DNA of 64,000 bases from Pantoea deleyi (GTDB lineage: Bacteria > Pseudomonadota > Gammaproteobacteria > Enterobacterales > Enterobacteriaceae): positions 1,054,001 to 1,118,000 of the forward strand of contig NZ_CP071405.1 of NCBI RefSeq assembly GCF_022647325.1. The letters run 5' to 3'. The position numbers and the translations under genes are program-made. The notes beneath the pieces were generated by a model, which was not told the DNA's origin, searched no databases, and worked only from the letters and a program-made list of their open reading frames with translations. Within the stretch, counting starts at the first letter, position 1, and each line of letters opens with the position of its first letter. Below are positions 1 through 64,000 of the stretch, piece after piece.

Positions 1-1121
1 AACAGTTTCACATCCTGATAGGTGATGTTGACGGGCAGCAGGGTAATCTCGCGGATCTGCTGCTCAACATCCTGTTCCAGTTCGGCATCGTCGCCGGTCA
101 GCAGCAGCACCTGCTTCTCCTGCAGCGCGCTGCCCTGCATCAGCCAGGCACCAAAGATAACGGTGACGAGGCTGACCTCTTCCTGAGAAAACGTCACCTG
201 ATAGTGCTGCTCAAACCGCTGCAGCGCCTGCTGCGTGGTGCGCAGCAGCCGGGGATAGAGGCGGCTGACATCCAGGGCCACGCTATTATCGATACCGATA
301 GTGAAATGGGTGCGGTCCAGCGCCTGGGTCAGATGAGGGTAGAGTTGATGAAGCAGTTCATCACGGTTGGCAAAGGTGACCCCGGCGCACTGCTCAAAGT
401 CATCGATCAGCTGCTGAGTCGCCTGCATGAGCTGCTCTTCCGCAGGATGGGCAACCGTCTCCACGCCAGGCGTATGGATCTGGCTGAACAGCAGCGTCCA
501 GAAATCCGTCTCACTGACGGGCGGCGCAGGATGGCAGCGTTTTCGCCAGTGATGAATGACATCCTCCGCGGCCTGTCGTTCCGCTTTATGCTGCAGCCAT
601 GCGCGCTGGGTTTCACTGAACAGCACCGGCTGACGCTGACACAGGCCATACTTCATATAGATCTGCAAAAACAGCCGATCGCGATCGCTGAAATCACGCT
701 TCATGCGCAGGCTGCAGTGCTGGATAAGTGCCTGCAGATTGGTCTCATCCCACAGCGCTTTCTCAATCTTCATCACTCTAAGACGCTGACGCAAAGGCGC
801 GGCAAACTGCTCGCAGACGAAATCCGGCGACAGACGCAGACTGCGTCGCAGGTTGTGCAGAAGACAAAGGCGTCGATCCAACTCTGTACCATGAAGGCGA
901 AAGCTGCCATCGACCATCTGGTGCAATTCCAGCTGGTGATATCGCTGTATCTCAAGGCCCACATCCGCGATATCCTGTCGGGCAACAGCAGGATCGACGC
1001 CATTCAGCTGGCAGACTTTCTCAAGTGTAAGCGCGGGTGATGGCAGAAATAGCAGTAATAAAAGATGGCACTGACGCTGTGAACGGGTGAAGAGTGGTGC
1101 CAAAGGGGTAGCAGAACTCAT
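1..1121 (-). CDS. csiE: CsiE, stationary-phase-inducible PRD-domain protein (3' end outside window)
   Basis: Reading the minus strand from the ATG at 1121-1119 gives an uninterrupted frame of 373 codons that runs off the left edge. The protein matches E. coli CsiE (about 426 residues) along its length by eye: the COOH-side block with GIDN, YPRL and FGAWLMQ, and the stretch KQVLLLTGDDAE, align closely. About 50 C-terminal residues are missing from the window. In E. coli CsiE is induced at starvation under RpoS and CRP; it resembles the PTS regulation domains of BglG-type antiterminators but lacks the RNA-binding domain, and its function is not known. It is divergent from the zevA-like gene. 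The long plus-strand open frame opposite it is a shadow. Confidence 0.85.
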   Translation of the reverse strand, partial: MSSATPLAPLFTRSQRQCHLLLLLFLPSPALTLEKVCQLNGVDPAVARQDIADVGLEIQRYHQLELHQMVDGSFRLHGTELDRRLCLLHNLRRSLRLSPDFVCEQFAAPLRQRLRVMKIEKALWDETNLQALIQHCSLRMKRDFSDRDRLFLQIYMKYGLCQRQPVLFSETQRAWLQHKAERQAAEDVIHHWRKRCHPAPPVSETDFWTLLFSQIHTPGVETVAHPAEEQLMQATQQLIDDFEQCAGVTFANRDELLHQLYPHLTQALDRTHFTIGIDNSVALDVSRLYPRLLRTTQQALQRFEQHYQVTFSQEEVSLVTVIFGAWLMQGSALQEKQVLLLTGDDAELEQDVEQQIREITLLPVNITYQDVKL

Positions 1122-1255
1122 CAATCAGATTTCCAGCAGGCTATTTTGAGCTAAGAATAGTCAACCCCGTTAGCCGTTGCGCGGTTTACGCGGTTTATTT
1201 GCCGGAGGTTTAAGGCGGGTCACAAAATTTTGTTACCTGTGGATCCTTTTCATCG

Positions 1256-1278
1256 GGAACGTTACTTTATAACATTAT
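1256..1278 (+). promoter_or_regulatory. Zur-like operator overlapping the zevA start
   Basis: A 23-bp imperfect palindrome. The right half TATAACATTAT matches the enteric Zur half-site at about 9 of 11 positions and the left half GGAACGTTACT at about 7 of 11, around one central base. It covers the last 20 bases before the start codon and part of the codon. TATAAC within it could also serve as a -10. The match was judged by eye against the remembered consensus. Zinc regulation is an inference that fits the downstream zevAB-like pair. Confidence 0.4.
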
Positions 1279-1903
1279 GAAACGTGCATTTTTTCTTTTG
1301 CTGATGACCGTGAGTCCGGCTCTGCTGGCCCATCCACACAGCTTCATCGACATGAAAACCGAGCTGGTGGCGAAGGATGATACCTTTACCGGCCTGAAAA
1401 TGATCTGGACCATGGATGAGATTACCTCTGCCGACCTGCTGTATGACGCGGGCGAGGCGAAGCCTGGTAGCGTGGTGTGGAAGAAGCTGGCGGCGGAGGT
1501 GATGGCCAACGTGCTGGGACAGCACTACTTTTCGGAAATCTGGCACAACCAACAGCGGGTAAAGTTTTTGAATCTGCCAACGGAATACAACCTGTCGCGC
1601 AGCGGCCACAAGGCGGTGCTGGAGTTCATTCTGCCGCTGGCGGAACCGCCGACGCTGACCGGACAGCGCTTTGAGATCCTGACCTTCGATCCCACCTATT
1701 TTGTCGATATGTTCTATGACAATGCGGGCGCGCTGACCCTGCCAGCAGCGCTGCAGACGCGCTGCCGGTTTACGCTGAATACGCCAAAGCCTGACGACTC
1801 GCTGAAGCAGTATGCGCTGTCACTGGACAAGGCGGACGCACCGGCTGAAGAACTCGATCTGGGTCGTCAGTTTGCGCAGACGGTGGTGCTGACATGTCAG
1901 TGA
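1277..1903 (+). CDS. ZevA-like periplasmic DUF1007 protein
   Basis: A 208-residue protein of the DUF1007 family. Residues 1-18 form a signal peptide (charged MKR, then a Leu/Phe-rich core, ending ALLA), so the mature protein starts HPHSF, with two histidines suited to metal binding. It overlaps the next gene, a NiCoT-type transporter, by 10 bp. This arrangement matches ZevA-ZevB of Haemophilus influenzae, described as a zinc uptake system; the periplasmic partner probably hands metal to the membrane protein. The start at 1277 gives the best signal peptide, but no good Shine-Dalgarno sequence lies within 12 bases. A transcript with a very short leader is possible, since the Zur-like box abuts the ATG. 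The metal (zinc, nickel or cobalt) cannot be settled from sequence. Confidence 0.75.
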   Translation: MKRAFFLLLMTVSPALLAHPHSFIDMKTELVAKDDTFTGLKMIWTMDEITSADLLYDAGEAKPGSVVWKKLAAEVMANVLGQHYFSEIWHNQQRVKFLNLPTEYNLSRSGHKAVLEFILPLAEPPTLTGQRFEILTFDPTYFVDMFYDNAGALTLPAALQTRCRFTLNTPKPDDSLKQYALSLDKADAPAEELDLGRQFAQTVVLTCQ

Positions 1904-2892
1904 TCTCCCCGTCGCGCCAGGTGGCCCGGCGCTGGCCACTCTGGCTGATGGCGGCACTGTTTATCAGCGCGGCGGGGCTGGTCTGGCTCAGCTGGCCGCA
2001 GATTCTGCTGCAGAGCGTGCTGTGGCAGAAAGATCTGCACCGGCAGATGACCTGGCTGCTCCAGCAGGTGGCGGAGCAGCCCCATCAGGCCGGTCTTTCA
2101 CTGGTGATCTTCAGCCTGCTCTATGGCGTACTGCACGCGCTGGGGCCGGGCCACGGTAAAGTGGTGATCACCACCTTTCTGGCAACCCATCCGAGTCGCG
2201 TAAAAACCAGTATCAGACTCACGCTGCTCGCCTCCCTGCTGCAGGGCTCGGTGGCGATCGCCCTGGTGACGGTGATGCTGGTGCTGCTGAAAACCTCGTC
2301 GCGCCAGCTGCATCTCAGCAGTTTCTGGCTGGAGAAGGGCAGTTACCTGCTGGTGACAGGCCTGGGGATCGTGATGGGGTATCGGGCGCTGCGGGCGCTG
2401 TGGCGGGCGCTGCGTCCGCCAGCGGCCTCGCCGTTTCGCGCGTTCCAGCCGCTGGCGCCACATTCTCCTCACCACGAGCACGGTGATCAGTGCGGGTGCG
2501 GGCATGCACACCTGCCGACTCCGCAGCAGATGAGCGGCAATGTCAGCGTGAAAACTCAGCTGCTGGTGGTGGTGTCGATGGGGCTGCGCCCCTGTTCCGG
2601 CGCGATTATGATGCTGCTGTTTGCCAAAGTGATCGGGGTCTATCTCTGGGGCGTTCTCTCTGCGGCGGTGATGGCGCTGGGCACGGCGCTGACGATTTCG
2701 GCCATTGGTCTGCTGGTTCAGCAGGCGCGTACGGTGGCACAGCGGCTGGCGCAGCCGCGCGAAGCGGCCGGAACGTCCCGACTGATTATGCCGCTGCTGA
2801 CGCTGACCGGCAGCCTGATTTTAATCGTAGCCGGAGTGGCATTATGGCAGGCCGCCCGGCTGACGCCAGCCGGTGGCATTCGTCCTTTCTGA
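1894..2892 (+). CDS. ZevB-like / NiCoT-family metal transporter
   Basis: A 332-residue inner-membrane protein of the nickel/cobalt transporter superfamily. Hydrophobic segments lie near residues 15-34, 66-82, 107-133, 150-165, 220-270 and 293-318. The family signature HALGPGHGK is at 81-89, and a second conserved block GLRPCSG is near 228. A cytoplasmic-type loop at 190-206 is rich in histidine and cysteine (HSPHHEHGDQCGCGHAH), as in RcnA and ZevB. Translation is coupled to the DUF1007 gene by a 10-bp overlap. RcnA itself is an exporter, but pairing with DUF1007 and the Zur-like box favours zinc uptake. A role in Ni/Co handling remains possible. Confidence 0.75.
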   Translation: MSVISPSRQVARRWPLWLMAALFISAAGLVWLSWPQILLQSVLWQKDLHRQMTWLLQQVAEQPHQAGLSLVIFSLLYGVLHALGPGHGKVVITTFLATHPSRVKTSIRLTLLASLLQGSVAIALVTVMLVLLKTSSRQLHLSSFWLEKGSYLLVTGLGIVMGYRALRALWRALRPPAASPFRAFQPLAPHSPHHEHGDQCGCGHAHLPTPQQMSGNVSVKTQLLVVVSMGLRPCSGAIMMLLFAKVIGVYLWGVLSAAVMALGTALTISAIGLLVQQARTVAQRLAQPREAAGTSRLIMPLLTLTGSLILIVAGVALWQAARLTPAGGIRPF

Positions 2893-2901
2893 CTGAAACG
2901 C

Positions 2902-2922
2902 AGCGGGAATTAAATTCCCGCT
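2902..2922. terminator. Perfect inverted repeat after the zevAB-like pair
   Basis: AGCGGGAATT and AATTCCCGCT flank a single A. The 10-bp arms are perfect, but no uninterrupted T-run follows on the plus strand (CTCCGGTTTTCC comes next), so termination would be weak. It may instead be a protein-binding palindrome. Confidence 0.45.
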
Positions 2923-3095
2923 CTCCGGTTTTCCCCCGTTAATTATCTTTAAATTCACCTCGTTAATTTTTCTCTATCCGCTTTAGTGGAGAAAAAACTA
3001 TTCCCTGTCTACGCTGTTAATACCAAAACGGCATTCCGCCGTCAGGATGATAAAAGTTCAGATCTGCTTTCTGTTTATTGTGAGGAGTATATTTC

Positions 3096-4109
3096 ATGGC
3101 TGATACCCGTTTTAATAATGGTTACACGGAAACACTGGCGACCGGGCCCGCTGGATTACCGCTGAAGCGTATTTCCTGGAGCGCCGTCTTTGCCGGTGTT
3201 ATTTGCGCGTTAATCGTTCATATCATTCTGACGCTGCTGGGTACGGCCATCGGTGCCACCACCATTGATCCGATGAAAGAACAGAATCCTCTCGATGGCA
3301 TTGGCACCGGCGCGCTGGTCTGGACGGCTATTGAGATGCTGGTCGCGATGGCGGCGGGTAGTTATGTCGCAGGCCGTCTGGCTCAGCGTGAAGGCGCCAT
3401 GCACGGATTACTGATGTTCGGCGTTAGCACAATTTTCACTATTTACCTGGCTATTGCGCTGGCGACCAGTGTATTAGGCGGCGCGATGAATATTGTGGGC
3501 TCCGGTTTCCAGGCACTGGGCAGCGGTATTTCCGCCGCCGCGCCATCCGTTACGCAGATGGCGAAAGAGAAGCTGCAGGAAAATAACATTAATCTCGACA
3601 GCCTGCAGAATGAACTGGAAACCACTCTGCGTCAGACCGGTAAGCCGGAATTACAGCCAGAGAACCTGAAGCAGGACGCGAATAACGAAGCGCAGAACGC
3701 TGAGAACCAGGCAAGTAATACCGCCAATCATCCTGAGACAGCAGATACTGATCTGACTAACTGGTTAAAAGGCGTGATGGATCGTCATTCTGATACGCTG
3801 CAGGCTGCCGACCGCGATGCGCTGAAGAATATTATCAAAGCCCGCACCGGTAAAAGCGATGAAGAAGTGGATCAGATCGTGGCCAAAGCCGAGCAGAACT
3901 ATCAGCAGGCGATGCAGAAATATCAGGAACTGAAACAGCAGGCAGAACAGAAAGCGCGTGAAGCCGGTGAGAAAGCCGCTGCCGCCACCGCCAAAGCGAG
4001 CTGGTATGCCCTGATTCTGCTGGTTATCGAAGCCGTACTGGCTGGCGTGATGGGGATGGTGGGTCGTCGTACTCAGCCTCGTCAGGTGCTGTCACACGAA
4101 CGTCGTTAA
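3096..4109 (+). CDS. Membrane protein with a large coiled-coil loop, function unknown
   Basis: A 337-residue protein preceded by a clear GAGGAG ribosome-binding site. Three hydrophobic segments (about 29-55, 70-93 and 102-126), glycine/alanine-rich and with an SYVAGRLA motif, are followed by a long hydrophilic region at about 130-300 and one last membrane segment at about 302-321. The loop is rich in Gln, Asn, Glu and Ala. Its second half (240-300) has heptad-like runs of AEQ, KYQ and AEQKAREA that predict an extended coiled coil. I recognise no enzymatic motif; similar proteins in related genera are annotated only as membrane proteins. It stands alone between two hairpins, so it is probably its own transcription unit. 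An envelope-spanning or structural role is a guess. Confidence 0.75.
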   Translation: MADTRFNNGYTETLATGPAGLPLKRISWSAVFAGVICALIVHIILTLLGTAIGATTIDPMKEQNPLDGIGTGALVWTAIEMLVAMAAGSYVAGRLAQREGAMHGLLMFGVSTIFTIYLAIALATSVLGGAMNIVGSGFQALGSGISAAAPSVTQMAKEKLQENNINLDSLQNELETTLRQTGKPELQPENLKQDANNEAQNAENQASNTANHPETADTDLTNWLKGVMDRHSDTLQAADRDALKNIIKARTGKSDEEVDQIVAKAEQNYQQAMQKYQELKQQAEQKAREAGEKAAAATAKASWYALILLVIEAVLAGVMGMVGRRTQPRQVLSHERR

Positions 4110-4127
4110 TCGGCCTTAACAGGCAAT

Positions 4128-4157
4128 AAAAAAGGCGGCCAGGAGGCCGCCTTTTTT
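4128..4157. terminator. Bidirectional terminator between the membrane-protein gene and suhB
   Basis: AAAAAAGGCGGCC, loop AGGA, then GGCCGCCTTTTTT. The A-run before the stem and the T-run after it make it work for both converging genes. Confidence 0.9.
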
Positions 4158-4168
4158 GCGTCTGCAAC

Positions 4169-4972
4169 TTAGCGTTTTAACGCTTCGCTCAGCTCATCGC
4201 GCATGCCTGACAGCATCGCTTTCACCACGCGCGGGTTACCTGCCACCAGGTTTCCTGACAGCAGATAGCCGTGGTTACCGGTGAAGTCGGTGACCAGACC
4301 GCCCGCTTCACGCACCAGCAGTTCGCCCGCAGCGAAATCCCACGGCTTCAGGCCAATCTCGAAGTAGCCATCCACGCGACCGGCCGCGACATAAGCCAGA
4401 TCCAGCGCAGCAGAACCGGTGCGGCGGAAATCGGCGCACTGCGTAAAGAGCTTAGTCAGGATGTTCATGTAAGCAGGCGCATGCTGCTTCATTTTGAACG
4501 GGAAACCGGTCGCCAGAACGGTGCCATCCAGATCGCGGGCAATGCTGCCGCGCAGACGGTAGCCGTTCAGCTGCGCGCCCTGACCGCGTGAAGAGGTGAA
4601 AAGCTCATTGCGCATCGGGTCGTACACCACCGCGACTTCAGTGCGGCCTTTGATGCGCACTGCGATAGAGACGGCAAAGTGGGGTAAACGTTTGATAAAG
4701 TTGGAGGTGCCATCCAGCGGATCGATAACCCATTGAACGTCCTGATCTTCACCCGCCAGTTCACCGCTTTCTTCGGTGATGATGGTGTGTTTTGGATAGG
4801 ATTTACGAATAATTTCGATAATCAGGCGTTCTGCTTCGCGGTCAACATTGGTTACGAAGTCGTTGCTGCCTTTCTGGCTGGCTTCGACGGCGTCCGGGGT
4901 TTCATAATATTTGGCAATTAAATTTCCGGCCTTGCGCGCTGCGCGCACGGCAATGTTGAGCATTGGATGCAT
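4169..4972 (-). CDS. suhB: Inositol-1-monophosphatase / Nus factor SuhB
   Basis: 267 residues, the same length as E. coli SuhB and nearly collinear with it. The Mg-binding motif of the IMPase family is visible as WVIDPLDGTSNF near residue 80, with the second metal-binding block WDFAAGELLVREAGG near 220. SuhB hydrolyses myo-inositol-1-phosphate in vitro. Its main cellular role in E. coli is in the rRNA antitermination complex with NusA, NusB, NusE and NusG. It is transcribed away from trmJ and ends in the terminator at 4128-4157. Confidence 0.97.
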   Translation of the reverse strand: MHPMLNIAVRAARKAGNLIAKYYETPDAVEASQKGSNDFVTNVDREAERLIIEIIRKSYPKHTIITEESGELAGEDQDVQWVIDPLDGTSNFIKRLPHFAVSIAVRIKGRTEVAVVYDPMRNELFTSSRGQGAQLNGYRLRGSIARDLDGTVLATGFPFKMKQHAPAYMNILTKLFTQCADFRRTGSAALDLAYVAAGRVDGYFEIGLKPWDFAAGELLVREAGGLVTDFTGNHGYLLSGNLVAGNPRVVKAMLSGMRDELSEALKR

Positions 4973-5016
4973 CGGTATCTCTCGCTGGATGTTAAAGAAC
5001 GGGGAAAACGGCGCGG

Positions 5017-5025
5017 AGTATAGCA
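5017..5025 (-). promoter_or_regulatory. Extended -10 promoter element of suhB
   Basis: On the minus strand TGCTATACT reads as an extended -10 (TGn plus TATACT), about 45 bases before the suhB start. No good -35 is seen at the usual distance, as expected of extended -10 promoters. Confidence 0.45.
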
Positions 5026-5104
5026 GTGTGTTCGGTAAATGTCCTGCTTTATGTTAGGATTCTCTCCACTGATTTTACTGACCCGTTTCTGAGTATCCCT
5101 AATC

Positions 5105-5842
5105 ATGTTGCAAAATATCCGTATCGTGCTGGTCGAAACTTCCCATACCGGTAACATGGGTTCCGTGGCCCGCGCCATGAAAACCATGGGGTTAACCAAC
5201 CTCTATCTGGTGAATCCGCTGGTCAAGCCTGACTCCCAGGCGATCTCCCTGGCGGCCGGTGCCAGCGATGTGATCGGCGACGCTAAAATCGTCGACTCGC
5301 TGGATGAGGCAATTGCCGGATGCAGTCTGGTGGTGGGCACCAGCGCCCGTTCCCGTTCGCTGCCCTGGCCGATGCTGGATGGACGCGAATGTGGCGTGAA
5401 AAGTGTGGAAGAGGCCCAGCAGGCACCGGTTGCGCTGGTATTTGGTCGCGAACGTGTTGGCCTGACCAACGAAGAGCTGCAGAAGTGCCACTATCATGTC
5501 GCCATTCAGGCGAACCCGGAATACAGCTCGCTGAATCTGGCGATGGCCGTGCAGATCATCGCCTATGAAGTGCGTATGGCCTGGCTGCAGTCGCAGGAGC
5601 AGGCGACCCCGCAACCGACGTATGAAGCGTCTCCCTATCCGCTGGTCGATGACCTCGAACGCTTCTATCAGCATATGGAACAGATGATGCTGAACAGCGG
5701 CTTTATCCGTGAAGCGACGCCGGGCCAGGTGATGAGCAAACTGCGTCGTCTCTACACCCGTGCGCGTCCGGAACGCGACGAACTGAATATCCTGCGCGGG
5801 ATGCTGTCGTCGTTTGAAAAGCCGAAAATCGAGAAAAAATAA
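5105..5842 (+). CDS. trmJ: tRNA (cytidine/uridine-32-2'-O)-methyltransferase TrmJ
   Basis: 245 residues (E. coli 246). A SPOUT-fold methyltransferase that 2'-O-methylates position 32 in several tRNAs using SAM. The N-terminal block [20 protein letters not shown] is typical, as are [17 protein letters not shown] near 110 and [16 protein letters not shown] near 140, which form the SAM-binding knot. The C-terminal extension (about 175-245) contains the [18 protein letters not shown] block. It is divergent from suhB, and its stop at 5842 lies only 7 bases before the first IscR-type box. Confidence 0.96.
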
Positions 5843-5849
5843 GCAGATA

Positions 5850-5924
5850 ATAGTTGAGTAAATTACCTGGTTAAATACCTGACTGATTTACCAGGTTAAA
5901 TAGTTGACCAATTTACTCAGGAAT
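5850..5924 (+). promoter_or_regulatory. iscR promoter region with three phased IscR type-1-like boxes
   Basis: Three related 25-bp units start at 5850, 5875 and 5900, immediately head to tail. Each begins ATA(G/C)(T/C)TGA and has a WWTTAC centre. Unit 2 matches the first 16 positions of the known type-1 IscR consensus; unit 3 matches at about 22 of 25 positions and unit 1 at about 19 of 25. In E. coli, [2Fe-2S]-IscR represses its own promoter through such sites. The exact promoter hexamers are not certain; TTGACC at 5903 is a possible -35. Confidence 0.75.
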
Positions 5925-5987
5925 GTCAGACTTCAGCGCATCTGTTGCTAATCCTCCGATAACCGGACGCTATTGAGGTCGTATGCT

Positions 5988-6485
5988 ATGAGACTGACAT
6001 CCAAAGGACGTTATGCCGTTACTGCCATGCTGGACGTTGCCCTTCACTCTCATGAAGGCCCCGTTCCGCTGGCTGATATTTCTGAACGTCAGGGCATTTC
6101 GCTCTCCTATCTGGAGCAGTTATTCTCGCGGCTGCGTAAAAACGATCTCGTCTCCAGCGTCCGTGGTCCGGGCGGCGGTTATCTGCTGGGCAAAGCCTCA
6201 AACACCATCTCTGTCGGGGAAGTGATCACCGCGGTGGATGAGTCCGTCGATGCCACGAAATGTCAGGGCAAAGAGGGCTGCCAGGGGGGCGAGCGTTGCC
6301 TGACCCACGTCCTGTGGCGTGACCTGAGCGTGCGCATTAGCGATTTCCTGAACAACATTACGCTGGCGGAGCTGGTGAACAATCAGGAGATCCTGGATGT
6401 GGCCGACCGTCAGAATGCGATCGACAATCGTCGCTTCCAGAGCCCGCGCGCTCAGGAAATTAACGTCAACCAGCGCGCCTCCTGA
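5988..6485 (+). CDS. iscR: Rrf2-family Fe-S regulator IscR
   Basis: 165 residues (E. coli 162), starting at [11 protein letters not shown]; a TTG 15 bases upstream is open but not needed. Winged-helix residues 1-80 are nearly identical to E. coli, including [13 protein letters not shown] and the wing [11 protein letters not shown]. The cluster ligands Cys92, Cys98, Cys104 and His107 are all present ([16 protein letters not shown]). Only the last 25 or so residues diverge. IscR senses [2Fe-2S] status and represses the isc promoter, and as apo-protein activates suf in E. coli. Intact ligands and intact boxes mean the sensor is functional even though the assembly genes it normally controls are missing downstream. 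Confidence 0.95.
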
Positions 6486-6573
6486 TCCCCGCTGTTCCGG
6501 CCCTAACTGCTAACGCGGTCAGGGCCGAATCTGCTATAAAGACGTATGATTTTTAATACGGAGCTGTAGCGCA

Positions 6574-7734
6574 ATGAAATTACCGATTTACCTGGATTAT
6601 GCCGCCACCACGCCGGCCGATCCGCGTGTGGCCAGCAAAATGATGCAGTTTCTGACGCTGGATGGCACGTTCGGTAATCCGGCCTCGCGATCGCACCGTT
6701 TTGGCTGGCAGTCTGAAGAGGCGGTGGATGTCGCCCGCAATCAGATCGCCGAACTGGTCAATGCCGATCCGCGCGAAATCGTCTTCACGTCCGGCGCCAC
6801 CGAATCGGACAACCTCGCGATCAAAGGGGCAGCCCATGCCCATCAGGCGCGCGGCAGACACATCATCACCAGCCAGACAGAACATAAAGCGGTGCTCGAC
6901 AGCTGCCAGCAGCTTGAGCGCGAAGGCTTTACGGTCACCTACCTGACCCCGGCTGCAGATGGCATTATTTCCCCCGACCAGCTGCGTGCGGCGCTGCGTG
7001 ATGACACCATTCTGGTCACCCTGATGCAGGTGAATAATGAAACCGGCGTGATTCAGGATATTGCCGCCTTTGGCGAACTCTGCCGCGAACGGGGGATTCT
7101 GTTTCATGTGGACGCGACCCAGAGCGTCGGCAAACTGCCGATCGATCTCAGCGTGCTGCCGGTGGACCTGATGTCCTTCTCTGCCCACAAACTTTACGGT
7201 CCGAAAGGGATCGGCGCGCTCTATGTGCGGCGCAAACCGCGCGTGCAGATCGCTGCGCAGATCCACGGCGGCGGCCACGAGCGCGGTATGCGCTCCGGTA
7301 CGCTGCCGGTGCATCAGATTGCCGGAATGGGCGAAGCCTATCGTATCGCCGCCGAAGAGCGCGAAACCGAGATGGCGCGACTGCAGGGGCTGCGCCTGCG
7401 CCTGTGGGAAGGGATCAGCATGCTGCCCGGCGTCTCTCTCAATGGCAGTCTTCAGCAGGGCGCGCCGAACATTCTCAACCTCAGTTTTGCTGACGTTGAG
7501 GGGGAGTCCCTGATTATGGCGCTGAAAGATCTGGCACTCTCTTCCGGCTCCGCCTGTACTTCCGCCAGCCTGGAGCCTTCTTATGTCCTGCGGGCGATGG
7601 GGCTGGATGAGGAGCTGGCGCACAGTTCGCTGCGCTTCTCGCTGGGGCGCTTCACCACAGAAGAAGAGATCGACTACGCCATTGCCCTGGTGCAGAAATC
7701 GGTGACCCGCCTGCGCGCCGTCATGAAATCCTGA
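6574..7734 (+). CDS. iscS: Cysteine desulfurase IscS lacking the C-terminal IscU-contact tail
   Basis: 386 residues against 404 in E. coli. The PLP lysine Lys206 ([10 protein letters not shown]) and the catalytic loop [15 protein letters not shown] with Cys328 are in register with E. coli, and the match continues to the block [11 protein letters not shown]. The protein then ends RLRAVMKS, missing the last 18 or so residues (in E. coli the stretch LWEMYKQGVDLNSIEWAHH). That tail contacts the scaffold IscU in E. coli. No frameshift restores it: the bases after the stop encode nothing similar. IscS supplies sulfur for Fe-S clusters, tRNA thiolation (TusA, ThiI) and thiamine. The iscU, iscA, hscBA, fdx and iscX genes that normally follow are absent, so here it may serve mainly the non-cluster routes. 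Confidence 0.93.
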
Positions 7735-7893
7735 CACCCGGTCATAATCCGGAAACAGCGCCCTGTGATGCCGTTCGCTGGCAACCGCTGACGGAATCTG
7801 TTATCAGGTCTCTGTGAGTTACATTTAACATCTTATTAAAGCCGTTATAACAATCAGGCTGGATGAAACAGATAACGATTATGGAGCTTTTCG

Positions 7894-9180
7894 ATGACCA
7901 CACAACCGATGAACATTACGCTTAGCAGCCAGCCCGCCGATGCGCGCTGGGGCGAGAAAGCGATTCTCAGCAGCAACGATAGCGGCATGACGCTGCACCT
8001 GACCGGCGCGGATGCGCTGAATACCATTCAGCGTGCGGCGCACAAAATCGACAGCCAGGGGATCCGCCATGTGGCGCTGACCGGCGAAGGCTGGCACCTT
8101 GAGCAGTGCTGGGCCTTCTGGCAGGGTTTCCGTGGCCCGAAAGGCCAGCGTCAGGTTGAATGGCCTGCGCTGGGCGAGCACGAGCAGGCCGAGTTTGATC
8201 GTCGCCTGAAAATCGTCGACTGGGTGCGCAATGTCATTAACCTGCCCGCCGAAGACCTGGGGCCGGAGCAGCTGGCGCACAACGCCATCGACCTGATCAG
8301 CGACGTGGGCGGCAGCGCGGTCAGCTACCGCATCACCAAGGGCGAGGATCTGCGTGAGCAGGGCTATATGGGCCTGCACACCGTCGGCCGCGGTTCAAAC
8401 CGTCCGCCGGTCTTCCTGGCGCTCGACTACAACCCGACCGGCGACGACAACGCCCCGGTCTACGCCTGTCTGGTCGGTAAAGGCATCACCTTTGACACCG
8501 GCGGCTACAGCCTGAAGCAGAGCAGCTTCATGGATTCGATGAAGTCGGACATGGGCGGAGCGGCAACCGTCACCGGCGCGCTGGCGATGGCGATCTCACG
8601 CGGCCTGAACAAGCGCGTGAAACTCTATCTCTGCTGTGCCGACAACATGGTCAGCAGTAACGCCTTTAAGCTGGGTGATATCATTCGCTATCGCAACGGC
8701 AAATCGGTGGAAGTGATGAACACCGACGCGGAAGGGCGTCTGGTGCTGGCCGATGGATTGATCGACGCCAGCGAGCAGAATCCGACGATGATTATCGACG
8801 CCGCTACGCTGACCGGGGCTGCCAAAACCGCGCTGGGCAACGACTACCACGCGCTGTTTACCTTTGATGAGGTGATGGCGCAGTCGCTGATGGGCAGCGC
8901 GGTGAGTGAGAACGAACCCTTCTGGCGTCTGCCGCTGGCCGAGTTCCATCGCAGCCATCTGCCGTCTAACTTCGCCGATCTTAATAACATCGCCAGCCCC
9001 TCCCATGCGGCGGGTGCCAGCAGTGCGGCGGCCTTCCTCTCCTACTTCGTCAGCAATTATCAGCAGGGCTGGCTGCATATCGACTGCTCGGCAACCTATC
9101 GCAAAGGCGCGGTCGATCAATGGGCGGCGGGGGCCACCGGTCTGGGCGTGCGCACGATTGCCAATCTGTTACTGAAATAA
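7894..9180 (+). CDS. pepB: Peptidase B (leucyl aminopeptidase family M17)
   Basis: 428 residues (E. coli 427). The M17 metal site is clear: [15 protein letters not shown] near 197, the [12 protein letters not shown] block near 218, and [14 protein letters not shown] near 280. PepB is a cytosolic, Mn-dependent hexameric aminopeptidase with broad specificity. In E. coli it is the last gene of the isc cluster region, after iscX; here it follows iscS after a 159-bp gap with an ATG preceded by ATGGAGC. The gap shows no remnant of isc genes and may hold its own promoter. Confidence 0.95.
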
Positions 9181-9226
9181 GCCGAACGCCGCGGTGGCCA
9201 GGGTCACCGCGGTTCAGAGGGAAAGT

Positions 9227-9991
9227 ATGAACCGTCTTGAAGAGGTGCTGAAGCTGGCGGCGACCGAGCCCGCCCATCGGCCTGAGTTTTTTCAACTGCT
9301 GCTGGAATCGGATGTCTGGGTACCCGGCGAAAGCACCCGGCAGCAGTTTGATGCCAGCACGCCCGTCGATCTGCAGCACTGGGAAAAAGAGGATGGCAGC
9401 AGCGTCATTCCTTTTTTCACCTCGGAAGAGGCGATGAGCGAAGCGGTCAAAGGTGAACAGGCCTGGCTGCGTCTGCCGGTGCGGACGCTGTTTGAGATGA
9501 CACGCGGCGAGACGCTGTTTCTCAATCCCCGACTCCCTTCCGGTAAGGAGTTTACCGCGTCGGAGATCACGCATCTGCTGGCGGAAGAGGGCAGTGCGCT
9601 GACCCAGCAAACCGTGCTGGAGGGCGGCACCTCGCTGCTGCTTTCTGACGTGGCCGAACCGCCTGCGCAGATGATCGACTCGCTGACGCAGCTGTTCAGC
9701 AAACACAAGCAGGTGCGTCGCGCGTTTATCGCCACCCTTCGTGAGCAGGCCGACGAGACACCCAATCTGTTGATTGGGATCGAAGCGGACAGCAACATCG
9801 AGGCGATTATTCAGGCCGCGGGCAGCGTGGCAACCGACACGCTGCCGGACGACGCGCCGATCGATATCTGTGAGGTGAGGGCCGAGGAACGTGGCATCAG
9901 CCACTTCTTCACCGCCCACATCACGCCCTTTTATGAACGTCGCTGGGGCAGTTTCCTGCGTGACTTTAAGGGCAGCGAACGGATTATCTGA
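9227..9991 (+). CDS. sseB: SseB, enhanced serine sensitivity protein
   Basis: 254 residues (E. coli 258), starting at MNRLEEVLKLA after AGAGGGAAAGT; an upstream alternative start at 9194 has no ribosome-binding site. The protein has the SseB N-terminal domain (about 1-125) and C-terminal domain (about 130-240) seen in E. coli SseB, whose overproduction makes cells serine sensitive. Its molecular role is unknown. It is unrelated to the Salmonella secretion-apparatus SseB. It follows pepB by 46 bases and may be co-transcribed with it, and it converges on sseA across a shared terminator. Confidence 0.9.
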   Translation: MNRLEEVLKLAATEPAHRPEFFQLLLESDVWVPGESTRQQFDASTPVDLQHWEKEDGSSVIPFFTSEEAMSEAVKGEQAWLRLPVRTLFEMTRGETLFLNPRLPSGKEFTASEITHLLAEEGSALTQQTVLEGGTSLLLSDVAEPPAQMIDSLTQLFSKHKQVRRAFIATLREQADETPNLLIGIEADSNIEAIIQAAGSVATDTLPDDAPIDICEVRAEERGISHFFTAHITPFYERRWGSFLRDFKGSERII

Positions 9992-9996
9992 CAGGC

Positions 9997-10032
9997 AAAA
10001 AAAGAGGCGGCTCAGGGGCCGCCTCTTTTTTA
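9997..10032. terminator. Bidirectional terminator between sseB and sseA
   Basis: The A-run followed by GAGGCGGC, loop TCAGGG, GCCGCCTC and a T-run. The T-run includes the sseA stop codon on the other strand. Confidence 0.9.
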
Positions 10033-10872
10033 TTTCGCGATCGGTAAGTCGTCGCGACTGCCCCATTCGCCCCAGGAGCCGTCATACAGCGTGGCATCCC
10101 GAACGCCCAGCGCGGTCAGCGCCAGAATCAGCACCACCGCCGTAACGCCGGAGCCGCAGCTGGCGACCACCGGGCGGCTGATATCCACGCCCGCGTCGGC
10201 AAACAGGTGGCGCAGTTCCGCATCCGGTTTCAGTTTTCCCTGCCCGACCAGCGTATTCCACGGCACGTTCAGGCTGTTGGGAATATGCCCGCGATGCAGG
10301 CCGGGACGCGGCTCATCCACCTCCGCGTTAAAGCGGTTAGCGGCACGCGCATCCACGATCTGTGCGCCGCCTTCATGGCTGATCAGCAGCACATCCGTCA
10401 GGCGCTTCACCCGGCTTTCATCCGCGTGCGCTTCAAACTCACCTTCCGGCAGCGTCACCGGGCCGGTTGCCAGCGCATACCCCGCCGCTTTCCAGCCCTG
10501 TAATCCACCCGCCAGGATCGACACCCGCGCCACACCAAAGGTGTGCAGCATCCACCAGGCGCGCGGGGCGGAAAAGAGAGTCCCCTCATCATAGACGATC
10601 AGATGCTTATCGCTGCTGATGCCCAGCTCGCGCATCGCCACGGCGAAAGCCTCGGCGCGCGGCAGCATATGCGGATAGGGGCTGGTGTGATCGGAAAGGG
10701 CTTCGATATCGAAGTAGGGCGCATCGGGCAGATGCTCCGCCAGATATTCAGCCTGAACATTGCGCACCGCCTCCATGCCGGGCGGCAGCAGTCGGGCATC
10801 CAGCACCTGAAGCCCCTCATCATCGTAATGCTCATGCAGCCAGTCGGCGGACACAAACAGGGGAGTCGTCAT
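10030..10872 (-). CDS. sseA: 3-mercaptopyruvate sulfurtransferase SseA
   Basis: 280 residues (E. coli 281) with two rhodanese domains (about 5-130 and 155-275). The active-site loop CGSGVTA at Cys239 is the signature of mercaptopyruvate, as opposed to thiosulfate, specificity. The linker has the conserved NAEVDEPRPGLHRGHIPNS. It transfers sulfur from 3-mercaptopyruvate to thiols or cyanide in the cytoplasm, yielding pyruvate. The sulfur role fits the neighbouring iscS, but no operon links them. Confidence 0.95.
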   Translation of the reverse strand: MTTPLFVSADWLHEHYDDEGLQVLDARLLPPGMEAVRNVQAEYLAEHLPDAPYFDIEALSDHTSPYPHMLPRAEAFAVAMRELGISSDKHLIVYDEGTLFSAPRAWWMLHTFGVARVSILAGGLQGWKAAGYALATGPVTLPEGEFEAHADESRVKRLTDVLLISHEGGAQIVDARAANRFNAEVDEPRPGLHRGHIPNSLNVPWNTLVGQGKLKPDAELRHLFADAGVDISRPVVASCGSGVTAVVLILALTALGVRDATLYDGSWGEWGSRDDLPIAK

Positions 10873-11018
10873 AACAACCTCATCTCAGCAATCTGTCGCA
10901 CCAGTGTCGGGGAATGTGCGCCCCATCTCAAGAGAAGCGTTGATTAAATGCGAGCATTGATATGAAATTGCCCGGCGTCATCCACTGACACTCTCTGCGT
11001 CCCGGTGAAGGAACTACC

Positions 11019-14000
11019 ATGAAAAAACGCACTAACCGACTGCTGTTCAGCATGTTGTTCGGAGGGGCGCTGCTGGCGGCAGCCCTGACTCCCGTTCTGC
11101 CGCTCCAGGCGGCTGAGGCCCCGGCGGCAGCCCAGGTCAGCAAACCGCTGACGATTATCGATCTTTCAGAACTGCAGATCGACGGTGCAGCCGCGCTGGT
11201 GCTGACCTTCAGTCAGCCGCTCGATGAGAAACAGGATTTCGCGCAGAACGTCAGGCTGACCGACGATAAACAGGGGCGGGTGGATGGCGGCTGGGAGCTT
11301 TCCGGCAATCGCAAAACACTGCGCTTCCGCCATCCCGAACCCTCGCGTCACTTTACCGTGACGGTCGCGGCGGGCCTGCGCGCCGCCAGCGGTGAGACGC
11401 TGGCCGCCGATTACAGCCAGAAAATCGTTACCCGCGACATCCAGCCGATGGTGGGCTTTGCCAGCCGGGGCGCTCTGCTGCCGCTGCGTATCACCCAGGG
11501 GCTGCCGGTGCTGGCGCTCAACGTGGATCAGGTCGATGTCGATTTCTTCCGGATAAAGAATGCGGGCCTGGCGGAATTTCTCGCGCAGTGGAACTACGGC
11601 AACACTCTCTCCAGCTGGCAGTCTGAAGATCTGCTGAAAAGCAGCCAGCTGGTCTATTCCGGGCGCTTTGCGCTCAATCCCGCGCACAACACCCGCGAAA
11701 AACTGCAGCTGCCGATGAGTGACATCGCCGCGCTGCAGCAGCCGGGCGTCTATCTGGCCGTCATGAAGCAGGCCGGAACCTATCGCTACAGCCAGCCCGC
11801 CACGCTCTTCACCCTCAGTGATATCGGCCTTTCGCTGCATCGCTTCCCGACGCAGCTCGAACTGTTCGCCCAGAGTCTGGCAAACGGCCAGCCTCTGTCT
11901 GGCGTCAGCGTGCGCTTGCTGGATGAGAAAGGGCAGGTACTGCAGAGCGGCACCAGTGACGGGAGCGGCCATCTTCGTCTCAGAGCCGATGAAAAAGGCA
12001 AGCTGCTGCTGGCCGTGCAGGGCGAGCAGACCTCGCTGATCGACCTGGCGCGTCCGGCGCTGGATCTGGCGGAGTTTCCGGTGGCCGGGCCGCAGGGCTA
12101 CGAGAAGCAGCTGTTTGTGTTCGGGCCGCGCGACATCTATCGGCCCGGTGAAACGGTCATCGTCAATGCGCTGCTTCGCGATGCCGATGGCAAGCCGTTG
12201 CCCGCCCAGCCGATTAAAGCCGAGCTGGTTCAGCCCGATGGTCAGGTGATGCGGACATTTGTCTGGCAGCCGGAGGCCGGGCTCTATCAGCAGCGTCTGC
12301 CGATCCCTGACGCCGCCATGACCGGCGACTGGATGCTGCGACTCAATACCGGCGATAACCTTAAGCGCGAATGGCGGTTCCACGTCGAGGATTTTCTGCC
12401 GGAGCGCATGGCTTTAACCCTGAAAAGCGATCCGCAGCCGCAGCCTGCCGATGCCAGCGTGGCGTTCGGTATTGAGGGGCGCTACCTCTATGGTGCGCCA
12501 GCGGCGGGCAACACGCTGCAGGGGCAGCTCTATCTCCGGCCCGCGCGCGAAGCAGTGGCGGCCCTGCCGGGCTACCAGTTTGGCGATATCACCGAGGAGG
12601 GCCTGAAGCGCACGCTGGATGAGGTGGAGCTGAAGCTCGACGCCAGCGGTAAAGCAACGCTGGCGGTCGAAAATCAGTGGGATCAGCTGCACTCACCGCT
12701 GAACCTGATCCTGCAGGCCAGCCTGCTGGAGACCGGTGGCCGTCCGGTGACGCGCCGGATCACGCAGGCTATCTGGCCCGCCGAGGCGCTGCCCGGCATC
12801 CGGCCGCTGTTCGGCAACAAAGCGGTCTATGACTACCGCACTGACCGCTATCACGATGAGCCTACCGTGCCGGAAGGCGGCCAGGCTGAATTCGACATCG
12901 TCTATGCCAGCAGTCAGGGCCAAAAACGGGCGGCGGATAAACTGACGGTGCGACTGATTCAGGAGCGCCGTGATGACTACTGGAGCTTCTCAGACAGCGG
13001 AGGCTGGCAGTCGCAGTACAGCAATAAAGATCTGCAGGAGGATGAGCGGATTATCGCGGTGCCCGCAGACGGCAGCACCCGGGTCAGTTTCCCGGTCGAG
13101 TGGGGCCACTACCGGCTGGAAGTGCAGGCGGGCGAAAAGATCGTCAGCAGCGTGCGGTTCCAGGCGGGATATGACTGGCAGGACAATACCAACGGCACGG
13201 GCGCGCTGCGGCCCGATCAGGTCAGGCTGAAGCTGGATAAAGCGGCCTATCAGCCCGGTGACACGGTGCATCTGCAGGTTGAATCTCCGGCCGCCGGTAA
13301 AGGCTATCTGATGGTGGAGTCGGCCAGCGGCACGCTCTGGTGGCAGCCGCTGACAGTGCCGCAGGGTGGCGTCAGGGTCGATGTGCCGGTGGCGGAGAGC
13401 TGGCGGCGTCACGATCTCTACTTCAGCGCCATCGTGGTGCGCGATGGCGATAAGGCCAGCGGCGCTACGCCGAAACGTGCGGTGGGGCTGCTGCATCTGC
13501 CAATGGCGACGGAGGCGCGGCGTCTGGCTCTGACGCTGGATGCGCCCGACAAAATCCGGCCCGAACAGACGCTGACGGTCAGGGTTCACGCCAGTCGTGA
13601 CGGCGGCCCGCTGCCTGAAAAAATTAACGTGCTGCTCTCTGCGGTGGACAGCGGTGTGCTGAGCGTGACGGATTTCAGGACGCCCGATCCGTGGCAGGCT
13701 TTCTTTGGCCGTAAACGCTACAACGCCGATCAGTATGACGTCTTCGGGCAACTTATCGAAGGCGGAGGCAGGCTGGCGGCGCTGCGCTTTGGCGGCGACG
13801 GGGATGACGATTCGATGACACGCGGCGGTAAAAAGCCGGTCACGCACGTCAATATCGTGGCGCAGCAGCTTCAGGCGGTGACGCTGGATAAAGAAGGCAA
13901 CGGGGTGATTACGCTGCCGGTGCCGGCTTTTAACGGGGAACTGCGGCTGATGACCCAGGCCTGGAGCGACGACAGCTTCGGCGCGGCAGAGCGCAGGCTG

Positions 14001-15914
14001 ACGGTGGCGGCGCCGCTCATCAGTGAGCTGGCGACCCCGCGCTTCCTTGCCAGCGGCGACTCGGCAACGCTGGCGCTGGACATCACCAACCTGACGGATC
14101 TGCCGCAGACGCTGAGCGTGGATCTGAGTAGCGCCGGGCTGGTGGATCTGGCCGGTGCGGCCAGCCAGCGCGTGACGCTGGCCAGAGGGGCACGCACGAC
14201 CCTGCAGATTCCGATAACGGCGAAAACCGGTTTTGGTGATGGTGAGGTGTCGGTCGCTATCTCCGGGCTGAATCTGCCCGGCGAGACGCTGCGGCCCATG
14301 AAACAGCAGTGGAAAATCGGTGTCAGGCCGCCTTATCCGGCCAGCACGCTGAGCTTTGATGCGGTCATCAGTCCCGATCAGCCCTGGCAGGTCGCGGCCG
14401 CGGCCTTTACCGGGCTGGATCCTCAGACCCTGAGCGGACAGCTGACGCTGAGCAATCGCCCGCCGCTCAATATCGCCCACTATATCAGCGCGCTGTACGC
14501 CTACCCGTACGGCTGCCTGGAGCAGACCACCAGCGGGCTCTGGCCGTCGCTCTACACCCGCCACGCAGAACTCAGCGCGATGGGGATAAAAACCAGCAGC
14601 GACGAGGCGCGTCGGGCCGCCATCGACACCGGTATAGCCCGGCTGGCCGGGATGCAGCGGGCCAACGGCAGTTTCGGACTGTGGGATAAGCAGAGTGAAG
14701 AGGAGTTCTGGCTGACGCCTTACGTGACGGACTTCCTGCTGCGTGCCAGCGAGGCGGGCTATGCGCTGCCGGACAACGTGGTAGATCGCGCGAATGCCCG
14801 TCTGCTGCGCTATTTGCAGGATCCGGCGCAGATTAGCGGCGGCGGCAGTGACAGCAACGCCGCCCTGCGGTTCAGCGTTCAGGCTTACGCCGGACTGGTG
14901 CTGGCGCGTCAGCAGCGCGCGCCGCTGGGGGCGCTGCGCGCGATCTATGAACAGCGTGAACATGCCCGTTCCGGTCTGGCGCTGATGCAGCTGGGTGTCG
15001 CGCTGAAGCTGATGGGCGACGGACCGCGCGCGCAGCAGGCGATTATGCAGGGCGCCACGCTGACGCGCCCGGAAAAGACCTGGTATGGCGATTACGGCAG
15101 CACGGTGCGCGATGAGGGGATGATGATCGCCCTGTTAGCGGAGTATAAGCTGCAGCCTGCGTTGCAGAACAGCCTGCTGCTGGCGCTGTCGAAAGAGGTC
15201 AGCGGTAAACGCTGGTTCTCGACCCAGGAAAATAACGCGCTCTGGCTGGCGGCCCGCACGCTGCAGCAGGCGCAGGATCAGGGCTGGCAGGCGCTGCTGG
15301 CGGGCTCTCCACAGCCTCTGCAGGGCAATGCCCCGCTGAACAGAGGGCTGGGGGCGGAGCGGCTGTTGCAGGGCGTTGAGGTGCGCAACCCGGGCAGTGC
15401 GCCGCTCTATGGGCGTCTGGATGTCACGGGCTATCCGCTGACCGCGCCGCCGCCGGAAAGCAACCTGCTCGGGATAAAACGTGAATACTTCACCCTGGAT
15501 GGCAAAGCCGCCGATCTCAGTAATCTGCGCAGCGGTGAACTGCTGGTGGTCCGTCTGACCGTCTCCTCAAAGCGTAGTATCAGCGATGCGCTGGTGGTGG
15601 ATTTGCTGCCTGCCGGGCTGGAGCTGGAGAACCAGAACCTGGCAGACAGCAGCGCCAGCCTCGGCGACAGCGCGGATGCGCTCAAAGAGAGCATGGGGGA
15701 TATGCAGCAGGTGGACATCAGGCACATTGAGTTCCGCGACGACCGCTTTGTCGCCGCGCTGGCGATCGACACCTATCGTCCCGCGACGCTGGTCTATCTG
15801 GCGCGGGCGGTGACGCCGGGCCGTTTCCTGATGCCGCCCCCGCAGGTTGAATCGATGTATGTGCCGGCGTGGCGCGCGACCGGCAGCACACCGTCGCAGC
15901 TGCACATTCAGTAA
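11019..15914 (+). CDS. yfhM: Bacterial alpha-2-macroglobulin YfhM-type (with thioester motif)
   Basis: 1631 residues (E. coli YfhM 1653). A periplasmic protease trap made of repeated macroglobulin domains. The thioester motif CLEQ is at 1166-1169 within YPYGCLEQTTSG, so it is the YfhM (ECAM) class rather than the thioester-free YfaS class. A protease cuts the bait region, and the exposed thioester bonds to it. Unlike E. coli YfhM, which is an inner-membrane lipoprotein with a lipobox cysteine near residue 17, the N-terminus here has no cysteine at all. It instead reads as a signal peptidase I leader ending PLQAAEA at about 31-34. pbpC follows by 12 bp, the usual pairing thought to link cell-wall repair to protease defence. 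Confidence 0.93.
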   Translation: MKKRTNRLLFSMLFGGALLAAALTPVLPLQAAEAPAAAQVSKPLTIIDLSELQIDGAAALVLTFSQPLDEKQDFAQNVRLTDDKQGRVDGGWELSGNRKTLRFRHPEPSRHFTVTVAAGLRAASGETLAADYSQKIVTRDIQPMVGFASRGALLPLRITQGLPVLALNVDQVDVDFFRIKNAGLAEFLAQWNYGNTLSSWQSEDLLKSSQLVYSGRFALNPAHNTREKLQLPMSDIAALQQPGVYLAVMKQAGTYRYSQPATLFTLSDIGLSLHRFPTQLELFAQSLANGQPLSGVSVRLLDEKGQVLQSGTSDGSGHLRLRADEKGKLLLAVQGEQTSLIDLARPALDLAEFPVAGPQGYEKQLFVFGPRDIYRPGETVIVNALLRDADGKPLPAQPIKAELVQPDGQVMRTFVWQPEAGLYQQRLPIPDAAMTGDWMLRLNTGDNLKREWRFHVEDFLPERMALTLKSDPQPQPADASVAFGIEGRYLYGAPAAGNTLQGQLYLRPAREAVAALPGYQFGDITEEGLKRTLDEVELKLDASGKATLAVENQWDQLHSPLNLILQASLLETGGRPVTRRITQAIWPAEALPGIRPLFGNKAVYDYRTDRYHDEPTVPEGGQAEFDIVYASSQGQKRAADKLTVRLIQERRDDYWSFSDSGGWQSQYSNKDLQEDERIIAVPADGSTRVSFPVEWGHYRLEVQAGEKIVSSVRFQAGYDWQDNTNGTGALRPDQVRLKLDKAAYQPGDTVHLQVESPAAGKGYLMVESASGTLWWQPLTVPQGGVRVDVPVAESWRRHDLYFSAIVVRDGDKASGATPKRAVGLLHLPMATEARRLALTLDAPDKIRPEQTLTVRVHASRDGGPLPEKINVLLSAVDSGVLSVTDFRTPDPWQAFFGRKRYNADQYDVFGQLIEGGGRLAALRFGGDGDDDSMTRGGKKPVTHVNIVAQQLQAVTLDKEGNGVITLPVPAFNGELRLMTQAWSDDSFGAAERRLTVAAPLISELATPRFLASGDSATLALDITNLTDLPQTLSVDLSSAGLVDLAGAASQRVTLARGARTTLQIPITAKTGFGDGEVSVAISGLNLPGETLRPMKQQWKIGVRPPYPASTLSFDAVISPDQPWQVAAAAFTGLDPQTLSGQLTLSNRPPLNIAHYISALYAYPYGCLEQTTSGLWPSLYTRHAELSAMGIKTSSDEARRAAIDTGIARLAGMQRANGSFGLWDKQSEEEFWLTPYVTDFLLRASEAGYALPDNVVDRANARLLRYLQDPAQISGGGSDSNAALRFSVQAYAGLVLARQQRAPLGALRAIYEQREHARSGLALMQLGVALKLMGDGPRAQQAIMQGATLTRPEKTWYGDYGSTVRDEGMMIALLAEYKLQPALQNSLLLALSKEVSGKRWFSTQENNALWLAARTLQQAQDQGWQALLAGSPQPLQGNAPLNRGLGAERLLQGVEVRNPGSAPLYGRLDVTGYPLTAPPPESNLLGIKREYFTLDGKAADLSNLRSGELLVVRLTVSSKRSISDALVVDLLPAGLELENQNLADSSASLGDSADALKESMGDMQQVDIRHIEFRDDRFVAALAIDTYRPATLVYLARAVTPGRFLMPPPQVESMYVPAWRATGSTPSQLHIQ

Positions 15915-15926
15915 GTGACGTGACGT

Positions 15927-18254
15927 GTGATCACACTCCGTAGCCTCAACAGGCGGTGGCTCGCGCTGCCGCTTTTTTTCCTGGCGCTGTGGCTGGCGGT
16001 CCGGGGGCTGGATCGGCTGTTCCCGCTGCCGCTTAAGCAGGTGCAGCCTGCGCGGGTGGTGGTGGCCAGCGACGGCACGCCGCTGTGGCGCTTTGCCGAC
16101 GGCAACGGGATCTGGCGTTATCCGGTGACGCCGGAAGAGGTCGCACCGGCCTATCTGCAGGCGCTGCTCACCTATGAAGATCGCTGGTTCTGGTATCACC
16201 CCGGCATCAATCCGCTGGCGCTGGTCCGCGCCGCCTGGCAGGATCTGCGCCATCAGAGCGTCATTTCCGGCGGCAGTACGCTGACGATGCAGGTGGCGCG
16301 CCTGATCGATCCGCAACCCCGTACGCTGCGCGGCAAGCTGATCCAGGCGTGGCGGGCGCTGCAGCTGGAGTGGCATCTTTCGAAACGTGACATCCTGACG
16401 CTCTACCTGAACCGCGCCCCCTTTGGTGGCACGCTGGAGGGTGTGGGGGCGGCCAGCTGGAGCTGGCTCGGAAAAGCGCCGTCGCAGCTGACGCCGGGCG
16501 AGGCGGCGCTGCTGGCCGTCCTGCCTCAGGCGCCCAGCCGCCTGCGCCCCGACCGCTGGCCCGACAGGGCAGAGGCCGCCCGCAACAAAGTGCTGGATCG
16601 GCTGGCGGAGTATCACATCTGGTCTGCCGGACAGGTCGCCGAAATCCGTCAGGAGCCGGTCTGGTTGCCGCCGCGCCAGATGCCGCAGATGGCGCCGCTG
16701 CTGGCCCGGCGACTGCTGTCCGTCAGTCGCCGCGACAAGATTGTCTCTACGCTCGATCCCGCCCTGCAGCGTGAACTGGAAAACCTGGCGCTGAATGTTA
16801 AAAATCAGCTCCCGCCACGCACCTCGCTGGCGATGCTGGTGGTCGATCACACCACGATGGCCGTGCGCGGCTACGTGGGCTCGGCTGATTTCAGCGATGA
16901 CAGCCGGTTTGGTCATGTCGATATGATCGCCAGCGTACGGTCGCCCGGCTCGGTGCTGAAACCCTTTGTTTACGGCATGGCGCTGGATGAGGGGCTGATT
17001 CATGCCGAATCGCTGCTGCAGGATGTGCCGCGCCGCTTCGGCGATTACCGGCCCGGCAACTTCGACACCGGCTTTCACGGCCCGGTCAGCGCCAGTGACG
17101 CGCTGGTCCGATCCCTGAACCTGCCCGCCGTTCAGCTGCTGGAGGCGCTGGGCCCGAAGAATGTCGCGGCGCGCCTGCGCAACGTGGGGCTGCCGCTACG
17201 CTTTCCACCCGGTGCCGAGCCTAACCTTTCGCTGATTCTGGGCGGCACCGGCGCGCGCATGGATGAGATTGTGGCGGCCTACAGCGCCTTTGCCCGCCAC
17301 GGCAACGCCGCTCAGCTGCGCTGGACACCCGATCAACCGTTGCAGCAGCGGCCGCTGCTGTCGCCGGAGTCGGCGTGGATTGTCCGGCGTATTCTGGCTG
17401 GCGAAGCCCAGCCTGCGGCCAGTGGCAGCGTCCCCGATGTGGTGCCACTGGCCTGGAAAACCGGCACCAGTTATGGCTATCGCGATGCATGGTCGGTCGG
17501 CATCAATCCCCGCTATCTGATCGGCGTCTGGGTCGGGCGACCGGATGCCACGCCCGTCGCCGGACAGTTCGGGTTTGCCTCTGCCGTGCCCGTCATGAAC
17601 CAGATCAACAGCCTGCTGATGAGCCGCCTTAACCGGCGTGATGTTCCCGTCGACCCGCGTCCGGCGTCGGTAACGGTAGCGACGATCTGCTGGCCTGGCG
17701 GTCAGCCGCTGCCCGGCGGGGATGAGAACTGCCGGCAGCGCCGGCAAAGCTGGGTCGCCGCCGGAACGCTGCCGCCCACGCTGCTGGCGGCGGGGCAGGA
17801 GAGCCTGAGCGGACTGCACCTGAGCTACTGGCAGAATCCGCAGGGGCTGCGGGTGGCCGCCGATTGCCCGGATGCCACCCGCCGCGAACTGCTGGTCTGG
17901 CCGCTGCCGCTGGAGGCGTGGCTTCCGCCTCAGGAGCGGCGCGCACAGCGTTTGCCGCCGGTGGATGCGCGCTGTCCGCCATTGCAGCAGGGCAGTGGCG
18001 CGCCGCTGATCGTCACCGGCGTAACGGAGGGGCAGATTGTCAGGCCGCTACCGGGCAGAGGCTCGCTGACCCTTCCGGTCGCGGTGCAGGGCGGGCAGGG
18101 CACACAGCGCTGGTGGTTTCTGAATGGCGAACCGCTGGTGACGCAGGAGGCCGCAACCCAGCTGTCGCTGCCGCTCGATCGGCCCGGTGAATACCAGCTG
18201 GTAGTGATGGATGAAGAGGCGGGCGTGGCCTCGGTCACTTTTCGCCGCGATTGA
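15927..18254 (+). CDS. pbpC: Penicillin-binding protein 1C
   Basis: 775 residues (E. coli 770), GTG start 12 bases after yfhM. The order is: N-terminal membrane anchor (about 10-28); GT51 glycosyltransferase with EDRWFWYHPG (catalytic Glu84) and GGSTLTMQVARL near 115; transpeptidase domain with SVLK (Ser342), SLN near 395 and KTGTS (Lys511); then a C-terminal BiPBP_C domain (about 690-775). PbpC polymerises and cross-links peptidoglycan poorly in E. coli and is thought to act in repair with YfhM. The catalytic motifs are intact. Confidence 0.95.
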   Translation: MITLRSLNRRWLALPLFFLALWLAVRGLDRLFPLPLKQVQPARVVVASDGTPLWRFADGNGIWRYPVTPEEVAPAYLQALLTYEDRWFWYHPGINPLALVRAAWQDLRHQSVISGGSTLTMQVARLIDPQPRTLRGKLIQAWRALQLEWHLSKRDILTLYLNRAPFGGTLEGVGAASWSWLGKAPSQLTPGEAALLAVLPQAPSRLRPDRWPDRAEAARNKVLDRLAEYHIWSAGQVAEIRQEPVWLPPRQMPQMAPLLARRLLSVSRRDKIVSTLDPALQRELENLALNVKNQLPPRTSLAMLVVDHTTMAVRGYVGSADFSDDSRFGHVDMIASVRSPGSVLKPFVYGMALDEGLIHAESLLQDVPRRFGDYRPGNFDTGFHGPVSASDALVRSLNLPAVQLLEALGPKNVAARLRNVGLPLRFPPGAEPNLSLILGGTGARMDEIVAAYSAFARHGNAAQLRWTPDQPLQQRPLLSPESAWIVRRILAGEAQPAASGSVPDVVPLAWKTGTSYGYRDAWSVGINPRYLIGVWVGRPDATPVAGQFGFASAVPVMNQINSLLMSRLNRRDVPVDPRPASVTVATICWPGGQPLPGGDENCRQRRQSWVAAGTLPPTLLAAGQESLSGLHLSYWQNPQGLRVAADCPDATRRELLVWPLPLEAWLPPQERRAQRLPPVDARCPPLQQGSGAPLIVTGVTEGQIVRPLPGRGSLTLPVAVQGGQGTQRWWFLNGEPLVTQEAATQLSLPLDRPGEYQLVVMDEEAGVASVTFRRD

Positions 18255-18358
18255 CGTTTTTTTGCGCTAAATCATAACTTAGACCGCTCTGCTTCGACGT
18301 GGATCAAGAATTTTCATCAAATTAGGGATCTCTGATAGGCAATGCCGGAATCAGCCCC

Positions 18359-18364
18359 TATAAT
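18359..18364 (+). promoter_or_regulatory. Candidate -10 of ndk
   Basis: A perfect TATAAT lies 66 bases before the ndk start, in a 175-bp gap after pbpC. No convincing -35 stands 16-18 bases upstream, so the assignment is tentative. Confidence 0.35.
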
Positions 18365-18429
18365 CGGCGCCGTTTCTTAACCGGGGCGGACGCCACCGGT
18401 TTCTTCAGAACGTCAAGACAGAGGTCATC

Positions 18430-18861
18430 ATGGCAATCGAACGTACTTTTTCTATCATCAAGCCAAACGCCGTCGCTAAAAACGTGATTGGTGCTATCTA
18501 CAACCGTTTTGAAAGCGCAGGCTTCAAAATCGTTGGCGCAAAAATGCTGCAGCTGAGCAAAGAGCAGGCTGAAGGCTTTTACGCTGAGCACCAGGGCAAG
18601 CCATTCTTCGATGGCCTGGTTGAATTCATGACCTCTGGCCCGGTTGTTGTTTCCGTGCTGGAAGGCGAAAATGCCGTTCAGCGTCACCGCGACCTGATGG
18701 GTGCGACTAACCCGGCAAACGCACTGGCTGGCACACTGCGTGCTGACTACGCTGACAGCTTCACCGAAAACGCGACCCACGGTTCAGATTCTGCTGAATC
18801 CGCCGCCCGCGAAATCGCCTACTTCTTCGGCGAAAACGAAATCTGCCCACGTACCCGTTAA
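18430..18861 (+). CDS. ndk: Nucleoside diphosphate kinase
   Basis: 143 residues, the same length as E. coli Ndk. The phosphorylated histidine His117 lies in [12 protein letters not shown], and the N-terminal [12 protein letters not shown] strand is conserved. It balances nucleoside triphosphate pools by ping-pong phosphate transfer from ATP and is a soluble oligomer. It stands alone between pbpC and a strong hairpin before rlmN. AGAGGTCATC precedes the ATG. Confidence 0.98.
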
Positions 18862-18952
18862 TCGCCTGGCGATAAACGTTACAGCGGCTTTACAAAAATC
18901 TGCCCGGGGGAGGTGACTCCCGCCTGTTATCAGGCCGCAGATGTTGTACAAT

Positions 18953-18996
18953 ATTGCGCCTTCATTGACTCCGCTTAATGAAGGCGCAATTTTTTC
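18953..18996 (+). terminator. Strong hairpin plus T-run between ndk and rlmN
   Basis: Perfect 14-bp arms ATTGCGCCTTCATT and AATGAAGGCGCAAT around a 10-base loop, followed by TTTTTT. TACAAT at 18947-18952, just before the stem, could be a -10. In that case the hairpin would lie in the rlmN leader instead of merely ending ndk. Confidence 0.8.
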
Positions 18997-19047
18997 ACCT
19001 ATCCCTGAACAGCGCCATAACGTGTAACAACGAGGCCAGAGAATATT

Positions 19048-20217
19048 ATGTCCGAACAGATTGTGACGTCCGCGTCCGCATCCCCTATTGTCGTTTCCCC
19101 GAAAAGCCAGAAAATCAACCTGCTCGATCTCAACCGTCAGCAGATGCGCGAATTCTTCCAGTCGCTGGGCGAAAAGCCGTTCCGCGCTGACCAGGTCATG
19201 AAGTGGATCTATCACTACTGCTGCGACGATTTCGAGCAGATGACCGACATCAACAAAAAGCTGCGTAACCGGCTGATGGAACTGACGGAGATCCGCGCGC
19301 CAGAAGTGGCGGAAGAGATGCGCTCCACTGACGGCACCATTAAATGGGCGATTCGCGTCGGCGACCAGCTGGTGGAAACGGTCTACATCCCGGAAGGGGA
19401 TCGCGCCACGCTCTGCGTCTCTTCCCAGGTAGGATGTGCACTGGAGTGTAAATTCTGTTCGACCGCACAGCAGGGCTTTAACCGTAACCTGCGGGTGTCA
19501 GAAATTATTGGTCAGGTGTGGCGTGCGGCGAAGATTGTCGGCGCAGCCAAAATCACCGGCCAGCGTCCTATCACCAACGTCGTGATGATGGGCATGGGCG
19601 AGCCGCTGCTCAACCTCAACAACGTGGTTCCGGCGATGGAGATCATGCTGGATGACTTCGGTTTTGGTCTGTCGAAGCGTCGTGTGACCCTGTCCACCTC
19701 GGGCGTGGTGCCAGCGCTGGATAAACTGGGCGATATGATCGATGTCGCGCTGGCGATCTCCCTGCACGCACCCAACGACAAACTGCGCGATGATATTGTG
19801 CCGATCAACAAAAAGTACAATATCGAAACCTTCCTGGCGGCGGTAAAACGCTACATCGGCAAATCCAACGCCAATCAGGGTCGCGTGACGATCGAGTACG
19901 TCCTGCTGGATCACGTCAACGACAGCACAGACGATGCGCATGAGCTTGCCGCATTACTGAAAGAAACACCGTGTAAAATCAACCTCATTCCCTGGAACCC
20001 CTTCCCGGGCGCGCCGTATGGCCGTAGCTCCAACAGCCGTATCGACCGTTTCTCCAAGGTCCTGATGGACTATGGTTTTACCACCATCGTGCGTAAAACC
20101 CGTGGTGACGACATCGACGCGGCCTGCGGGCAGTTAGCCGGAGAGGTCATCGACCGTACCAAGCGGACGATGCGCAAAAAGATGGCGGGTGAAGCCATCT
20201 CTGTGAAGGCACTCTAG
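19048..20217 (+). CDS. rlmN: Dual-specificity 23S rRNA/tRNA m2A methyltransferase RlmN
   Basis: 389 residues (E. coli 384). A radical SAM enzyme that methylates C2 of A2503 in 23S rRNA and A37 in several tRNAs. The cluster motif CALECKFC gives Cys130, Cys134 and Cys137. The catalytic cysteine that resolves the methylated intermediate is Cys360 ([10 protein letters not shown]), and the accessory one is in [10 protein letters not shown] near 124. GMGEPLLN near 185 is the SAM-binding block. The N-terminal 20 residues are a divergent Ser/Ala/Val-rich extension. It heads a group running on through pilW, rodZ and ispG. Confidence 0.96.
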
Positions 20218-20297
20218 AAGTGTGATCGCAGACGTTTCCTGACGGGATAACGCGTGGCAGGCTGCGGCCTGTTAACGTGAACCGGAGGGAAACGTCG

Positions 20298-21023
20298 ATG
20301 CGTAACGGATTACTGCTGGCGCTGTTAGTTGTAAGCGGGTGTGTCAGCCAGCCTCATCAGCCTGGTGCTGCCGGGGTGCGTCTGCAACTCGGTATGCACT
20401 ATCTGGCAGGAGGCGACTACACGGCGGCGGAGCGCAATTTCCTGCGCGCGCAGGCCGCCGCCCCCGGGGATTACCGGGTCTCGCTTGCGCTGGCACGACT
20501 GGCGCAGGCGCAGGGTAATCAGACAGCGGCGCAGGCACGCTTTATACTGGCACAGCAGCAGGCGCCGGATAATGGTTTCGTTGCTAACAATTACGGTGCG
20601 TTTCTCTGCGCTTTAAGGCAGTATGACGAAGCGCATCAACAGTTTAGTCGGGCAAGAGCAGCACAGCAGTCTGATGCACGCAATGACGCGCTTGAACTGG
20701 CAGGATTTTGTTATCTTCAGGCTGGCGACCATGCCGCAGCCCGCAGGACGCTCCGGCTGGCCATCGCGGCAGACCGTCGTAAAGCGGACGCGCTGCTGGC
20801 AGAAGCTGAAAAGCAGCTGGCAGATAACCATCTGACGGCAGTGCCGATTTTGCTCGACGTTTACCAGCACTTACTGCCCGAAACGGCACGAAGTCTGGCG
20901 TTACACTTACGTTTCGCCGCGCTACAGGGAGATGCCGCTGACGTTTTACGTTATGGCGACCGGTTAGCGCGACGTTTTCCGCAATCGATACAGTACCAGC
21001 GTTATTTAGCTAATGAATACTGA
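20298..21023 (+). CDS. pilW: PilW-like TPR lipoprotein
   Basis: 241 residues from the ATG at 20298, chosen because GGAGGG precedes it and it gives the lipoprotein signal [15 protein letters not shown] (lipobox VSGC). An earlier start at 20277 would spoil this. The rest is tetratricopeptide-like, with repeats at about 30-130 ([52 protein letters not shown]). PilW/PilF proteins help assemble type IV pilus secretins in the outer membrane. E. coli K-12 has no gene here. It overlaps rodZ by 11 bp. No other pilus genes are in the window, so its role here is inferred from family only. Confidence 0.82.
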
Positions 21024-22023
21024 AGCCACTCAAGAAAACTCTGCATTACATTCAACAGGTGAACGCCTGCGTCTGGCTCGTGAGCAGATGGGGCTGACGC
21101 AGCAGAACGTTGCTGAACGCCTGTGCCTGAAACTGACCACCGTGCGTGACATCGAGGAAGATAAATCGCCCGTCGATCTCGCCTCCACGTTTTTGCGCGG
21201 TTACATCCGCTCCTATGCGCGTCTGGTGCACATTCCTGAAGAGGAACTGCTGCCGATGATGGCGAAACAGACGCCGGTCCGGGCAGCCAAAATTGCGCCG
21301 ATGCAAAGTTTCTCCCTGGGCAAGCGCCGCAAGAAACGCGATGGCTGGCTGATGATTTTCACCTGGCTGGTGCTGTTTGTGGTCGTAGGGCTGACTGGCG
21401 CCTGGTGGTGGCAGAATCACAAGGCGTCACAGGACGATCTGGTGTCGGTGACCGACCAGAACGGCAGCGGAGACAACAGCCAGTCTATTCCGCTGGGTGA
21501 AACCAGCGGTGACAGCGCGACCCCGGCGGCGCCTGATGAAAGCAACAACGCCGCCAGCGACAACAGCGCGGCCAGCACGCCTGCTACGGCGGCACCGGCT
21601 GCCAGCGCCAGCAACAGCACCGCCACTACCCAGCCGGACGCGGCCAGCAACACCGTCGTGTCGCCGAGCCAGGCACCGGCAGAGAACACGGCGGCGGCGC
21701 CTGCTGCGACCAGCAGCACCGGCACCGCCTCTCAGATGCCCGTCGGCGCGGCCGCGGTCAGCGAACCGGCGGCTGACCCGAATGCGGTCGTCATGACCTT
21801 CAGTGCGGACTGCTGGCTGGAAGTCAGCGACGCCACCGGCAAAAAACTGTTCAGCGGCACGCAGCGCAGTGGTGGTAAACTCAGCCTGGCGGGAACACCT
21901 CCGTATCGTCTGAAAATTGGCGCGCCATCGGCGGTTCAGGTGCAATATCAGAATCAGCCCGTTGATTTAAGTCGTTTTATCCGTAATAACCAGGTTGCTC
22001 GCCTGACATTGGGTGCGCAATAA
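21013..22023 (+). CDS. rodZ: Cytoskeletal protein RodZ
   Basis: 336 residues (E. coli 337). The N-terminal HTH of the Cro/XRE type (about 15-75: [19 protein letters not shown]) binds MreB. A basic KRRKKRDGW leads into a single membrane segment at about 111-130. A long low-complexity Ala/Ser/Thr/Pro periplasmic linker (about 145-250) follows, then the C-terminal DUF4115 domain (about 255-336, [21 protein letters not shown]). RodZ links MreB to the elongasome and sets rod shape. It is translationally coupled to pilW by overlap and is 39 bases before ispG. Confidence 0.95.
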
Positions 22024-22062
22024 CAGCGTATTCTGTACCGGGCAATTGTGGAGAAGAAATAT

Positions 22063-23184
22063 ATGCATAACGAAGCACCCATTATCCGTCGTAAATCTAA
22101 GCGCATTTACGTCGGCAAGGTGCCGGTCGGTGACGGCGCCCCAATCGCTGTTCAGTCGATGACCAACACCCGCACCACGGACGTGGAAGCGACGGTAAAT
22201 CAGATCAAAGCCCTTGAACGTGTCGGTGTCGACATCGTCCGTGTCTCGGTGCCTACCATGGATGCCGCAGAAGCATTCAGGCTGATCAAGCAGCAGGTAA
22301 ACGTGCCGCTGGTTGCAGATATCCATTTTGACTACCGCATCGCCCTGAAAGTGGCTGAGTATGGCGTCGACTGTCTGCGCATTAACCCCGGTAATATCGG
22401 GAACAATGAGCGCATCCGCATGGTCGTCGACTGCGCACGCGACAAAAATATTCCTATCCGGATTGGCGTTAACGCCGGTTCGCTGGAAAAAGATCTGCAG
22501 GAAAAGTATGGCGAACCGACCCCGCAGGCGCTGCTGGAATCCGCCATGCGCCACGTCGACCATCTTGACCGCCTTAACTTCGACCAGTTTAAAGTCAGCG
22601 TAAAAGCGTCTGACGTCTTCCTGGCCGTCGAATCCTATCGTCTGCTGGCAAAGCAGATTGAACAGCCGCTGCATCTCGGCATCACCGAAGCGGGCGGCGC
22701 GCGTGCCGGTGCGGTGAAATCCGCGATCGGACTCGGCCTGCTGCTTTCCGAGGGCATCGGCGATACGCTGCGTATCTCGCTGGCGGCCGATCCGGTAGAA
22801 GAGGTCAAAGTCGGCTTCGACATTCTGAAGTCACTGCGCATCCGTTCCCGTGGGATTAACTTCATCGCCTGTCCGACCTGTTCACGTCAGGAGTTCGACG
22901 TTATCGGCACGGTCAACGCGCTGGAGCAGCGTCTGGAAGATCTGATCACCCCGATGGATGTCTCTATCATCGGCTGCGTGGTTAACGGACCGGGCGAAGC
23001 GACGCTCTCGACGCTGGGCGTGACCGGCGGCAGTAAGAAGAGCGGCTTCTACGAGGATGGCGTGCGTCAGCGCGATCGTCTCGACAACGACGATATGATC
23101 GACCAGCTGGAAGCGCGTATTCGTGCCAAAGCGTCGATGCTGGATGCCAGCCGCCGTATCGACGTGCAGCATCTGGAAAAATAA
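22063..23184 (+). CDS. ispG: 4-hydroxy-3-methylbut-2-en-1-yl diphosphate synthase IspG
   Basis: 373 residues from [13 protein letters not shown], matching E. coli start and length; the in-frame ATG 15 bases earlier would add MEKKY and is less likely. The [4Fe-4S] ligands Cys270, Cys273 (CPTC) and Cys305, and Glu312 (GCVVNGPGE), are present. It reduces methylerythritol cyclodiphosphate to HMBPP in the MEP isoprenoid pathway. It is an essential Fe-S enzyme and so depends on whichever cluster assembly system this organism keeps, since the isc locus here is incomplete. Confidence 0.97.
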
Positions 23185-23221
23185 TGGCGTGCGCGGCCTG
23201 CGTGCGTGACTTTTTTGACTG

Positions 23222-23271
23222 AACCTGTGCGGTTTCATCCTCATAAGGTATGATGCCGGACAGGTTTTTTT
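23222..23271 (+). terminator. Hairpin with T-run between ispG and hisS (SroE-like position)
   Basis: AACCTGT pairs with ACAGGTT across an inner CGG...CATC / GATG...CCG stem, ending in seven Ts. In E. coli the small RNA SroE lies exactly between ispG (gcpE) and hisS. This 105-bp gap with a terminator-like 3' end could be its counterpart, but I cannot confirm sequence homology. Confidence 0.55.
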
Positions 23272-23289
23272 GCATTAAGAGATTCTAAC

Positions 23290-24570
23290 GTGGCGAAGAA
23301 TATTCAGGCGATTCGCGGGATGAACGACTACCTGCCTGCGGATACGGCCCTCTGGCAACGGATTGAAGGCGTGCTCAAGCAGACGCTGGCGAGCTACGGT
23401 TACAGCGAAATTCGCTTACCGCTGGTGGAGCAAACCCCACTGTTTAAACGCGCCATCGGTGAAGTCACCGATGTGGTTGAAAAAGAGATGTACACCTTCG
23501 AGGACCGCAACGGCGAAAGCCTGACGCTGCGTCCGGAAGGCACCGCAGGCTGTGTGCGTGCCGGTATCGAACACGGTTTACTCTATAACCAGGAGCAGCG
23601 TCTCTGGTATATGGGGCCGATGTTCCGCTATGAGCGTCCGCAGAAAGGCCGCTATCGCCAGTTCTATCAGATCGGCGTGGAAGTCTTTGGTCTGCAGGGA
23701 CCGGACATCGATGCGGAACTGATCATGCTGAATGCCCGCTGGTGGAAAGCCCTCGGGATCGCCGATCATGTCCGTCTGGAACTGAACTCGATCGGTTCAC
23801 TGGAAGCGCGCGCGCACTACCGTGACGCGCTGGTCGCGTTCCTCGAACAGCATAAAGCCTCGCTGGATGAGGATTGCAAACGTCGCATGTACAGCAATCC
23901 GATGCGCGTGCTCGACAGCAAGAATCCTGAGATTCAGCAGCTGCTGAACGATGCGCCGCAGCTTGGCGACTATCTGGATGACGAATCCCGCGAACACTTC
24001 AGCGGCCTGTGTGCCCTGCTGGACGATGCCGGTATCGGCTACACCGTCAATCAGCGTCTGGTGCGCGGTCTGGACTACTACAATCGCACCGTGATTGAGT
24101 GGGTCACCGACAGCCTGGGGTCTCAGGGCACGGTCTGCGGCGGCGGTCGCTATGATGGCCTGGTCGAGCAGCTCGGCGGTCGCGCCACGCCAGCCGTAGG
24201 TTTCGCGATGGGAATGGAGCGTCTGGTGCTGCTGGTTCAGGCCGTTAACCCGGAATTTGAACCGACGAGCAATGTGGATGTCTATGTAATCGCTTCCGGT
24301 CAGGGCGTGCAGTCTGCTGCGATGCAGCTGGCGGAGAAACTGCGCGACGAAGCGCCGGAACTGCGGCTGATGACAAACTTCGGCGGCGGCAACTTCAAGA
24401 AACAGTTTGCCCGTGCTGACAAGTGGGGCGCGCGCGTCGCGCTGGTGTTAGGCGAGGATGAAGTCAAAGCGGGTCAGGTCGTGATTAAAGATCTGCGCCG
24501 TGGCGAGCAGCAAACGCGGGATCAGGCAGAGGCTGCTGCTGTATTACGTACACTGTTACAGTCAGCGTGA
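23290..24570 (+). CDS. hisS: Histidyl-tRNA synthetase
   Basis: 426 residues (E. coli 424), GTG start. A class II synthetase: motif 1 region near 40-85, motif 2 with [17 protein letters not shown] near 113-129, the histidine-specific motif [15 protein letters not shown] near 257-271, and motif 3 [13 protein letters not shown] with GFAMGMERL near 310. The anticodon-binding domain is at about 330-426. It ligates histidine to tRNA-His in the cytoplasm. The GTG start lies only 19 bases after the T-run of the upstream hairpin. Confidence 0.97.
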
Positions 24571-24603
24571 CGCAGCACCAACCATAGAAAGGAGAAGGAT
24601 TGC

Positions 24604-25221
24604 GTGGAAGTGTATAGCAATGAAAACGAGCAGACCGAAGCGCTGCGCAACTTTTTTGCCAACAATGGTAAAGCGTTAGCCATTGGCGTGGTAATCGGCA
24701 TTGCTGCGCTGGGGGGCTGGCGATACTGGAGCAGTCATCAGGACGATACGGCGAAGACAGTCTCCGCAGAGTATCAGCAGCTCACCACCGCCATGCAGGC
24801 GGGCAAACCTGAGACGCTGGAAGCGGTTAACCGTTTTGCCAGCGAAAACAGCAACACCTACGGTGCGCTGGCGGCGATGGATCTGGCGAAGCAGTATGTT
24901 GATGCCGGTCAGCTCGATAAGGCCGCAACGCTGCTGCAAAACGGACTGAAAGATACCAAAGATGCCAATCTGCAGGCGGTGATTAACCTGCGCCTGGCAC
25001 GCATTCAACTGCAACAGAATCAGGCGGACGCGGCGCTTAAGACCCTTGACGGTGTGAAGGGTGATGGCTGGACAGCCATCGTGGCCGATATCCGCGGCGA
25101 AGCGCTGCTGGCCAAAGGCGACAAGCAGGGCGCGCGCGATGCCTGGAGTAAAGGGGTGGAATCTGACGCCTCTCCGGCACTGAAGCAAATGATGCAGATG
25201 AAGATGAATAACTTAAGCTAA
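24604..25221 (+). CDS. yfgM: YfgM, ancillary SecYEG translocon subunit
   Basis: 205 residues (E. coli 206), GTG start after GAAAGGAGAAGGATTGC. Residues 24-42 form a single membrane anchor (LAIGVVIGIAALGGWRYW). The periplasmic part is TPR-like, with AAMDLAKQYVDAGQLDKAA and ILRLA-type repeats. E. coli YfgM binds SecYEG with PpiD, forming a periplasmic chaperone site, and modulates RcsB. It sits 33 bases after hisS and 19 before bamB, the same cluster as E. coli. Confidence 0.93.
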   Translation: MEVYSNENEQTEALRNFFANNGKALAIGVVIGIAALGGWRYWSSHQDDTAKTVSAEYQQLTTAMQAGKPETLEAVNRFASENSNTYGALAAMDLAKQYVDAGQLDKAATLLQNGLKDTKDANLQAVINLRLARIQLQQNQADAALKTLDGVKGDGWTAIVADIRGEALLAKGDKQGARDAWSKGVESDASPALKQMMQMKMNNLS

Positions 25222-25240
25222 GCCAGTCAAGAGAGAGCGC

Positions 25241-26422
25241 ATGGAATTACGTAAATACCTGCTGCCGGGACTGATTTCAGTCACTTTGCTCAGCGGTTGT
25301 TCGCTGTTTAGCGGCGAAGAAGATGTAGTGAAAATGGCCCCGTTGCCTCAGGTGGAAAATCAGTTCACGCCAGAGAAAGTGTGGAGCACCTCGGTAGGCG
25401 ATGGCGTCGGTGATTTCTACTCCAACCTGCATCCTGCCTGGCAGGACAGCACGGTTTACGCTGCTGACCGCTTTGGTATCGTCAAAGCGCTGGATGCTGC
25501 AGACGGTAAAGAAAAATGGAAAGTCGATCTCTCTGAGAAAACCGGCTTCTTCTCGAAAAATCGTTCCGCCCTGTTGTCGGGCGGCCTGACGGCAGATGGC
25601 GACCGCATCTATGTCGGCAGCGAACGCGGTCAGGTTTATGCGCTGAACAGCAGTGATGGCAGCCTGGCCTGGCAGACCAAAGTCGCCGGTGAAGCGCTGT
25701 CGCGTCCGGTGGTCAGCGATGGCCTGGTGCTGATTCACACCAGCAACGGTATGCTGCAGGGGCTGGACCAGAGCAGCGGTGCCGTGAAGTGGAGCGTCAA
25801 CCTGGATATGCCTGCGTTGTCTCTGCGCGGTGAATCTGCCCCTGCGGTCGCCTTCGGCGGCGCCATTGTCGGTGGCGACAACGGACGCGTCAGCGCGGTC
25901 GTGATGAACCAGGGTCAGCTGATCTGGCAGCAGCGTATTTCCCAGGTGAGCGGCGCCACGGAGATCGACCGTCTGAATGATGTTGATACGACGCCGGTGA
26001 TCGTCAACGGGGTAGTGTATGCGCTGGCTTACAACGGCAACCTGACGGCGCTGGATCTGCGCTCCGGTCAGATTTTGTGGAAACGCGAAATTGGCGGCGT
26101 GAAGGATCTGATTGTCGACGCGGGCCGTATCTACCTGGTGGATCAGGATGACCGCGTGATTGCACTGAACGCGGATGGCGGCGTGGCGATCTGGCGTCAG
26201 AGCGATCTGCTGCATCGCAACCTGACCGCGCCGGTGCTCTACAACGGTTATCTGGTGGTCGGCGACAGCGAAGGCTATCTGCACTGGCTGAACACCACCG
26301 ATGGTCGTTTTGTCGCGCAGCAGAAACTGGACAGCTCAGGCTTCCAGACCGAACCGGTGGTCGCCAGCGATAAGCTGCTGATCCAGTCGAAAGATGGTGA
26401 GGTTTACGCGATTACCCGCTAA
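25241..26422 (+). CDS. bamB: Outer membrane assembly lipoprotein BamB
   Basis: 393 residues (E. coli 392). Lipoprotein signal with lipobox LLSGC (Cys20). The mature part is an eight-bladed propeller of PQQ-like repeats, seen as recurring (A/V)(L/V)(D/N)xxxG(x)xxW units such as ALDAADGKEKWKV, ALNSSDGSLAWQT, ALDLRSGQILWKR and WLNTTDGRFVAQ. It is part of the BAM complex that folds beta-barrel proteins and binds BamA POTRA domains. It is followed by a terminator before der. Confidence 0.96.
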   Translation: MELRKYLLPGLISVTLLSGCSLFSGEEDVVKMAPLPQVENQFTPEKVWSTSVGDGVGDFYSNLHPAWQDSTVYAADRFGIVKALDAADGKEKWKVDLSEKTGFFSKNRSALLSGGLTADGDRIYVGSERGQVYALNSSDGSLAWQTKVAGEALSRPVVSDGLVLIHTSNGMLQGLDQSSGAVKWSVNLDMPALSLRGESAPAVAFGGAIVGGDNGRVSAVVMNQGQLIWQQRISQVSGATEIDRLNDVDTTPVIVNGVVYALAYNGNLTALDLRSGQILWKREIGGVKDLIVDAGRIYLVDQDDRVIALNADGGVAIWRQSDLLHRNLTAPVLYNGYLVVGDSEGYLHWLNTTDGRFVAQQKLDSSGFQTEPVVASDKLLIQSKDGEVYAITR

Positions 26423-26458
26423 CGGGTAAACGTCCGGCAGGTAAAATCCTCCGTTCCG

Positions 26459-26496
26459 ACGGCTCCTGATTTAATCAGGGGCCGTTTCGTTTTTAG
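26459..26496 (+). terminator. Terminator after bamB
   Basis: CGGCTCCTGAT pairs imperfectly with ATCAGGGGCCG around TTA, followed by TTTCGTTTTT. Confidence 0.75.
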
Positions 26497-26596
26497 TCAG
26501 GCATGGTATTCTTTGCGCCTTAAGCCTGAACTTGACGGCCAGAGCCGTTATAATCACGCCATTCGGGCGATTCATTTTCTATTGAGGCATTTTGTT

Positions 26597-28087
26597 ATGG
26601 TACCTGTGGTCGCGCTGGTTGGGCGTCCCAATGTGGGAAAATCTACGCTATTTAACCGCTTAACCCGCACTCGTGATGCGCTGGTAGCGGATTTTCCTGG
26701 ACTGACTCGCGATCGCAAATATGGTCGCGCCGAAGTGGAAGGGCGCGAATTTATTGTTATCGATACCGGCGGTATCGACGGCACCGAAGAGGGTGTCGAA
26801 ACGCGGATGGCGGAGCAGTCACTGCTGGCGATTGAAGAAGCGGACGTCGTGCTGTTTATGGTCGACGCGCGTGCCGGCATGATGGCGGCCGATCAGCAAA
26901 TCGCGAAACACCTCCGTTCCCGTCAGAAAGCGACCTTCCTGGTGGCGAACAAAACGGACGGACTGGACCCGGATCAGGCGGTGATCGACTTCTACTCCCT
27001 GGGCCTGGGCGAAATCCACGCGATTGCTGCCTCCCACGGTCGTGGCGTTACCAGCCTGATCGAAACGGCGCTGCTGCCGTGGATGGAAACGGTTGAGCAG
27101 GTCGAACTCACCGAAGAAGAAGAGAACCAGGCTTACTGGGCGGCGCTGGACGCCGAAGAGTCGGCGGAACAGCAGGCTGCAGAGGAAGAAGAGAACTTCG
27201 ACCCGACCGGTCTGCCGATCAAACTGGCGATTGTCGGCCGCCCGAACGTAGGTAAGTCAACGCTTACTAACCGTATCCTCGGTGAAGACCGCGTCGTGGT
27301 CTATGACATGCCGGGCACCACCCGCGACAGCATCTATATTCCGATGGAGCGCGACGAACGTGAATACGTTCTGATCGACACCGCAGGCGTGCGTAAGCGT
27401 GCCAAAATCTCGGACACCGTAGAGAAATTTTCGGTCATCAAGACGCTGCAGGCGATCGAAGATGCCAACGTGGTCATGCTGGTTATCGACGCCCACGCCG
27501 GTATTTCCGATCAGGACCTCTCGCTGCTGGGCTTTATCCTCAACAGCGGTCGTTCGCTGGTGATCGTGGTCAACAAATGGGATGGTCTGTCGCAGGAAGT
27601 GCGTGACGAAGTCAAAGAGACGCTGGACTTCCGTCTGGGCTTTATCGATTTCGCACGTATCCACTTTATCTCTGCGCTGCACGGCAGCGGTGTGGGTAAT
27701 CTGTTCGAGTCGATCACCGAAGCCTATGACTGCTCGACCCGTCGCGTAAACACCTCGCTGCTGACCCGTATCATGAACATGGCGGCAGACGACCATCAGC
27801 CACCGCTGGTGCGCGGCCGTCGCGTGAAGCTGAAATATGCACACGCCGGTGGTTATAACCCGCCTATCGTGGTGATCCACGGTAATCAGGTTAAGGATCT
27901 GCCGGACTCTTACAAACGCTACCTGATGAACTACTTCCGTAAATCGCTGAACGTGATGGGCACGCCTATCCGCATTCAGTTCAAAGAGGGTGAAAACCCT
28001 TATGAAGGCAAGCGTAACCTGCTGACACCGACCCAGCAGCGTAAGCGTAAGCGTCTCATGGCGCACATGAAAAAGAACAAGCGTTAA
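26597..28087 (+). CDS. der: Ribosome biogenesis GTPase Der (EngA)
   Basis: 496 residues from [16 protein letters not shown] (E. coli 490); the frame is open 84 bases further up but the E. coli start is conserved. It has two tandem GTPase domains: G1 GRPNVGKS at about 9-16 with NKTD near 118, then an acidic linker rich in Glu at about 165-200, and a second GRPNVGKS near 211 with [10 protein letters not shown] and NKWD. A KH-like domain (about 385-475) and a basic tail follow. It is an essential factor for 50S maturation. TATAAT at 26549 is a candidate -10. Confidence 0.96.
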
Positions 28088-28090
28088 ACG

Positions 28091-28118
28091 GAGAGGGCCA
28101 GCAGGCCCTCTTTTTTTT
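28091..28118 (+). terminator. Terminator after der
   Basis: GAGGGCC, loop AGCA, GGCCCTC followed by eight Ts. Confidence 0.9.
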
Positions 28119-28147
28119 CGCCCGAAACCGGCGACCGGAGGTGCAGA

Positions 28148-28369
28148 ATGTGTGAACGTTGTGAATCCTGTCAGCAACCGCTGTCGCTCCGCGACGGCCA
28201 ATTTATCTGTCCTGGCTGTGGAGCCCATTTCCCCGCGCAGCCCTGCTGCCCGACGTGCCAGGCGCCTCTTGAGGTACTCAGAGCCTGCGGCGCAACGGAC
28301 TATTTCTGCCGCAACGGGCATGGCCTGATCGCCCGGGCGCGCCTGCTTTTCCGCTTACCGGCGCACTGA
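28148..28369 (+). CDS. yfgJ: YfgJ-like zinc-ribbon protein
   Basis: 73 residues, matching E. coli YfgJ (71). Pairs of cysteines CERCESCQ, CPGCG, CCPTCQ and C...YFC make two zinc ribbons; the tail ACGATDYFCRNGHGLI is the most conserved part. The function is unknown. It begins 60 bases after der, beyond the der terminator, with GGAG at 28136 as ribosome-binding site, and is closed by its own terminator. Confidence 0.85.
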   Translation: MCERCESCQQPLSLRDGQFICPGCGAHFPAQPCCPTCQAPLEVLRACGATDYFCRNGHGLIARARLLFRLPAH

Positions 28370-28387
28370 ACCTGCTTGCCACTCTCT

Positions 28388-28420
28388 GCCAGGGCCGGGT
28401 TACCCTGGCCCTTTTTTTGT
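28388..28420 (+). terminator. Terminator after yfgJ
   Basis: GCCAGGG and CCCTGGC arms around CCGGGTTA, followed by a seven-T run. Confidence 0.85.
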
Positions 28421-28461
28421 AGCAAAAATGCTATTGCGTCGTAACAAATGCGTTGTATATG

Positions 28462-28491
28462 TTCACTCTGTAACGTACCAGGTGGTACAAT
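28462..28491 (+). promoter_or_regulatory. Candidate promoter with palindrome upstream of the PQQ dehydrogenase
   Basis: TTCACT (28462) and TACAAT (28486) are 18 bases apart. A perfect 14-bp palindrome GTACCA-GG-TGGTAC at 28475-28488 overlaps the -10, which suggests operator control. The start codon is about 175 bases further on, so the leader is long and rich in short GC inverted repeats. Confidence 0.4.
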
Positions 28492-28670
28492 CCTGCCGCG
28501 TCGTGGGAGAGGCAGCGCAATTCATGCTCTTCCGGCCCACAGAAACTCACGGACGCGGGTCTGTTTATATTCGATTTGAAACTGAGCGACGCTCTGTGCC
28601 GCACTCATTGTGGAACGGAGTCCGGATGCGTCCTGTCCGGTCGCTCTGTTTATTCAGGAGAGTAAGTGTT

Positions 28671-31112
28671 ATGGCTGAAACATCCTCCCGCTCCGGAAAG
28701 GGGCTGGGAATTGCATCCGTGCTGCTCGGGCTGGTGCTGCTTGCCACCGGTCTGTTTTTTGCCATCGGCGGCGGCAAACTGGTCGCCCTTGGCGGCAGCT
28801 GGTACTTTTTAATTGCGGGTATCGTCACGATCCTCTCCGCCGTTCAGTTCTTCCGCCGCAAATCGTCGGCAGCGGTTCTGTTCCTGCTGGTCTTCGTCGG
28901 CACCCTGATCTGGTCGCTGTTCGACGCGGGTCTGGAGTTCTGGCCGCTGGTTTCCCGTCTGATGGTGCCTGCCGGACTGACGCTGCTGGCCTTCCTGATC
29001 TGGCCTTCACTGCGCAAGCGTGAAGGTAAGCACTCACTGGCGAAACCCGCTTATCTCTTCTCTGCGCTGCTGGCGGCCGGCATGGTGGCGACCCTGGTGC
29101 AGATGTTCCAGCCGCATCCGACCGTGGCAGGAACAGGCGAAGAGCTGCCGCTGATCCCGGTGGATAAGGCAAAACAGCAGAAAGACTGGGATAACTACGG
29201 TAATACCCCTCAGGGCAGCCGCTTCGTCGCGCTGGATCAGATCACCCGCGACAACGTAAAAGATCTGCAGGTGGCCTGGACCTTCCGCACCGGCGATACC
29301 CCGGTCAGCCCGACCGGTAACGGCGCAGAAGATCAGCAGACCCCTCTGCAGGTCGGCAACACGCTTTACCTCTGCACACCGCACAACAACGTCATCGCCG
29401 TTGAAGCCAATACCGGTAAGCAGATCTGGAAACGCGAAATCAATGCACAGGCGGAAGTCTGGCCACGCTGCCGTGGTCTGGCCTACTTTGATGCGACCAA
29501 ACCGCTGCAGCAGCCAGACAAGCCAGGCTCCACGCCGGTGCCTGCCGCTGTGCTGCCCGCTGGCGACAGCTGTCAGCGCCGTATCCTGATGAACACCATC
29601 GATGCGCGTCTGATTGCTATCAACGCCGACAACGGTGAGTTCTGTGAAAACTTCGGTAATCACGGCATTGTCGATCTCAAAGCCGGCCTGGGTCAGGCGC
29701 CGGATCCGCAGTATCAGCTGACGTCCGCGCCAACCCTGGCGGGCACCACTGTGGTGGTCGGCGGTCGCGTTGCCGACAACGTGCAGACAGACATGCCGGG
29801 TGGGGTACTGCGTGGCTTCGACGTCATCACCGGCCAGATGCGCTGGGCGTTTGACCCGGGCAATGCGGATCCGAATGCGATCCTGATGCCGGGCAAAGAG
29901 TACACCCGCAGTACGCCGAACTCCTGGGCACCGATGTCCTACGACCCGGAAATGAACACCGTGTTTATTCCGATGGGCAGCTCGTCAGTTGACCTCTGGG
30001 GCGCGAACCGTACCGAACTGGATCACAAATATGGGGCGTCGGTTCTGGCGCTGGATGCCACCACCGGCAAAGAGAAGTGGGTCTATCAGACCGTTCACAA
30101 CGATCTGTGGGACTTCGACCTGCCGATGCAGCCAAGCCTGATCGACTTCCCGCAGAAGGATGGCAGCACCACGCCAGCGGTGGTGATTGGCGGTAAAACC
30201 GGCATGATCTTCGTGCTTGACCGTATGACCGGCAAGCCGCTGACCAAAGTCGAAGAGCTGCCGATGCCGCAGGGTCATATCCCGAACGAGCAGTACACCA
30301 AAACTCAGCCACACTCCACCGGCATGCCGCAGATTGGCAACCAGACGCTGAAAGAGTCTGACATGTGGGGCGCGACGCCGTTTGATCAGCTGGCGTGCCG
30401 CATTGGTTTCAAATCAATGCGCTACAACGGCCTGTTCACCGTGCCGGATACCGACAAGTCTCTGAGCTTCCCGGGTTCGCTGGGGGGAATGAACTGGGGC
30501 AGCATGTCGATGGATCCGAACAACCATCTGCTGTTCGTCAATGACATGCGTCTGGGCCTGTGGGTGCAGATGATCCCGGCGGATACCCACAACACGGCGC
30601 GCGGCAGCAACGGCGGTGAAGCGATCAACACCGGTATGGGTGCGGTTCCGCTGAAAGGCACGCCTTATGCCGTAAACAAAAACCGCTTCATGTCGCCGCT
30701 GGGCATCCCCTGTCAGAAACCGCCATTCGGTACGCTGTCAGCGATCGATATGAAAACCCAGAAAATCGTCTGGCAGGTTCCGGTCGGTACGGTGCAGGAT
30801 ACCGGTCCGTTTGGCATCAAGATGCGCATGAAAATGCCAATCGGCATGCCAACGCTGGGCGGTACGCTGGCCACGCAGGGTGGCCTGGTGTTCATCGCCG
30901 GTACGCAGGATTACTATCTGCGCGCCTTTGATGCCTCAACCGGTAAAGAGGTGTGGAAAGCACGCCTGCCGGTCGGCAGCCAGGGCGGCCCGATGAGCTA
31001 CGTCTCACCAAAAGATGGCAAGCAGTACATTCTGATCTCGGCGGGTGGCGCACGTCAGTCACCGGATCGCGGTGACTATGTGATTGCTTACGCGCTGCCA
31101 GACAGCAAGTAA
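28671..31112 (+). CDS. Membrane-bound PQQ-dependent dehydrogenase (glucose/quinate/shikimate family)
   Basis: 813 residues from the ATG at 28671, preceded by CAGGAGAG; the frame is open 243 bases further up but that part looks unlike protein. Residues 1-140 hold about five membrane segments, as in E. coli Gcd (796). The rest is the periplasmic eight-bladed PQQ propeller, with landmarks CPHN-like LCTPHNNVIAVEANTG, TSAPTLAG, NSWAPMSYDPE, YQTVHNDLWDFDLPMQPSL (metal/PQQ region) and VISAGG-like ILISAGGARQ at the end. It oxidises a sugar or polyol in the periplasm and feeds electrons to ubiquinone. It is related to but distinct from E. coli Gcd, so glucose is not certain; quinate or another polyol is possible. 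PQQ synthesis genes are not in the window. Confidence 0.85.
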   Translation: MAETSSRSGKGLGIASVLLGLVLLATGLFFAIGGGKLVALGGSWYFLIAGIVTILSAVQFFRRKSSAAVLFLLVFVGTLIWSLFDAGLEFWPLVSRLMVPAGLTLLAFLIWPSLRKREGKHSLAKPAYLFSALLAAGMVATLVQMFQPHPTVAGTGEELPLIPVDKAKQQKDWDNYGNTPQGSRFVALDQITRDNVKDLQVAWTFRTGDTPVSPTGNGAEDQQTPLQVGNTLYLCTPHNNVIAVEANTGKQIWKREINAQAEVWPRCRGLAYFDATKPLQQPDKPGSTPVPAAVLPAGDSCQRRILMNTIDARLIAINADNGEFCENFGNHGIVDLKAGLGQAPDPQYQLTSAPTLAGTTVVVGGRVADNVQTDMPGGVLRGFDVITGQMRWAFDPGNADPNAILMPGKEYTRSTPNSWAPMSYDPEMNTVFIPMGSSSVDLWGANRTELDHKYGASVLALDATTGKEKWVYQTVHNDLWDFDLPMQPSLIDFPQKDGSTTPAVVIGGKTGMIFVLDRMTGKPLTKVEELPMPQGHIPNEQYTKTQPHSTGMPQIGNQTLKESDMWGATPFDQLACRIGFKSMRYNGLFTVPDTDKSLSFPGSLGGMNWGSMSMDPNNHLLFVNDMRLGLWVQMIPADTHNTARGSNGGEAINTGMGAVPLKGTPYAVNKNRFMSPLGIPCQKPPFGTLSAIDMKTQKIVWQVPVGTVQDTGPFGIKMRMKMPIGMPTLGGTLATQGGLVFIAGTQDYYLRAFDASTGKEVWKARLPVGSQGGPMSYVSPKDGKQYILISAGGARQSPDRGDYVIAYALPDSK

Positions 31113-31124
31113 CGACCAGCAAAC

Positions 31125-31154
31125 AAAAGGGCCGACACTGTCGGCCCTTTTTTT
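31125..31154. terminator. Bidirectional terminator between the PQQ dehydrogenase and the emfourin gene
   Basis: AAAAGGGCCGACA, CTG, TGTCGGCCCTTTTTTT. The A-run and T-run let it serve both converging units. Confidence 0.9.
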
Positions 31155-31485
31155 ATTTCCCGTCGCGCCAGAGCGCCTGCAGTTCAGGCGGCGCCACCTG
31201 TTCCGGAATCAGCAGCACAATGGTGCCGGACTCCCGCCGCGTCGCATACTGAATCTGAATGCGGAAATAGCGCTGGTCGCCGCTGCCCACCTGTGCGGCT
31301 TTCTCCTCGGGTTCGCCCAGCGGCATGGCCTGCTCCAGCGCGTGACAGACCCGCTGTTTTTCAGGCGGAGGCAGTTCGCCCAGCATAAAGCGCCGCTCGG
31401 CGCGCAGCCCCGGAAGAAAAGCCATGCCGCCTTCCCGTGCGACGACGACGGTAGCATCATCGGTAAGTTCGGGCAGGTCACTCAT
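31153..31485 (-). CDS. Emfourin-type protealysin inhibitor
   Basis: 110 residues starting MSDLPELTDDATV. The ATG at 31485 overlaps the protealysin stop as ATGA, so translation is coupled. A longer frame starting at 31506 would lie inside the protease gene and is less likely. Length and content (VVVAREGGMAFLPGL, ERRFMLGELPP, RRESGTIVLLIPE) fit emfourin, the cytosolic slow-binding inhibitor encoded next to protealysin in Serratia proteamaculans. It probably keeps the neighbouring intracellular metalloprotease in check. The identification rests on size, position and remembered family features. Confidence 0.75.
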   Translation of the reverse strand: MSDLPELTDDATVVVAREGGMAFLPGLRAERRFMLGELPPPEKQRVCHALEQAMPLGEPEEKAAQVGSGDQRYFRIQIQYATRRESGTIVLLIPEQVAPPELQALWRDGK

Positions 31486-32495
31486 AGCACGCCAACCTCC
31501 TTCCACGCCTGTTCGATAGCCCTGCTGACCGACTGATTAAACCGTTTTTCGCCGTGCTGAACCGTGAAGCGGGCAAAGGTTTTGAAGTCCGCATCCTGCG
31601 GGAGTTCATCGTCGCACAGGGTGTCATACCAGGCGTAACCCGCCTGTTCCCACGCATAGCCGCCCAGCGCTGTGGCCGCCAGATAAAACGCGCGATTAGG
31701 AATGCCGGAGTTGATATGCACGCCGCCATTATCCTCACGCGTCTTCACATAGTGATCCATATGCGCAGGCTGTGGGTCTTTGCCCAGCATCGGGTCATCA
31801 TAGGCGGTGCCCGGTTCAGACATGGATCGCAGGCCACGCCCGTTAATGCCTTTTGCCAGCAGCCCTTCGCCGATGATCCAGTCCGCCTCATCGGCAGGCT
31901 GTTTCTGACTGAACTGCTTCACCAGCGAGCCGAAGACATCCGACAGCGATTCGTTCAGCGCGCCCGCCTGCTCGAAATAGATCAGCCCGGCTTCATTTTC
32001 CGTGACGCCGTGGGCCAGCTCATGTGCCACCACGTCGATCGCAATCGTGAAGCGATTGAAGATCTCGCCGTCACCATCGCCAAAGACCATCTGCTGACCG
32101 TTCCAGAAGGCGTTCTGATACTTATCACCGTAGTGGATGGTACCCGGCAGCTTCAGGCCCTGACCATCCAGCGAGTTACGCTGATACGCCTGCCAGAAGA
32201 AATCGTAGGTCACGCCCAGGTAGTCCCAGGCTTCGTCCGCCGCCACATCGCCATTGCCCGGCTGGCCCTCCTGGCGAATCAGCTTACCCGGCAGGGTCTG
32301 CTGGCGTTGCGCATCATAAATTTCACGATCCACATGGCCGCCTGCGGCCGTTTTTGCCACCGCTGGCTTCTGCCAGTGCTCGGCCATCAGGTGCTGAACG
32401 TGGGTCAGAGTACGGCGCGCCTGCTCCTGCTGGTGGCCGGAACCGTGAGCGATGATCTTACGAAGGATATAGGGAGGAATAACGCAGTAAGCCAT
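31482..32495 (-). CDS. Protealysin-type M4 metalloprotease
   Basis: 337 residues (Serratia protealysin 341). There is no signal peptide; a short propeptide of about 50 residues begins with the PPYIL motif typical of protealysin-like precursors. The zinc site is complete: HELAH at 158-162 and the third ligand Glu182 (NESLSDVFGS). The catalytic His260 is in GGVHINSGIPN, followed by RAFYLAATALGGYAWEQAGYAWYDTL. It is a cytoplasmic thermolysin-like protease; in Serratia it has been linked to cleavage of actin and OmpX and to invasion of eukaryotic cells. It forms a two-gene unit with the inhibitor downstream. No obvious regulatory site was seen in the 108 bp before it. Confidence 0.92.
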   Translation of the reverse strand: MAYCVIPPYILRKIIAHGSGHQQEQARRTLTHVQHLMAEHWQKPAVAKTAAGGHVDREIYDAQRQQTLPGKLIRQEGQPGNGDVAADEAWDYLGVTYDFFWQAYQRNSLDGQGLKLPGTIHYGDKYQNAFWNGQQMVFGDGDGEIFNRFTIAIDVVAHELAHGVTENEAGLIYFEQAGALNESLSDVFGSLVKQFSQKQPADEADWIIGEGLLAKGINGRGLRSMSEPGTAYDDPMLGKDPQPAHMDHYVKTREDNGGVHINSGIPNRAFYLAATALGGYAWEQAGYAWYDTLCDDELPQDADFKTFARFTVQHGEKRFNQSVSRAIEQAWKEVGVL

Positions 32496-32603
32496 ATGAG
32501 ACTCCTTGGCATCAGGAATGGTCCAGAAAGTATAGACCCTCAGGCTGGAGAGGCCTCATCAGTGAGGCCAGCGTTAATCAGAGAAACGGGCAGGGCGGCG
32601 GAA

Positions 32604-33977
32604 TCAGGCGAGGTTTTTGCGGCGGCGTTTTTTCTCGGGCACTAACTGCGTGACCTGGCTTTCCACCCAGCCATCATCAAGACGGGTGCGCAGCAGATCG
32701 CCGCTCTGAAGCTGTCCGGTGTTTTTCACCACCTGACCGGCGGTGTCGGTGGTCACGCTGAACCCTCGCGCCAGCGTGGCCAGCGGACTGACGCCTTCCA
32801 GCTGAGCGACCCGCTGACCAAAGATCTGTTTGCGGCTGTTCAGCTGTTTTTCCATGCTCTGCTGCAGGCGATAGTGCCAGCTCTGCAGCTGTTTCTGCGC
32901 CTCAAACAGACGCTGCTGCGGCTGCTGCGCGCTGAGGCGATGGAGCAGACGATCCTGCTGGCGCGTGGCGTGGCGCAGACGATTTTCCATCGCCTCACCC
33001 AGACGCTGCTGCAGACGGAACAGGGCCGTCTGCTGGCGGGCCAGGCGCAGCTGAGGATGCTGCTGTTGCAGGCGATGCTCCAGACGACTGTAGAGCCGCT
33101 GCTGGCGGGCCAGATAGTAATCCATCGCCATCTCCAGCCGCTGCTGCTGCGACTGTAACTGACGCAGCAGCTCAACCTGATTCCGGCTGACCAGCTCGGC
33201 CGCGGCGGAGGGGGTGGGCGCACGCAGATCCGCCACAAAGTCGGCAATGGTCACGTCCGTTTCATGGCCGACCGCGCTGACGATGGGAATGCGGCTGGCA
33301 AAGATGGCGCGCGCGACGCGTTCGTCGTTAAAGCTCCACAAATCTTCCAGCGATCCGCCGCCGCGACCGACAATTAACACGTCGCATTCATTGCGCAGGT
33401 TCGCGATTTCGATCGCCCGGACGATAGCCGCCGGGGCATCAACGCCCTGAACCACGGTGGGATAGATCACAACGGGCAGGGAGGGGTCGCGACGATGCAG
33501 CACGCGCAACACATCATGCAGCGCCGCGCCGGTAGAGGAGGTGATCACCCCGACCTGATGCGCCGGGTCCGGCAGCGGTTGCTTGTGCTGCGGCTCGAAC
33601 AGGCCTTCGGTTGCCAGCTTTGCCTTCAGCAGTTCAAACTGCTGCTGCAGCAGACCTTCGCCCGCCGGATGCATGCTTTCGGCAATCAGCTGATAGTCGC
33701 CGCGCGGCTCATAGAGTGTGATATTGGCGCGGACCAGCACCTGCTGACCGTGCTGAGGCCGGAAGGTCACGCGGCGGTTGCTGTTGCGGAACATGGCACA
33801 GCGAACCTGCGCGCCATCATCCTTCAGCGTAAAGTACCAGTGACCGGATGCCGGCTGTGTGAAATTGGAGATCTCGGCGCTGATCCAGACCAGGCCCATC
33901 TCTTTCTCCAGCAGCTGACGCACTGTCGTATTGAGGCGGCTGACGGTAAAAATATTGGCGATCGGTGGCAGCGACAT
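32604..33977 (-). CDS. xseA: Exodeoxyribonuclease VII large subunit
   Basis: 457 residues from [16 protein letters not shown] (E. coli 456); a TTG 21 bases upstream is open but has no better ribosome-binding site. The OB-fold DNA-binding domain covers about 1-105 and is nearly identical to E. coli. The catalytic core has [14 protein letters not shown] near 145, [19 protein letters not shown] near 215-235 and [20 protein letters not shown] near 255-275. A long Gln/Leu/Arg-rich coiled coil occupies about 285-400. With XseB it degrades single-stranded DNA. It is divergent from guaB as in E. coli. Confidence 0.96.
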
Positions 33978-34069
33978 GTGACGAAGATCAAATTCCAAAT
34001 CAGGAGGTTAATTCATCGATACTACAGTCCTGCCAGAGCGGATCAAGAGTTTTTCGTAAAAAATAGTGG

Positions 34070-34095
34070 AGGCAATCGATTACGGCCTGTATAAT
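34070..34095 (+). promoter_or_regulatory. guaBA promoter with PurR-type box
   Basis: AGGCAATCGATTACGG at 34070-34085 resembles the 16-bp PurR operator (central CG and near-palindromic GCAATCGATTAC). It is followed by a perfect -10 TATAAT at 34090-34095, with the box inside the promoter spacer, the same arrangement as in E. coli guaB. Confidence 0.65.
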
Positions 34096-34145
34096 GCCGC
34101 GGCAATATTTTATCTAATCTCAATCACCCGAGGTGGAGTATTGCC

Positions 34146-35612
34146 ATGTTAAGAATCGCTAAAGAAGCACTCACTTTTGACGACGTTCTGCTCGTTCCTG
34201 CTCACTCCACCGTCCTGCCAAACACGGCCGACCTCAGCACGCAGCTGACCAAAAATATCCGTTTGAATATTCCGATGCTCTCCGCCGCGATGGATACCGT
34301 CACCGAAGCGGGCCTGGCGATTGCGCTGGCACAGGAAGGCGGTCTGGGCTTCATCCACAAAAACATGTCGATCGAACGCCAGGCGGATGAAGTGCGTAAG
34401 GTGAAGAAGCACGAGAGCGGCGTCGTTACCGAACCGCAGACCGTTCTGCCGACCACGCCGCTGTCTGATGTCAAAGCGCTCACCGAGCGTAACGGTTTTG
34501 CAGGCTATCCGGTGGTGAACGGCGACAACGAACTGGTGGGGATCATCACCGGTCGTGACGTGCGCTTTGTCACCGACCTCTCTCAGCCTGTTTCTGCCGT
34601 CATGACCCCGAAAGATCGTCTGGTTACGGTAAAAGAGGGCGAGGCGCGCGACGTTGTCCTGCACAAAATGCATGAAAAACGCGTCGAGAAAGCGCTGGTG
34701 GTGGATGACAGCTTCCATCTGCTGGGCATGATCACCGTTAAAGACTTCCAGAAAGCCGAACGTAAACCTAACGCCTGTAAAGATGCGCAGGGTCGTCTGC
34801 GCGTCGGTGCGGCGGTGGGTGCCGGTGCCGGCAACGAAGAGCGTATCGATGCGCTGGTCGCGGCGGGCGTTGACGTGCTGCTGATTGACTCTTCTCACGG
34901 CCACTCTGAAGGTGTGCTGTCACGCATCCGCGAAACCCGTGCAAAATATCCGGACCTGGAGATCGTCGGCGGTAACGTGGCGACCGGTGCGGGCGCACTG
35001 GCGCTGGTTGACGCGGGCGTGAGCGCGGTGAAAGTAGGTATCGGCCCTGGCTCTATCTGTACGACCCGTATCGTGACCGGCGTGGGTGTACCGCAGATCA
35101 CTGCCGTTTCAGACGCCGTCGCTGCGCTGGAAGGCACCGGGATTCCGGTGATTGCCGATGGCGGTATCCGCTTCTCGGGTGACATCGCGAAAGCGATCGC
35201 GGCCGGTGCATCCTGTGTGATGGTTGGTTCGATGCTGGCAGGAACCGAAGAGTCTCCGGGTGAGATCGAACTCTATCAGGGCCGTTCATTCAAATCCTAT
35301 CGCGGTATGGGTTCCCTGGGCGCGATGTCCAAAGGCTCCTCAGACCGCTACTTCCAGACCGATAACGCCGCAGACAAACTGGTGCCGGAAGGTATCGAAG
35401 GCCGCGTAGCCTATAAAGGCCGTCTGAAAGAGATCGTTCACCAGCAGATGGGCGGACTGCGTTCGTGCATGGGCCTGACCGGCTGCCCGACCATTGATGA
35501 CCTGCGTACCAAAGCGGAGTTTGTCCGCATCAGCGGCGCGGGCATCAACGAGAGCCACGTACATGACGTGACCATCACCAAAGAGTCACCGAACTACCGC
35601 ATGGGTTCATAA
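34146..35612 (+). CDS. guaB: IMP dehydrogenase
   Basis: 488 residues, the same as E. coli. TIM-barrel enzyme with two CBS domains inserted at about 95-205 ([20 protein letters not shown] and [17 protein letters not shown]). Catalytic Cys305 lies in [13 protein letters not shown], and the mobile flap [20 protein letters not shown] is near 385-405. It converts IMP to XMP with NAD, the first step to GMP. It is followed after 68 bp by guaA in the same operon, with a short hairpin between. Confidence 0.98.
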
Positions 35613-35623
35613 TCCCGATTTCC

Positions 35624-35648
35624 CGCCCGGCTTTAGCCGGGCGCTTTT
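35624..35648 (+). terminator. Short hairpin between guaB and guaA
   Basis: CGCCCGGC, TTTA, GCCGGGCG followed by CTTTTATT. A partial intergenic terminator or processing site inside the guaBA operon. Confidence 0.55.
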
Positions 35649-35680
35649 ATTGTTCAAGTCACCGTTCTGGAAAACCCTCA

Positions 35681-37261
35681 ATGACGACGGAAAATATCCA
35701 TAAGCACCGCATTCTGATTCTCGATTTCGGCTCACAATATACTCAGCTGGTCGCACGCCGCGTGCGCGAACTCGGCGTCTATTGTGAACTCTGGGCATGG
35801 GATGTCACTGAAGAGCAGATCCGCGCGTTCAACCCAAGCGGCATCATCCTTTCCGGTGGCCCGGAAAGCACCACTGAGCTGAACAGCCCGCGCGCGCCTG
35901 AATATGTTTTCAACGCGGGCGTGCCGGTGCTGGGCGTCTGCTACGGTATGCAGACCATGGCGATGCAGCTGGGCGGCAAAGTGGCGGGCTCAACCGAGCG
36001 TGAGTTTGGTTATGCGCAGGTTGAAGTCACCACGCCAAGCGCCCTGGTTCGCGATATCGAAGATGCGATCAGCGCCGCCGGTAAACCGCTGCTGGATGTC
36101 TGGATGAGCCACGGCGACAAAGTCACGGCCATCCCGGCGGACTTCGTGACCGTTGCCAGCACAGAAACCTGTCCGTTTGCCATCATGGCCAACGAAGAGA
36201 AGCGTTTCTACGGCGTGCAGTTCCACCCGGAAGTTACCCATACCCGCCAGGGTCTGCGGATGCTGGAGCGCTTCATCATCGACATCTGTGAATGTGAAGC
36301 CCTGTGGACGCCAGCCAAAATCATCGAAGATGCGGTTGAGCGCCTGCGCGAGCAGGTTGGCAACGACAAAGTGATCCTTGGTCTGTCAGGCGGTGTGGAC
36401 TCCTCCGTGACGGCGATGCTGCTGCATCGTGCGATTGGCGACCGTCTGACATGCGTGTTTGTGGACAACGGCCTGCTGCGCCTGAACGAAGCACAGCAGG
36501 TGATGGATATGTTCGGTGACCACTTTGGTCTGAACATCATCCATGTCCCGGCCGAAATGCGCTTCCTGGATGCGCTGGCTGGCATCGACGATCCGGAAGC
36601 GAAGCGTAAAACCATCGGCCGCGTCTTTGTGGAAGTGTTCGACGAAGAGGCGCTGAAGCTGCAGGACGTGAAGTGGCTGGCGCAGGGCACCATCTATCCT
36701 GACGTGATTGAGTCGGCGGCGTCGGCCACCGGTAAAGCACACGTCATCAAATCGCACCACAACGTCGGTGGCCTGCCGAAAGAGATGAAGATGGGCCTGG
36801 TTGAGCCGCTGAAAGAGCTGTTCAAAGACGAAGTGCGTAAGATTGGTCTGGAGCTGGGCCTGCCGTATGACATGCTGTTCCGCCATCCCTTCCCGGGTCC
36901 GGGTCTGGGCGTGCGCGTGCTGGGCGAAGTGAAGAAAGAGTACTGCGACCTGCTGCGTCGTGCCGATGCCATCTTCATCGAAGAGCTGCACAAAGCGGAT
37001 CTCTACAACAAAGTCAGCCAGGCATTTACCGTCTTCCTGCCGGTCCGTTCGGTCGGTGTGATGGGCGATGGCCGCAAATATGACTGGGTTGTCTCGCTGC
37101 GTGCAGTGGAAACCATCGACTTCATGACCGCTCACTGGGCGCACCTGCCCTATGATTTCCTGGGCCGCGTCTCTAACCGCATCATCAACGAAGTCGACGG
37201 CATCTCCCGCGTAGTCTATGACATCAGCGGTAAGCCACCGGCAACGATTGAGTGGGAATAA
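35681..37261 (+). CDS. guaA: GMP synthase (glutamine-hydrolysing)
   Basis: 526 residues (E. coli 525). N-terminal class I glutamine amidotransferase with Cys87 (GVCYGMQTM), His182 and Glu184 (QFHPEVTH). ATP pyrophosphatase domain with the PP-loop LSGGVDSSV near 233-241. C-terminal dimerisation domain with the [16 protein letters not shown] block near 405. It aminates XMP to GMP. It ends the guaBA operon before a strong terminator. Confidence 0.98.
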
Positions 37262-37296
37262 CCCCTCTCCGGCGGATTAACGCCTGACCCTTCTGA

Positions 37297-37322
37297 AGCC
37301 CGCTGACCCGCGGGCTTTTTTA
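37297..37322 (+). terminator. Terminator of guaBA
   Basis: AGCCCGC, TGACCC, GCGGGCT followed by TTTTTT. Confidence 0.88.
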
Positions 37323-37560
37323 CCGGCTTAATCCCCCGCAAGGCCTGTTTTAACTTTTCAGCACATCCACACGCATCGCTGGCGATTTTCTGTTCACTTT
37401 GCCAGAAATTACGCTATTCTCCCTGCAGTAAAAGCCTGCACCTGCTGCTCGTTGTGTCCTGCTTTTATCCGCCGCTTCGATAATCCGTATCCTCAAGCCG
37501 CTTACTGAAATGCCTGCTAATCGGGCACGTCGTGATCCTTACGCCATCAGGAATGTTGTC

Positions 37561-38334
37561 ATGCTCTCACTGAAAGTGTTCAGCCTGTTTTTTGTTGCCG
37601 TACTGCTGCTGTCGCTGGGTGCCAGCATCGCGCAGGCGACGCGTCACGGTGAAACCGCAGAGCGGGGCGGCTGGGCAACGGCCCGCCGCGATTCAGCCGG
37701 TATCGCGCCCGATCCGCGCGCGCTGTACAGCCTGGCTATCGTTCAGGTCTACGCCGCGCCGACCTATGGCTGGAAAGGGCGGGTAGCGGTGCATCCCTGG
37801 ATCATCTTCAAGCGTGCCGGTGAAACGCGCTACACGCGCTATGAAGTGATCAGCTGGGGCAGCGGCGATAAAGTCCGCCGCAATTCCAGCCTCCCCGATG
37901 GCTACTGGTATGGCGCAAAACCCAGGCTGCTGGTGGAGCACCGTGGGCCGGAAGCGCAGGCGATGATCCCGCAGATTGAAGCCGCGATTCAATCTTATCC
38001 GTGGCCGACCACTTACCGTGCCTGGCCTGGGCCGAACAGCAACACCTTCCTGGCGCATATCGGCCGGGAAGTGCCAGCCCTGAAGCTTGATCTGCCCGCG
38101 AACGCGCTGGGTAAAGATTACCGGCCACTGTGGCGTCCAGTCGGGCTGCCCCCTTCCGGGCGCGGCGTGCAGGTGTCGATTCTGGGTGTGGCGGGCGTGA
38201 CACTGGGCGCGGAAGAGGGGTTTGAGGTGAATCTGCTGGGGCTGAATATGGGACTCGATTTTATGCCGTTCCGGCTGCGGCTGCCGTTCATCGGCGGGCT
38301 GGGCAATGATAATCTTCAGCAGGATAAGCCCTGA
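37561..38334 (+). CDS. DUF3750 family exported protein
   Basis: 257 residues from the ATG at 37561, preceded by CAGGAATG; an in-frame ATG at 37510 lacks a ribosome-binding site. The N-terminus MLSLKVFSLFFVAVLLLSLGASIAQA is cut here for length: it is a hydrophobic leader over residues 1-26, either a signal peptide or an anchor. The body shows conserved stretches WIIFKRAGETRYTRYEVISW, LPDGYWYGAKP and GPNSNTFLAHIGREVPAL typical of DUF3750. The pattern of His, Cys-free and Asn-Ser-Asn-Thr residues suggests an enzyme fold, but no function is known. It stands alone between the guaBA terminator and a convergent YodC-like gene. Confidence 0.78.
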   Translation: MLSLKVFSLFFVAVLLLSLGASIAQATRHGETAERGGWATARRDSAGIAPDPRALYSLAIVQVYAAPTYGWKGRVAVHPWIIFKRAGETRYTRYEVISWGSGDKVRRNSSLPDGYWYGAKPRLLVEHRGPEAQAMIPQIEAAIQSYPWPTTYRAWPGPNSNTFLAHIGREVPALKLDLPANALGKDYRPLWRPVGLPPSGRGVQVSILGVAGVTLGAEEGFEVNLLGLNMGLDFMPFRLRLPFIGGLGNDNLQQDKP

Positions 38335-38340
38335 CAGTCA

Positions 38341-38357
38341 GGCCCCGACCGGGGCCA
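38341..38357. terminator. Small hairpin between DUF3750 and the YodC-like gene
   Basis: GGCCCC-GACC-GGGGCC followed by ATTTCAT. A weak stem shared by the two convergent genes, without a proper T-run. Confidence 0.4.
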
Positions 38358-38364
38358 TTTCATC

Positions 38365-38544
38365 TCAGCAGACCCCAAAGTCACCCTCTTCGTGATAGAG
38401 GTTGACGCTCTCTGCGTTGACTTCAATCTCCTTCTTCGTTGCATCATCCACCCGCGCGCACCACAGGGTGTCGCCTTCGACCCGAAGCACCTGCATTTTT
38501 GGGCCGCCGGTTTTCGACTGAACAAAATCCTCTGCTTTAAACAT
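38365..38544 (-). CDS. YodC-like DUF2158 small protein
   Basis: 59 residues from MFKAEDFVQSKTGGPKM, preceded by GGAGGCAGG; the longer open frame extending to 38673 runs into the divergent promoter region and is rejected. The pattern (D/E)xVxxKxGGPxM followed by VxxW(C)ARxxD is that of the DUF2158/YodC family, about 60 residues with an SH3-like beta barrel predicted. Function unknown. It is divergent from the toxin-antitoxin-like pair. Confidence 0.7.
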   Translation of the reverse strand: MFKAEDFVQSKTGGPKMQVLRVEGDTLWCARVDDATKKEIEVNAESVNLYHEEGDFGVC

Positions 38545-38690
38545 CCTGCCTCCGCTGTTTGCTGTTAATGACGCCATGTGAAAAGTGGCGCTGATGATTT
38601 TTTGCGTACCGTTTTCCAGTTTATACCCTGGCTGTTTTACTGCGAGAAAAAGTCTGCGCATGCTACGTCGCACGAAGATATTTTCGCTGA

Positions 38691-38706
38691 GTTGTCAGTT
38701 GACAAC
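38691..38706. promoter_or_regulatory. Perfect inverted repeat, candidate operator of the TA-like pair
   Basis: GTTGTCA-GT-TGACAAC: 7-bp arms and 2-bp centre. It contains a consensus -35 hexamer TTGACA (38699-38704) and lies 31 bases before the first gene of the pair. The matching -10 is poor (around 38722-38728, AGGATA), so the promoter is not certain. A palindrome over the promoter of a small-protein/HTH pair is what an autoregulated toxin-antitoxin operon would show. Confidence 0.5.
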
Positions 38707-38737
38707 CGCTCGGTTCAGCGTCAGGATAGGGAAAAAT

Positions 38738-38983
38738 ATGGCAAGGAAACGGCATCCCAACAAAGAGATCGAGACGGCATTGCGTTACGCCGAATCTCAT
38801 GGCTGGCTGGTGGTCACCAGCGGTCATCACGCCTGGGGAAAGATGTGCTGCCCGAAAAATCTGCTGACGTGCCGGTGCGGGGAATTTTGTCTGACCTGTA
38901 TCTGGAGCACACCCGGAAATGCCCATCAGCATGCCTGCGCACTGCGGCGGGTGGTCGATCACTGTCACTATCTGAAGTCCTGA
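38738..38983 (+). CDS. HicA-like small His/Cys-rich protein (toxin candidate)
   Basis: 81 residues, ATG preceded by AGGATAGGG. The N-terminal half PNKEIETALRYAESHGWLVV followed by TSGHHAWGKMCCP looks like the alpha-beta-beta fold of HicA mRNA interferases, in which a GSHHxF-type histidine is catalytic; the candidates here are His30 and His31. The second half differs from HicA: a cysteine cluster (Cys37, 38, 45, 47, 51, 54, 67, 76; CRCGEFCLTCIW) and a conserved-looking HACALRRVVDHC tail. I recall similar small proteins next to HTH proteins in other proteobacteria, annotated as hypothetical. The HTH gene follows 20 bp downstream. The toxin role is inference. Confidence 0.6.
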   Translation: MARKRHPNKEIETALRYAESHGWLVVTSGHHAWGKMCCPKNLLTCRCGEFCLTCIWSTPGNAHQHACALRRVVDHCHYLKS

Positions 38984-39003
38984 TGCAGCACAAGGAGAGG
39001 CAT

Positions 39004-39501
39004 ATGGAATATTGTTTTACACTGCGGTTCAGCCTGCCGGAAGGGCATGAGCCGGCGGATGCGATGCTGGAAACGCTGGCCGCGTCAGGCTGTCATGATG
39101 CGCTGATCGGGCTGGGGATGCCAGGCCGGATCGCCCTGGAGTTTATCCGGGAAGCGGACTCGGCAACGGCGGCGCTGATTCAGGCGGAAGCGGATGTGCA
39201 GCGTGCCATTCCGGGCGCCACGCTGGTGGAGGCCGCCCCCGATTTTGTCGGCTTAACGGATGTGGCAGAGATCGTCGGCATGACCCGGCAGAATATGCGC
39301 AAGCTGATGCTCAGCCATCGTCCTCCCTTTCCGCTGCCCGTGCATGACGGCAAAACCGCTATCTGGCATCTGTCGGATGTGCTGGAGTGGCTGAGCCAGC
39401 GCGGTGACTATGCGCTGCCTGCCGCGACCCGCGAGCTGGCCCGGGTCACCCGGCAGCGCAATCTCAACGGGTCGCTGCAACGCTATGGCGTGCAGGCCTG
39501 A
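39004..39501 (+). CDS. HTH DNA-binding partner of the HicA-like protein (antitoxin candidate)
   Basis: 165 residues from the ATG at 39004, preceded by AAGGAGAGG; longer in-frame starts reach back across the upstream gene and are rejected. The N-terminal domain (1-78: MEYCFTLRFSLPEGH, GCHDALIGLGMPGRIALEF) has an alternating strand-helix pattern reminiscent of a HicB-like sensor. The C-terminal part (82-130) is a MerR/AlpA-like HTH: GLTDVAEIVGMTRQNMRKLM with the wing KTAIWHLSDVLEWL. It would bind the inverted repeat at 38691-38706. It ends directly against the convergent mgtE stop with no gap. Confidence 0.65.
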   Translation: MEYCFTLRFSLPEGHEPADAMLETLAASGCHDALIGLGMPGRIALEFIREADSATAALIQAEADVQRAIPGATLVEAAPDFVGLTDVAEIVGMTRQNMRKLMLSHRPPFPLPVHDGKTAIWHLSDVLEWLSQRGDYALPAATRELARVTRQRNLNGSLQRYGVQA

Positions 39502-40935
39502 TCAGTGCGGCAGCAGGAAGAGCGTCGCCAGCCCCAGGAAGATAAAGAAGCCGCCGGTATCGGTCAGCGCAGTGATCAGGACGCTGGAGCCCACCGCCGG
39601 ATCACGCTTCATTTTGGTCATGACCAGCGGCACCAGAACGCCCATCAGTGCGGCCAGCAGCAGATTCAGCGCCATCGCCAGCATCATCACGCCGCCGAGC
39701 GCCATATTGTCATACATCAGCCAGGTAATGGCGCCCATGATGCCGCCCCAGAACAGACCGTTGATCAGCGCAACGCCGAGTTCACGAACGATCAGAAACG
39801 AGAAGTTACCCGGTTCAACCTGATGTAAGGCCAGCGCCCGCACAATCATGGTGATGGTCTGGTTGCCGGTATTGCCGCCGATACCGGCGACGATCGGCAT
39901 CAGCGTCGCCAGCGCCACGATCTGGGAAATGGTGCCTTCAAACAGGCCGATAACCCGGGAGGCGACAAAGGCGGTGCAGAGGTTGATAGCCAGCCAGGCC
40001 CAGCGTTTGCGCACCGATTTGCGAACCGGCGCGAACACGTCCTCTTCCTGACTGATACCCCCCATTTTACGGATGTTGCTTTCGTTTTCGGCATTCACCA
40101 GGTCGATGATGTCTTCGATGGTGACGCGGCCAATCAGTTTGCCCTTTGCATCAGTGACGGCGGCAGAGATCAGGTTATAACGTTCAAAGGCGCTGGCCGC
40201 ATCTTCGGCTTTGTCGTTGAGCTGAAAGGTGGTTGGCCGCGGGTTCATCACGTCGCTGACCCGCGTGGTCGGTTTATTAAGCAGGATATCGGTCAGCATC
40301 AGCTCACCCAGCAGCTGATTCTGTTTATTGGTGATAAAGAGTTTATCGGTACCGCCAGGCATGCTTTTGCGCTTGCGCAGAAAACGCTGCACGGTCGCCA
40401 GCGTGACATCTTCGCGCACCGTCAGGATATTGAAATCCATTACGCGGCCCACGCGGTCACGGTCAAGCTGCACCATACTCAGCATACGGGCACGCAGCGC
40501 AGGCTCGACGGTCGCCAGCAGGCGTCCGGTCAGGTCGCGAGGCAGATAACGCGCCAGCCAGACCTGGTCATCGATATCCAGTGGCTGGATGGCGCGCAGG
40601 ATATCGCGGTCGCTCATCTCTTCGGTCAGACTGGCCCAGACCGTTTCAGAGGCTTCCACCAGCACATGGCCGCGCCGTTCATTCGGCACCAGCCGCCACA
40701 GCGCCTGACGCTCCTCCTCGGGCAAGGCTTCGAGAATATCCGCGAGGTCAGCGGCGTGCAGTTGCAGAATGTCCTGTTCCAGCGCATCGCGCCGGACCGC
40801 ATTTTCACGTTGCTGCTCAGGGCTGAGATCGCCGGATTTCTCCAGCAGCGCATCAACCAGATCGTGCTCGTTGAGCAGCAGCGTCAGAATGCGATGACGT
40901 ATTTCACTTAAACGTTGAGAGTGAGAGGCAGACAC
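39502..40935 (-). CDS. mgtE: Mg2+ transporter MgtE
   Basis: 477 residues from a GTG at 40935 preceded by AAAGGGAT; a 66-base longer frame is open but lacks a ribosome-binding site. The order is typical: N-terminal superhelical domain (about 10-135), two CBS domains (about 140-265, FRKRK...TDKLFITN and ATDAKGKLIGRVTIEDIIDLV), plug helix, then five membrane helices (about 295-477) with the signature PIVAGIGGNTGNQ. It is a Mg-gated channel in the inner membrane. E. coli K-12 has no mgtE. The 120-bp leader shows no recognisable Mg riboswitch. Confidence 0.93.
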   Translation of the reverse strand: MSASHSQRLSEIRHRILTLLLNEHDLVDALLEKSGDLSPEQQRENAVRRDALEQDILQLHAADLADILEALPEEERQALWRLVPNERRGHVLVEASETVWASLTEEMSDRDILRAIQPLDIDDQVWLARYLPRDLTGRLLATVEPALRARMLSMVQLDRDRVGRVMDFNILTVREDVTLATVQRFLRKRKSMPGGTDKLFITNKQNQLLGELMLTDILLNKPTTRVSDVMNPRPTTFQLNDKAEDAASAFERYNLISAAVTDAKGKLIGRVTIEDIIDLVNAENESNIRKMGGISQEEDVFAPVRKSVRKRWAWLAINLCTAFVASRVIGLFEGTISQIVALATLMPIVAGIGGNTGNQTITMIVRALALHQVEPGNFSFLIVRELGVALINGLFWGGIMGAITWLMYDNMALGGVMMLAMALNLLLAALMGVLVPLVMTKMKRDPAVGSSVLITALTDTGGFFIFLGLATLFLLPH

Positions 40936-40978
40936 AATTGATCCCTTTAGTCTGAAAGCACCAGCACGAAGTGTAGCG

Positions 40979-41046
40979 TTTCGCCTGAAAAAGGGATGCA
41001 AAAAAGCGTCCGGTTGTCTGGATTATGTTCAGGTTTCAGGCGAAAA
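40979..41046. repeat. 12-bp inverted repeat between mgtE and yfgG
   Basis: TTTCGCCTGAAA at 40979-40990 and TTTCAGGCGAAA at 41035-41046 are perfect reverse complements 44 bases apart. They could form a long stem at the end of the yfgG transcript or in the mgtE leader. Confidence 0.5.
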
Positions 41047-41058
41047 AATTACGATGCG

Positions 41059-41244
41059 TTAGCGCGTATCACCTGTTGTGATGACAACCGGCTCGGGGCT
41101 CGTTTTCTGTTGCTGATGATGCTCGAAGGCAGCAGGCAGGATAAAAATCAGGCGACTAACAAGAATGATAAAACTGATCAGCAACACAATACGGGTCATG
41201 GTGCCGGTTTTCTGACGTCTTCGGGGAGAAATAGCGCTGTTCAC
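41059..41244 (-). CDS. yfgG: YfgG-like small membrane protein
   Basis: 61 residues with a GTG start preceded by AGGAA. The segment KTGTMTRIVLLISFIILVSR aligns with E. coli YfgG (63 residues; MTRIVLLISFI is identical), giving one membrane helix at about 17-38 and a polar tail with HHQQQK. It lies beside ppx/ppk as in E. coli. Its function is not established. Confidence 0.8.
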   Translation of the reverse strand: MNSAISPRRRQKTGTMTRIVLLISFIILVSRLIFILPAAFEHHQQQKTSPEPVVITTGDTR

Positions 41245-41344
41245 GCGGGGTGGTTCCTGTAATGACCCATGCAGGGCGACTGCAATATTTAGTCACAGTC
41301 GCCTGATGAAATCAATCGCTGTAGAAAAAAACAGCAGATAAAAA

Positions 41345-41962
41345 TCAGTAGCTCGCCTTCTGCGCCAGCAGCGTAGCGAAACGGCAGGTAATGCGGTTGC
41401 CGTTTTCGTCGGTGCGATGCAGCTGACCGGGGTGCTCGTTGTATTTTACGATGTGCCAGTTGCGGTAGTAGTGGCTGAGTTCACCCGACTTAAACGCAAA
41501 GGCGAAATCCGACGGGCAGGGCATATCCGGCGTGTTCATCGCCGCAACAATCAGGTTATAGCCGTTTCTGACGGTGCAGGCCTGCATATCGGCAATCAGC
41601 TGAGGAATGGTCTGCGGCTGCAGAAACATCATCACCACGGTCGACAGCACAAAGTCGAAGCCGCCGTTGAAGCGCGTATTATTCAGGTCACGCTGCCCGG
41701 TGTGGATGCCGCTGAGCGCCTCCTGCTCAATAATGGCCTGCAGGCGCGCCAGGCTCTGTGGGTTGTGATCCCACGCCGTGACGTCAAAACCGTGCTGATT
41801 CAGAAACAGCGTATTGCGGCCCACGCCGCAGCCCAGGTCAAGTGCCTTGCCGACGGTCAGCTTAGGCAGCGCGGCCACCACTTCGGAGTGGGGCGGCGTC
41901 AGGCCATAGGTTTCGGCGAAATAGTTATCGCCTGAAATCGGTGCGGTTGGTTGTGTCATCAT
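41345..41962 (-). CDS. tehB: TehB-like SAM-dependent methyltransferase
   Basis: 205 residues from MMTQPTAP (second ATG three bases on); the frame is open 69 bases further up but that part overlaps the ppx end. It matches E. coli TehB (197) strongly: ENYFxxxYxLTxxHSEV, LDLGCGVGRNTLFL (SAM motif I, about 44-57), FDFVLSTVVMMFLQ near 108, NLIVAAMNTPDMPCPSDFAFAFK, and a tail GNRITCRFATLLA. TehB volatilises tellurite by methylation. No tehA is nearby; in E. coli tehAB lies elsewhere, so its place beside ppx is a genus-specific insertion. Confidence 0.88.
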   Translation of the reverse strand: MMTQPTAPISGDNYFAETYGLTPPHSEVVAALPKLTVGKALDLGCGVGRNTLFLNQHGFDVTAWDHNPQSLARLQAIIEQEALSGIHTGQRDLNNTRFNGGFDFVLSTVVMMFLQPQTIPQLIADMQACTVRNGYNLIVAAMNTPDMPCPSDFAFAFKSGELSHYYRNWHIVKYNEHPGQLHRTDENGNRITCRFATLLAQKASY

Positions 41963-42000
41963 CTTCAGTTCAGTTAAAAGGGCGCCAGGCGCCCGGTTCA

Positions 42001-43527
42001 TCAGGCTTCTTCTTCGAGGATCAGTTTCCATCCCGTGACGTCATTCCAGTACACCTGCTCACGCTCAAGGTCGAGCTGGACCAGGTTGTTCTGGCTGAAG
42101 TAGCCCGCCGGGAAAACCAGCGTCCAGTGGCCGTCATCGCACTTCAGGGTTAAGGAGTCAGGACGGGTGGTGGCCTGGCGCTGATTATTCAGCAGCGTAC
42201 CCAGGCGCAGCAGGAAAATCAGCGGCACAAACTGCTTTTTCTTGAACAGCGTGACGCGCGGCAGCTCATCCAGCTTCACCGCTTTACGGTGGAATCTTAC
42301 CAGCGCCGCCAGCAGCATCTGCTGATCCTGATTGAAGCCCGGCAGGTTAGTATTTTGCAGGATATAGGCCGAGTGGCGTTGCAGGCCGCTGTGATTGATG
42401 GTCAGGCCCACCTCATGCAGCATCGCCGCCCACTTCAGCAGGGCTGCCAGCTGCGGGTTCGCCAGTTTCGGGTTCTGCTCGCTCCACTGCAGATAGAGCT
42501 GCTCGGTGGTGTCCAGCACGCGACGCGCCTGATCGCTGTCGATAGCGTAGTGGTTCGCCAGGCTCTGCGCCGTCCGGCTGCGGATATCCTGATGGCGGAA
42601 ACGGCCTTCCATCTCATACAGCACGCCTTCACGCAGCGCGCCGTCAGAGAGGCGCAGCTCACGAATCGCCAGCGCATCAAACACACCACACAGGATCGCC
42701 AGTCCCGGCACAAACACCCCTTTGCGCTCTTCGGAGAGGCCCGGCAGGCTCAGGGCCGCAAAGGATTTATGTTTCATCACCTCGTCATAGAGTTTATCGA
42801 GGCGCTCCGGCGTAATCAGCTTCTCTTTCTCATCCATCGCCTGCAGCACTTCGCAGGCGGCTTTGATGGTTCCGGAGGCGCCCAGCGCATACTGCCAGCC
42901 ATGCAGACGGTACTGCCACGCCAGCGTTTCCAGCTTCTGCGCCGCCGCTAAACGGGCGCGACGGAAGTTTTCACGGCTGATTTCGCCTTTCGGGAAGTAG
43001 AGCTGAGCGAAGCTGACGCAACCCATACGGCGGCTCTCGACCAGCTGCGGTTCAAAATCCTCGCCAATCACCAGTTCGGTAGAGCCGCCGCCGATATCGA
43101 TGACCAGCTTACGGCCTTTCTCCGGCTGCGTATGCTCCACGCCCATAAAGATCAGACGCGCCTCTTCATGGCCCGAAATCACCTCGATAGGGTAGGGGAT
43201 CACCTCGGCCGCACGCTGCAGGAAGGTTTCGGCGTTGACCGCTTCACGCAGCGTATGGGTGCCGACGATCGTCACGTTGCTGGGACTGAATCCCTGCAAA
43301 CGCTCGGCGAACAGGGCCAGGCAGGCCAGCCCGCGCTCCATCGCCTCCTCGCTGAGGTTATGCTGCGCATCCAGCCCGTCAGCCAGATGAACGCGCTGCT
43401 TAAGGCGACCCAGTACCTGCATCGCACCATCGACAACCCGCGCAATCACCATATGGAAACTGTTCGAGCCCAGGTCAATCGCCGCAAACTCCTGGGGTTT
43501 TGGCGTACTTTTATGAGAAATTGGCAT
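42001..43527 (-). CDS. ppx: Exopolyphosphatase
   Basis: 508 residues (E. coli 513). Ppx/GppA family: N-terminal ASKHA fold with [18 protein letters not shown] at about 13-30, [10 protein letters not shown] near 95 and [17 protein letters not shown] near 143. The C-terminal HD-like domain contains [20 protein letters not shown] near 367. It releases phosphate from polyphosphate ends. It starts 5 bases after the ppk stop, so the two form an operon. Confidence 0.96.
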
Positions 43528-43532
43528 AGGAT

Positions 43533-45593
43533 TTATTCAGGTTGTTCCAGGTTCTTGATGTAATCATAAATCGCCAGCTGCGAGCGCACTTTACGACGAT
43601 TGCCGCGCTGGACGTAGTGATTACTCAGCTCTTTATCGACGATGCGGGCTTTCACCGTATCACTCAACTGAATGGCAATAATGTCGAGTATGCGCTGCCG
43701 GATATGGGGATCGAGGATCGCCACGGCCACTTCGATGCGGTAATCGATGTTACGCGTCATCCAGTCAGCGGAGGAGAGGAACACCTTTTTATCGCCGCCA
43801 TTCTCAAAAATATAGACGCGATCGTGTTCCAGATAACGGTCAACGATACTGATGACGCGAATATTTTCGCTGATCCCGGGCAGATCCGGGATCAGCGAGC
43901 ACATCCCGCGCACCAGGAGATTCACCTTCACTCCCACGCTGGAGGCTGTATAAAGCCGATCAACCAGCCCTTTGTCCACCAGATTGTTGATTTTCAGAGT
44001 AATGCCGCTGGGCTTATTCTGCTGGGCGTTGGCGATTTCGGTGTCGATCAGTTCATAGAGCATCCGGCGCGAGTTCTGCGGTGACACCATCAGGTGATCG
44101 AAGGTCACCGGCCGGTAGGGGTTCTCGATAAAGTTGAAGACCCGGCGCACCTCATTCGTGATGCGCGCGTCGGCCGTCAGCAGGGAGTAGTCCGTGTAGA
44201 GTCGCGCGGTTTTCTCGTTAAAGTTGCCGGTGCCGATATGCGCATAGCGCACAATCTCTTCGCCTTCGCGACGCGAGATGAGGAACAGCTTGGCGTGGAT
44301 CTTCAGACCCGGCGCGGAGAAGATGACATGCACGCCCGCTTCGGTCAGACGCTTGGCCCAGTAGATATTGGCCTCTTCATCGAAGCGTGCCTGCAGTTCT
44401 ACCACCACCGTAACCTTTTTGCCGTTGTAGGCGGCGTGGATCATCGCATCCATGATGCGCGAGTGTTTCGCGACGCGGTAGATGTTGATCTTGATCGCCA
44501 GCACGCTGGGGTCAAATGACGCCTGACGCAGCAGCTCCAGCACATGCTCAAACGTGTGATAGGGGTAGTAGAGCAGCACGTCGCGGTTGCGGATGGCATC
44601 AAAGCCATTGCGAAAGCCATCAAAGCCGATGTGACGGATCTGCGGCAGTGGGCGGTTAATCAGGTTATTTTTGCCGACGTTCGGGAAGCCGATGAAGTCT
44701 TTAAAGTTGTGGTAGCGGCCGCCCGGCAGGATGGAGTCAAAGTTCGAGATGGAAAGTTTGTGGCACAGTAACGCGACCATCGCCTCCGGCATGTCACGCT
44801 GATAGACGAAGCGCACCGGCTCTGCGGTCAGGCGCTGCTTCAGGCTGGAGGACATCAGCTCCAGCAGGCTGGACTCCATCTCCGTTACCAGATCGTACTC
44901 CGCGTCACGCGTCATTTTCATCGAATAGGCGTTGAGCGCGTCGTAGTCATAGAAGCCTTTAAAAATGTCATCCAGGCAGTAACGCAGGATGTTATCCAGC
45001 AGGATCATCGGTTTGCGGCGGCGCGGCGGCTCAGCCGGCAGGTTAATAAAGCGCGGCACCTTATCGGACGGGATCTCCAGCAGCGCATAGCGGATGTCGT
45101 CACCGCGGATAATCTCTACCGCCAGATAGGTGTAATCGTCTTTAAGGAATTCGGTCAGGTCGGTTTCATGGGTGATCAGAATTGGCGAGATATGCTGACG
45201 CAGTTCATGCTTGAAATAGTGGCGCAGCCACGCCTGCTGGTTAAGAGAGAGCTGGCGTTCGTTGATCAGGAAGATCTGATTACGCGCCATCTCCAGCAGC
45301 AGCTCGTTATAGAGCGCATCAAACTCCTGATCGGACTTCATCACCCGCTGCTGGATTTTTTTGAACAGATGGCGTGGCGTAGTGGCAGAACCCTGCTCTT
45401 CGCCAATCAGAATGCGGCGTTTCAGATCGGCAAACCGCACTTTATAGAATTCGTCGAGATTGTTGGAGTAGATGCCCAGAAAGCGCATCCGCTCAATCAG
45501 TGGATTGCTTTTGTCTGCGGCTTCCTGCAAAACCCGTTCATTAAAAGATAACCAGCTTAATTCTTTTTCAATGTAAAGCTTTACCTGACCCAT
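43533..45593 (-). CDS. ppk: Polyphosphate kinase 1
   Basis: 686 residues from [15 protein letters not shown] (E. coli 688); a 51-base upstream extension is rejected because the E. coli start is conserved. The N-terminal domain has [21 protein letters not shown]; the catalytic core includes the two phospholipase-D-like motifs with the histidine kinase site near [11 protein letters not shown] and [21 protein letters not shown] (about 435-465). It makes long-chain polyphosphate from ATP at the inner membrane. It is divergent from the pst set, a natural pairing of phosphate uptake and storage. Confidence 0.96.
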
Positions 45594-45743
45594 TCTCACT
45601 CCATTTAGCGGTTGCAGGACTGAAGATCCAGTATCCACAAACATTATGGCGAGAGTATGGCAGCGTTGTCCAACGCCAGCAGTTGTCTTATCAATCGGCT
45701 ACGGGCAACATAGCGGCTTATTTTGGCCTGCTACCGGAACCGC

Positions 45744-47837
45744 ATGAGCGTAAACCACATTCCTGTCCAATTCAGCGATCGTAAGCGTCGTGCCGTTGAT
45801 CGGCTGACGCGGCGGCTGATCACATGCTGTGGCGTGGCGATCCTGCTGTTGATGCTGCTGCTGTTTTGCTGGCTGATTGGCGTGGTGCTTCCGCTGTTCA
45901 GTGCGCCGGGCGTGCAGATGATGCCGAGCCAGCAGCTCTGGGATCGTGCGCCCGCTGTCGCCACCGGCAACCTGGGCCGGGTCGGCTGGCGGATCAGCAG
46001 TCAGGGCGCCGCCCGGTTTATTCCGCTGGATGGCCAGCCTGCTGAACCGGCGCTGGCGCTGACGCCGCCGCCTGATGAGGTAGTGCGGAGCAGTGATGAA
46101 CAGACGCTGCTGCTGAATATGCAGGGCGCGCTGACGCTGATGCAGCCCACCGCTGACGGGCAGTGGCATTTTCCGCTGGGCGACAAACCCTTTCATCTGC
46201 CCGACGGCGCGGTGACGAAGATGGCGCTGGCGACGCGCCATGCCGGTCAGTGGCGCATTGCGGCGCTCACGGGAGCCGGGCTGCGGGTGCTGACGCTCGG
46301 CACCGATCGCCAGGCCTCGGTGTTCTCCCTGCCGCAGGATCGGCTGGATCTGCTGGCTCTCTCTCCCTCAGGCGATCTGCTCTATACCACGGAGGGCAGC
46401 CTGCTGCGCGTCTGGCAACTGGATGACGACCAGGCTCAGCTGCGAGAAACCCACACGCTGCCGCAGCGCCCGCAAAGCCTGCACCTGCTGGTGGGCGGCA
46501 GAACGCTGCTGATTCAGGATCGTAGCGGTATCACGCAGTGGTTCGCTATCGCCAGCGAGCAGGGGCCGCGCCTGCAGCGTATCCGGACATTTGCCGACAG
46601 CCAGAGCGATGACAACACGCTGCTGGTGACGGAATCACAACGGCGGGTGTTTGCGACGATCGACCCGCAGGGGCTGTTACGCCTCTTCGCCAGCAAGCAG
46701 CCCGGCCCGATTCTGCAGCGTCAGCTGGCGCCCGGCATCGTGCAGGCGCAGTTTTCACCGCAGGGCGACAGCCTGCTGATTGAGCGGGCGGGAAACTGGC
46801 AGCGCCTGCGGCTCGACAATCCCTGGCCGGACGTCACCTGGCGCAGCTTCTGGCAAAAAATCTGGTATGAAAACTATCCCGCACCCGACTGGGTCTGGCA
46901 GTCCACCGCGGCGGGCGACAGCTATCAGGCCAAGTTCAGCCTGATGCCGATGGTCACAGGAACGTTAAAGGCGGCCAGCCTAGCGCTGCTGTTTGCCACC
47001 CCGCTGGCGCTGGCCGCGGCGATGTACACCGCCTGGTTCATGTCACCCGGATTACGGCGCTGGGTGAAGCCGGCCATCGAGATGATGGGCGCGCTGCCGA
47101 GCGTGGTGGTCGGGCTGATTGCCGGGATCTGGCTGGCACCGCATATCGGACAGGCGCTGGTGGGCGTCCTGCTGCTGCCGCTGACGCTGGCGGGCTCGTT
47201 ACTGCTGTGCGGCGTGTTCAGCGCCCGCTTACCGCCGCGCTGGCGGCAGCCGGGCCGTGAGGTGCTGATTCTGCTGCCGCTGCTGTTGCTGGTCACGCTG
47301 CTGACGCTGTGGCTGCCCACGCTGTTTATTCCGGATGCGGGCGACTGGCTGCCCCATTATGAGCAGCGCAATCTGCTGGTCGCGGCGCTGGCGATGGGCT
47401 TTGCGCTGGTGCCCCTGATTTTTACGCTTTCCGAAGATGCCCTGTTCAGCGTACCGGCCGCCCTGGGGCAGGGATCGCTGGCGCTGGGGGCCACGCCGTG
47501 GCAGACCCTGACCCGCGTCGTGCTGCCCGGCGCCTCGGCCGGTATCTTTGCCGCGCTGATGATTGGGCTGGGGCGGGCCGTGGGCGAAACCATGATTCTG
47601 CTGATGGCCACCGGTAACACGCCGCAGAGTGAAGGCGGGCTGTTCAGCGGCCTGCGTGCGCTGTCGGCGAATATCGCCATTGAGATGCCCGAAGCGGTGG
47701 CGGGCAGTGCCCATTATCGCGTGCTGTTTCTCAGCGCCCTGATGCTGCTGATCTTTACGCTGGTGATTAACACCGTGGCCGAACTGATTCGTCAGCGGCT
47801 GCGTCAGCGCTACAGTCAGCAGGAGGAGCAGGCATGA
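45744..47837 (+). CDS. pstC: PstC-like phosphate ABC permease with periplasmic propeller-like insertion
   Basis: 697 residues from MSVNHIPVQFSDRKRR (CCGGAACCGC before it), against 319 for E. coli PstC. One membrane segment (about 31-53) is followed by some 310 periplasmic residues with recurring WD/PQQ-like strands (ALSPSGDLLYTTEGSLLRVW, TLLIQDRSGITQWFAI, FATIDPQGLLRLFAS, QFSPQGDSLLIERAGNWQRL). The ordinary permease follows (about 395-690), with PSVVVGLIAGIW and the coupling motif ALGATPWQTLTRVVLPGASAG. Large PstC forms occur in Vibrio and Pseudomonas. Neither pstS nor phoU is next to it. Phosphate specificity is inferred from PstA and PstB. Confidence 0.85.
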   Translation: MSVNHIPVQFSDRKRRAVDRLTRRLITCCGVAILLLMLLLFCWLIGVVLPLFSAPGVQMMPSQQLWDRAPAVATGNLGRVGWRISSQGAARFIPLDGQPAEPALALTPPPDEVVRSSDEQTLLLNMQGALTLMQPTADGQWHFPLGDKPFHLPDGAVTKMALATRHAGQWRIAALTGAGLRVLTLGTDRQASVFSLPQDRLDLLALSPSGDLLYTTEGSLLRVWQLDDDQAQLRETHTLPQRPQSLHLLVGGRTLLIQDRSGITQWFAIASEQGPRLQRIRTFADSQSDDNTLLVTESQRRVFATIDPQGLLRLFASKQPGPILQRQLAPGIVQAQFSPQGDSLLIERAGNWQRLRLDNPWPDVTWRSFWQKIWYENYPAPDWVWQSTAAGDSYQAKFSLMPMVTGTLKAASLALLFATPLALAAAMYTAWFMSPGLRRWVKPAIEMMGALPSVVVGLIAGIWLAPHIGQALVGVLLLPLTLAGSLLLCGVFSARLPPRWRQPGREVLILLPLLLLVTLLTLWLPTLFIPDAGDWLPHYEQRNLLVAALAMGFALVPLIFTLSEDALFSVPAALGQGSLALGATPWQTLTRVVLPGASAGIFAALMIGLGRAVGETMILLMATGNTPQSEGGLFSGLRALSANIAIEMPEAVAGSAHYRVLFLSALMLLIFTLVINTVAELIRQRLRQRYSQQEEQA

Positions 47838-49468
47838 AGGCGATGCGACAGAACGACCGCTGGCGCTGGTTAACCGCCGGGGCCGTCACGGTCTGCCTGC
47901 TGGCGTTTACGCTGCTCATCGGGCTGCTGGCCTGGCAGGGCGTTCGGGCTTTCTGGCCGCAGCGCGTGGATCTCTATACGTTCAGTCAGCCGGAAGGCGG
48001 CGAGACACGCCTGCTGGGCGAAACCCTGGAACATCAGCGTCACTTTCCGGCGCCGGCAGATGAGCAGGGCAACCGCGGCGGACAGGTTCATCGCTATCTG
48101 GTGAAAACCGGTAACCGCGACTGGGATGCGCCTGATTTCCGGGTCATCTACAGCCGTACCGCCGCGCAGGTCAGCCAGCCAGCGGATATCATGGTGCTGC
48201 AGCGGCGCAGCCACGGCCTGGCCTATGGCTGGTTTGTCGGCTTGCGGGAAGACAATGAAGAGTTAACCGCCCGGCATCCCGATGCGCTGCTGCATCAGCG
48301 GCTGGGGCAGGTGCAGACGCTGGTGCGGCAGGCAAATCAGATCCGGCGGGTCGATATGGCGCGCCTCAACAACCAGCGTGAAGATCTGGATGAGCAGGCG
48401 GCCAGAAACCGCGCGGCCGGGCGCTTCGATCTGCAGGCTGAATCGGAATATCAGGCCAATCAGGCCGCCCTGCAGCGCCGCTTTAATCAGCTGAGCGAGA
48501 CGCTCGCGGCCCTGCAACAGCAGAGTCAGCGCGATTTGCTTATCCTGCGTGACGTCCAGGGCACCGAACATGCGATTCCCCTGACCGAAATCGTCGACAG
48601 CTGGCAGCCGAACGCCATGACGCTGAGCGGCAAAACGGTGCATTTTCTGCATCAGCTGTGGCGTTTTGTCAGCGACACGCCTGCCGAAGGCGAAAGCGAG
48701 TCCGGGGCGTTTCCGGCGATTTTCGGCACCGTGCTGATGGTGCTGCTGATGTCGGTGGTGGTGATGCCGCTGGGCGTTATCGCCGCCATCTGGCTGCATG
48801 AATATGCCGGACGTCACGCGCTGACGAGGCTGGTGCGTATTGCGGTGGTCAATCTGGCTGGTGTGCCCTCCATCGTCTACGGCGTCTTTGGCCTGGGATT
48901 CTTTGTCTGGCTGGCGGGCGGCACGATCGATCGGCTGTTCTTCAGCAGCGCGCTGCCGAACCCTACGTTTGGCACGCCTGGCTTGCTCTGGGCATCGCTG
49001 ACGCTGGCCCTGCTGACGCTGCCCGTGGTGATTGTGGCGACCGAAGAGGGGCTATCCCGCATTCCCAACAGCCTGCGTCAGGGGTCGCTGGCGCTGGGGG
49101 CCACTCAGGCGGAAACGCTGTGGAATGTGGTCCTGCCGATGGCGGTGCCGGCCATGCTGACCGGCCTGATTCTGGCCGTCGCGCGTGCCGCCGGGGAAAC
49201 CGCGCCGCTGATGCTGGTGGGCGTGGTCAAGATGGTGCCGGAGCTGCCGGTGGATGCGGTGTTCCCTTATCTGCATCTGGACCGCAAGTTTATGCATCTG
49301 GGCTTCCAGATTTACGATCTGGCGTTTCAGAGTCCGAATATTGAGGCTGACCGGCCGCTGGTCTTCGCGACCGCGCTGCTGCTGGTGCTGATTATTCTCT
49401 CACTGAATCTGCTGGCGATGGGTCTGCGTCACCGTCTGCGTGAACGCTATCGTCTTATGACTCAATAA
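47834..49468 (+). CDS. pstA: PstA-like phosphate ABC permease with coiled-coil insertion
   Basis: 544 residues, against 296 in E. coli PstA. The ATG overlaps the pstC stop (ATGA). TM1 is at about 14-36. The periplasmic stretch 40-285 includes a clear coiled coil at about 149-235 (LGQVQTLVRQANQIRRVDMA, LDEQAARNRAAG, NQLSETLAALQQQSQRD). The permease core at about 290-535 has AGVPSIVYGVFGLGFFV and the coupling loop ALGATQAETLWNVVLPMAVPA, typical of PstA. The extra domain probably faces that of PstC. Confidence 0.87.
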   Translation: MKAMRQNDRWRWLTAGAVTVCLLAFTLLIGLLAWQGVRAFWPQRVDLYTFSQPEGGETRLLGETLEHQRHFPAPADEQGNRGGQVHRYLVKTGNRDWDAPDFRVIYSRTAAQVSQPADIMVLQRRSHGLAYGWFVGLREDNEELTARHPDALLHQRLGQVQTLVRQANQIRRVDMARLNNQREDLDEQAARNRAAGRFDLQAESEYQANQAALQRRFNQLSETLAALQQQSQRDLLILRDVQGTEHAIPLTEIVDSWQPNAMTLSGKTVHFLHQLWRFVSDTPAEGESESGAFPAIFGTVLMVLLMSVVVMPLGVIAAIWLHEYAGRHALTRLVRIAVVNLAGVPSIVYGVFGLGFFVWLAGGTIDRLFFSSALPNPTFGTPGLLWASLTLALLTLPVVIVATEEGLSRIPNSLRQGSLALGATQAETLWNVVLPMAVPAMLTGLILAVARAAGETAPLMLVGVVKMVPELPVDAVFPYLHLDRKFMHLGFQIYDLAFQSPNIEADRPLVFATALLLVLIILSLNLLAMGLRHRLRERYRLMTQ

Positions 49469-49474
49469 CAGGCT

Positions 49475-50248
49475 ATGACTATGACATCCGACACGGATAT
49501 CGCGCTGACCGTTAACCAGCTGTCGCTGTGGTATGGCGAGCGCCAGGCGCTGCAGGATATTTCGCTGCAGGTGCCAAAAAACAGGATTACCGCGCTGATC
49601 GGGCCGTCAGGCTGTGGTAAATCGACGCTGCTGCGCTGCTTTAACCGCATGAACGATGTGATCGATCACTGCCGGGTCGGGGGTGACGTGCTGCTGGGCT
49701 CGCAGTCGATCCTGCGTCCCGAACAGGATCTCTCGGCGCTGCGCCGACGGGTCGGCATGGTGTTTCAGCGGCCCAATCCCTTTCCTAAATCGATCTACGA
49801 AAATGTGGTCTACGGGCTGCGTCTGCAGGGCGTGCGCGATCGGCGGGTGCTGAACGAAGCCTGCGAGCGGGCGCTGCGGGCGGCGGCGCTCTGGAGTGAG
49901 GTGAAAGATCAGCTGTCGCAGAATGCGCTGACGCTCTCTACCGGTCAGCAGCAGCGTCTGGTGATCGCCCGCGCCATCGCCATTGAGCCGGAAGTGCTGC
50001 TGCTGGATGAGCCGACCTCCGCGCTGGACCCTATCTCCACGCTGGTGATTGAAGAGCTGATGACCACGCTCAGGCAGCATTTCACGCTGGTGCTGGTGAC
50101 GCATAACATGCAGCAGGCGTCGCGCGTCTCCGATTACACCGCGTTTATGCATCAGGGCACGTTAGTGGAGTTTGACGAGACCGATCGCATCTTCACCGCA
50201 CCGAAACAGCGCCGGACCGAAGATTATATTACGGGGCGCTACGGCTGA
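49475..50248 (+). CDS. pstB: Phosphate import ATPase PstB
   Basis: 257 residues, the same as E. coli PstB. Walker [10 protein letters not shown] (about 43-51), the Pst-type [10 protein letters not shown] block, Q-loop [20 protein letters not shown], Walker [14 protein letters not shown] and the H-loop [11 protein letters not shown]. The ABC signature reads LSTGQQQRL, not LSGGQQQRL. A second in-frame ATG lies 6 bases after the first. It follows pstA by 6 bp and ends the set; E. coli would continue with phoU, which is not here. Confidence 0.93.
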
Positions 50249-50295
50249 GTCAGCATCGGGAAAGGGGCGACCTGCAGGGAGATCACACCGGCTCA

Positions 50296-50372
50296 GGGGG
50301 CCTGTGTCCTGCGTAAAGACGCAAAAGATGCCCTCCATGGCCCGCGATGCTTTACTCCGGACACAGGCCCCC
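50296..50372. repeat. 77-bp inverted-repeat element between pstB and purN
   Basis: Perfect 14-bp arms GGGGGCCTGTGTCC (50296-50309) and GGACACAGGCCCCC (50359-50372). Inner arms GTAAAG (50313) and CTTTAC (50350) can extend the stem, leaving a loop that includes CCATGG. There is no T-run on either side, so it is not a standard terminator. A smaller hairpin GCCGTC...GACGGC follows at about 50388-50416. It lies between convergent genes. It could be an intergenic palindromic repeat or the core of a small RNA. Confidence 0.7.
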
Positions 50373-50426
50373 ATCGCTTTACGTTTGTCAGCCGTCTGTG
50401 GGAAACTCCTGACGGCTTCCGGCACA

Positions 50427-51065
50427 TCAGTCGTTAGCATAACCCTGTGGCGGCAGCGGTTCGCCATCCAGCCAGGCTTTGCCGTCGCGCATCCTCAGCC
50501 GTCCCTCGACAAACCAGCCGATCACCAGCGGATAGATCGCGTGCTCCTGATGCTGAACCCGCTCGGTAATTTCCGCTTCGCTGTCGCCGGGAAAAACCGG
50601 GACTTTCGCCTGCAGGATCACCGGGCCACCATCCAGCTCTTCGGTGACAAAATGCACGGAGGTGCCATGTTCGCTGTCGCCATTCTCCAGCGCCTGACGG
50701 TGCGTATGCAGGCCCGGATATTTCGGCAGCAGAGAAGGGTGGACATTCAGCAGGCGATCGTGAAAATGGGCGACGAACGCGGGGCTGAGGATCCGCATAT
50801 AGCCCGCCAGCACAATCAGATCGGGCGAGTATGCTTCGATCGCCGCGATGAGCTGGCGGTCAAAGGCTTCACGGTCAGCGAAGTCGCTGGCGGCAAGCGC
50901 ATGAGCGGGGACACCCGCCTCCTGCGCCCGCGTCAGGCCATACGCGGCGGCACGGTTGCTGAACACGGCAGCCACGCTGCCGTGAATCCGCCCGCTTGCG
51001 CAGGCGTCAAGGATGGACTGAAGGTTACTTCCGTTGCCGGAAATCAGTACAACCAGCTTTTTCAT
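50427..51065 (-). CDS. purN: Phosphoribosylglycinamide formyltransferase 1
   Basis: 212 residues, as in E. coli. Catalytic block at about 105-120: [18 protein letters not shown] (Asn, His and, downstream, Asp144 in [10 protein letters not shown]), and the N-terminal [17 protein letters not shown]. It transfers formyl from 10-formyl-THF to GAR in purine synthesis. It overlaps purM by 4 bp (ATGA), so the two are co-translated. Confidence 0.97.
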
Positions 51066-52102
51066 CCGTTAATAACCACACGCTCTTCCGCATCGGAGGC
51101 TTTGATCACGCCCAGCTTCCAGGCTTTCTCGCCTGCCGCCTGCATCAGCGCAATCGCCTTATCCGCATCGGCCGGACTCAGAGCGATAACCATGCCGACC
51201 CCGCAGTTAAAGGTGCGATACATCTCGAAACGGCTGACGTTGCCCGCCTGCTGCAGCCAGCTGAAGACGGCCGGCCACTGCCAGCTCGTCTCGTCGATGA
51301 CCGCCTGCGTGTTGTCAGGCAGCACGCGCGGAATATTTTCCCAGAAGCCGCCGCCGGTCAGGTGCGCAATCGCGTGCACATCGACCTGCTCAATCAGGCT
51401 CAGGATGTTCTTCACATAGATGCGGGTGGGTTCCAGCAGATGGTCGGCCAGCGGTTTGCCTTCCAGCTGTTCAGACAGCGGATCGGTGTTGCTGACTTCC
51501 AGAATTTTGCGCACCAGCGAGTAGCCGTTGGAGTGCGGGCCGCTGGAGCCGAGGGCGATCAGTACGTCGCCATCCTGCACCTTGCTGCCATCAATGATTT
51601 CGGACTTTTCCACCACGCCGACGCAGAACCCGGCCACGTCATAATCTTCGCCGTGATACATGCCTGGCATCTCGGCGGTTTCACCGCCCACCAGCGCACA
51701 ACCTGACTGCAGACACCCTTCCGCGATACCGGTGATCACCGCAGAGGCCGTTTCCACATCCAGTTTTCCGGTAGCGTAATAGTCGAGGAAGAAGAGCGGC
51801 TCGGCGCCCTGAACCACCAGATCGTTGACGCACATCGCGACCAGGTCAACGCCGATGGCATCGTGACGTTTGAGATCCATCGCCAGACGCAGCTTGGTGC
51901 CCACGCCATCGGTGCCGGAAACCAGCACGGGTTCACGGTATTTCTGCGGCAGCGCGCAAAGCGCACCAAAACCGCCCAGTCCACCCATCACTTCCGGGCG
52001 ACGCGTCTTTTTCACTACGCCTTTAATACGGTCAACCAGAGCGTTACCAGCATCAATATCAACACCGGCGTCTTTGTAACTGAGAGAGGTTTTGTCGGTC
52101 AC
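51062..52102 (-). CDS. purM: Phosphoribosylformylglycinamidine cyclo-ligase
   Basis: 346 residues (E. coli 345). PurM/ThiL/SelD ATP-grasp-like fold: [16 protein letters not shown] at the N-terminus, [20 protein letters not shown] near 65-85, the [12 protein letters not shown] block near 140 and [16 protein letters not shown] near 250. It closes the imidazole ring to make AIR. It heads the purMN operon, whose upstream region carries a PurR box and is shared with the divergent upp. Confidence 0.97.
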
Positions 52103-52166
52103 TGCGAGGTCCCCACGCGAGTTGCGGTTGGTGGTTTAAAATAAAGCGCGGCAATTCTATCAGTGC

Positions 52167-52182
52167 AGGCAAACGTTTGCGA
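52167..52182. promoter_or_regulatory. PurR operator upstream of purMN
   Basis: AGGCAAACGTTTGCGA contains the full palindromic core GCAAACGTTTGC of the PurR consensus. It lies 65 bases before the purM start and 150 before upp. Confidence 0.85.
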
Positions 52183-52283
52183 GTCCGGGATTGCGCATCG
52201 GCCGAATTTCATCAATCCTCTGTTTATCCCCGTAAAAGCCGCGGTATTGCGCAAGGAGAGGTGGCGCGCCGTCCAAAAGGCGG

Positions 52284-52305
52284 TATAATCCCGCGATTTT
52301 TTTTT
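52284..52305 (+). promoter_or_regulatory. upp promoter -10 and UTP-sensing start region
   Basis: TATAAT at 52284-52289, then CCCGC and an initially transcribed GATTTTTTTTT (start at G52295 or A52296). E. coli upp has the same -10 followed by GATTTTTTTTG, where UTP levels choose between productive and slipping transcripts. Confidence 0.7.
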
Positions 52306-52332
52306 AGCTCAACTCATTCCGGGAGAACACCA

Positions 52333-52959
52333 ATGAAGATCGTGGAAGTCAGACACCCGCTGGTCAAACATAAACTGGGCCTGATGCGTGAGCATGATAT
52401 CAGTACAAAGCGTTTTCGCGAGCTGGCGTCGGAAGTGGGCAGCCTGCTGACCTATGAAGCGACCGCCGATCTGGAAACAGAGCGCGTAACCATTGAGGGC
52501 TGGAACGGCCCGGTAGAGATCGACCAGATCAAAGGCAAAAAAATCACGGTGGTGCCGATTCTGCGTGCCGGTCTTGGCATGATGGAAGGGGTGCTGGAGC
52601 ACGTTCCCAGCGCCCGTATCAGCGTGGTGGGCGTCTACCGCGATGAAGAGACGCTGGAGCCGGTGCCTTACTTCCAGAAGCTGGTCTCTAACATCGAAGA
52701 GCGCCTGGCGCTGGTTGTCGATCCCATGCTGGCCACCGGTGGCTCCATGATCGCCACCATCGACCTCCTGAAGAAAGCGGGCTGCTCCAGCATCAAGGTG
52801 CTGGTACTGGTGGCTGCGCCGGAAGGGATCGCGGCGCTGGAGAAAGCGCATCCGGACGTTGAGCTGTACACCGCGTCAGTGGATCAGGGGCTGAACGACA
52901 AGGGTTATATCATTCCCGGACTCGGCGATGCCGGGGACAAAATTTTCGGAACCAAATAA
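52333..52959 (+). CDS. upp: Uracil phosphoribosyltransferase
   Basis: 208 residues, as in E. coli; start at [14 protein letters not shown] after GGGAG, not the much longer open frame. The PRPP-binding loop [18 protein letters not shown] is near 131-148, and the uracil-binding tail [11 protein letters not shown] ends the protein. It salvages uracil to UMP in the cytoplasm. It is followed by uraA after a hairpin, the classic salvage operon. Confidence 0.97.
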
Positions 52960-52966
52960 ATCGCAT

Positions 52967-52993
52967 AGCCGACCAGAGAGTCGGCTTTTTTTT
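52967..52993 (+). terminator. Terminator-like hairpin between upp and uraA
   Basis: AGCCGAC, CAGAGA, GTCGGCT followed by eight Ts. In an operon it would partly terminate and lower uraA expression. Confidence 0.8.
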
Positions 52994-53101
52994 GGCAAAA
53001 AAAAGTTCCCGGAACGGGTCGGGTCTGCCGTGAGGCTGACCGGCGCGCCTGCTGCTGTGGCAGCGGTGCGGACCTGCGGGAGAGATAACCTAAGGGGATA
53101 A

Positions 53102-54388
53102 ATGATGACTCGTCGCGCCATTGGCGTCAGTGAACGACCGCCGTTACTGCAGACCATTCCACTCAGCCTGCAACACCTGTTCGCCATGTTTGGTGCCACC
53201 GTGCTGGTGCCGATTCTGTTCCATATCAACCCGGCCACCGTGCTGCTGTTCAACGGGGTGGGCACACTGATTTATCTCTTTATCTGTAAAGGCAAAATTC
53301 CCGCCTATCTGGGCTCGAGCTTTGCGTTTATCTCGCCGGTGCTGCTGTTGCTGCCGCTGGGCTATGAGGTGGCGCTGGGCGGATTTATTCTGTGCGGCGT
53401 GCTGTTCTGCATTGTGGCGCTGATCGTTAAACGCGCCGGAACCGGCTGGCTCGACGTCATGTTCCCGCCTGCGGCGATGGGGGCGATTGTTGCCGTCATC
53501 GGCCTGGAGCTGGCTGGCGTGGCCGCCAACATGGCGGGCCTGCTGCCCGCTGAAGGCAGTACGCCAGACAGTAAAACGGTGTTGATCTCGCTGGTGACGC
53601 TGGCGGTGACGGTATTCGGATCGGTGCTGTTCCGCGGTTTCCTGGCGATCATTCCGATTCTGGTTGGCGTGGTCGTGGGGTATCTGCTCTCCGCCGTGAT
53701 GGGCATCGTGGACTGGAGCGGCGTCGAGCGTGCGCCATGGTTCGCCCTGCCAACGTTCTACACGCCGCGCTTTGAGTGGGTGGCGATGCTGACGATTCTG
53801 CCGGCGGCGCTGGTGGTCATCGCCGAGCATATCGGTCATCTGGTGGTGACCGCGAACATCGTGAAGAAAGATCTGATCCGCGATCCGGGCCTGCATCGTT
53901 CGATGTTTGCCAACGGCTTATCGACGGTGATCTCCGGCTTCTTTGGTTCCACGCCAAACACCACTTACGGCGAGAATATCGGTGTGATGGCGATCACCCG
54001 CGTCTACAGTACCTGGGTCATCGGTGGCGCGGCGATTCTGGCGATCCTGCTCTCCTGCGTCGGCAAGCTGGCGGCCGTGATCCAGGCGATCCCGGTGCCG
54101 GTCATGGGCGGCGTCTCGCTGCTGCTGTACGGGGTGATCGGCGCATCCGGTATCCGCGTGCTGATCGAATCTAAGGTCGACTACAACAAGGCACAGAACC
54201 TGATCCTCACCTCGGTGATCCTGATCATCGGCGTCAGCGGCGCGAAGGTACATATCGGCGCGGCGGAGCTGAAAGGCATGGCGCTGGCGACGATCGTGGG
54301 TGTCGGCCTGGCGCTGATCTTCCGCGTGATCTCGCTGCTGCGTCCGGAAGAAGTGGTACTGGAAGCCGACGAACCGCGCGAACCGTGA
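53102..54388 (+). CDS. uraA: Uracil:proton symporter UraA
   Basis: 428 residues (E. coli 429). Two adjacent ATGs at 53102 and 53105; E. coli begins MTRRAIG at the second. It is a 14-helix nucleobase transporter with the substrate-site motifs EHIGHLVVTANIV near 243 and GSTPNTTYGENIGVMA near 282. It is nearly identical to E. coli in most helices. It imports uracil for Upp. Confidence 0.97.
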   Translation: MMTRRAIGVSERPPLLQTIPLSLQHLFAMFGATVLVPILFHINPATVLLFNGVGTLIYLFICKGKIPAYLGSSFAFISPVLLLLPLGYEVALGGFILCGVLFCIVALIVKRAGTGWLDVMFPPAAMGAIVAVIGLELAGVAANMAGLLPAEGSTPDSKTVLISLVTLAVTVFGSVLFRGFLAIIPILVGVVVGYLLSAVMGIVDWSGVERAPWFALPTFYTPRFEWVAMLTILPAALVVIAEHIGHLVVTANIVKKDLIRDPGLHRSMFANGLSTVISGFFGSTPNTTYGENIGVMAITRVYSTWVIGGAAILAILLSCVGKLAAVIQAIPVPVMGGVSLLLYGVIGASGIRVLIESKVDYNKAQNLILTSVILIIGVSGAKVHIGAAELKGMALATIVGVGLALIFRVISLLRPEEVVLEADEPREP

Positions 54389-54495
54389 TCCCGGCCTGAG
54401 TCACGGGATCGGGGCAGGGACGCCCCATTCATCTCTTTCTGAAAACTGTGTTAGAATTCCCCCGATTTTTTGCTTGTTCTCTTGCTGAGGTGCTT

Positions 54496-55197
54496 CTGAA
54501 CACGCCGGCACAATTGTCATTGCCACTCTATTTACCAGACGACGAAACCTTCTCCAGCTTCTGGCCGGGGGAAAACCCGTCGCTGATTGCCGCACTGAAA
54601 GGCGCTCTTAACCAGCAACACGGCAGCTATCTCTACTTCTGGTCACGCGAAGGGGGAGGGCGAAGCCATCTGCTGCACGCCGCCTGCGCAGAGATGTCCG
54701 CGCGTAACGAGGCGGTCGGCTATGTGCCGCTCGATAAACGCACCTGGTTTGTGCCGGAAGTGCTGGAAGGGATGGAGCAGCTGTCGCTGGTCTGCATCGA
54801 TAACATCGAATGCATTGCCGGCGAGCCGGAGTGGGAGATGGCGATCTTTGATCTCTACAACCGCATTCTGGAAACCGGTAACACGCGCCTGTTTATCACC
54901 GGCGATCGTCCGCCGCGTCAGCTTAATCTGCAACTGCCCGATCTCGCCTCACGGCTGGACTGGGGGCAGATCTATCGCCTGCAGCCGCTCTCTGATGAAG
55001 ATAAACTCCAGGCGCTGCAGCTGCGCGCCGGATTACGCGGTTTTGAATTGCCGGAAGATGTGGGCCGTTTCCTGCTGAAACGGCTGGATCGGGAAATGCG
55101 CACCCTGTTCGATACGCTGGATCGGCTCGACCGCGCCTCTATCAGCGCCCAGCGTAAACTCACCATTCCGTTCGTGAAAGAGACGCTCGGCCTTTAA
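54496..55197 (+). CDS. hda: DnaA regulatory inactivator Hda (CTG start)
   Basis: 233 residues starting at a CTG (54496) preceded by GAGG, giving [17 protein letters not shown] as in E. coli Hda. No ATG or GTG fits this start, and an upstream GTG at 54448 would add 16 residues with no similarity. The beta-clamp binding motif QLSLPL is at 6-11. The AAA+ fold has sensor-type [17 protein letters not shown] near 45, [13 protein letters not shown] near 100 and [11 protein letters not shown] with the arginine finger region near 150. With clamp-loaded DNA it drives hydrolysis of DnaA-ATP to prevent re-initiation. Confidence 0.95.
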
Positions 55198-55535
55198 AGG
55201 ATGTCGAGCACCGCTTCCGGCGGACGGCCGATTCGCGCGTTGTCACCGCTGATCACAATCGGTCTTTCAATCAGAACCGGATTGTCCACCAGTGCATCCA
55301 GCAGCGCACTCTCGCTTTTCTCGCTGAGTCCCAGCTCGCGATAGATCGCCTCTTTGGTCCGCATCAACTCCCGTGCGCTCTGCATCCCCAGCTTCTGCAA
55401 CAGGATTTGCAGCGTTTCGCGATCGGGCGGCGTCTGCAGATAGAGCACCACCTCCGGCTCGATCCCGCGAGCGGTAAGCAGCGCCAGCGTTTCGCGGCTC
55501 TTGCTGCAGCGCGGGTTGTGATAGATCGTTACCAT
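55194..55535 (-). CDS. yfgD: YfgD, ArsC-family arsenate reductase-like protein
   Basis: 113 residues (E. coli YfgD 119). The active-site motif [16 protein letters not shown] places the catalytic Cys at 11. [21 protein letters not shown] near 92-112 contains the arginine of the family. It is a glutaredoxin-linked ArsC-type fold; whether it reduces arsenate in vivo is not shown. Its stop overlaps the convergent hda end by 4 bases. It lies downstream of bepA. Confidence 0.9.
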
Positions 55536-55563
55536 TCTGATTCTCCTTTCAGGGCGGTGGCGT

Positions 55564-57027
55564 TTACCCTTTCTGATACTGCTTAAAGCGCTGCTGCAAC
55601 TGACGCAGCTGGTCGATACGGGCGTCGTAGCGCGCCTGCTTCAGGCTACCGAGCGGCACCTGGGCGCTGGCGCTGCTGAGAGTGGTGATCGCCTGGTCGA
55701 GCTGACCATTCAGCGCCAGGCTCTCCGCCCGCGCAGAAAGTTCTTCATCGTTCAGACCCTGCCGGGCGGAGGCCTGAGCCAGCAGGTCCCAGCCGTTAGG
55801 ATCGTCTTTGTTAGACCAGGTGTAGCGATTCAGAATCCGGCTGGCGCTGGCGTACTGCTTCGCTTCGACGTAGGCATTGGCGAGGTTAAGCTGGATCACC
55901 GGGCTGTTTTTGGCTCCGCTGGCGGCACTCAGCAGCGCGATGGCCTGCTGCGGCTGATTCAGGCCGATGTCGATGTCCGACATTATATCCAGGAACCAGA
56001 TATTGGCGGGCTGCTTCGCCAGTAACGGCGTCATGATGCGCTTCGCATCGGCAAAGCTTTTCGCCTGCAGAAACTGTATGGCTTTGCCATATTGTGACGC
56101 CATCTGCTCACGGGCATTGCCGTTCGCATACTGACTCAGCAGTTCGTCGGTCAGCTGATTGCGTCCGGTCGGGTACATCCCCAGCGCACGCACCTTCGCC
56201 AGATAGAAATCCTCCGTCGACTGCACTACCACGGGCCGCATCTGGTTCGCCCGGTTGCGGGCATCCGCCAGACGGCTGTCGGGCAGCGGGTGCGTCAGCA
56301 GGATCTCAGGCGGTTTGGAGGAGAAGCGGCTCTGATCGGCCAGCTTCTGCAGGAAGTTCGGCATCGCCTGTGGATCGAATCCGGCACGCTGCAGAACCTG
56401 AATCCCGATACGGTCAGCCTCCTGCTCATTGCCCTGGGTAAAGCTGATGATGCCCTGCTGCGTGCCTGCCAGGGTGCCGGTCAGGGCGGCCATGCCCGCC
56501 TGCGGGCTGGCCATCGCCAGCAGAATCGAGCCCAGCGCGCCGACCCAGGTCAGCGGCGCATTGCGCTTCTGATCTTCCATCGCGCGTGCCAGGTGGCGCT
56601 GGGTGACGTGTGAGATCTCGTGCGCCATCACGGACGCCAGCTGGCTTTCATTCTCGGTAAAACGGAACAGCGCCGAGTGCAGCACCACGTTGCCGCCAAA
56701 GAAGGCAAAGGCGTTAAGCTCATCGTTCTGGATCAGGAAGAAGTGGAAGGGCGTTTTCACGGCGTCGGCGTGCGAAACCAGGCGCTGACCCAGCTGATTG
56801 ATGTACTGATTCAGCAGCGGATCGTTAATCAGCGGGGCACTGGCGCGCAGCTGGCGCACATAGAAGTCGCCCATCTGCAGCTCCTGATTAATCGACAGCG
56901 TCGAACCGGCCGTGGTGCCGATATCGGGGAGCGAATCACTGATGTCGGCGTAAGCCGGAGACAGCGTCGTAAAAATGAGTGTCGGAAGGAGCGCGGCGAT
57001 CAGCGTTTTCTTTAACCGGTTCAACAT
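55564..57027 (-). CDS. bepA: Periplasmic chaperone/metalloprotease BepA
   Basis: 487 residues, as in E. coli. Signal peptide at about 1-27 (ending SPAYA). M48 protease domain (about 45-260) with HEISH near 136 in [20 protein letters not shown] and the third ligand in [23 protein letters not shown] repeats at about 310-487 ([55 protein letters not shown]). It degrades or helps assemble LptD at the BAM complex. It is transcribed away from the long non-coding stretch. Confidence 0.96.
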
Positions 57028-57786
57028 GCCTTAATCCTGTAGAGAGGCCCTGAGAATGGACAGGTGCGCAGCGGAAACGTTCCCTTTTTCGCCGATCACT
57101 GCGGTCCGGCCCTATCTTAACCAGAGCACTAACAGAAAGGAATGGCGTTTTCAGCCGACTGCCCGAGCTGATTTGTGCAAAATGGGGATTTTTGGCGAAA
57201 AAAATTGAATATCCGCAATACCTAAACGGGAGTTAAACGGCTTTATTCCGTAAGGCATTGCTGCATGGCTGAGCGGGAAAATGGCGTGTTATTCAATGAA
57301 TACCTTCATCGCCGGACGAAATAAAGCAGAATCTGCTGAGAGAGAATAAAAAGATAAACGCTGCTTTTTTTAAAGTTATGTAAATTCACTCAAAAAAACT
57401 GAATGTGGCACGGTTTTTTCCAGGTCTACTCTGAAAAAAACAGGGTAACCCGTCAGCAATTTCCCGTTTTGCCATCAACAGATTAAATCGTTCATTCATC
57501 ATCCTGTTTTTAATTCCAGCTACGCCTGGCTGCGATTTATTTATGACGAAAGCCGCTACGTAAGATAACAGGCTGAATGCGCAGATCCACGTCTGACAAG
57601 AGCCTTATTTCCTTTGTATGAAACTTTTCGATTAATTCTGCCGGTGAATCATTTTCGCAGGTTATCACTGGCGGGCTGACCTGAATTTACACAGGCGTGA
57701 ATTATACCGGTGCTGTGATATAGATAGCCGACCTGATTCAGTCCTGAATCTGCCAGCCATTATTTGATTTGCCGGAGAGAAGTAAT
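57028..57786. other. 759-bp stretch without a gene between bepA and the DsrE-like pair
   Basis: No convincing coding frame on either strand. The middle (about 57150-57450) is richer in A and T than its neighbours, with runs of A and T. Small palindromes are seen: AGCAGA-A-TCTGCT at 57325-57337 and GATTCAG-TC-CTGAATC at 57735-57750. TGTGATATAGAT near 57714-57725 may be an extended -10 for the downstream gene. It may hold long regulatory regions for the two divergent genes, or an unrecognised RNA. Confidence 0.6.
57735..57750. promoter_or_regulatory. Inverted repeat before the first DsrE-like gene
   Basis: GATTCAG-TC-CTGAATC, 7-bp perfect arms with a 2-bp centre, 37 bases before the start codon. 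An operator or leader hairpin; no regulator is suggested. Confidence 0.4.
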
Positions 57787-58392
57787 ATGCGTTCAGTGGT
57801 TTCATACGCGTTAATCGCCATTACTGGCGGCGTCGTTGGCGCGGCTGTCACTCAGAGTGGCGATATTTATGACAAAGTCTCACGCCATTTTGCAACCGAG
57901 CCGCAGGAAGCCGAAGGATTCTGGAGCACACCCGCCATTGAAGGGTACGGCAAAATTCACTACGAGCCTGATGCTGCGTTTAAACCGGTCGCGGGCCTCA
58001 GCAATAAGATCGTTTTCCAGATCACCCGCAGCGACGGCGCCATGACGGCCCCTAATCTGGGGCTGGAGCGCGTGGCGCGTGTAGTGAACTTATATATCGC
58101 CTCGGGGGTGCCAGCGGATCAGCTGAAGTTTGTGGTTTCGGTCACCGGTGATGCGACCCCGGCCATGCTGGATAACGCCCATTTCAAACAGTTTTACGGC
58201 ATCGAAAATCCAAACCTGAAGCTGATTAATGAGCTGAATCAGGCTGGGGTGAAAGTCTCGGTGTGCGATCAGTCCGTGGCCTTCCATCACTACCCCAATA
58301 ACTGGATTGATAAATCGGTCATCCATGCGCTTTCCAGTCCGACCACCGTATCCACCCTGCAGAATCAGGGTTACGCGTGGCTGGCAATGTAA
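57787..58392 (+). CDS. DsrE-like anchored protein, copy 1
   Basis: 201 residues from the ATG at 57787, preceded by GGAGAGAAG. An N-terminal hydrophobic segment (about 4-22) acts as signal or anchor. A linker with FWSTPAIEGYGKIHY is followed by a DsrE/DsrF-type domain (about 65-201): ERVARVVNLYIASG, KFVVSVTGDATPAML, NPNLKLINELNQAGVKVSVCDQSVAF with a single conserved Cys near 158. DsrE-fold proteins often carry sulfur on such a cysteine or, in other branches, act in redox sensing. It is 31 bp upstream of a close paralog. The export signal suggests a periplasmic location, unlike classical cytoplasmic DsrE. Confidence 0.75.
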   Translation: MRSVVSYALIAITGGVVGAAVTQSGDIYDKVSRHFATEPQEAEGFWSTPAIEGYGKIHYEPDAAFKPVAGLSNKIVFQITRSDGAMTAPNLGLERVARVVNLYIASGVPADQLKFVVSVTGDATPAMLDNAHFKQFYGIENPNLKLINELNQAGVKVSVCDQSVAFHHYPNNWIDKSVIHALSSPTTVSTLQNQGYAWLAM

Positions 58393-58423
58393 TGAATATT
58401 TTCAATAACCGGGAGAAGAGTGA

Positions 58424-59032
58424 ATGCGTCCAGCAGCGTTAGTGGTGATGGCGGCCGTGGCCGGATTTATCGGAGGCAACGTTTTACAGTTGCCAGCGTT
58501 ATTTGACAAAGTCAGCGGCAAAGTGGCGGAGAATAAAACTGAGCCCGCTGATTTCTGGAGTACGCCAGCGATTGAGGGTTACGGCAAAATACATTATGTC
58601 GACACGCCCGCGTTTAAACCCGGCACCACCGCAGGGCTGAGTAATAAAATTGTTTTCCAGATCAACCATAATGAAGGGGATATCCGCAAGCCGAATCTGG
58701 GCCTGGAGCGCGTGGCGCGCGTCACCAACCTCTATTATGCGGCGGGTGTGCCACTCGACCAGCTGAAATTTGTGGTCTCAATTAATGGCGATGCGGTCTC
58801 TTCGGCTCTGAATAATGCCCAGTTCAGCAAAGCTTACGGGGTGGATAACCCGAACCTGAAGCTGATTAGCGAACTGAAAAAAGCGGGCGTTCAGGTCACT
58901 ATCTGCGACCAGTCCGTGGCGTTTCATCAGCTCGAGCGCAACTGGATCGACCCGATGGTCACGCACACCATCTCCAGCGGCACCACCGTGGCGACGCTGG
59001 AAAACAGCGGCTACGCCTTCCTGATGCTGTAA
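58424..59032 (+). CDS. DsrE-like anchored protein, copy 2
   Basis: 202 residues, paralogous to the preceding gene over its whole length: the anchor (about 5-22), FWSTPAIEGYGKIHY, ERVARVTNLYYAAGVPLDQ, KFVVSINGDAVSSAL, NPNLKLISEL and VTICDQSVAFHQLERNWIDP are shared or near-identical, including the Cys. A poorer ribosome-binding site (GGGAGAAGAG) precedes the ATG. The divergence between copies is concentrated in the N-terminus and in loops, so the duplication is not recent. Both are likely in one transcript. Confidence 0.75.
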   Translation: MRPAALVVMAAVAGFIGGNVLQLPALFDKVSGKVAENKTEPADFWSTPAIEGYGKIHYVDTPAFKPGTTAGLSNKIVFQINHNEGDIRKPNLGLERVARVTNLYYAAGVPLDQLKFVVSINGDAVSSALNNAQFSKAYGVDNPNLKLISELKKAGVQVTICDQSVAFHQLERNWIDPMVTHTISSGTTVATLENSGYAFLML

Positions 59033-59037
59033 ACGTC

Positions 59038-59063
59038 TGACAGCGGCGTCACTGCCGCTGTCA
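59038..59063 (+). terminator. Hairpin after the DsrE-like pair
   Basis: Perfect 10-bp arms TGACAGCGGC and GCCGCTGTCA around GTCACT. It lacks a T-run, so termination strength is uncertain. Confidence 0.55.
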
Positions 59064-59121
59064 CCTGCCGGTCACGTTACGGTGATGCCCCTGTCATAAA
59101 ACGCCGCTAGTTTACGTCGCA

Positions 59122-59137
59122 ATGAGATCGATCTCAT
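59122..59137. promoter_or_regulatory. 16-bp perfect palindrome, candidate LacI-family operator
   Basis: ATGAGATCGATCTCAT lies 20 bases before the regulator start, with the central CG typical of LacI/GalR-family operators. Its position suits autoregulation of the whole downstream operon. Confidence 0.7.
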
Positions 59138-59157
59138 CGACGATAAACGAGGCAGTG

Positions 59158-60180
59158 ATGACAGATTTACTCCGCGTAGCCCGACTGGCAGGCGTCTCCC
59201 GCGCTACCGCTGCGCGCGCCTTTTCCGACCCGCACCTGCTCAAAGCCGACACGCTGCAGAAGGTCCTGGCCGTCTCAGAAGAGATCGGCTTTCGCCCGAA
59301 CCATATTGCCCGTCAACTCCGTACACAACACTCCACCACGCTTGGCGTCCTGCTGCCTTCGCTGCTCAATCCGGTTTTTGCCCTGCAGCTGCAGGCGATG
59401 GAGCAGCAGGCACGCCAGGCCGGGTATGCGCTGCTGGTGGCGACCAGTGATTATCAGCCCGAGCGTGAAGCCGCTATCGTCGAACATATGCTGCACCAGC
59501 GCGTCGCCGGTCTGGTTCTGACGGTGGCAGACGCCGATAGCAGCACGCTGCTGCCCACGCTGGCGGCAGCGAAAATGCCCTTTGTCCTGACCCACAACGT
59601 GCCGCAGCAGCATGACTGGCTCACGCTGTGCGTCGATAACCGCAAAGCGATTGCGGAGGCGACCGCCTGTCTGATCTCGCTGGGCCACCGCCATATCGTA
59701 ATGGCTGCAGGCCCGATGCAGCAGTCTGACCGTGCACGCCTGCGCTATCTGGGCTACTGCGACGCCATGCAGCAGGCCGGTCTGACACCGCAGGCGATGA
59801 TTGAGATGCCCAGCCATATTCACTCCGACTTCCGGCCCCTGCAACCGCTGATGAACGCCCCGTCGCCGCTGACGGCGGTGATCTGCAGTAACGATCTGCT
59901 GGCGATCAGCCTGCTGGGCGCGGCTGCGCGTGCCGGGGTCAGCGTACCGGCTCAGCTATCAGTCATCGGCTTCGACGGGATTGCGCTGGGCGAACAGCTT
60001 ACCCCTTCACTGGCCAGCGTGGTGCAGCCGATTGCGCTGATGGGCACCCGTGCCATCGACCTGCTTCTGCATCCGGGCGGCCAGAGCGCGCGGCTGGCCC
60101 ACCATTTACGGCTCGGGGAGAGTATCGCCCCGGCATTTCATCGTTCTTCTTCAGGGAAACAACATGACATTCACCGCTAA
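59158..60180 (+). CDS. LacI/GalR-family transcriptional regulator
   Basis: 340 residues from the ATG at 59158 (CGAGG before it); a 36-base upstream extension covers the palindrome and is rejected. The HTH is at the very N-terminus (LLRVARLAGVSRATAARAF) with hinge helix PNHIARQLRTQ near 45-55. The periplasmic-binding-like core follows: TLGVLLPSLLNPVFALQLQAMEQQA near 62, GLVLTVADADS, VICSNDLLAISLLGAA near 240 and SVIGFDGIALGEQLTPSLASV near 265. It overlaps the binding-protein gene by 17 bp, so regulator and transporter are one operon. The ligand is probably the transported compound or its breakdown product. Confidence 0.9.
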   Translation: MTDLLRVARLAGVSRATAARAFSDPHLLKADTLQKVLAVSEEIGFRPNHIARQLRTQHSTTLGVLLPSLLNPVFALQLQAMEQQARQAGYALLVATSDYQPEREAAIVEHMLHQRVAGLVLTVADADSSTLLPTLAAAKMPFVLTHNVPQQHDWLTLCVDNRKAIAEATACLISLGHRHIVMAAGPMQQSDRARLRYLGYCDAMQQAGLTPQAMIEMPSHIHSDFRPLQPLMNAPSPLTAVICSNDLLAISLLGAAARAGVSVPAQLSVIGFDGIALGEQLTPSLASVVQPIALMGTRAIDLLLHPGGQSARLAHHLRLGESIAPAFHRSSSGKQHDIHR

Positions 60181-61186
60181 TCTCCGACATCTCGCCCGCG
60201 CTGCGCTACTGGCCGGATGCACGCTCGCCAGTGGCTGGACCCAGGCGGCGGAAAACGCCATCTGTTACAACTGCCCGCCAGAATGGGCCGACTGGGCCAC
60301 GCAGCTCAGGGCGATCGAAAAAGCGACCGGCATTCAGGTGCCGCAGGACAATAAAAATTCGGGTCAGGCGCTGGCCCAGCTGGTGGCGGAGAAAAATCAT
60401 CCGGTGGCTGACGTGGTCTATTACGGCGTCAGTTTCGGCATTCAGGCCACTAACGCCGACGTGGTCAGCGCTTACAAACCCGCTAACTGGGATGAGATCC
60501 CGGCAGGCATGAAAGATCCCGCGGGCAAATGGGTGGCGCTGCACTCCGGCACCATGGGCTTTATGGTCAATGTGGATGCGCTGGGAGGCGCACCGGTGCC
60601 ACGTTCCTGGGACGATCTGCTGAAGCCCGAATATAAAGGAATGGTGGGCTACCTCGATCCGGCCAGTGCCTTTGTGGGCTATGTCGCAGCGGTCGCGGTG
60701 AATCAGGCTAAGGGCGGCAGCCTGCAGGACTTTACACCGGCGATTAACTGGTTCAAGGCGCTGCAGCGCAACCAGCCGATTGTGCCTAAGCAGACGGCCT
60801 ATGCGCGGCTGATTTCGGGTGAAATCCCGATTCTGATCGACTACGACTTCAACGCCTATCGTGCCCGCTACAAAGATCACGCCAATGTGGCATTTGTGAT
60901 CCCCCGCGAAGGCACGGTTACGGTGCCCTATGTCATCAGCCTGGTGAAGAACGCGCCGCACCCGGCCAACGGCAAAAAAGTGATCGATTTCGTGCTCTCC
61001 GATGCCGGTCAGGCGATCTGGGCCAATGCCTGGCTGCGTCCGGTGCGGGCGTCGGCGATGTCACCCGAGGCGAAAAAATATTTTCTGCCTGACAGCGACT
61101 ATGCGCGTGCGCACACGGTCGATTATCAGCAGATGGCGGAGGCACAAAAGGGCTTCTCCGCGCGTTATCTGAGCGAGATCCGCTGA
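60164..61186 (+). CDS. ABC importer solute-binding protein (PotD/iron type)
   Basis: 340 residues from MTFTANLRHLARA. The leader is either a signal peptide ending TQAAEN at about 31, or a lipoprotein signal with LAGC at Cys19; both readings are possible. The mature N-terminus has CYNCPPEWADW, then KATGIQVPQDNKNSGQALAQL, LHSGTMGFMVNVDALGGAPVP, a typical PRSWDDLLKPEYKGMVGYLDP and YDFNAYRARYKDH. The class is the family that binds polyamines, iron and phosphonate-like ligands. The downstream phosphodiesterase gene suggests an organic phosphodiester substrate. Confidence 0.87.
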   Translation: MTFTANLRHLARAALLAGCTLASGWTQAAENAICYNCPPEWADWATQLRAIEKATGIQVPQDNKNSGQALAQLVAEKNHPVADVVYYGVSFGIQATNADVVSAYKPANWDEIPAGMKDPAGKWVALHSGTMGFMVNVDALGGAPVPRSWDDLLKPEYKGMVGYLDPASAFVGYVAAVAVNQAKGGSLQDFTPAINWFKALQRNQPIVPKQTAYARLISGEIPILIDYDFNAYRARYKDHANVAFVIPREGTVTVPYVISLVKNAPHPANGKKVIDFVLSDAGQAIWANAWLRPVRASAMSPEAKKYFLPDSDYARAHTVDYQQMAEAQKGFSARYLSEIR

Positions 61187-62064
61187 TGTCGCTGCCGGCA
61201 CTTAACGTGCCCGCCGCTGACGGGCCGGTTCGCCGCCGGCGTCGTCCGCTGGGGGCAAACTGGCCGTGGATGCTGCTGCCTGCGCTGATCTTCTTCGCGG
61301 CCTTCTGGCTGCTGCCGTTTGCGCGTCTGTTGCAGATCGGGATGACCGAAGATCGCACCACGCACCGCAGCGGCTACTGGACGGCGATCGGCCAGCCGCA
61401 ATATCTGCACAGCCTGCTGAACACCGTGCTGCTCTCGGCGGCGGTCACGCTGGTGACGCTGCTGATTGCGGCGGTGGTGGGCTGCTTTCTGGCGCGGCAC
61501 CGCTTCTCCGGCCGGGGCACGCTGCTGGCGCTGCTGACCTTTCCACTGGCTTTTCCGGGCGTGGTGGTGGGGTTTCTGATGGTGATGCTGGCGGGACGAC
61601 AGGGGGTGCTGGCGCAGTTCAGTCTCAGCATGTTCCATGAGCGCTGGGTCCTGGCCTATTCGCTCAGCGGCCTATTCATCGGCTATCTCTATTTTTCGCT
61701 GCCGCGCGCCATCGTGACGCTGACGGCGGCCAGCGAGAAGCTGGATCGATCGCTGGAAGAGGCGGCGCGTTCGCTGGGTGCCAGCCAGTGGCGCATCGTC
61801 ATGGACGTTATTATTCCGGGGCTGAAACCGGCGCTGCTCTCCTGTGGCGCACTCTGTTTCGCGACCAGCATGGGGGCGTTTGGCACGGCGTTTACGCTGG
61901 GCACTGAGCTGGCGGTGCTGCCGCTGACCATTTACGGCGAATTCACCAATTACGCCAACTTTGCCACCGCGGCGGCACTCTCGGTCATCATGGGCGCGGT
62001 CGCCTGGCTGGCGCTGATGCTGGCGAATGGACTGGCGACCCGCCGGAATGCGAGGTCATCATGA
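61186..62064 (+). CDS. ABC importer permease 1
   Basis: 292 residues; the start overlaps the upstream stop by one base (TGATG). A proline- and arginine-rich start (residues 1-22) is followed by TM1 at about 25-45 and five more helices. The coupling motif EEAARSLGASQWRIVMDVIIPGLKPA lies at about 189-214 (here quoted in part: SLGASQWRIVMDV). It pairs with the next gene as a heterodimeric membrane channel of the PotB/PotC or PhnU/PhnV type. Confidence 0.9.
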   Translation: MSLPALNVPAADGPVRRRRRPLGANWPWMLLPALIFFAAFWLLPFARLLQIGMTEDRTTHRSGYWTAIGQPQYLHSLLNTVLLSAAVTLVTLLIAAVVGCFLARHRFSGRGTLLALLTFPLAFPGVVVGFLMVMLAGRQGVLAQFSLSMFHERWVLAYSLSGLFIGYLYFSLPRAIVTLTAASEKLDRSLEEAARSLGASQWRIVMDVIIPGLKPALLSCGALCFATSMGAFGTAFTLGTELAVLPLTIYGEFTNYANFATAAALSVIMGAVAWLALMLANGLATRRNARSS

Positions 62065-62876
62065 AACGCCGGGGACTCTTTTATCTGCAGGTGACAATCA
62101 CCAGCCTGACCGCGCTGTTTATGATCGTGCCGGTCGTGCTCTCCATGCTGGCGGGCGTCACGCAGAACTATTTCGTGGGTCTGCGCAGCGGCCTGACGCT
62201 GAAGTGGGTGGCGCAGGTGTGGCAGATGTATGGCGACACGTTCTGGCTGTCGCTGCTGATCGCCCTGAGCTGTCTGGCGGTGACGGTCATCGTGGGCGTG
62301 CCCGCCGCCTGGGGGTTACTGAAGTCGCCGTCACGCTGGGCCGCCCGCATTGAGGAGTGCCTGATGCTGCCGGTGGCGCTGCCCGGGCTGGCCACCGCGC
62401 TGGGCATCATCCTGCTCTATGGTCAGTTCAGCGGTTTGCGCGACAGCTGGCTCTTTATTCTGATTGGCCATGTGCTCTTTACGCTGCCCTTTATGATCCG
62501 ACCGGTGCTGTCGGTAATGCAGGCGATTGACCTGCCGCGCCTGGAAGAGGCCGCCGCCAGTCTGGGCGCGGGGTTCTGGTTCCGCTTCTTTACCGTGGTT
62601 ATCCCGAACTGCCGCAACGGCATCCTGGCGGGGGCGTTCATGGTGATCACGCTGTCGGTCGGAGAGTTCAACATTACCTGGATGCTGCACACGCCACTGA
62701 CCAAAACCCTGCCGGTCGGGCTGGCCGACAGCTACACCTCGATGCGGCTGGAGGTCGGTTCCGCCTACACCCTGATCTTTATCATGATGATTTTACCGCT
62801 GCTGCTGTTGCTCAACACCTGTAATCACTGGCTGGAACGGCAGGCGTCGCGGCAGCAGAGAGAGGAGACCCTATGA
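62061..62876 (+). CDS. ABC importer permease 2
   Basis: 271 residues, 4-bp overlap (ATGA) with permease 1. Six predicted helices (first at about 8-32). The coupling motif is seen as EEAAASLGAGFWFRFFTVV near 160-178, with the C-terminal ILPLLLLLNTCNHW. It partners permease 1. Confidence 0.9.
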   Translation: MKRRGLFYLQVTITSLTALFMIVPVVLSMLAGVTQNYFVGLRSGLTLKWVAQVWQMYGDTFWLSLLIALSCLAVTVIVGVPAAWGLLKSPSRWAARIEECLMLPVALPGLATALGIILLYGQFSGLRDSWLFILIGHVLFTLPFMIRPVLSVMQAIDLPRLEEAAASLGAGFWFRFFTVVIPNCRNGILAGAFMVITLSVGEFNITWMLHTPLTKTLPVGLADSYTSMRLEVGSAYTLIFIMMILPLLLLLNTCNHWLERQASRQQREETL

Positions 62877-63856
62877 AAGAGGCCGTTAACGTGACGCTGC
62901 GCCACTGCTCGCGTCGTTTTAATCAGCAGGTCGCGCTGCACCCGCTCGATCTGCAGGTTCAGGCTGGCGAAACCCTGGTGCTGCTGGGACCGTCGGGCTG
63001 CGGCAAGACCACGCTGCTGCGTATCATCAGCGGCCTGGAAAGCAGCGATCCGCCGGGTGAGATCTGGTTTGATCAGCGAAACGTCACGGCGCTGCCGATC
63101 GAGAAACGCAATGTCGGCATGGTGTTCCAGAACTACGCGCTCTTCCCGACGCTCAATGTGGCGCAGAACGTCGCCTATGGCCTGAAGGTGCAGGGTGTGC
63201 CGCGTGCTGAGCGTGAGGCGCGGGTCGCAGAGATGCTGGCGCTGGTGGATCTGACCCATCTGTCACATCGGGCTATCGATAAATTGTCCGGCGGACAGAA
63301 GCAGCGGGTGGCGCTGGCCCGTGCGCTGGCCGCCCGGCCTAAAGTGCTGCTGTTTGATGAGCCGCTGGCGGCGCTTGACGCCAGGCTGCGCGATCGGCTG
63401 CGGCTGGAGATCGGCGCGCTGCTCAAGCGGCTGGCCATCACCGCCGTCTACGTCACGCACGATCAGCAGGAGGCGATGGCGCTGGGCGATCGCATCGCGG
63501 TCATGGAGCAGGGCCGTCTGGTGCAGCTCGATACCCCGCAGGCGATCTATCAGCGCCCGGCCTCCCGCTTTGTGGCCGACTTTGTGGGGGCCATTAACTG
63601 CATCGCACACGATCCCCAGGGGCAGCCGCTGCGTTTCTGTCGCCCGGAAGAGATCCTGCTGGCCGACGAGAGCCGCTATCCGCAGCGCGGCGTGATTGTC
63701 GGCAGCACGTTTCTCGGCGCTTCGCAGCGCCTGATGATCGATATCGGTCTGGATAAGCCTATCCAGGTAGAACGTCATGCCCGCGAAATCTGGCAGGCGG
63801 GGCAGCGCATCAGCTGGTCGCTGACCCGTCAGGCCGCGCTGGAATTCAGCTGTTAA
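62873..63856 (+). CDS. ABC importer ATP-binding protein
   Basis: 327 residues, 4-bp overlap with permease 2. Walker A GPSGCGKTT near 39-47, Q-loop MVFQNYALFPTLNV, signature LSGGQKQRVALARAL near 139, Walker B VLLFDEPLAALDARLR and H-loop YVTHDQQEAMALGDR. The C-terminal segment IYQRPASRFVADFVGAINCI leads to a TOBE-like regulatory domain (about 245-327). A polyamine/phosphonate-type importer ATPase. Confidence 0.92.
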   Translation: MKEAVNVTLRHCSRRFNQQVALHPLDLQVQAGETLVLLGPSGCGKTTLLRIISGLESSDPPGEIWFDQRNVTALPIEKRNVGMVFQNYALFPTLNVAQNVAYGLKVQGVPRAEREARVAEMLALVDLTHLSHRAIDKLSGGQKQRVALARALAARPKVLLFDEPLAALDARLRDRLRLEIGALLKRLAITAVYVTHDQQEAMALGDRIAVMEQGRLVQLDTPQAIYQRPASRFVADFVGAINCIAHDPQGQPLRFCRPEEILLADESRYPQRGVIVGSTFLGASQRLMIDIGLDKPIQVERHAREIWQAGQRISWSLTRQAALEFSC

Positions 63857-63866
63857 GGAGTCCGTT

Positions 63867-64000
63867 GTGTCACATCAGCCCACCGTGATCGCGCAAATCA
63901 GCGATCTGCATATCAAGGCCAATGGCCGTCTCTCTTACCGACAGGTCGATACGCATACGGCCTTACTGCAGGTGATCGACACGCTTAATGCGCTGCGACC
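63867..64000 (+). CDS. Metallophosphoesterase, GpdQ/CpdA-like (3' end outside window)
   Basis: A GTG start at 63867 after AAGGAG (spacing 6) opens a frame that runs off the right edge, with 44 residues visible: MSHQPTVIAQISDLHIKANG and a following THTALLQVIDTLNAL stretch. ISDLHI supplies the first Asp-x-His metal ligands of class III cyclic-nucleotide/glycerophosphodiester phosphodiesterases; the pattern resembles GpdQ of Enterobacter aerogenes (AHISDTHF). It lies 10 bases after the ABC ATPase gene in the same operon, so it probably hydrolyses the imported phosphodiester. The substrate is inferred. Confidence 0.75.
   Translation, partial: MSHQPTVIAQISDLHIKANGRLSYRQVDTHTALLQVIDTLNALR

Follow-up and report, generated by a model that had tools for sequence, protein, structure and literature searches.

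The 64-kb window analysed here (64,000 nucleotides from Pantoea deleyi) contains the genes iscR and iscS, flanked by trmJ on one side and by pepB and sseB on the other (Table 1).

Table 1. Coordinates of the features of the iscR-iscS locus and of ispG, numbered from the first letter of the window
Feature	Position	Strand	Remarks
trmJ	5105-5842		Upstream of iscR
iscR operator region	5860..5930	+	Type-1-like IscR sites resembling those of E. coli; an ad hoc core pattern matches twice
iscR, [2Fe-2S] sensor-regulator	5988..6485	+	C92, C98, C104 and H107 kept; above the cut-off of the NCBIfam IscR equivalog
iscS, cysteine desulfurase, 386 aa	6574..7734	+	IscU-docking tail missing; TusA sites and catalytic residues kept; NCBIfam TIGR02006
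iscS 3' end	7699..7734	+	Only 11 residues and a stop replace E. coli residues 376-404
iscS-pepB gap, 159 bp	7735..7893	.	Position of iscUA-hscBA-fdx-iscX in E. coli; no remnant detected
pepB	7894..9180	+	Flank showing synteny with E. coli; followed by sseB
IspG gene	about 22066-23184		In the same window

In E. coli K-12, iscU, iscA, hscB, hscA, fdx and iscX stand, in this order, between iscS and pepB. The first-pass annotation had placed only 159 bp there in the window, which agrees with the end of iscS at 7734 and the start of pepB at 7894. A tblastn search with E. coli queries gave no match to IscU, IscA, HscB, HscA, Fdx or IscX anywhere in the window, the iscS-pepB gap itself gave no match to these six proteins at E ≤ 0.05, and an Rfam scan of positions 5700-8000 gave no match at E ≤ 0.1. 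The encoded IscR scores 221.4 bits against the TIGR02010 cut-off of 207.55; IscS scores 679.8 against 548 for NF010611 and is narrowly above the cut-off for TIGR02006 (650.8 versus 643.2 bits). IscS has 386 residues, compared to 404 in E. coli, and ends in RLRAVMKS, as expected from the earlier claim of a shortening by about 18 residues; a segment of the type of residues 376-404 of ISC-type IscS was not found, the tail being both short and diverged. Retention of Cys328 and of the pyridoxal phosphate lysine Lys206 was seen in the alignment of IscS sequences, and IspG is indeed encoded within the window. The closest named IscS is that of P. anthophila (94%).

We further examined the whole Pantoea genome (G000; 4.68 Mb, 100% complete, 4 contigs), carrying out the search for iscU or nifU, hscB and suf genes that the first-pass annotation had proposed, and adding iscX. 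No match to PF01592 (IscU/NifU/SufU) was found genome-wide, with 12 of the 14 control genomes positive, and the genome-wide search detected neither HscB (PF07743) nor CyaY (frataxin) nor IscX. The result that would refute the first-pass reading, isc genes elsewhere in the genome, was therefore not obtained for iscU/nifU, hscB or iscX. IscU and HscB are lacking from the genome, and HscA, Fdx and IscA from the 64-kb window. The SUF system, in contrast, is represented by all six genes, sufABCDSE, at a single locus (L178), with SufB, SufS and SufE above their NCBIfam cut-offs. Replacement of IscU by another U-type scaffold was considered and rejected, as this genome contains none; within the genus, PF01592 was matched in five of 60 genomes (L001-L005, 5.7-6.6 Mb), each time in a long ORF of 280-319 aa. 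These five are of the NifU type and probably belong to nif clusters, with an IscS/NifS-like gene nearby.

Gene content and the IscS tail among relatives

We examined 80 named loci encoding a close relative of this IscS. In the fetched stretch, iscU was present in 57 and absent in 23, the latter comprising 12 Pantoea-type loci (one labelled Erwinia sp. S63), three Rahnella, three Erwinia, Winslowiella, Pantoea sp. IMH and three insect symbionts. The genes are missing from the same place in all 12 Pantoea-type loci, which come from other assemblies, including that of the complete P. agglomerans HJS002, and which have iscS-pepB gaps of 60-173 bp. In all 56 ISC-bearing loci with a readable IscS (that of L053, the 57th, could not be read), the protein is 404 residues long and terminates in the pattern W-x-x-H (EWAHH in E. 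coli); in the 23 iscU-less loci it has 382-401 residues and lacks this end.

At the level of the GTDB family, PF01592 is present in 164 of 246 genomes. Among genomes G060-G300, 77 are devoid of it, 22 of these being at least 2.8 Mb in size and most of the others small, of the size of symbiont genomes. An IscS-type match, on the other hand, occurs in 391 of 392 family genomes; those with weak matches only are tiny and symbiont-sized, except for G418 (genus g140, 4.6 Mb, 330 contigs; E = 7e-23), where an assembly gap is probable. For a comparison of gene content, we used two sets of genomes: (i) an ISC-less set of 35, consisting of 31 genomes of at least 3.1 Mb and four that we classed as symbionts (G067, G098, G128, G232), in which absence of PF01592 is genome-wide for all but G350, G378 and G409, whose assignment rests on the locus and the lack of HscB, and in which the PF01592 matches of G200 and G277 were judged to be NifU-type by E-value (1e-46, versus about 1e-53 for IscU); and (ii) an ISC-bearing set of 31 genomes of at least 3.2 Mb, one per genus, hand-picked from the first part of the PF01592 list. 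HscB was found in 0/35 ISC-less versus 31/31 ISC-bearing genomes, CyaY in 0/35 versus 30/31, and IscX in 0/35 versus 29/31, whereas SufB/D was found in 35/35 versus 25/31. TusE is present in all 35 ISC-less genomes (40/40 when five ISC-bearing genomes are added), and a strong ThiI match in 34 of them (39/40 with the same addition), G232 having only a weak one.

Several single genomes deviate from these patterns. The six ISC-bearing genomes that lack SufB/D (G062, G071, G073, G093, G109 and G119) represent the mirror-image loss. CyaY is missing from ISC-bearing G081 (locus L229), and IscX from G090 and G127 (L250). A second IscS-like desulfurase, with 47-48% identity to the IscS of the window, is encoded at L177 (G174:C1:941443-942585) and at G277:C1:82000-83136; the one at L177 scores below the IscS, NifS and DndA cut-offs.

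The first-pass annotation had suggested asking whether the loss of iscU and the loss of the tail coincide on the tree. We built a tree from TrmJ, PepB, IscR and SseB, with IscS excluded, for 120 loci (116 different), after 12 of 132 loci were dropped because TrmJ or PepB was missing. The gene iscU is present in 74 and absent in 46 of these loci, and its state is concordant with the tail motif in 120/120. It should be noted that the motif was defined after the tails had been inspected; tail length, which does not depend on the motif, gives 404 aa for IscS in 72/72 ISC-bearing enterics. There are 7-8 changes of state on the tree, i.e., eight in total, of which seven are forced by well-supported branches, and the seven independent pairs are all concordant (sign test, p = 0.016). 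Clades without ISC are g114, Winslowiella/Erwinia, g65, g21, Pantoea, a group that we presume to be Sodalis-like, g118, and Rahnella with g25/g116/g104. L202 (g114) and Tatumella (L034), which has ISC, form long branches of unsure placement. L034 (Tatumella morbirosei) carries a full isc operon and a 404-aa IscS, though it stands beside or within Pantoea on the tree. A further case is genus g142, in which G200 has a NifU-type match only and a mildly decayed tail, while G294 has an apparently true IscU, judged by E-value; this contrast is possibly that of a young loss.

Contact surfaces of IscS and the direction of change

Partner sites of IscS are known from a structural study. Residues 309-316, 347 and 379-391 are contacted by IscU, whose binding is lost when 376-404 are deleted; the double change R225E/E227R abolishes binding of CyaY and IscX, not that of TusA or ThiI; W45, E49 and D52 serve TusA (all PMC2854127). 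We compared 72 ISC-bearing with 55 ISC-less IscS sequences from 13 lineages, five of which (symbiont or g147 lineages) were counted as independent without a tree test. As the background we used the 274 sites of the body of the protein that are at least 97% conserved among ISC-bearing sequences; at these, a mean of 2.2 lineages (median 1) have changed. The p values given below refer to six site sets, are uncorrected and treat sites as independent. The IscU sites of the tail have changed in a mean of 10.1 lineages versus the 2.2 of the background (p = 2e-10), the IscU sites outside the tail in 4.9 (p = 0.015), and the CyaY/IscX sites in 5.0 (p = 0.003). For example, 11-13 of the 13 ISC-less lineages lack L386, M389 and W401 in every sequence, 9-11 of them likewise lack the basic residues K92, K101 and R112, and three Pantoea sequences have Gln in place of R225 and Ala in place of E227. 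Conversely, the TusA sites tend to be less changed than the background (0.43 versus 2.22 lineages; p = 0.11, a trend only): W45, E49, D52 and R55 are kept in 55/55 ISC-less sequences, and D65, R220 and R237 in 54/55. The ThiI sites are, if anything, more changed (3.56 versus 2.13 lineages, p = 0.09), with F89, R116 and R223 varying, and retention of ThiI docking is therefore less clear. Cys328 and Lys206 are present in 55/55 ISC-less sequences, together with the active-site residues His104, Asp180 and Gln183.

The decaying basic patch should not be regarded as purely a CyaY/IscX site, because Fdx, TusA and ThiI are said to bind in its region, too (PMC4547094), and because a 2024 study reports that TusA, too, binds more weakly after the triple change R220/223/225E (PMC11302665). 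In the ISC-bearing genomes G081, without CyaY, and G127, without IscX, the listed patch residues are retained, which would be predicted if the ligands still present maintained the site. Outside its tail, too, the protein diverges faster after the loss: in a comparison of 46 ISC-less and 70 ISC-bearing loci, the distance of IscS residues 1-375 to E. coli was 0.66 versus 0.23 relative to TrmJ (2.9-fold), and 0.74 versus 0.30 relative to PepB (2.5-fold).

Two other readings of these patterns have to be weighed. If the deletion of iscU had clipped the 3' end of iscS, the missing tail would be a mechanical by-product and not a sign of relaxed selection, and the IscS of G178 (L181), in which SPLW is followed by unrelated residues and a stop, has the appearance of such an event. 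However, long degenerate tails occur in ISC-less G123 (404 aa, ending in SGHH), g118 (405 aa), G200 (401 aa) and G350 (404 aa), the tail varies among related species, and changes accumulate far from the 3' end, at K92, K101, R112, E227 and E347. Clipping is thus an unlikely cause, and the long degenerate tails and the changes at distant contact sites lead us to see tail loss as decay that followed the loss of IscU. Alternatively, SUF or another scaffold might still receive sulfur from IscS for Fe-S clusters, the surface of IscS having adapted to a new partner; such adaptation could also produce the higher divergence of IscS, and the recurrence of certain changes (F89A, K92A/E, R112L/A/Q/H) is in its favor. 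We consider this improbable, given that the changed sites carry a variety of replacements, deletion among them, as is the pattern of released constraint, that SufS and SufE are complete, and that the genome has no U-type scaffold.

Parsimony alone leaves the changes unoriented. Were the ISC-less state ancestral and ISC a late arrival by transfer, this would account for Tatumella, an ISC bearer that is adjacent to or nested in Pantoea on the tree, and transfer internal to the Erwiniaceae is possible. However, the outgroups Vibrio, Aeromonas and Oceanimonas carry iscU after iscS, as do the 57 named loci described above with their 56 readable 404-aa IscS, and HscA of the six ISC-keeping loci of the Erwiniaceae clade forms a single clade (support 99) instead of nesting within distant donors; on these grounds we reject a late gain from outside. 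Fossils at the deletion site also speak against late arrival, which we regard as very improbable. Specifically, a broken iscX was found in the iscS-pepB gap of Winslowiella L031 (E = 5e-10) and of G178 (L181; E = 4e-9), and a piece of the end of iscX is left in the gap of five Sodalis-like loci (E = 8e-4 to 0.01); in a control with 200 shuffled sets of the 50 gaps, one iscX match reached 0.01, and it was also below 0.001. An intact iscX in L031 and L181 was rejected, these being relics without an intact reading frame. The fossils of two clades imply that the operon was deleted in place there. Hence, the claim of the first-pass annotation that iscU to iscX are gone without remnant holds for the window, where tblastn detected none, but does not extend to the other ISC-less clades. 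Gaps of 446-792 bp, far longer than those of Pantoea, occur in L195, L198 (g118), L188, L189 and L192-L194, and only the Sodalis-like iscX piece is accounted for in them.

The single HscA clade and the ISC-bearing outgroups make acquisition from outside unlikely, so that independent losses are the best reading of the 7-8 changes of state. Some of the eight could be regains by transfer of isc within the Erwiniaceae; even then, four far-apart losses remain, in the Erwiniaceae, the Sodalis-like group, g118 and the Rahnella group. Finally, the living strain might possess ISC, the gap being due to an assembly deletion or local mis-assembly across 7700-7900. This is conceivable for an assembly of four contigs but is refuted by the relatives and can be practically dismissed, given the same absence in 12/12 Pantoea-type loci from other assemblies, the restriction of PF01592 in the 60 genus genomes to five NifU-type matches, the shortened and diverged tail of IscS, and the absence of HscB and of the unlinked CyaY as well.

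Probable routes of iron-sulfur assembly and thiolation after ISC loss

The cluster ligands C92, C98, C104 and H107 of IscR are intact in 50/50 ISC-less sequences, which agrees with the earlier suggestion that IscR stays as a sensor. Upstream of iscR, an ad hoc IscR core pattern, applied without a chance control, was matched in 47/51 ISC-less and 71/73 ISC-bearing loci, the match in L184 looking accidental. The divergence of IscR relative to TrmJ is mildly raised (1.52 in ISC-less loci versus 1.21). Because ligands and upstream sites are kept, IscR and its control of its own gene seem to outlive its former target genes. A scan for type-2 IscR sites near suf gave six matches in 12 kb versus 3.4 expected; as it also failed with suf of E. 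coli, it is uninformative.

We consider it very probable that Fe-S assembly in these bacteria is wholly carried out by SUF and that IscS is now a desulfurase for the thiolation of tRNA and cofactors under the control of IscR. The first-pass annotation had proposed that Fe-S assembly moved to SUF while IscS was kept for thiolation, and the complete sufABCDSE, with TusE in 35/35 and ThiI in 34/35 ISC-less genomes, supports this at the level of gene content. Three further observations go beyond that proposal: frataxin has disappeared as well, the change has occurred repeatedly, in several clades, and the CyaY/IscX patch decays. Gene content, the coincidence on the tree, the site patterns and the faster divergence of IscS are observed directly, whereas sulfur flow, the sufficiency of SUF and regulation are inferred, and we propose the following scheme: (i) the ISC module, i.e., IscU and HscB, at the locus IscA, HscA, Fdx and IscX, and the distant cyaY, was lost in the Pantoea lineage and, separately, in further SUF-bearing enteric lineages, with retention of IscS; (ii) the persulfide on Cys328 would be passed to TusA, and most likely to ThiI too, for thiolation of tRNA and cofactors, while SufSE-SufBCD would build the Fe-S clusters, SUF being the only general Fe-S machine found; (iii) with IscU, CyaY, IscX and Fdx gone, selection on the tail and on the basic CyaY/IscX patch would be lifted, and these decay, whereas the TusA surface stays nearly fixed; and (iv) the cluster of IscR would presumably be supplied by SUF, and expression of iscR-iscS should still follow the Fe-S status of the cell, as the ligands and apparent operators are kept, iscR-iscS now being mainly a sulfur-donor operon. 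A broader generalization seems to us about evenly balanced between right and wrong, namely, that ISC alone maintains selection on the IscU tail and on the greater part of the CyaY/IscX patch (which probably serves Fdx as well), that the TusA face is selected independently of ISC, that frataxin has no role in SUF strong enough for it to be kept, and that SUF-loaded IscR sets the supply of the thiolation desulfurase, not that of the cluster machinery, by Fe-S status.

Compared to the E. coli iscRSUA-hscBA-fdx-iscX system, the Pantoea locus has the same place (trmJ-iscR-iscS ... pepB-sseB), orthologous IscR and IscS, and the same catalytic, pyridoxal phosphate and TusA-contact residues; it differs in the absence of iscU to iscX, of the IscS tail and of CyaY, and in having SUF as the only general system found. 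Bacteria that rely on SUF alone and use a separate IscS/NifS-type desulfurase for thiolation are known, e.g., Bacillus with YrvO and NifZ. Pantoea resembles them in a desulfurase without a U-type scaffold that would be devoted to thiolation, with clusters that would come from SUF; unlike in those bacteria, the full ISC system has been lost repeatedly inside one family, and the ISC regulator, its promoter and decaying interfaces are left behind.

According to section 9 of a 2015 paper (PMC4440780), every species with CyaY has IscU, a co-occurrence with which the absence of CyaY from 35/35 ISC-less genomes agrees; repeated ISC loss in enterics and the IscS surface lie outside that section, and Erwinia, Pantoea and Rahnella do not occur in the main text. 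In 2024, CyaY was argued to regulate SufS also (PMC11446229). The absence of CyaY from all 35 ISC-less genomes, which bear SUF, suggests that regulation of SufS is not a strongly selected role of CyaY there, and has no direct bearing on E. coli. In the open-access literature (subscription papers being outside its scope) we found no account of repeated ISC loss in Pantoea, Erwinia and Rahnella. The relevant passage of PMC10946135 names IscU for a Variovorax genome only, not for Rahnella, and a review of Pantoea ananatis (PMC9231021) contains neither Fe-S nor isc nor suf as a whole word. Each element is known in kind, and the repeated loss with matching decay of interfaces makes this an unusually clean case.

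In E. coli, which has both ISC and SUF, the role for which a shared protein is selected is hard to tell. The independent losses of ISC give an evolutionary answer, as they may serve as natural knock-outs by which the docking surfaces of IscS can be told apart, and they bear on the purpose of bacterial frataxin and on the claim that frataxin regulates SUF. The ISC-less enterics include plant-associated genera of agricultural use, and the ISC scheme of E. coli should not be transferred to Pantoea, Erwinia or Rahnella. The gene content of these genomes suggests that enterics can live on SUF alone even with a genome as large as 5.9 Mb.
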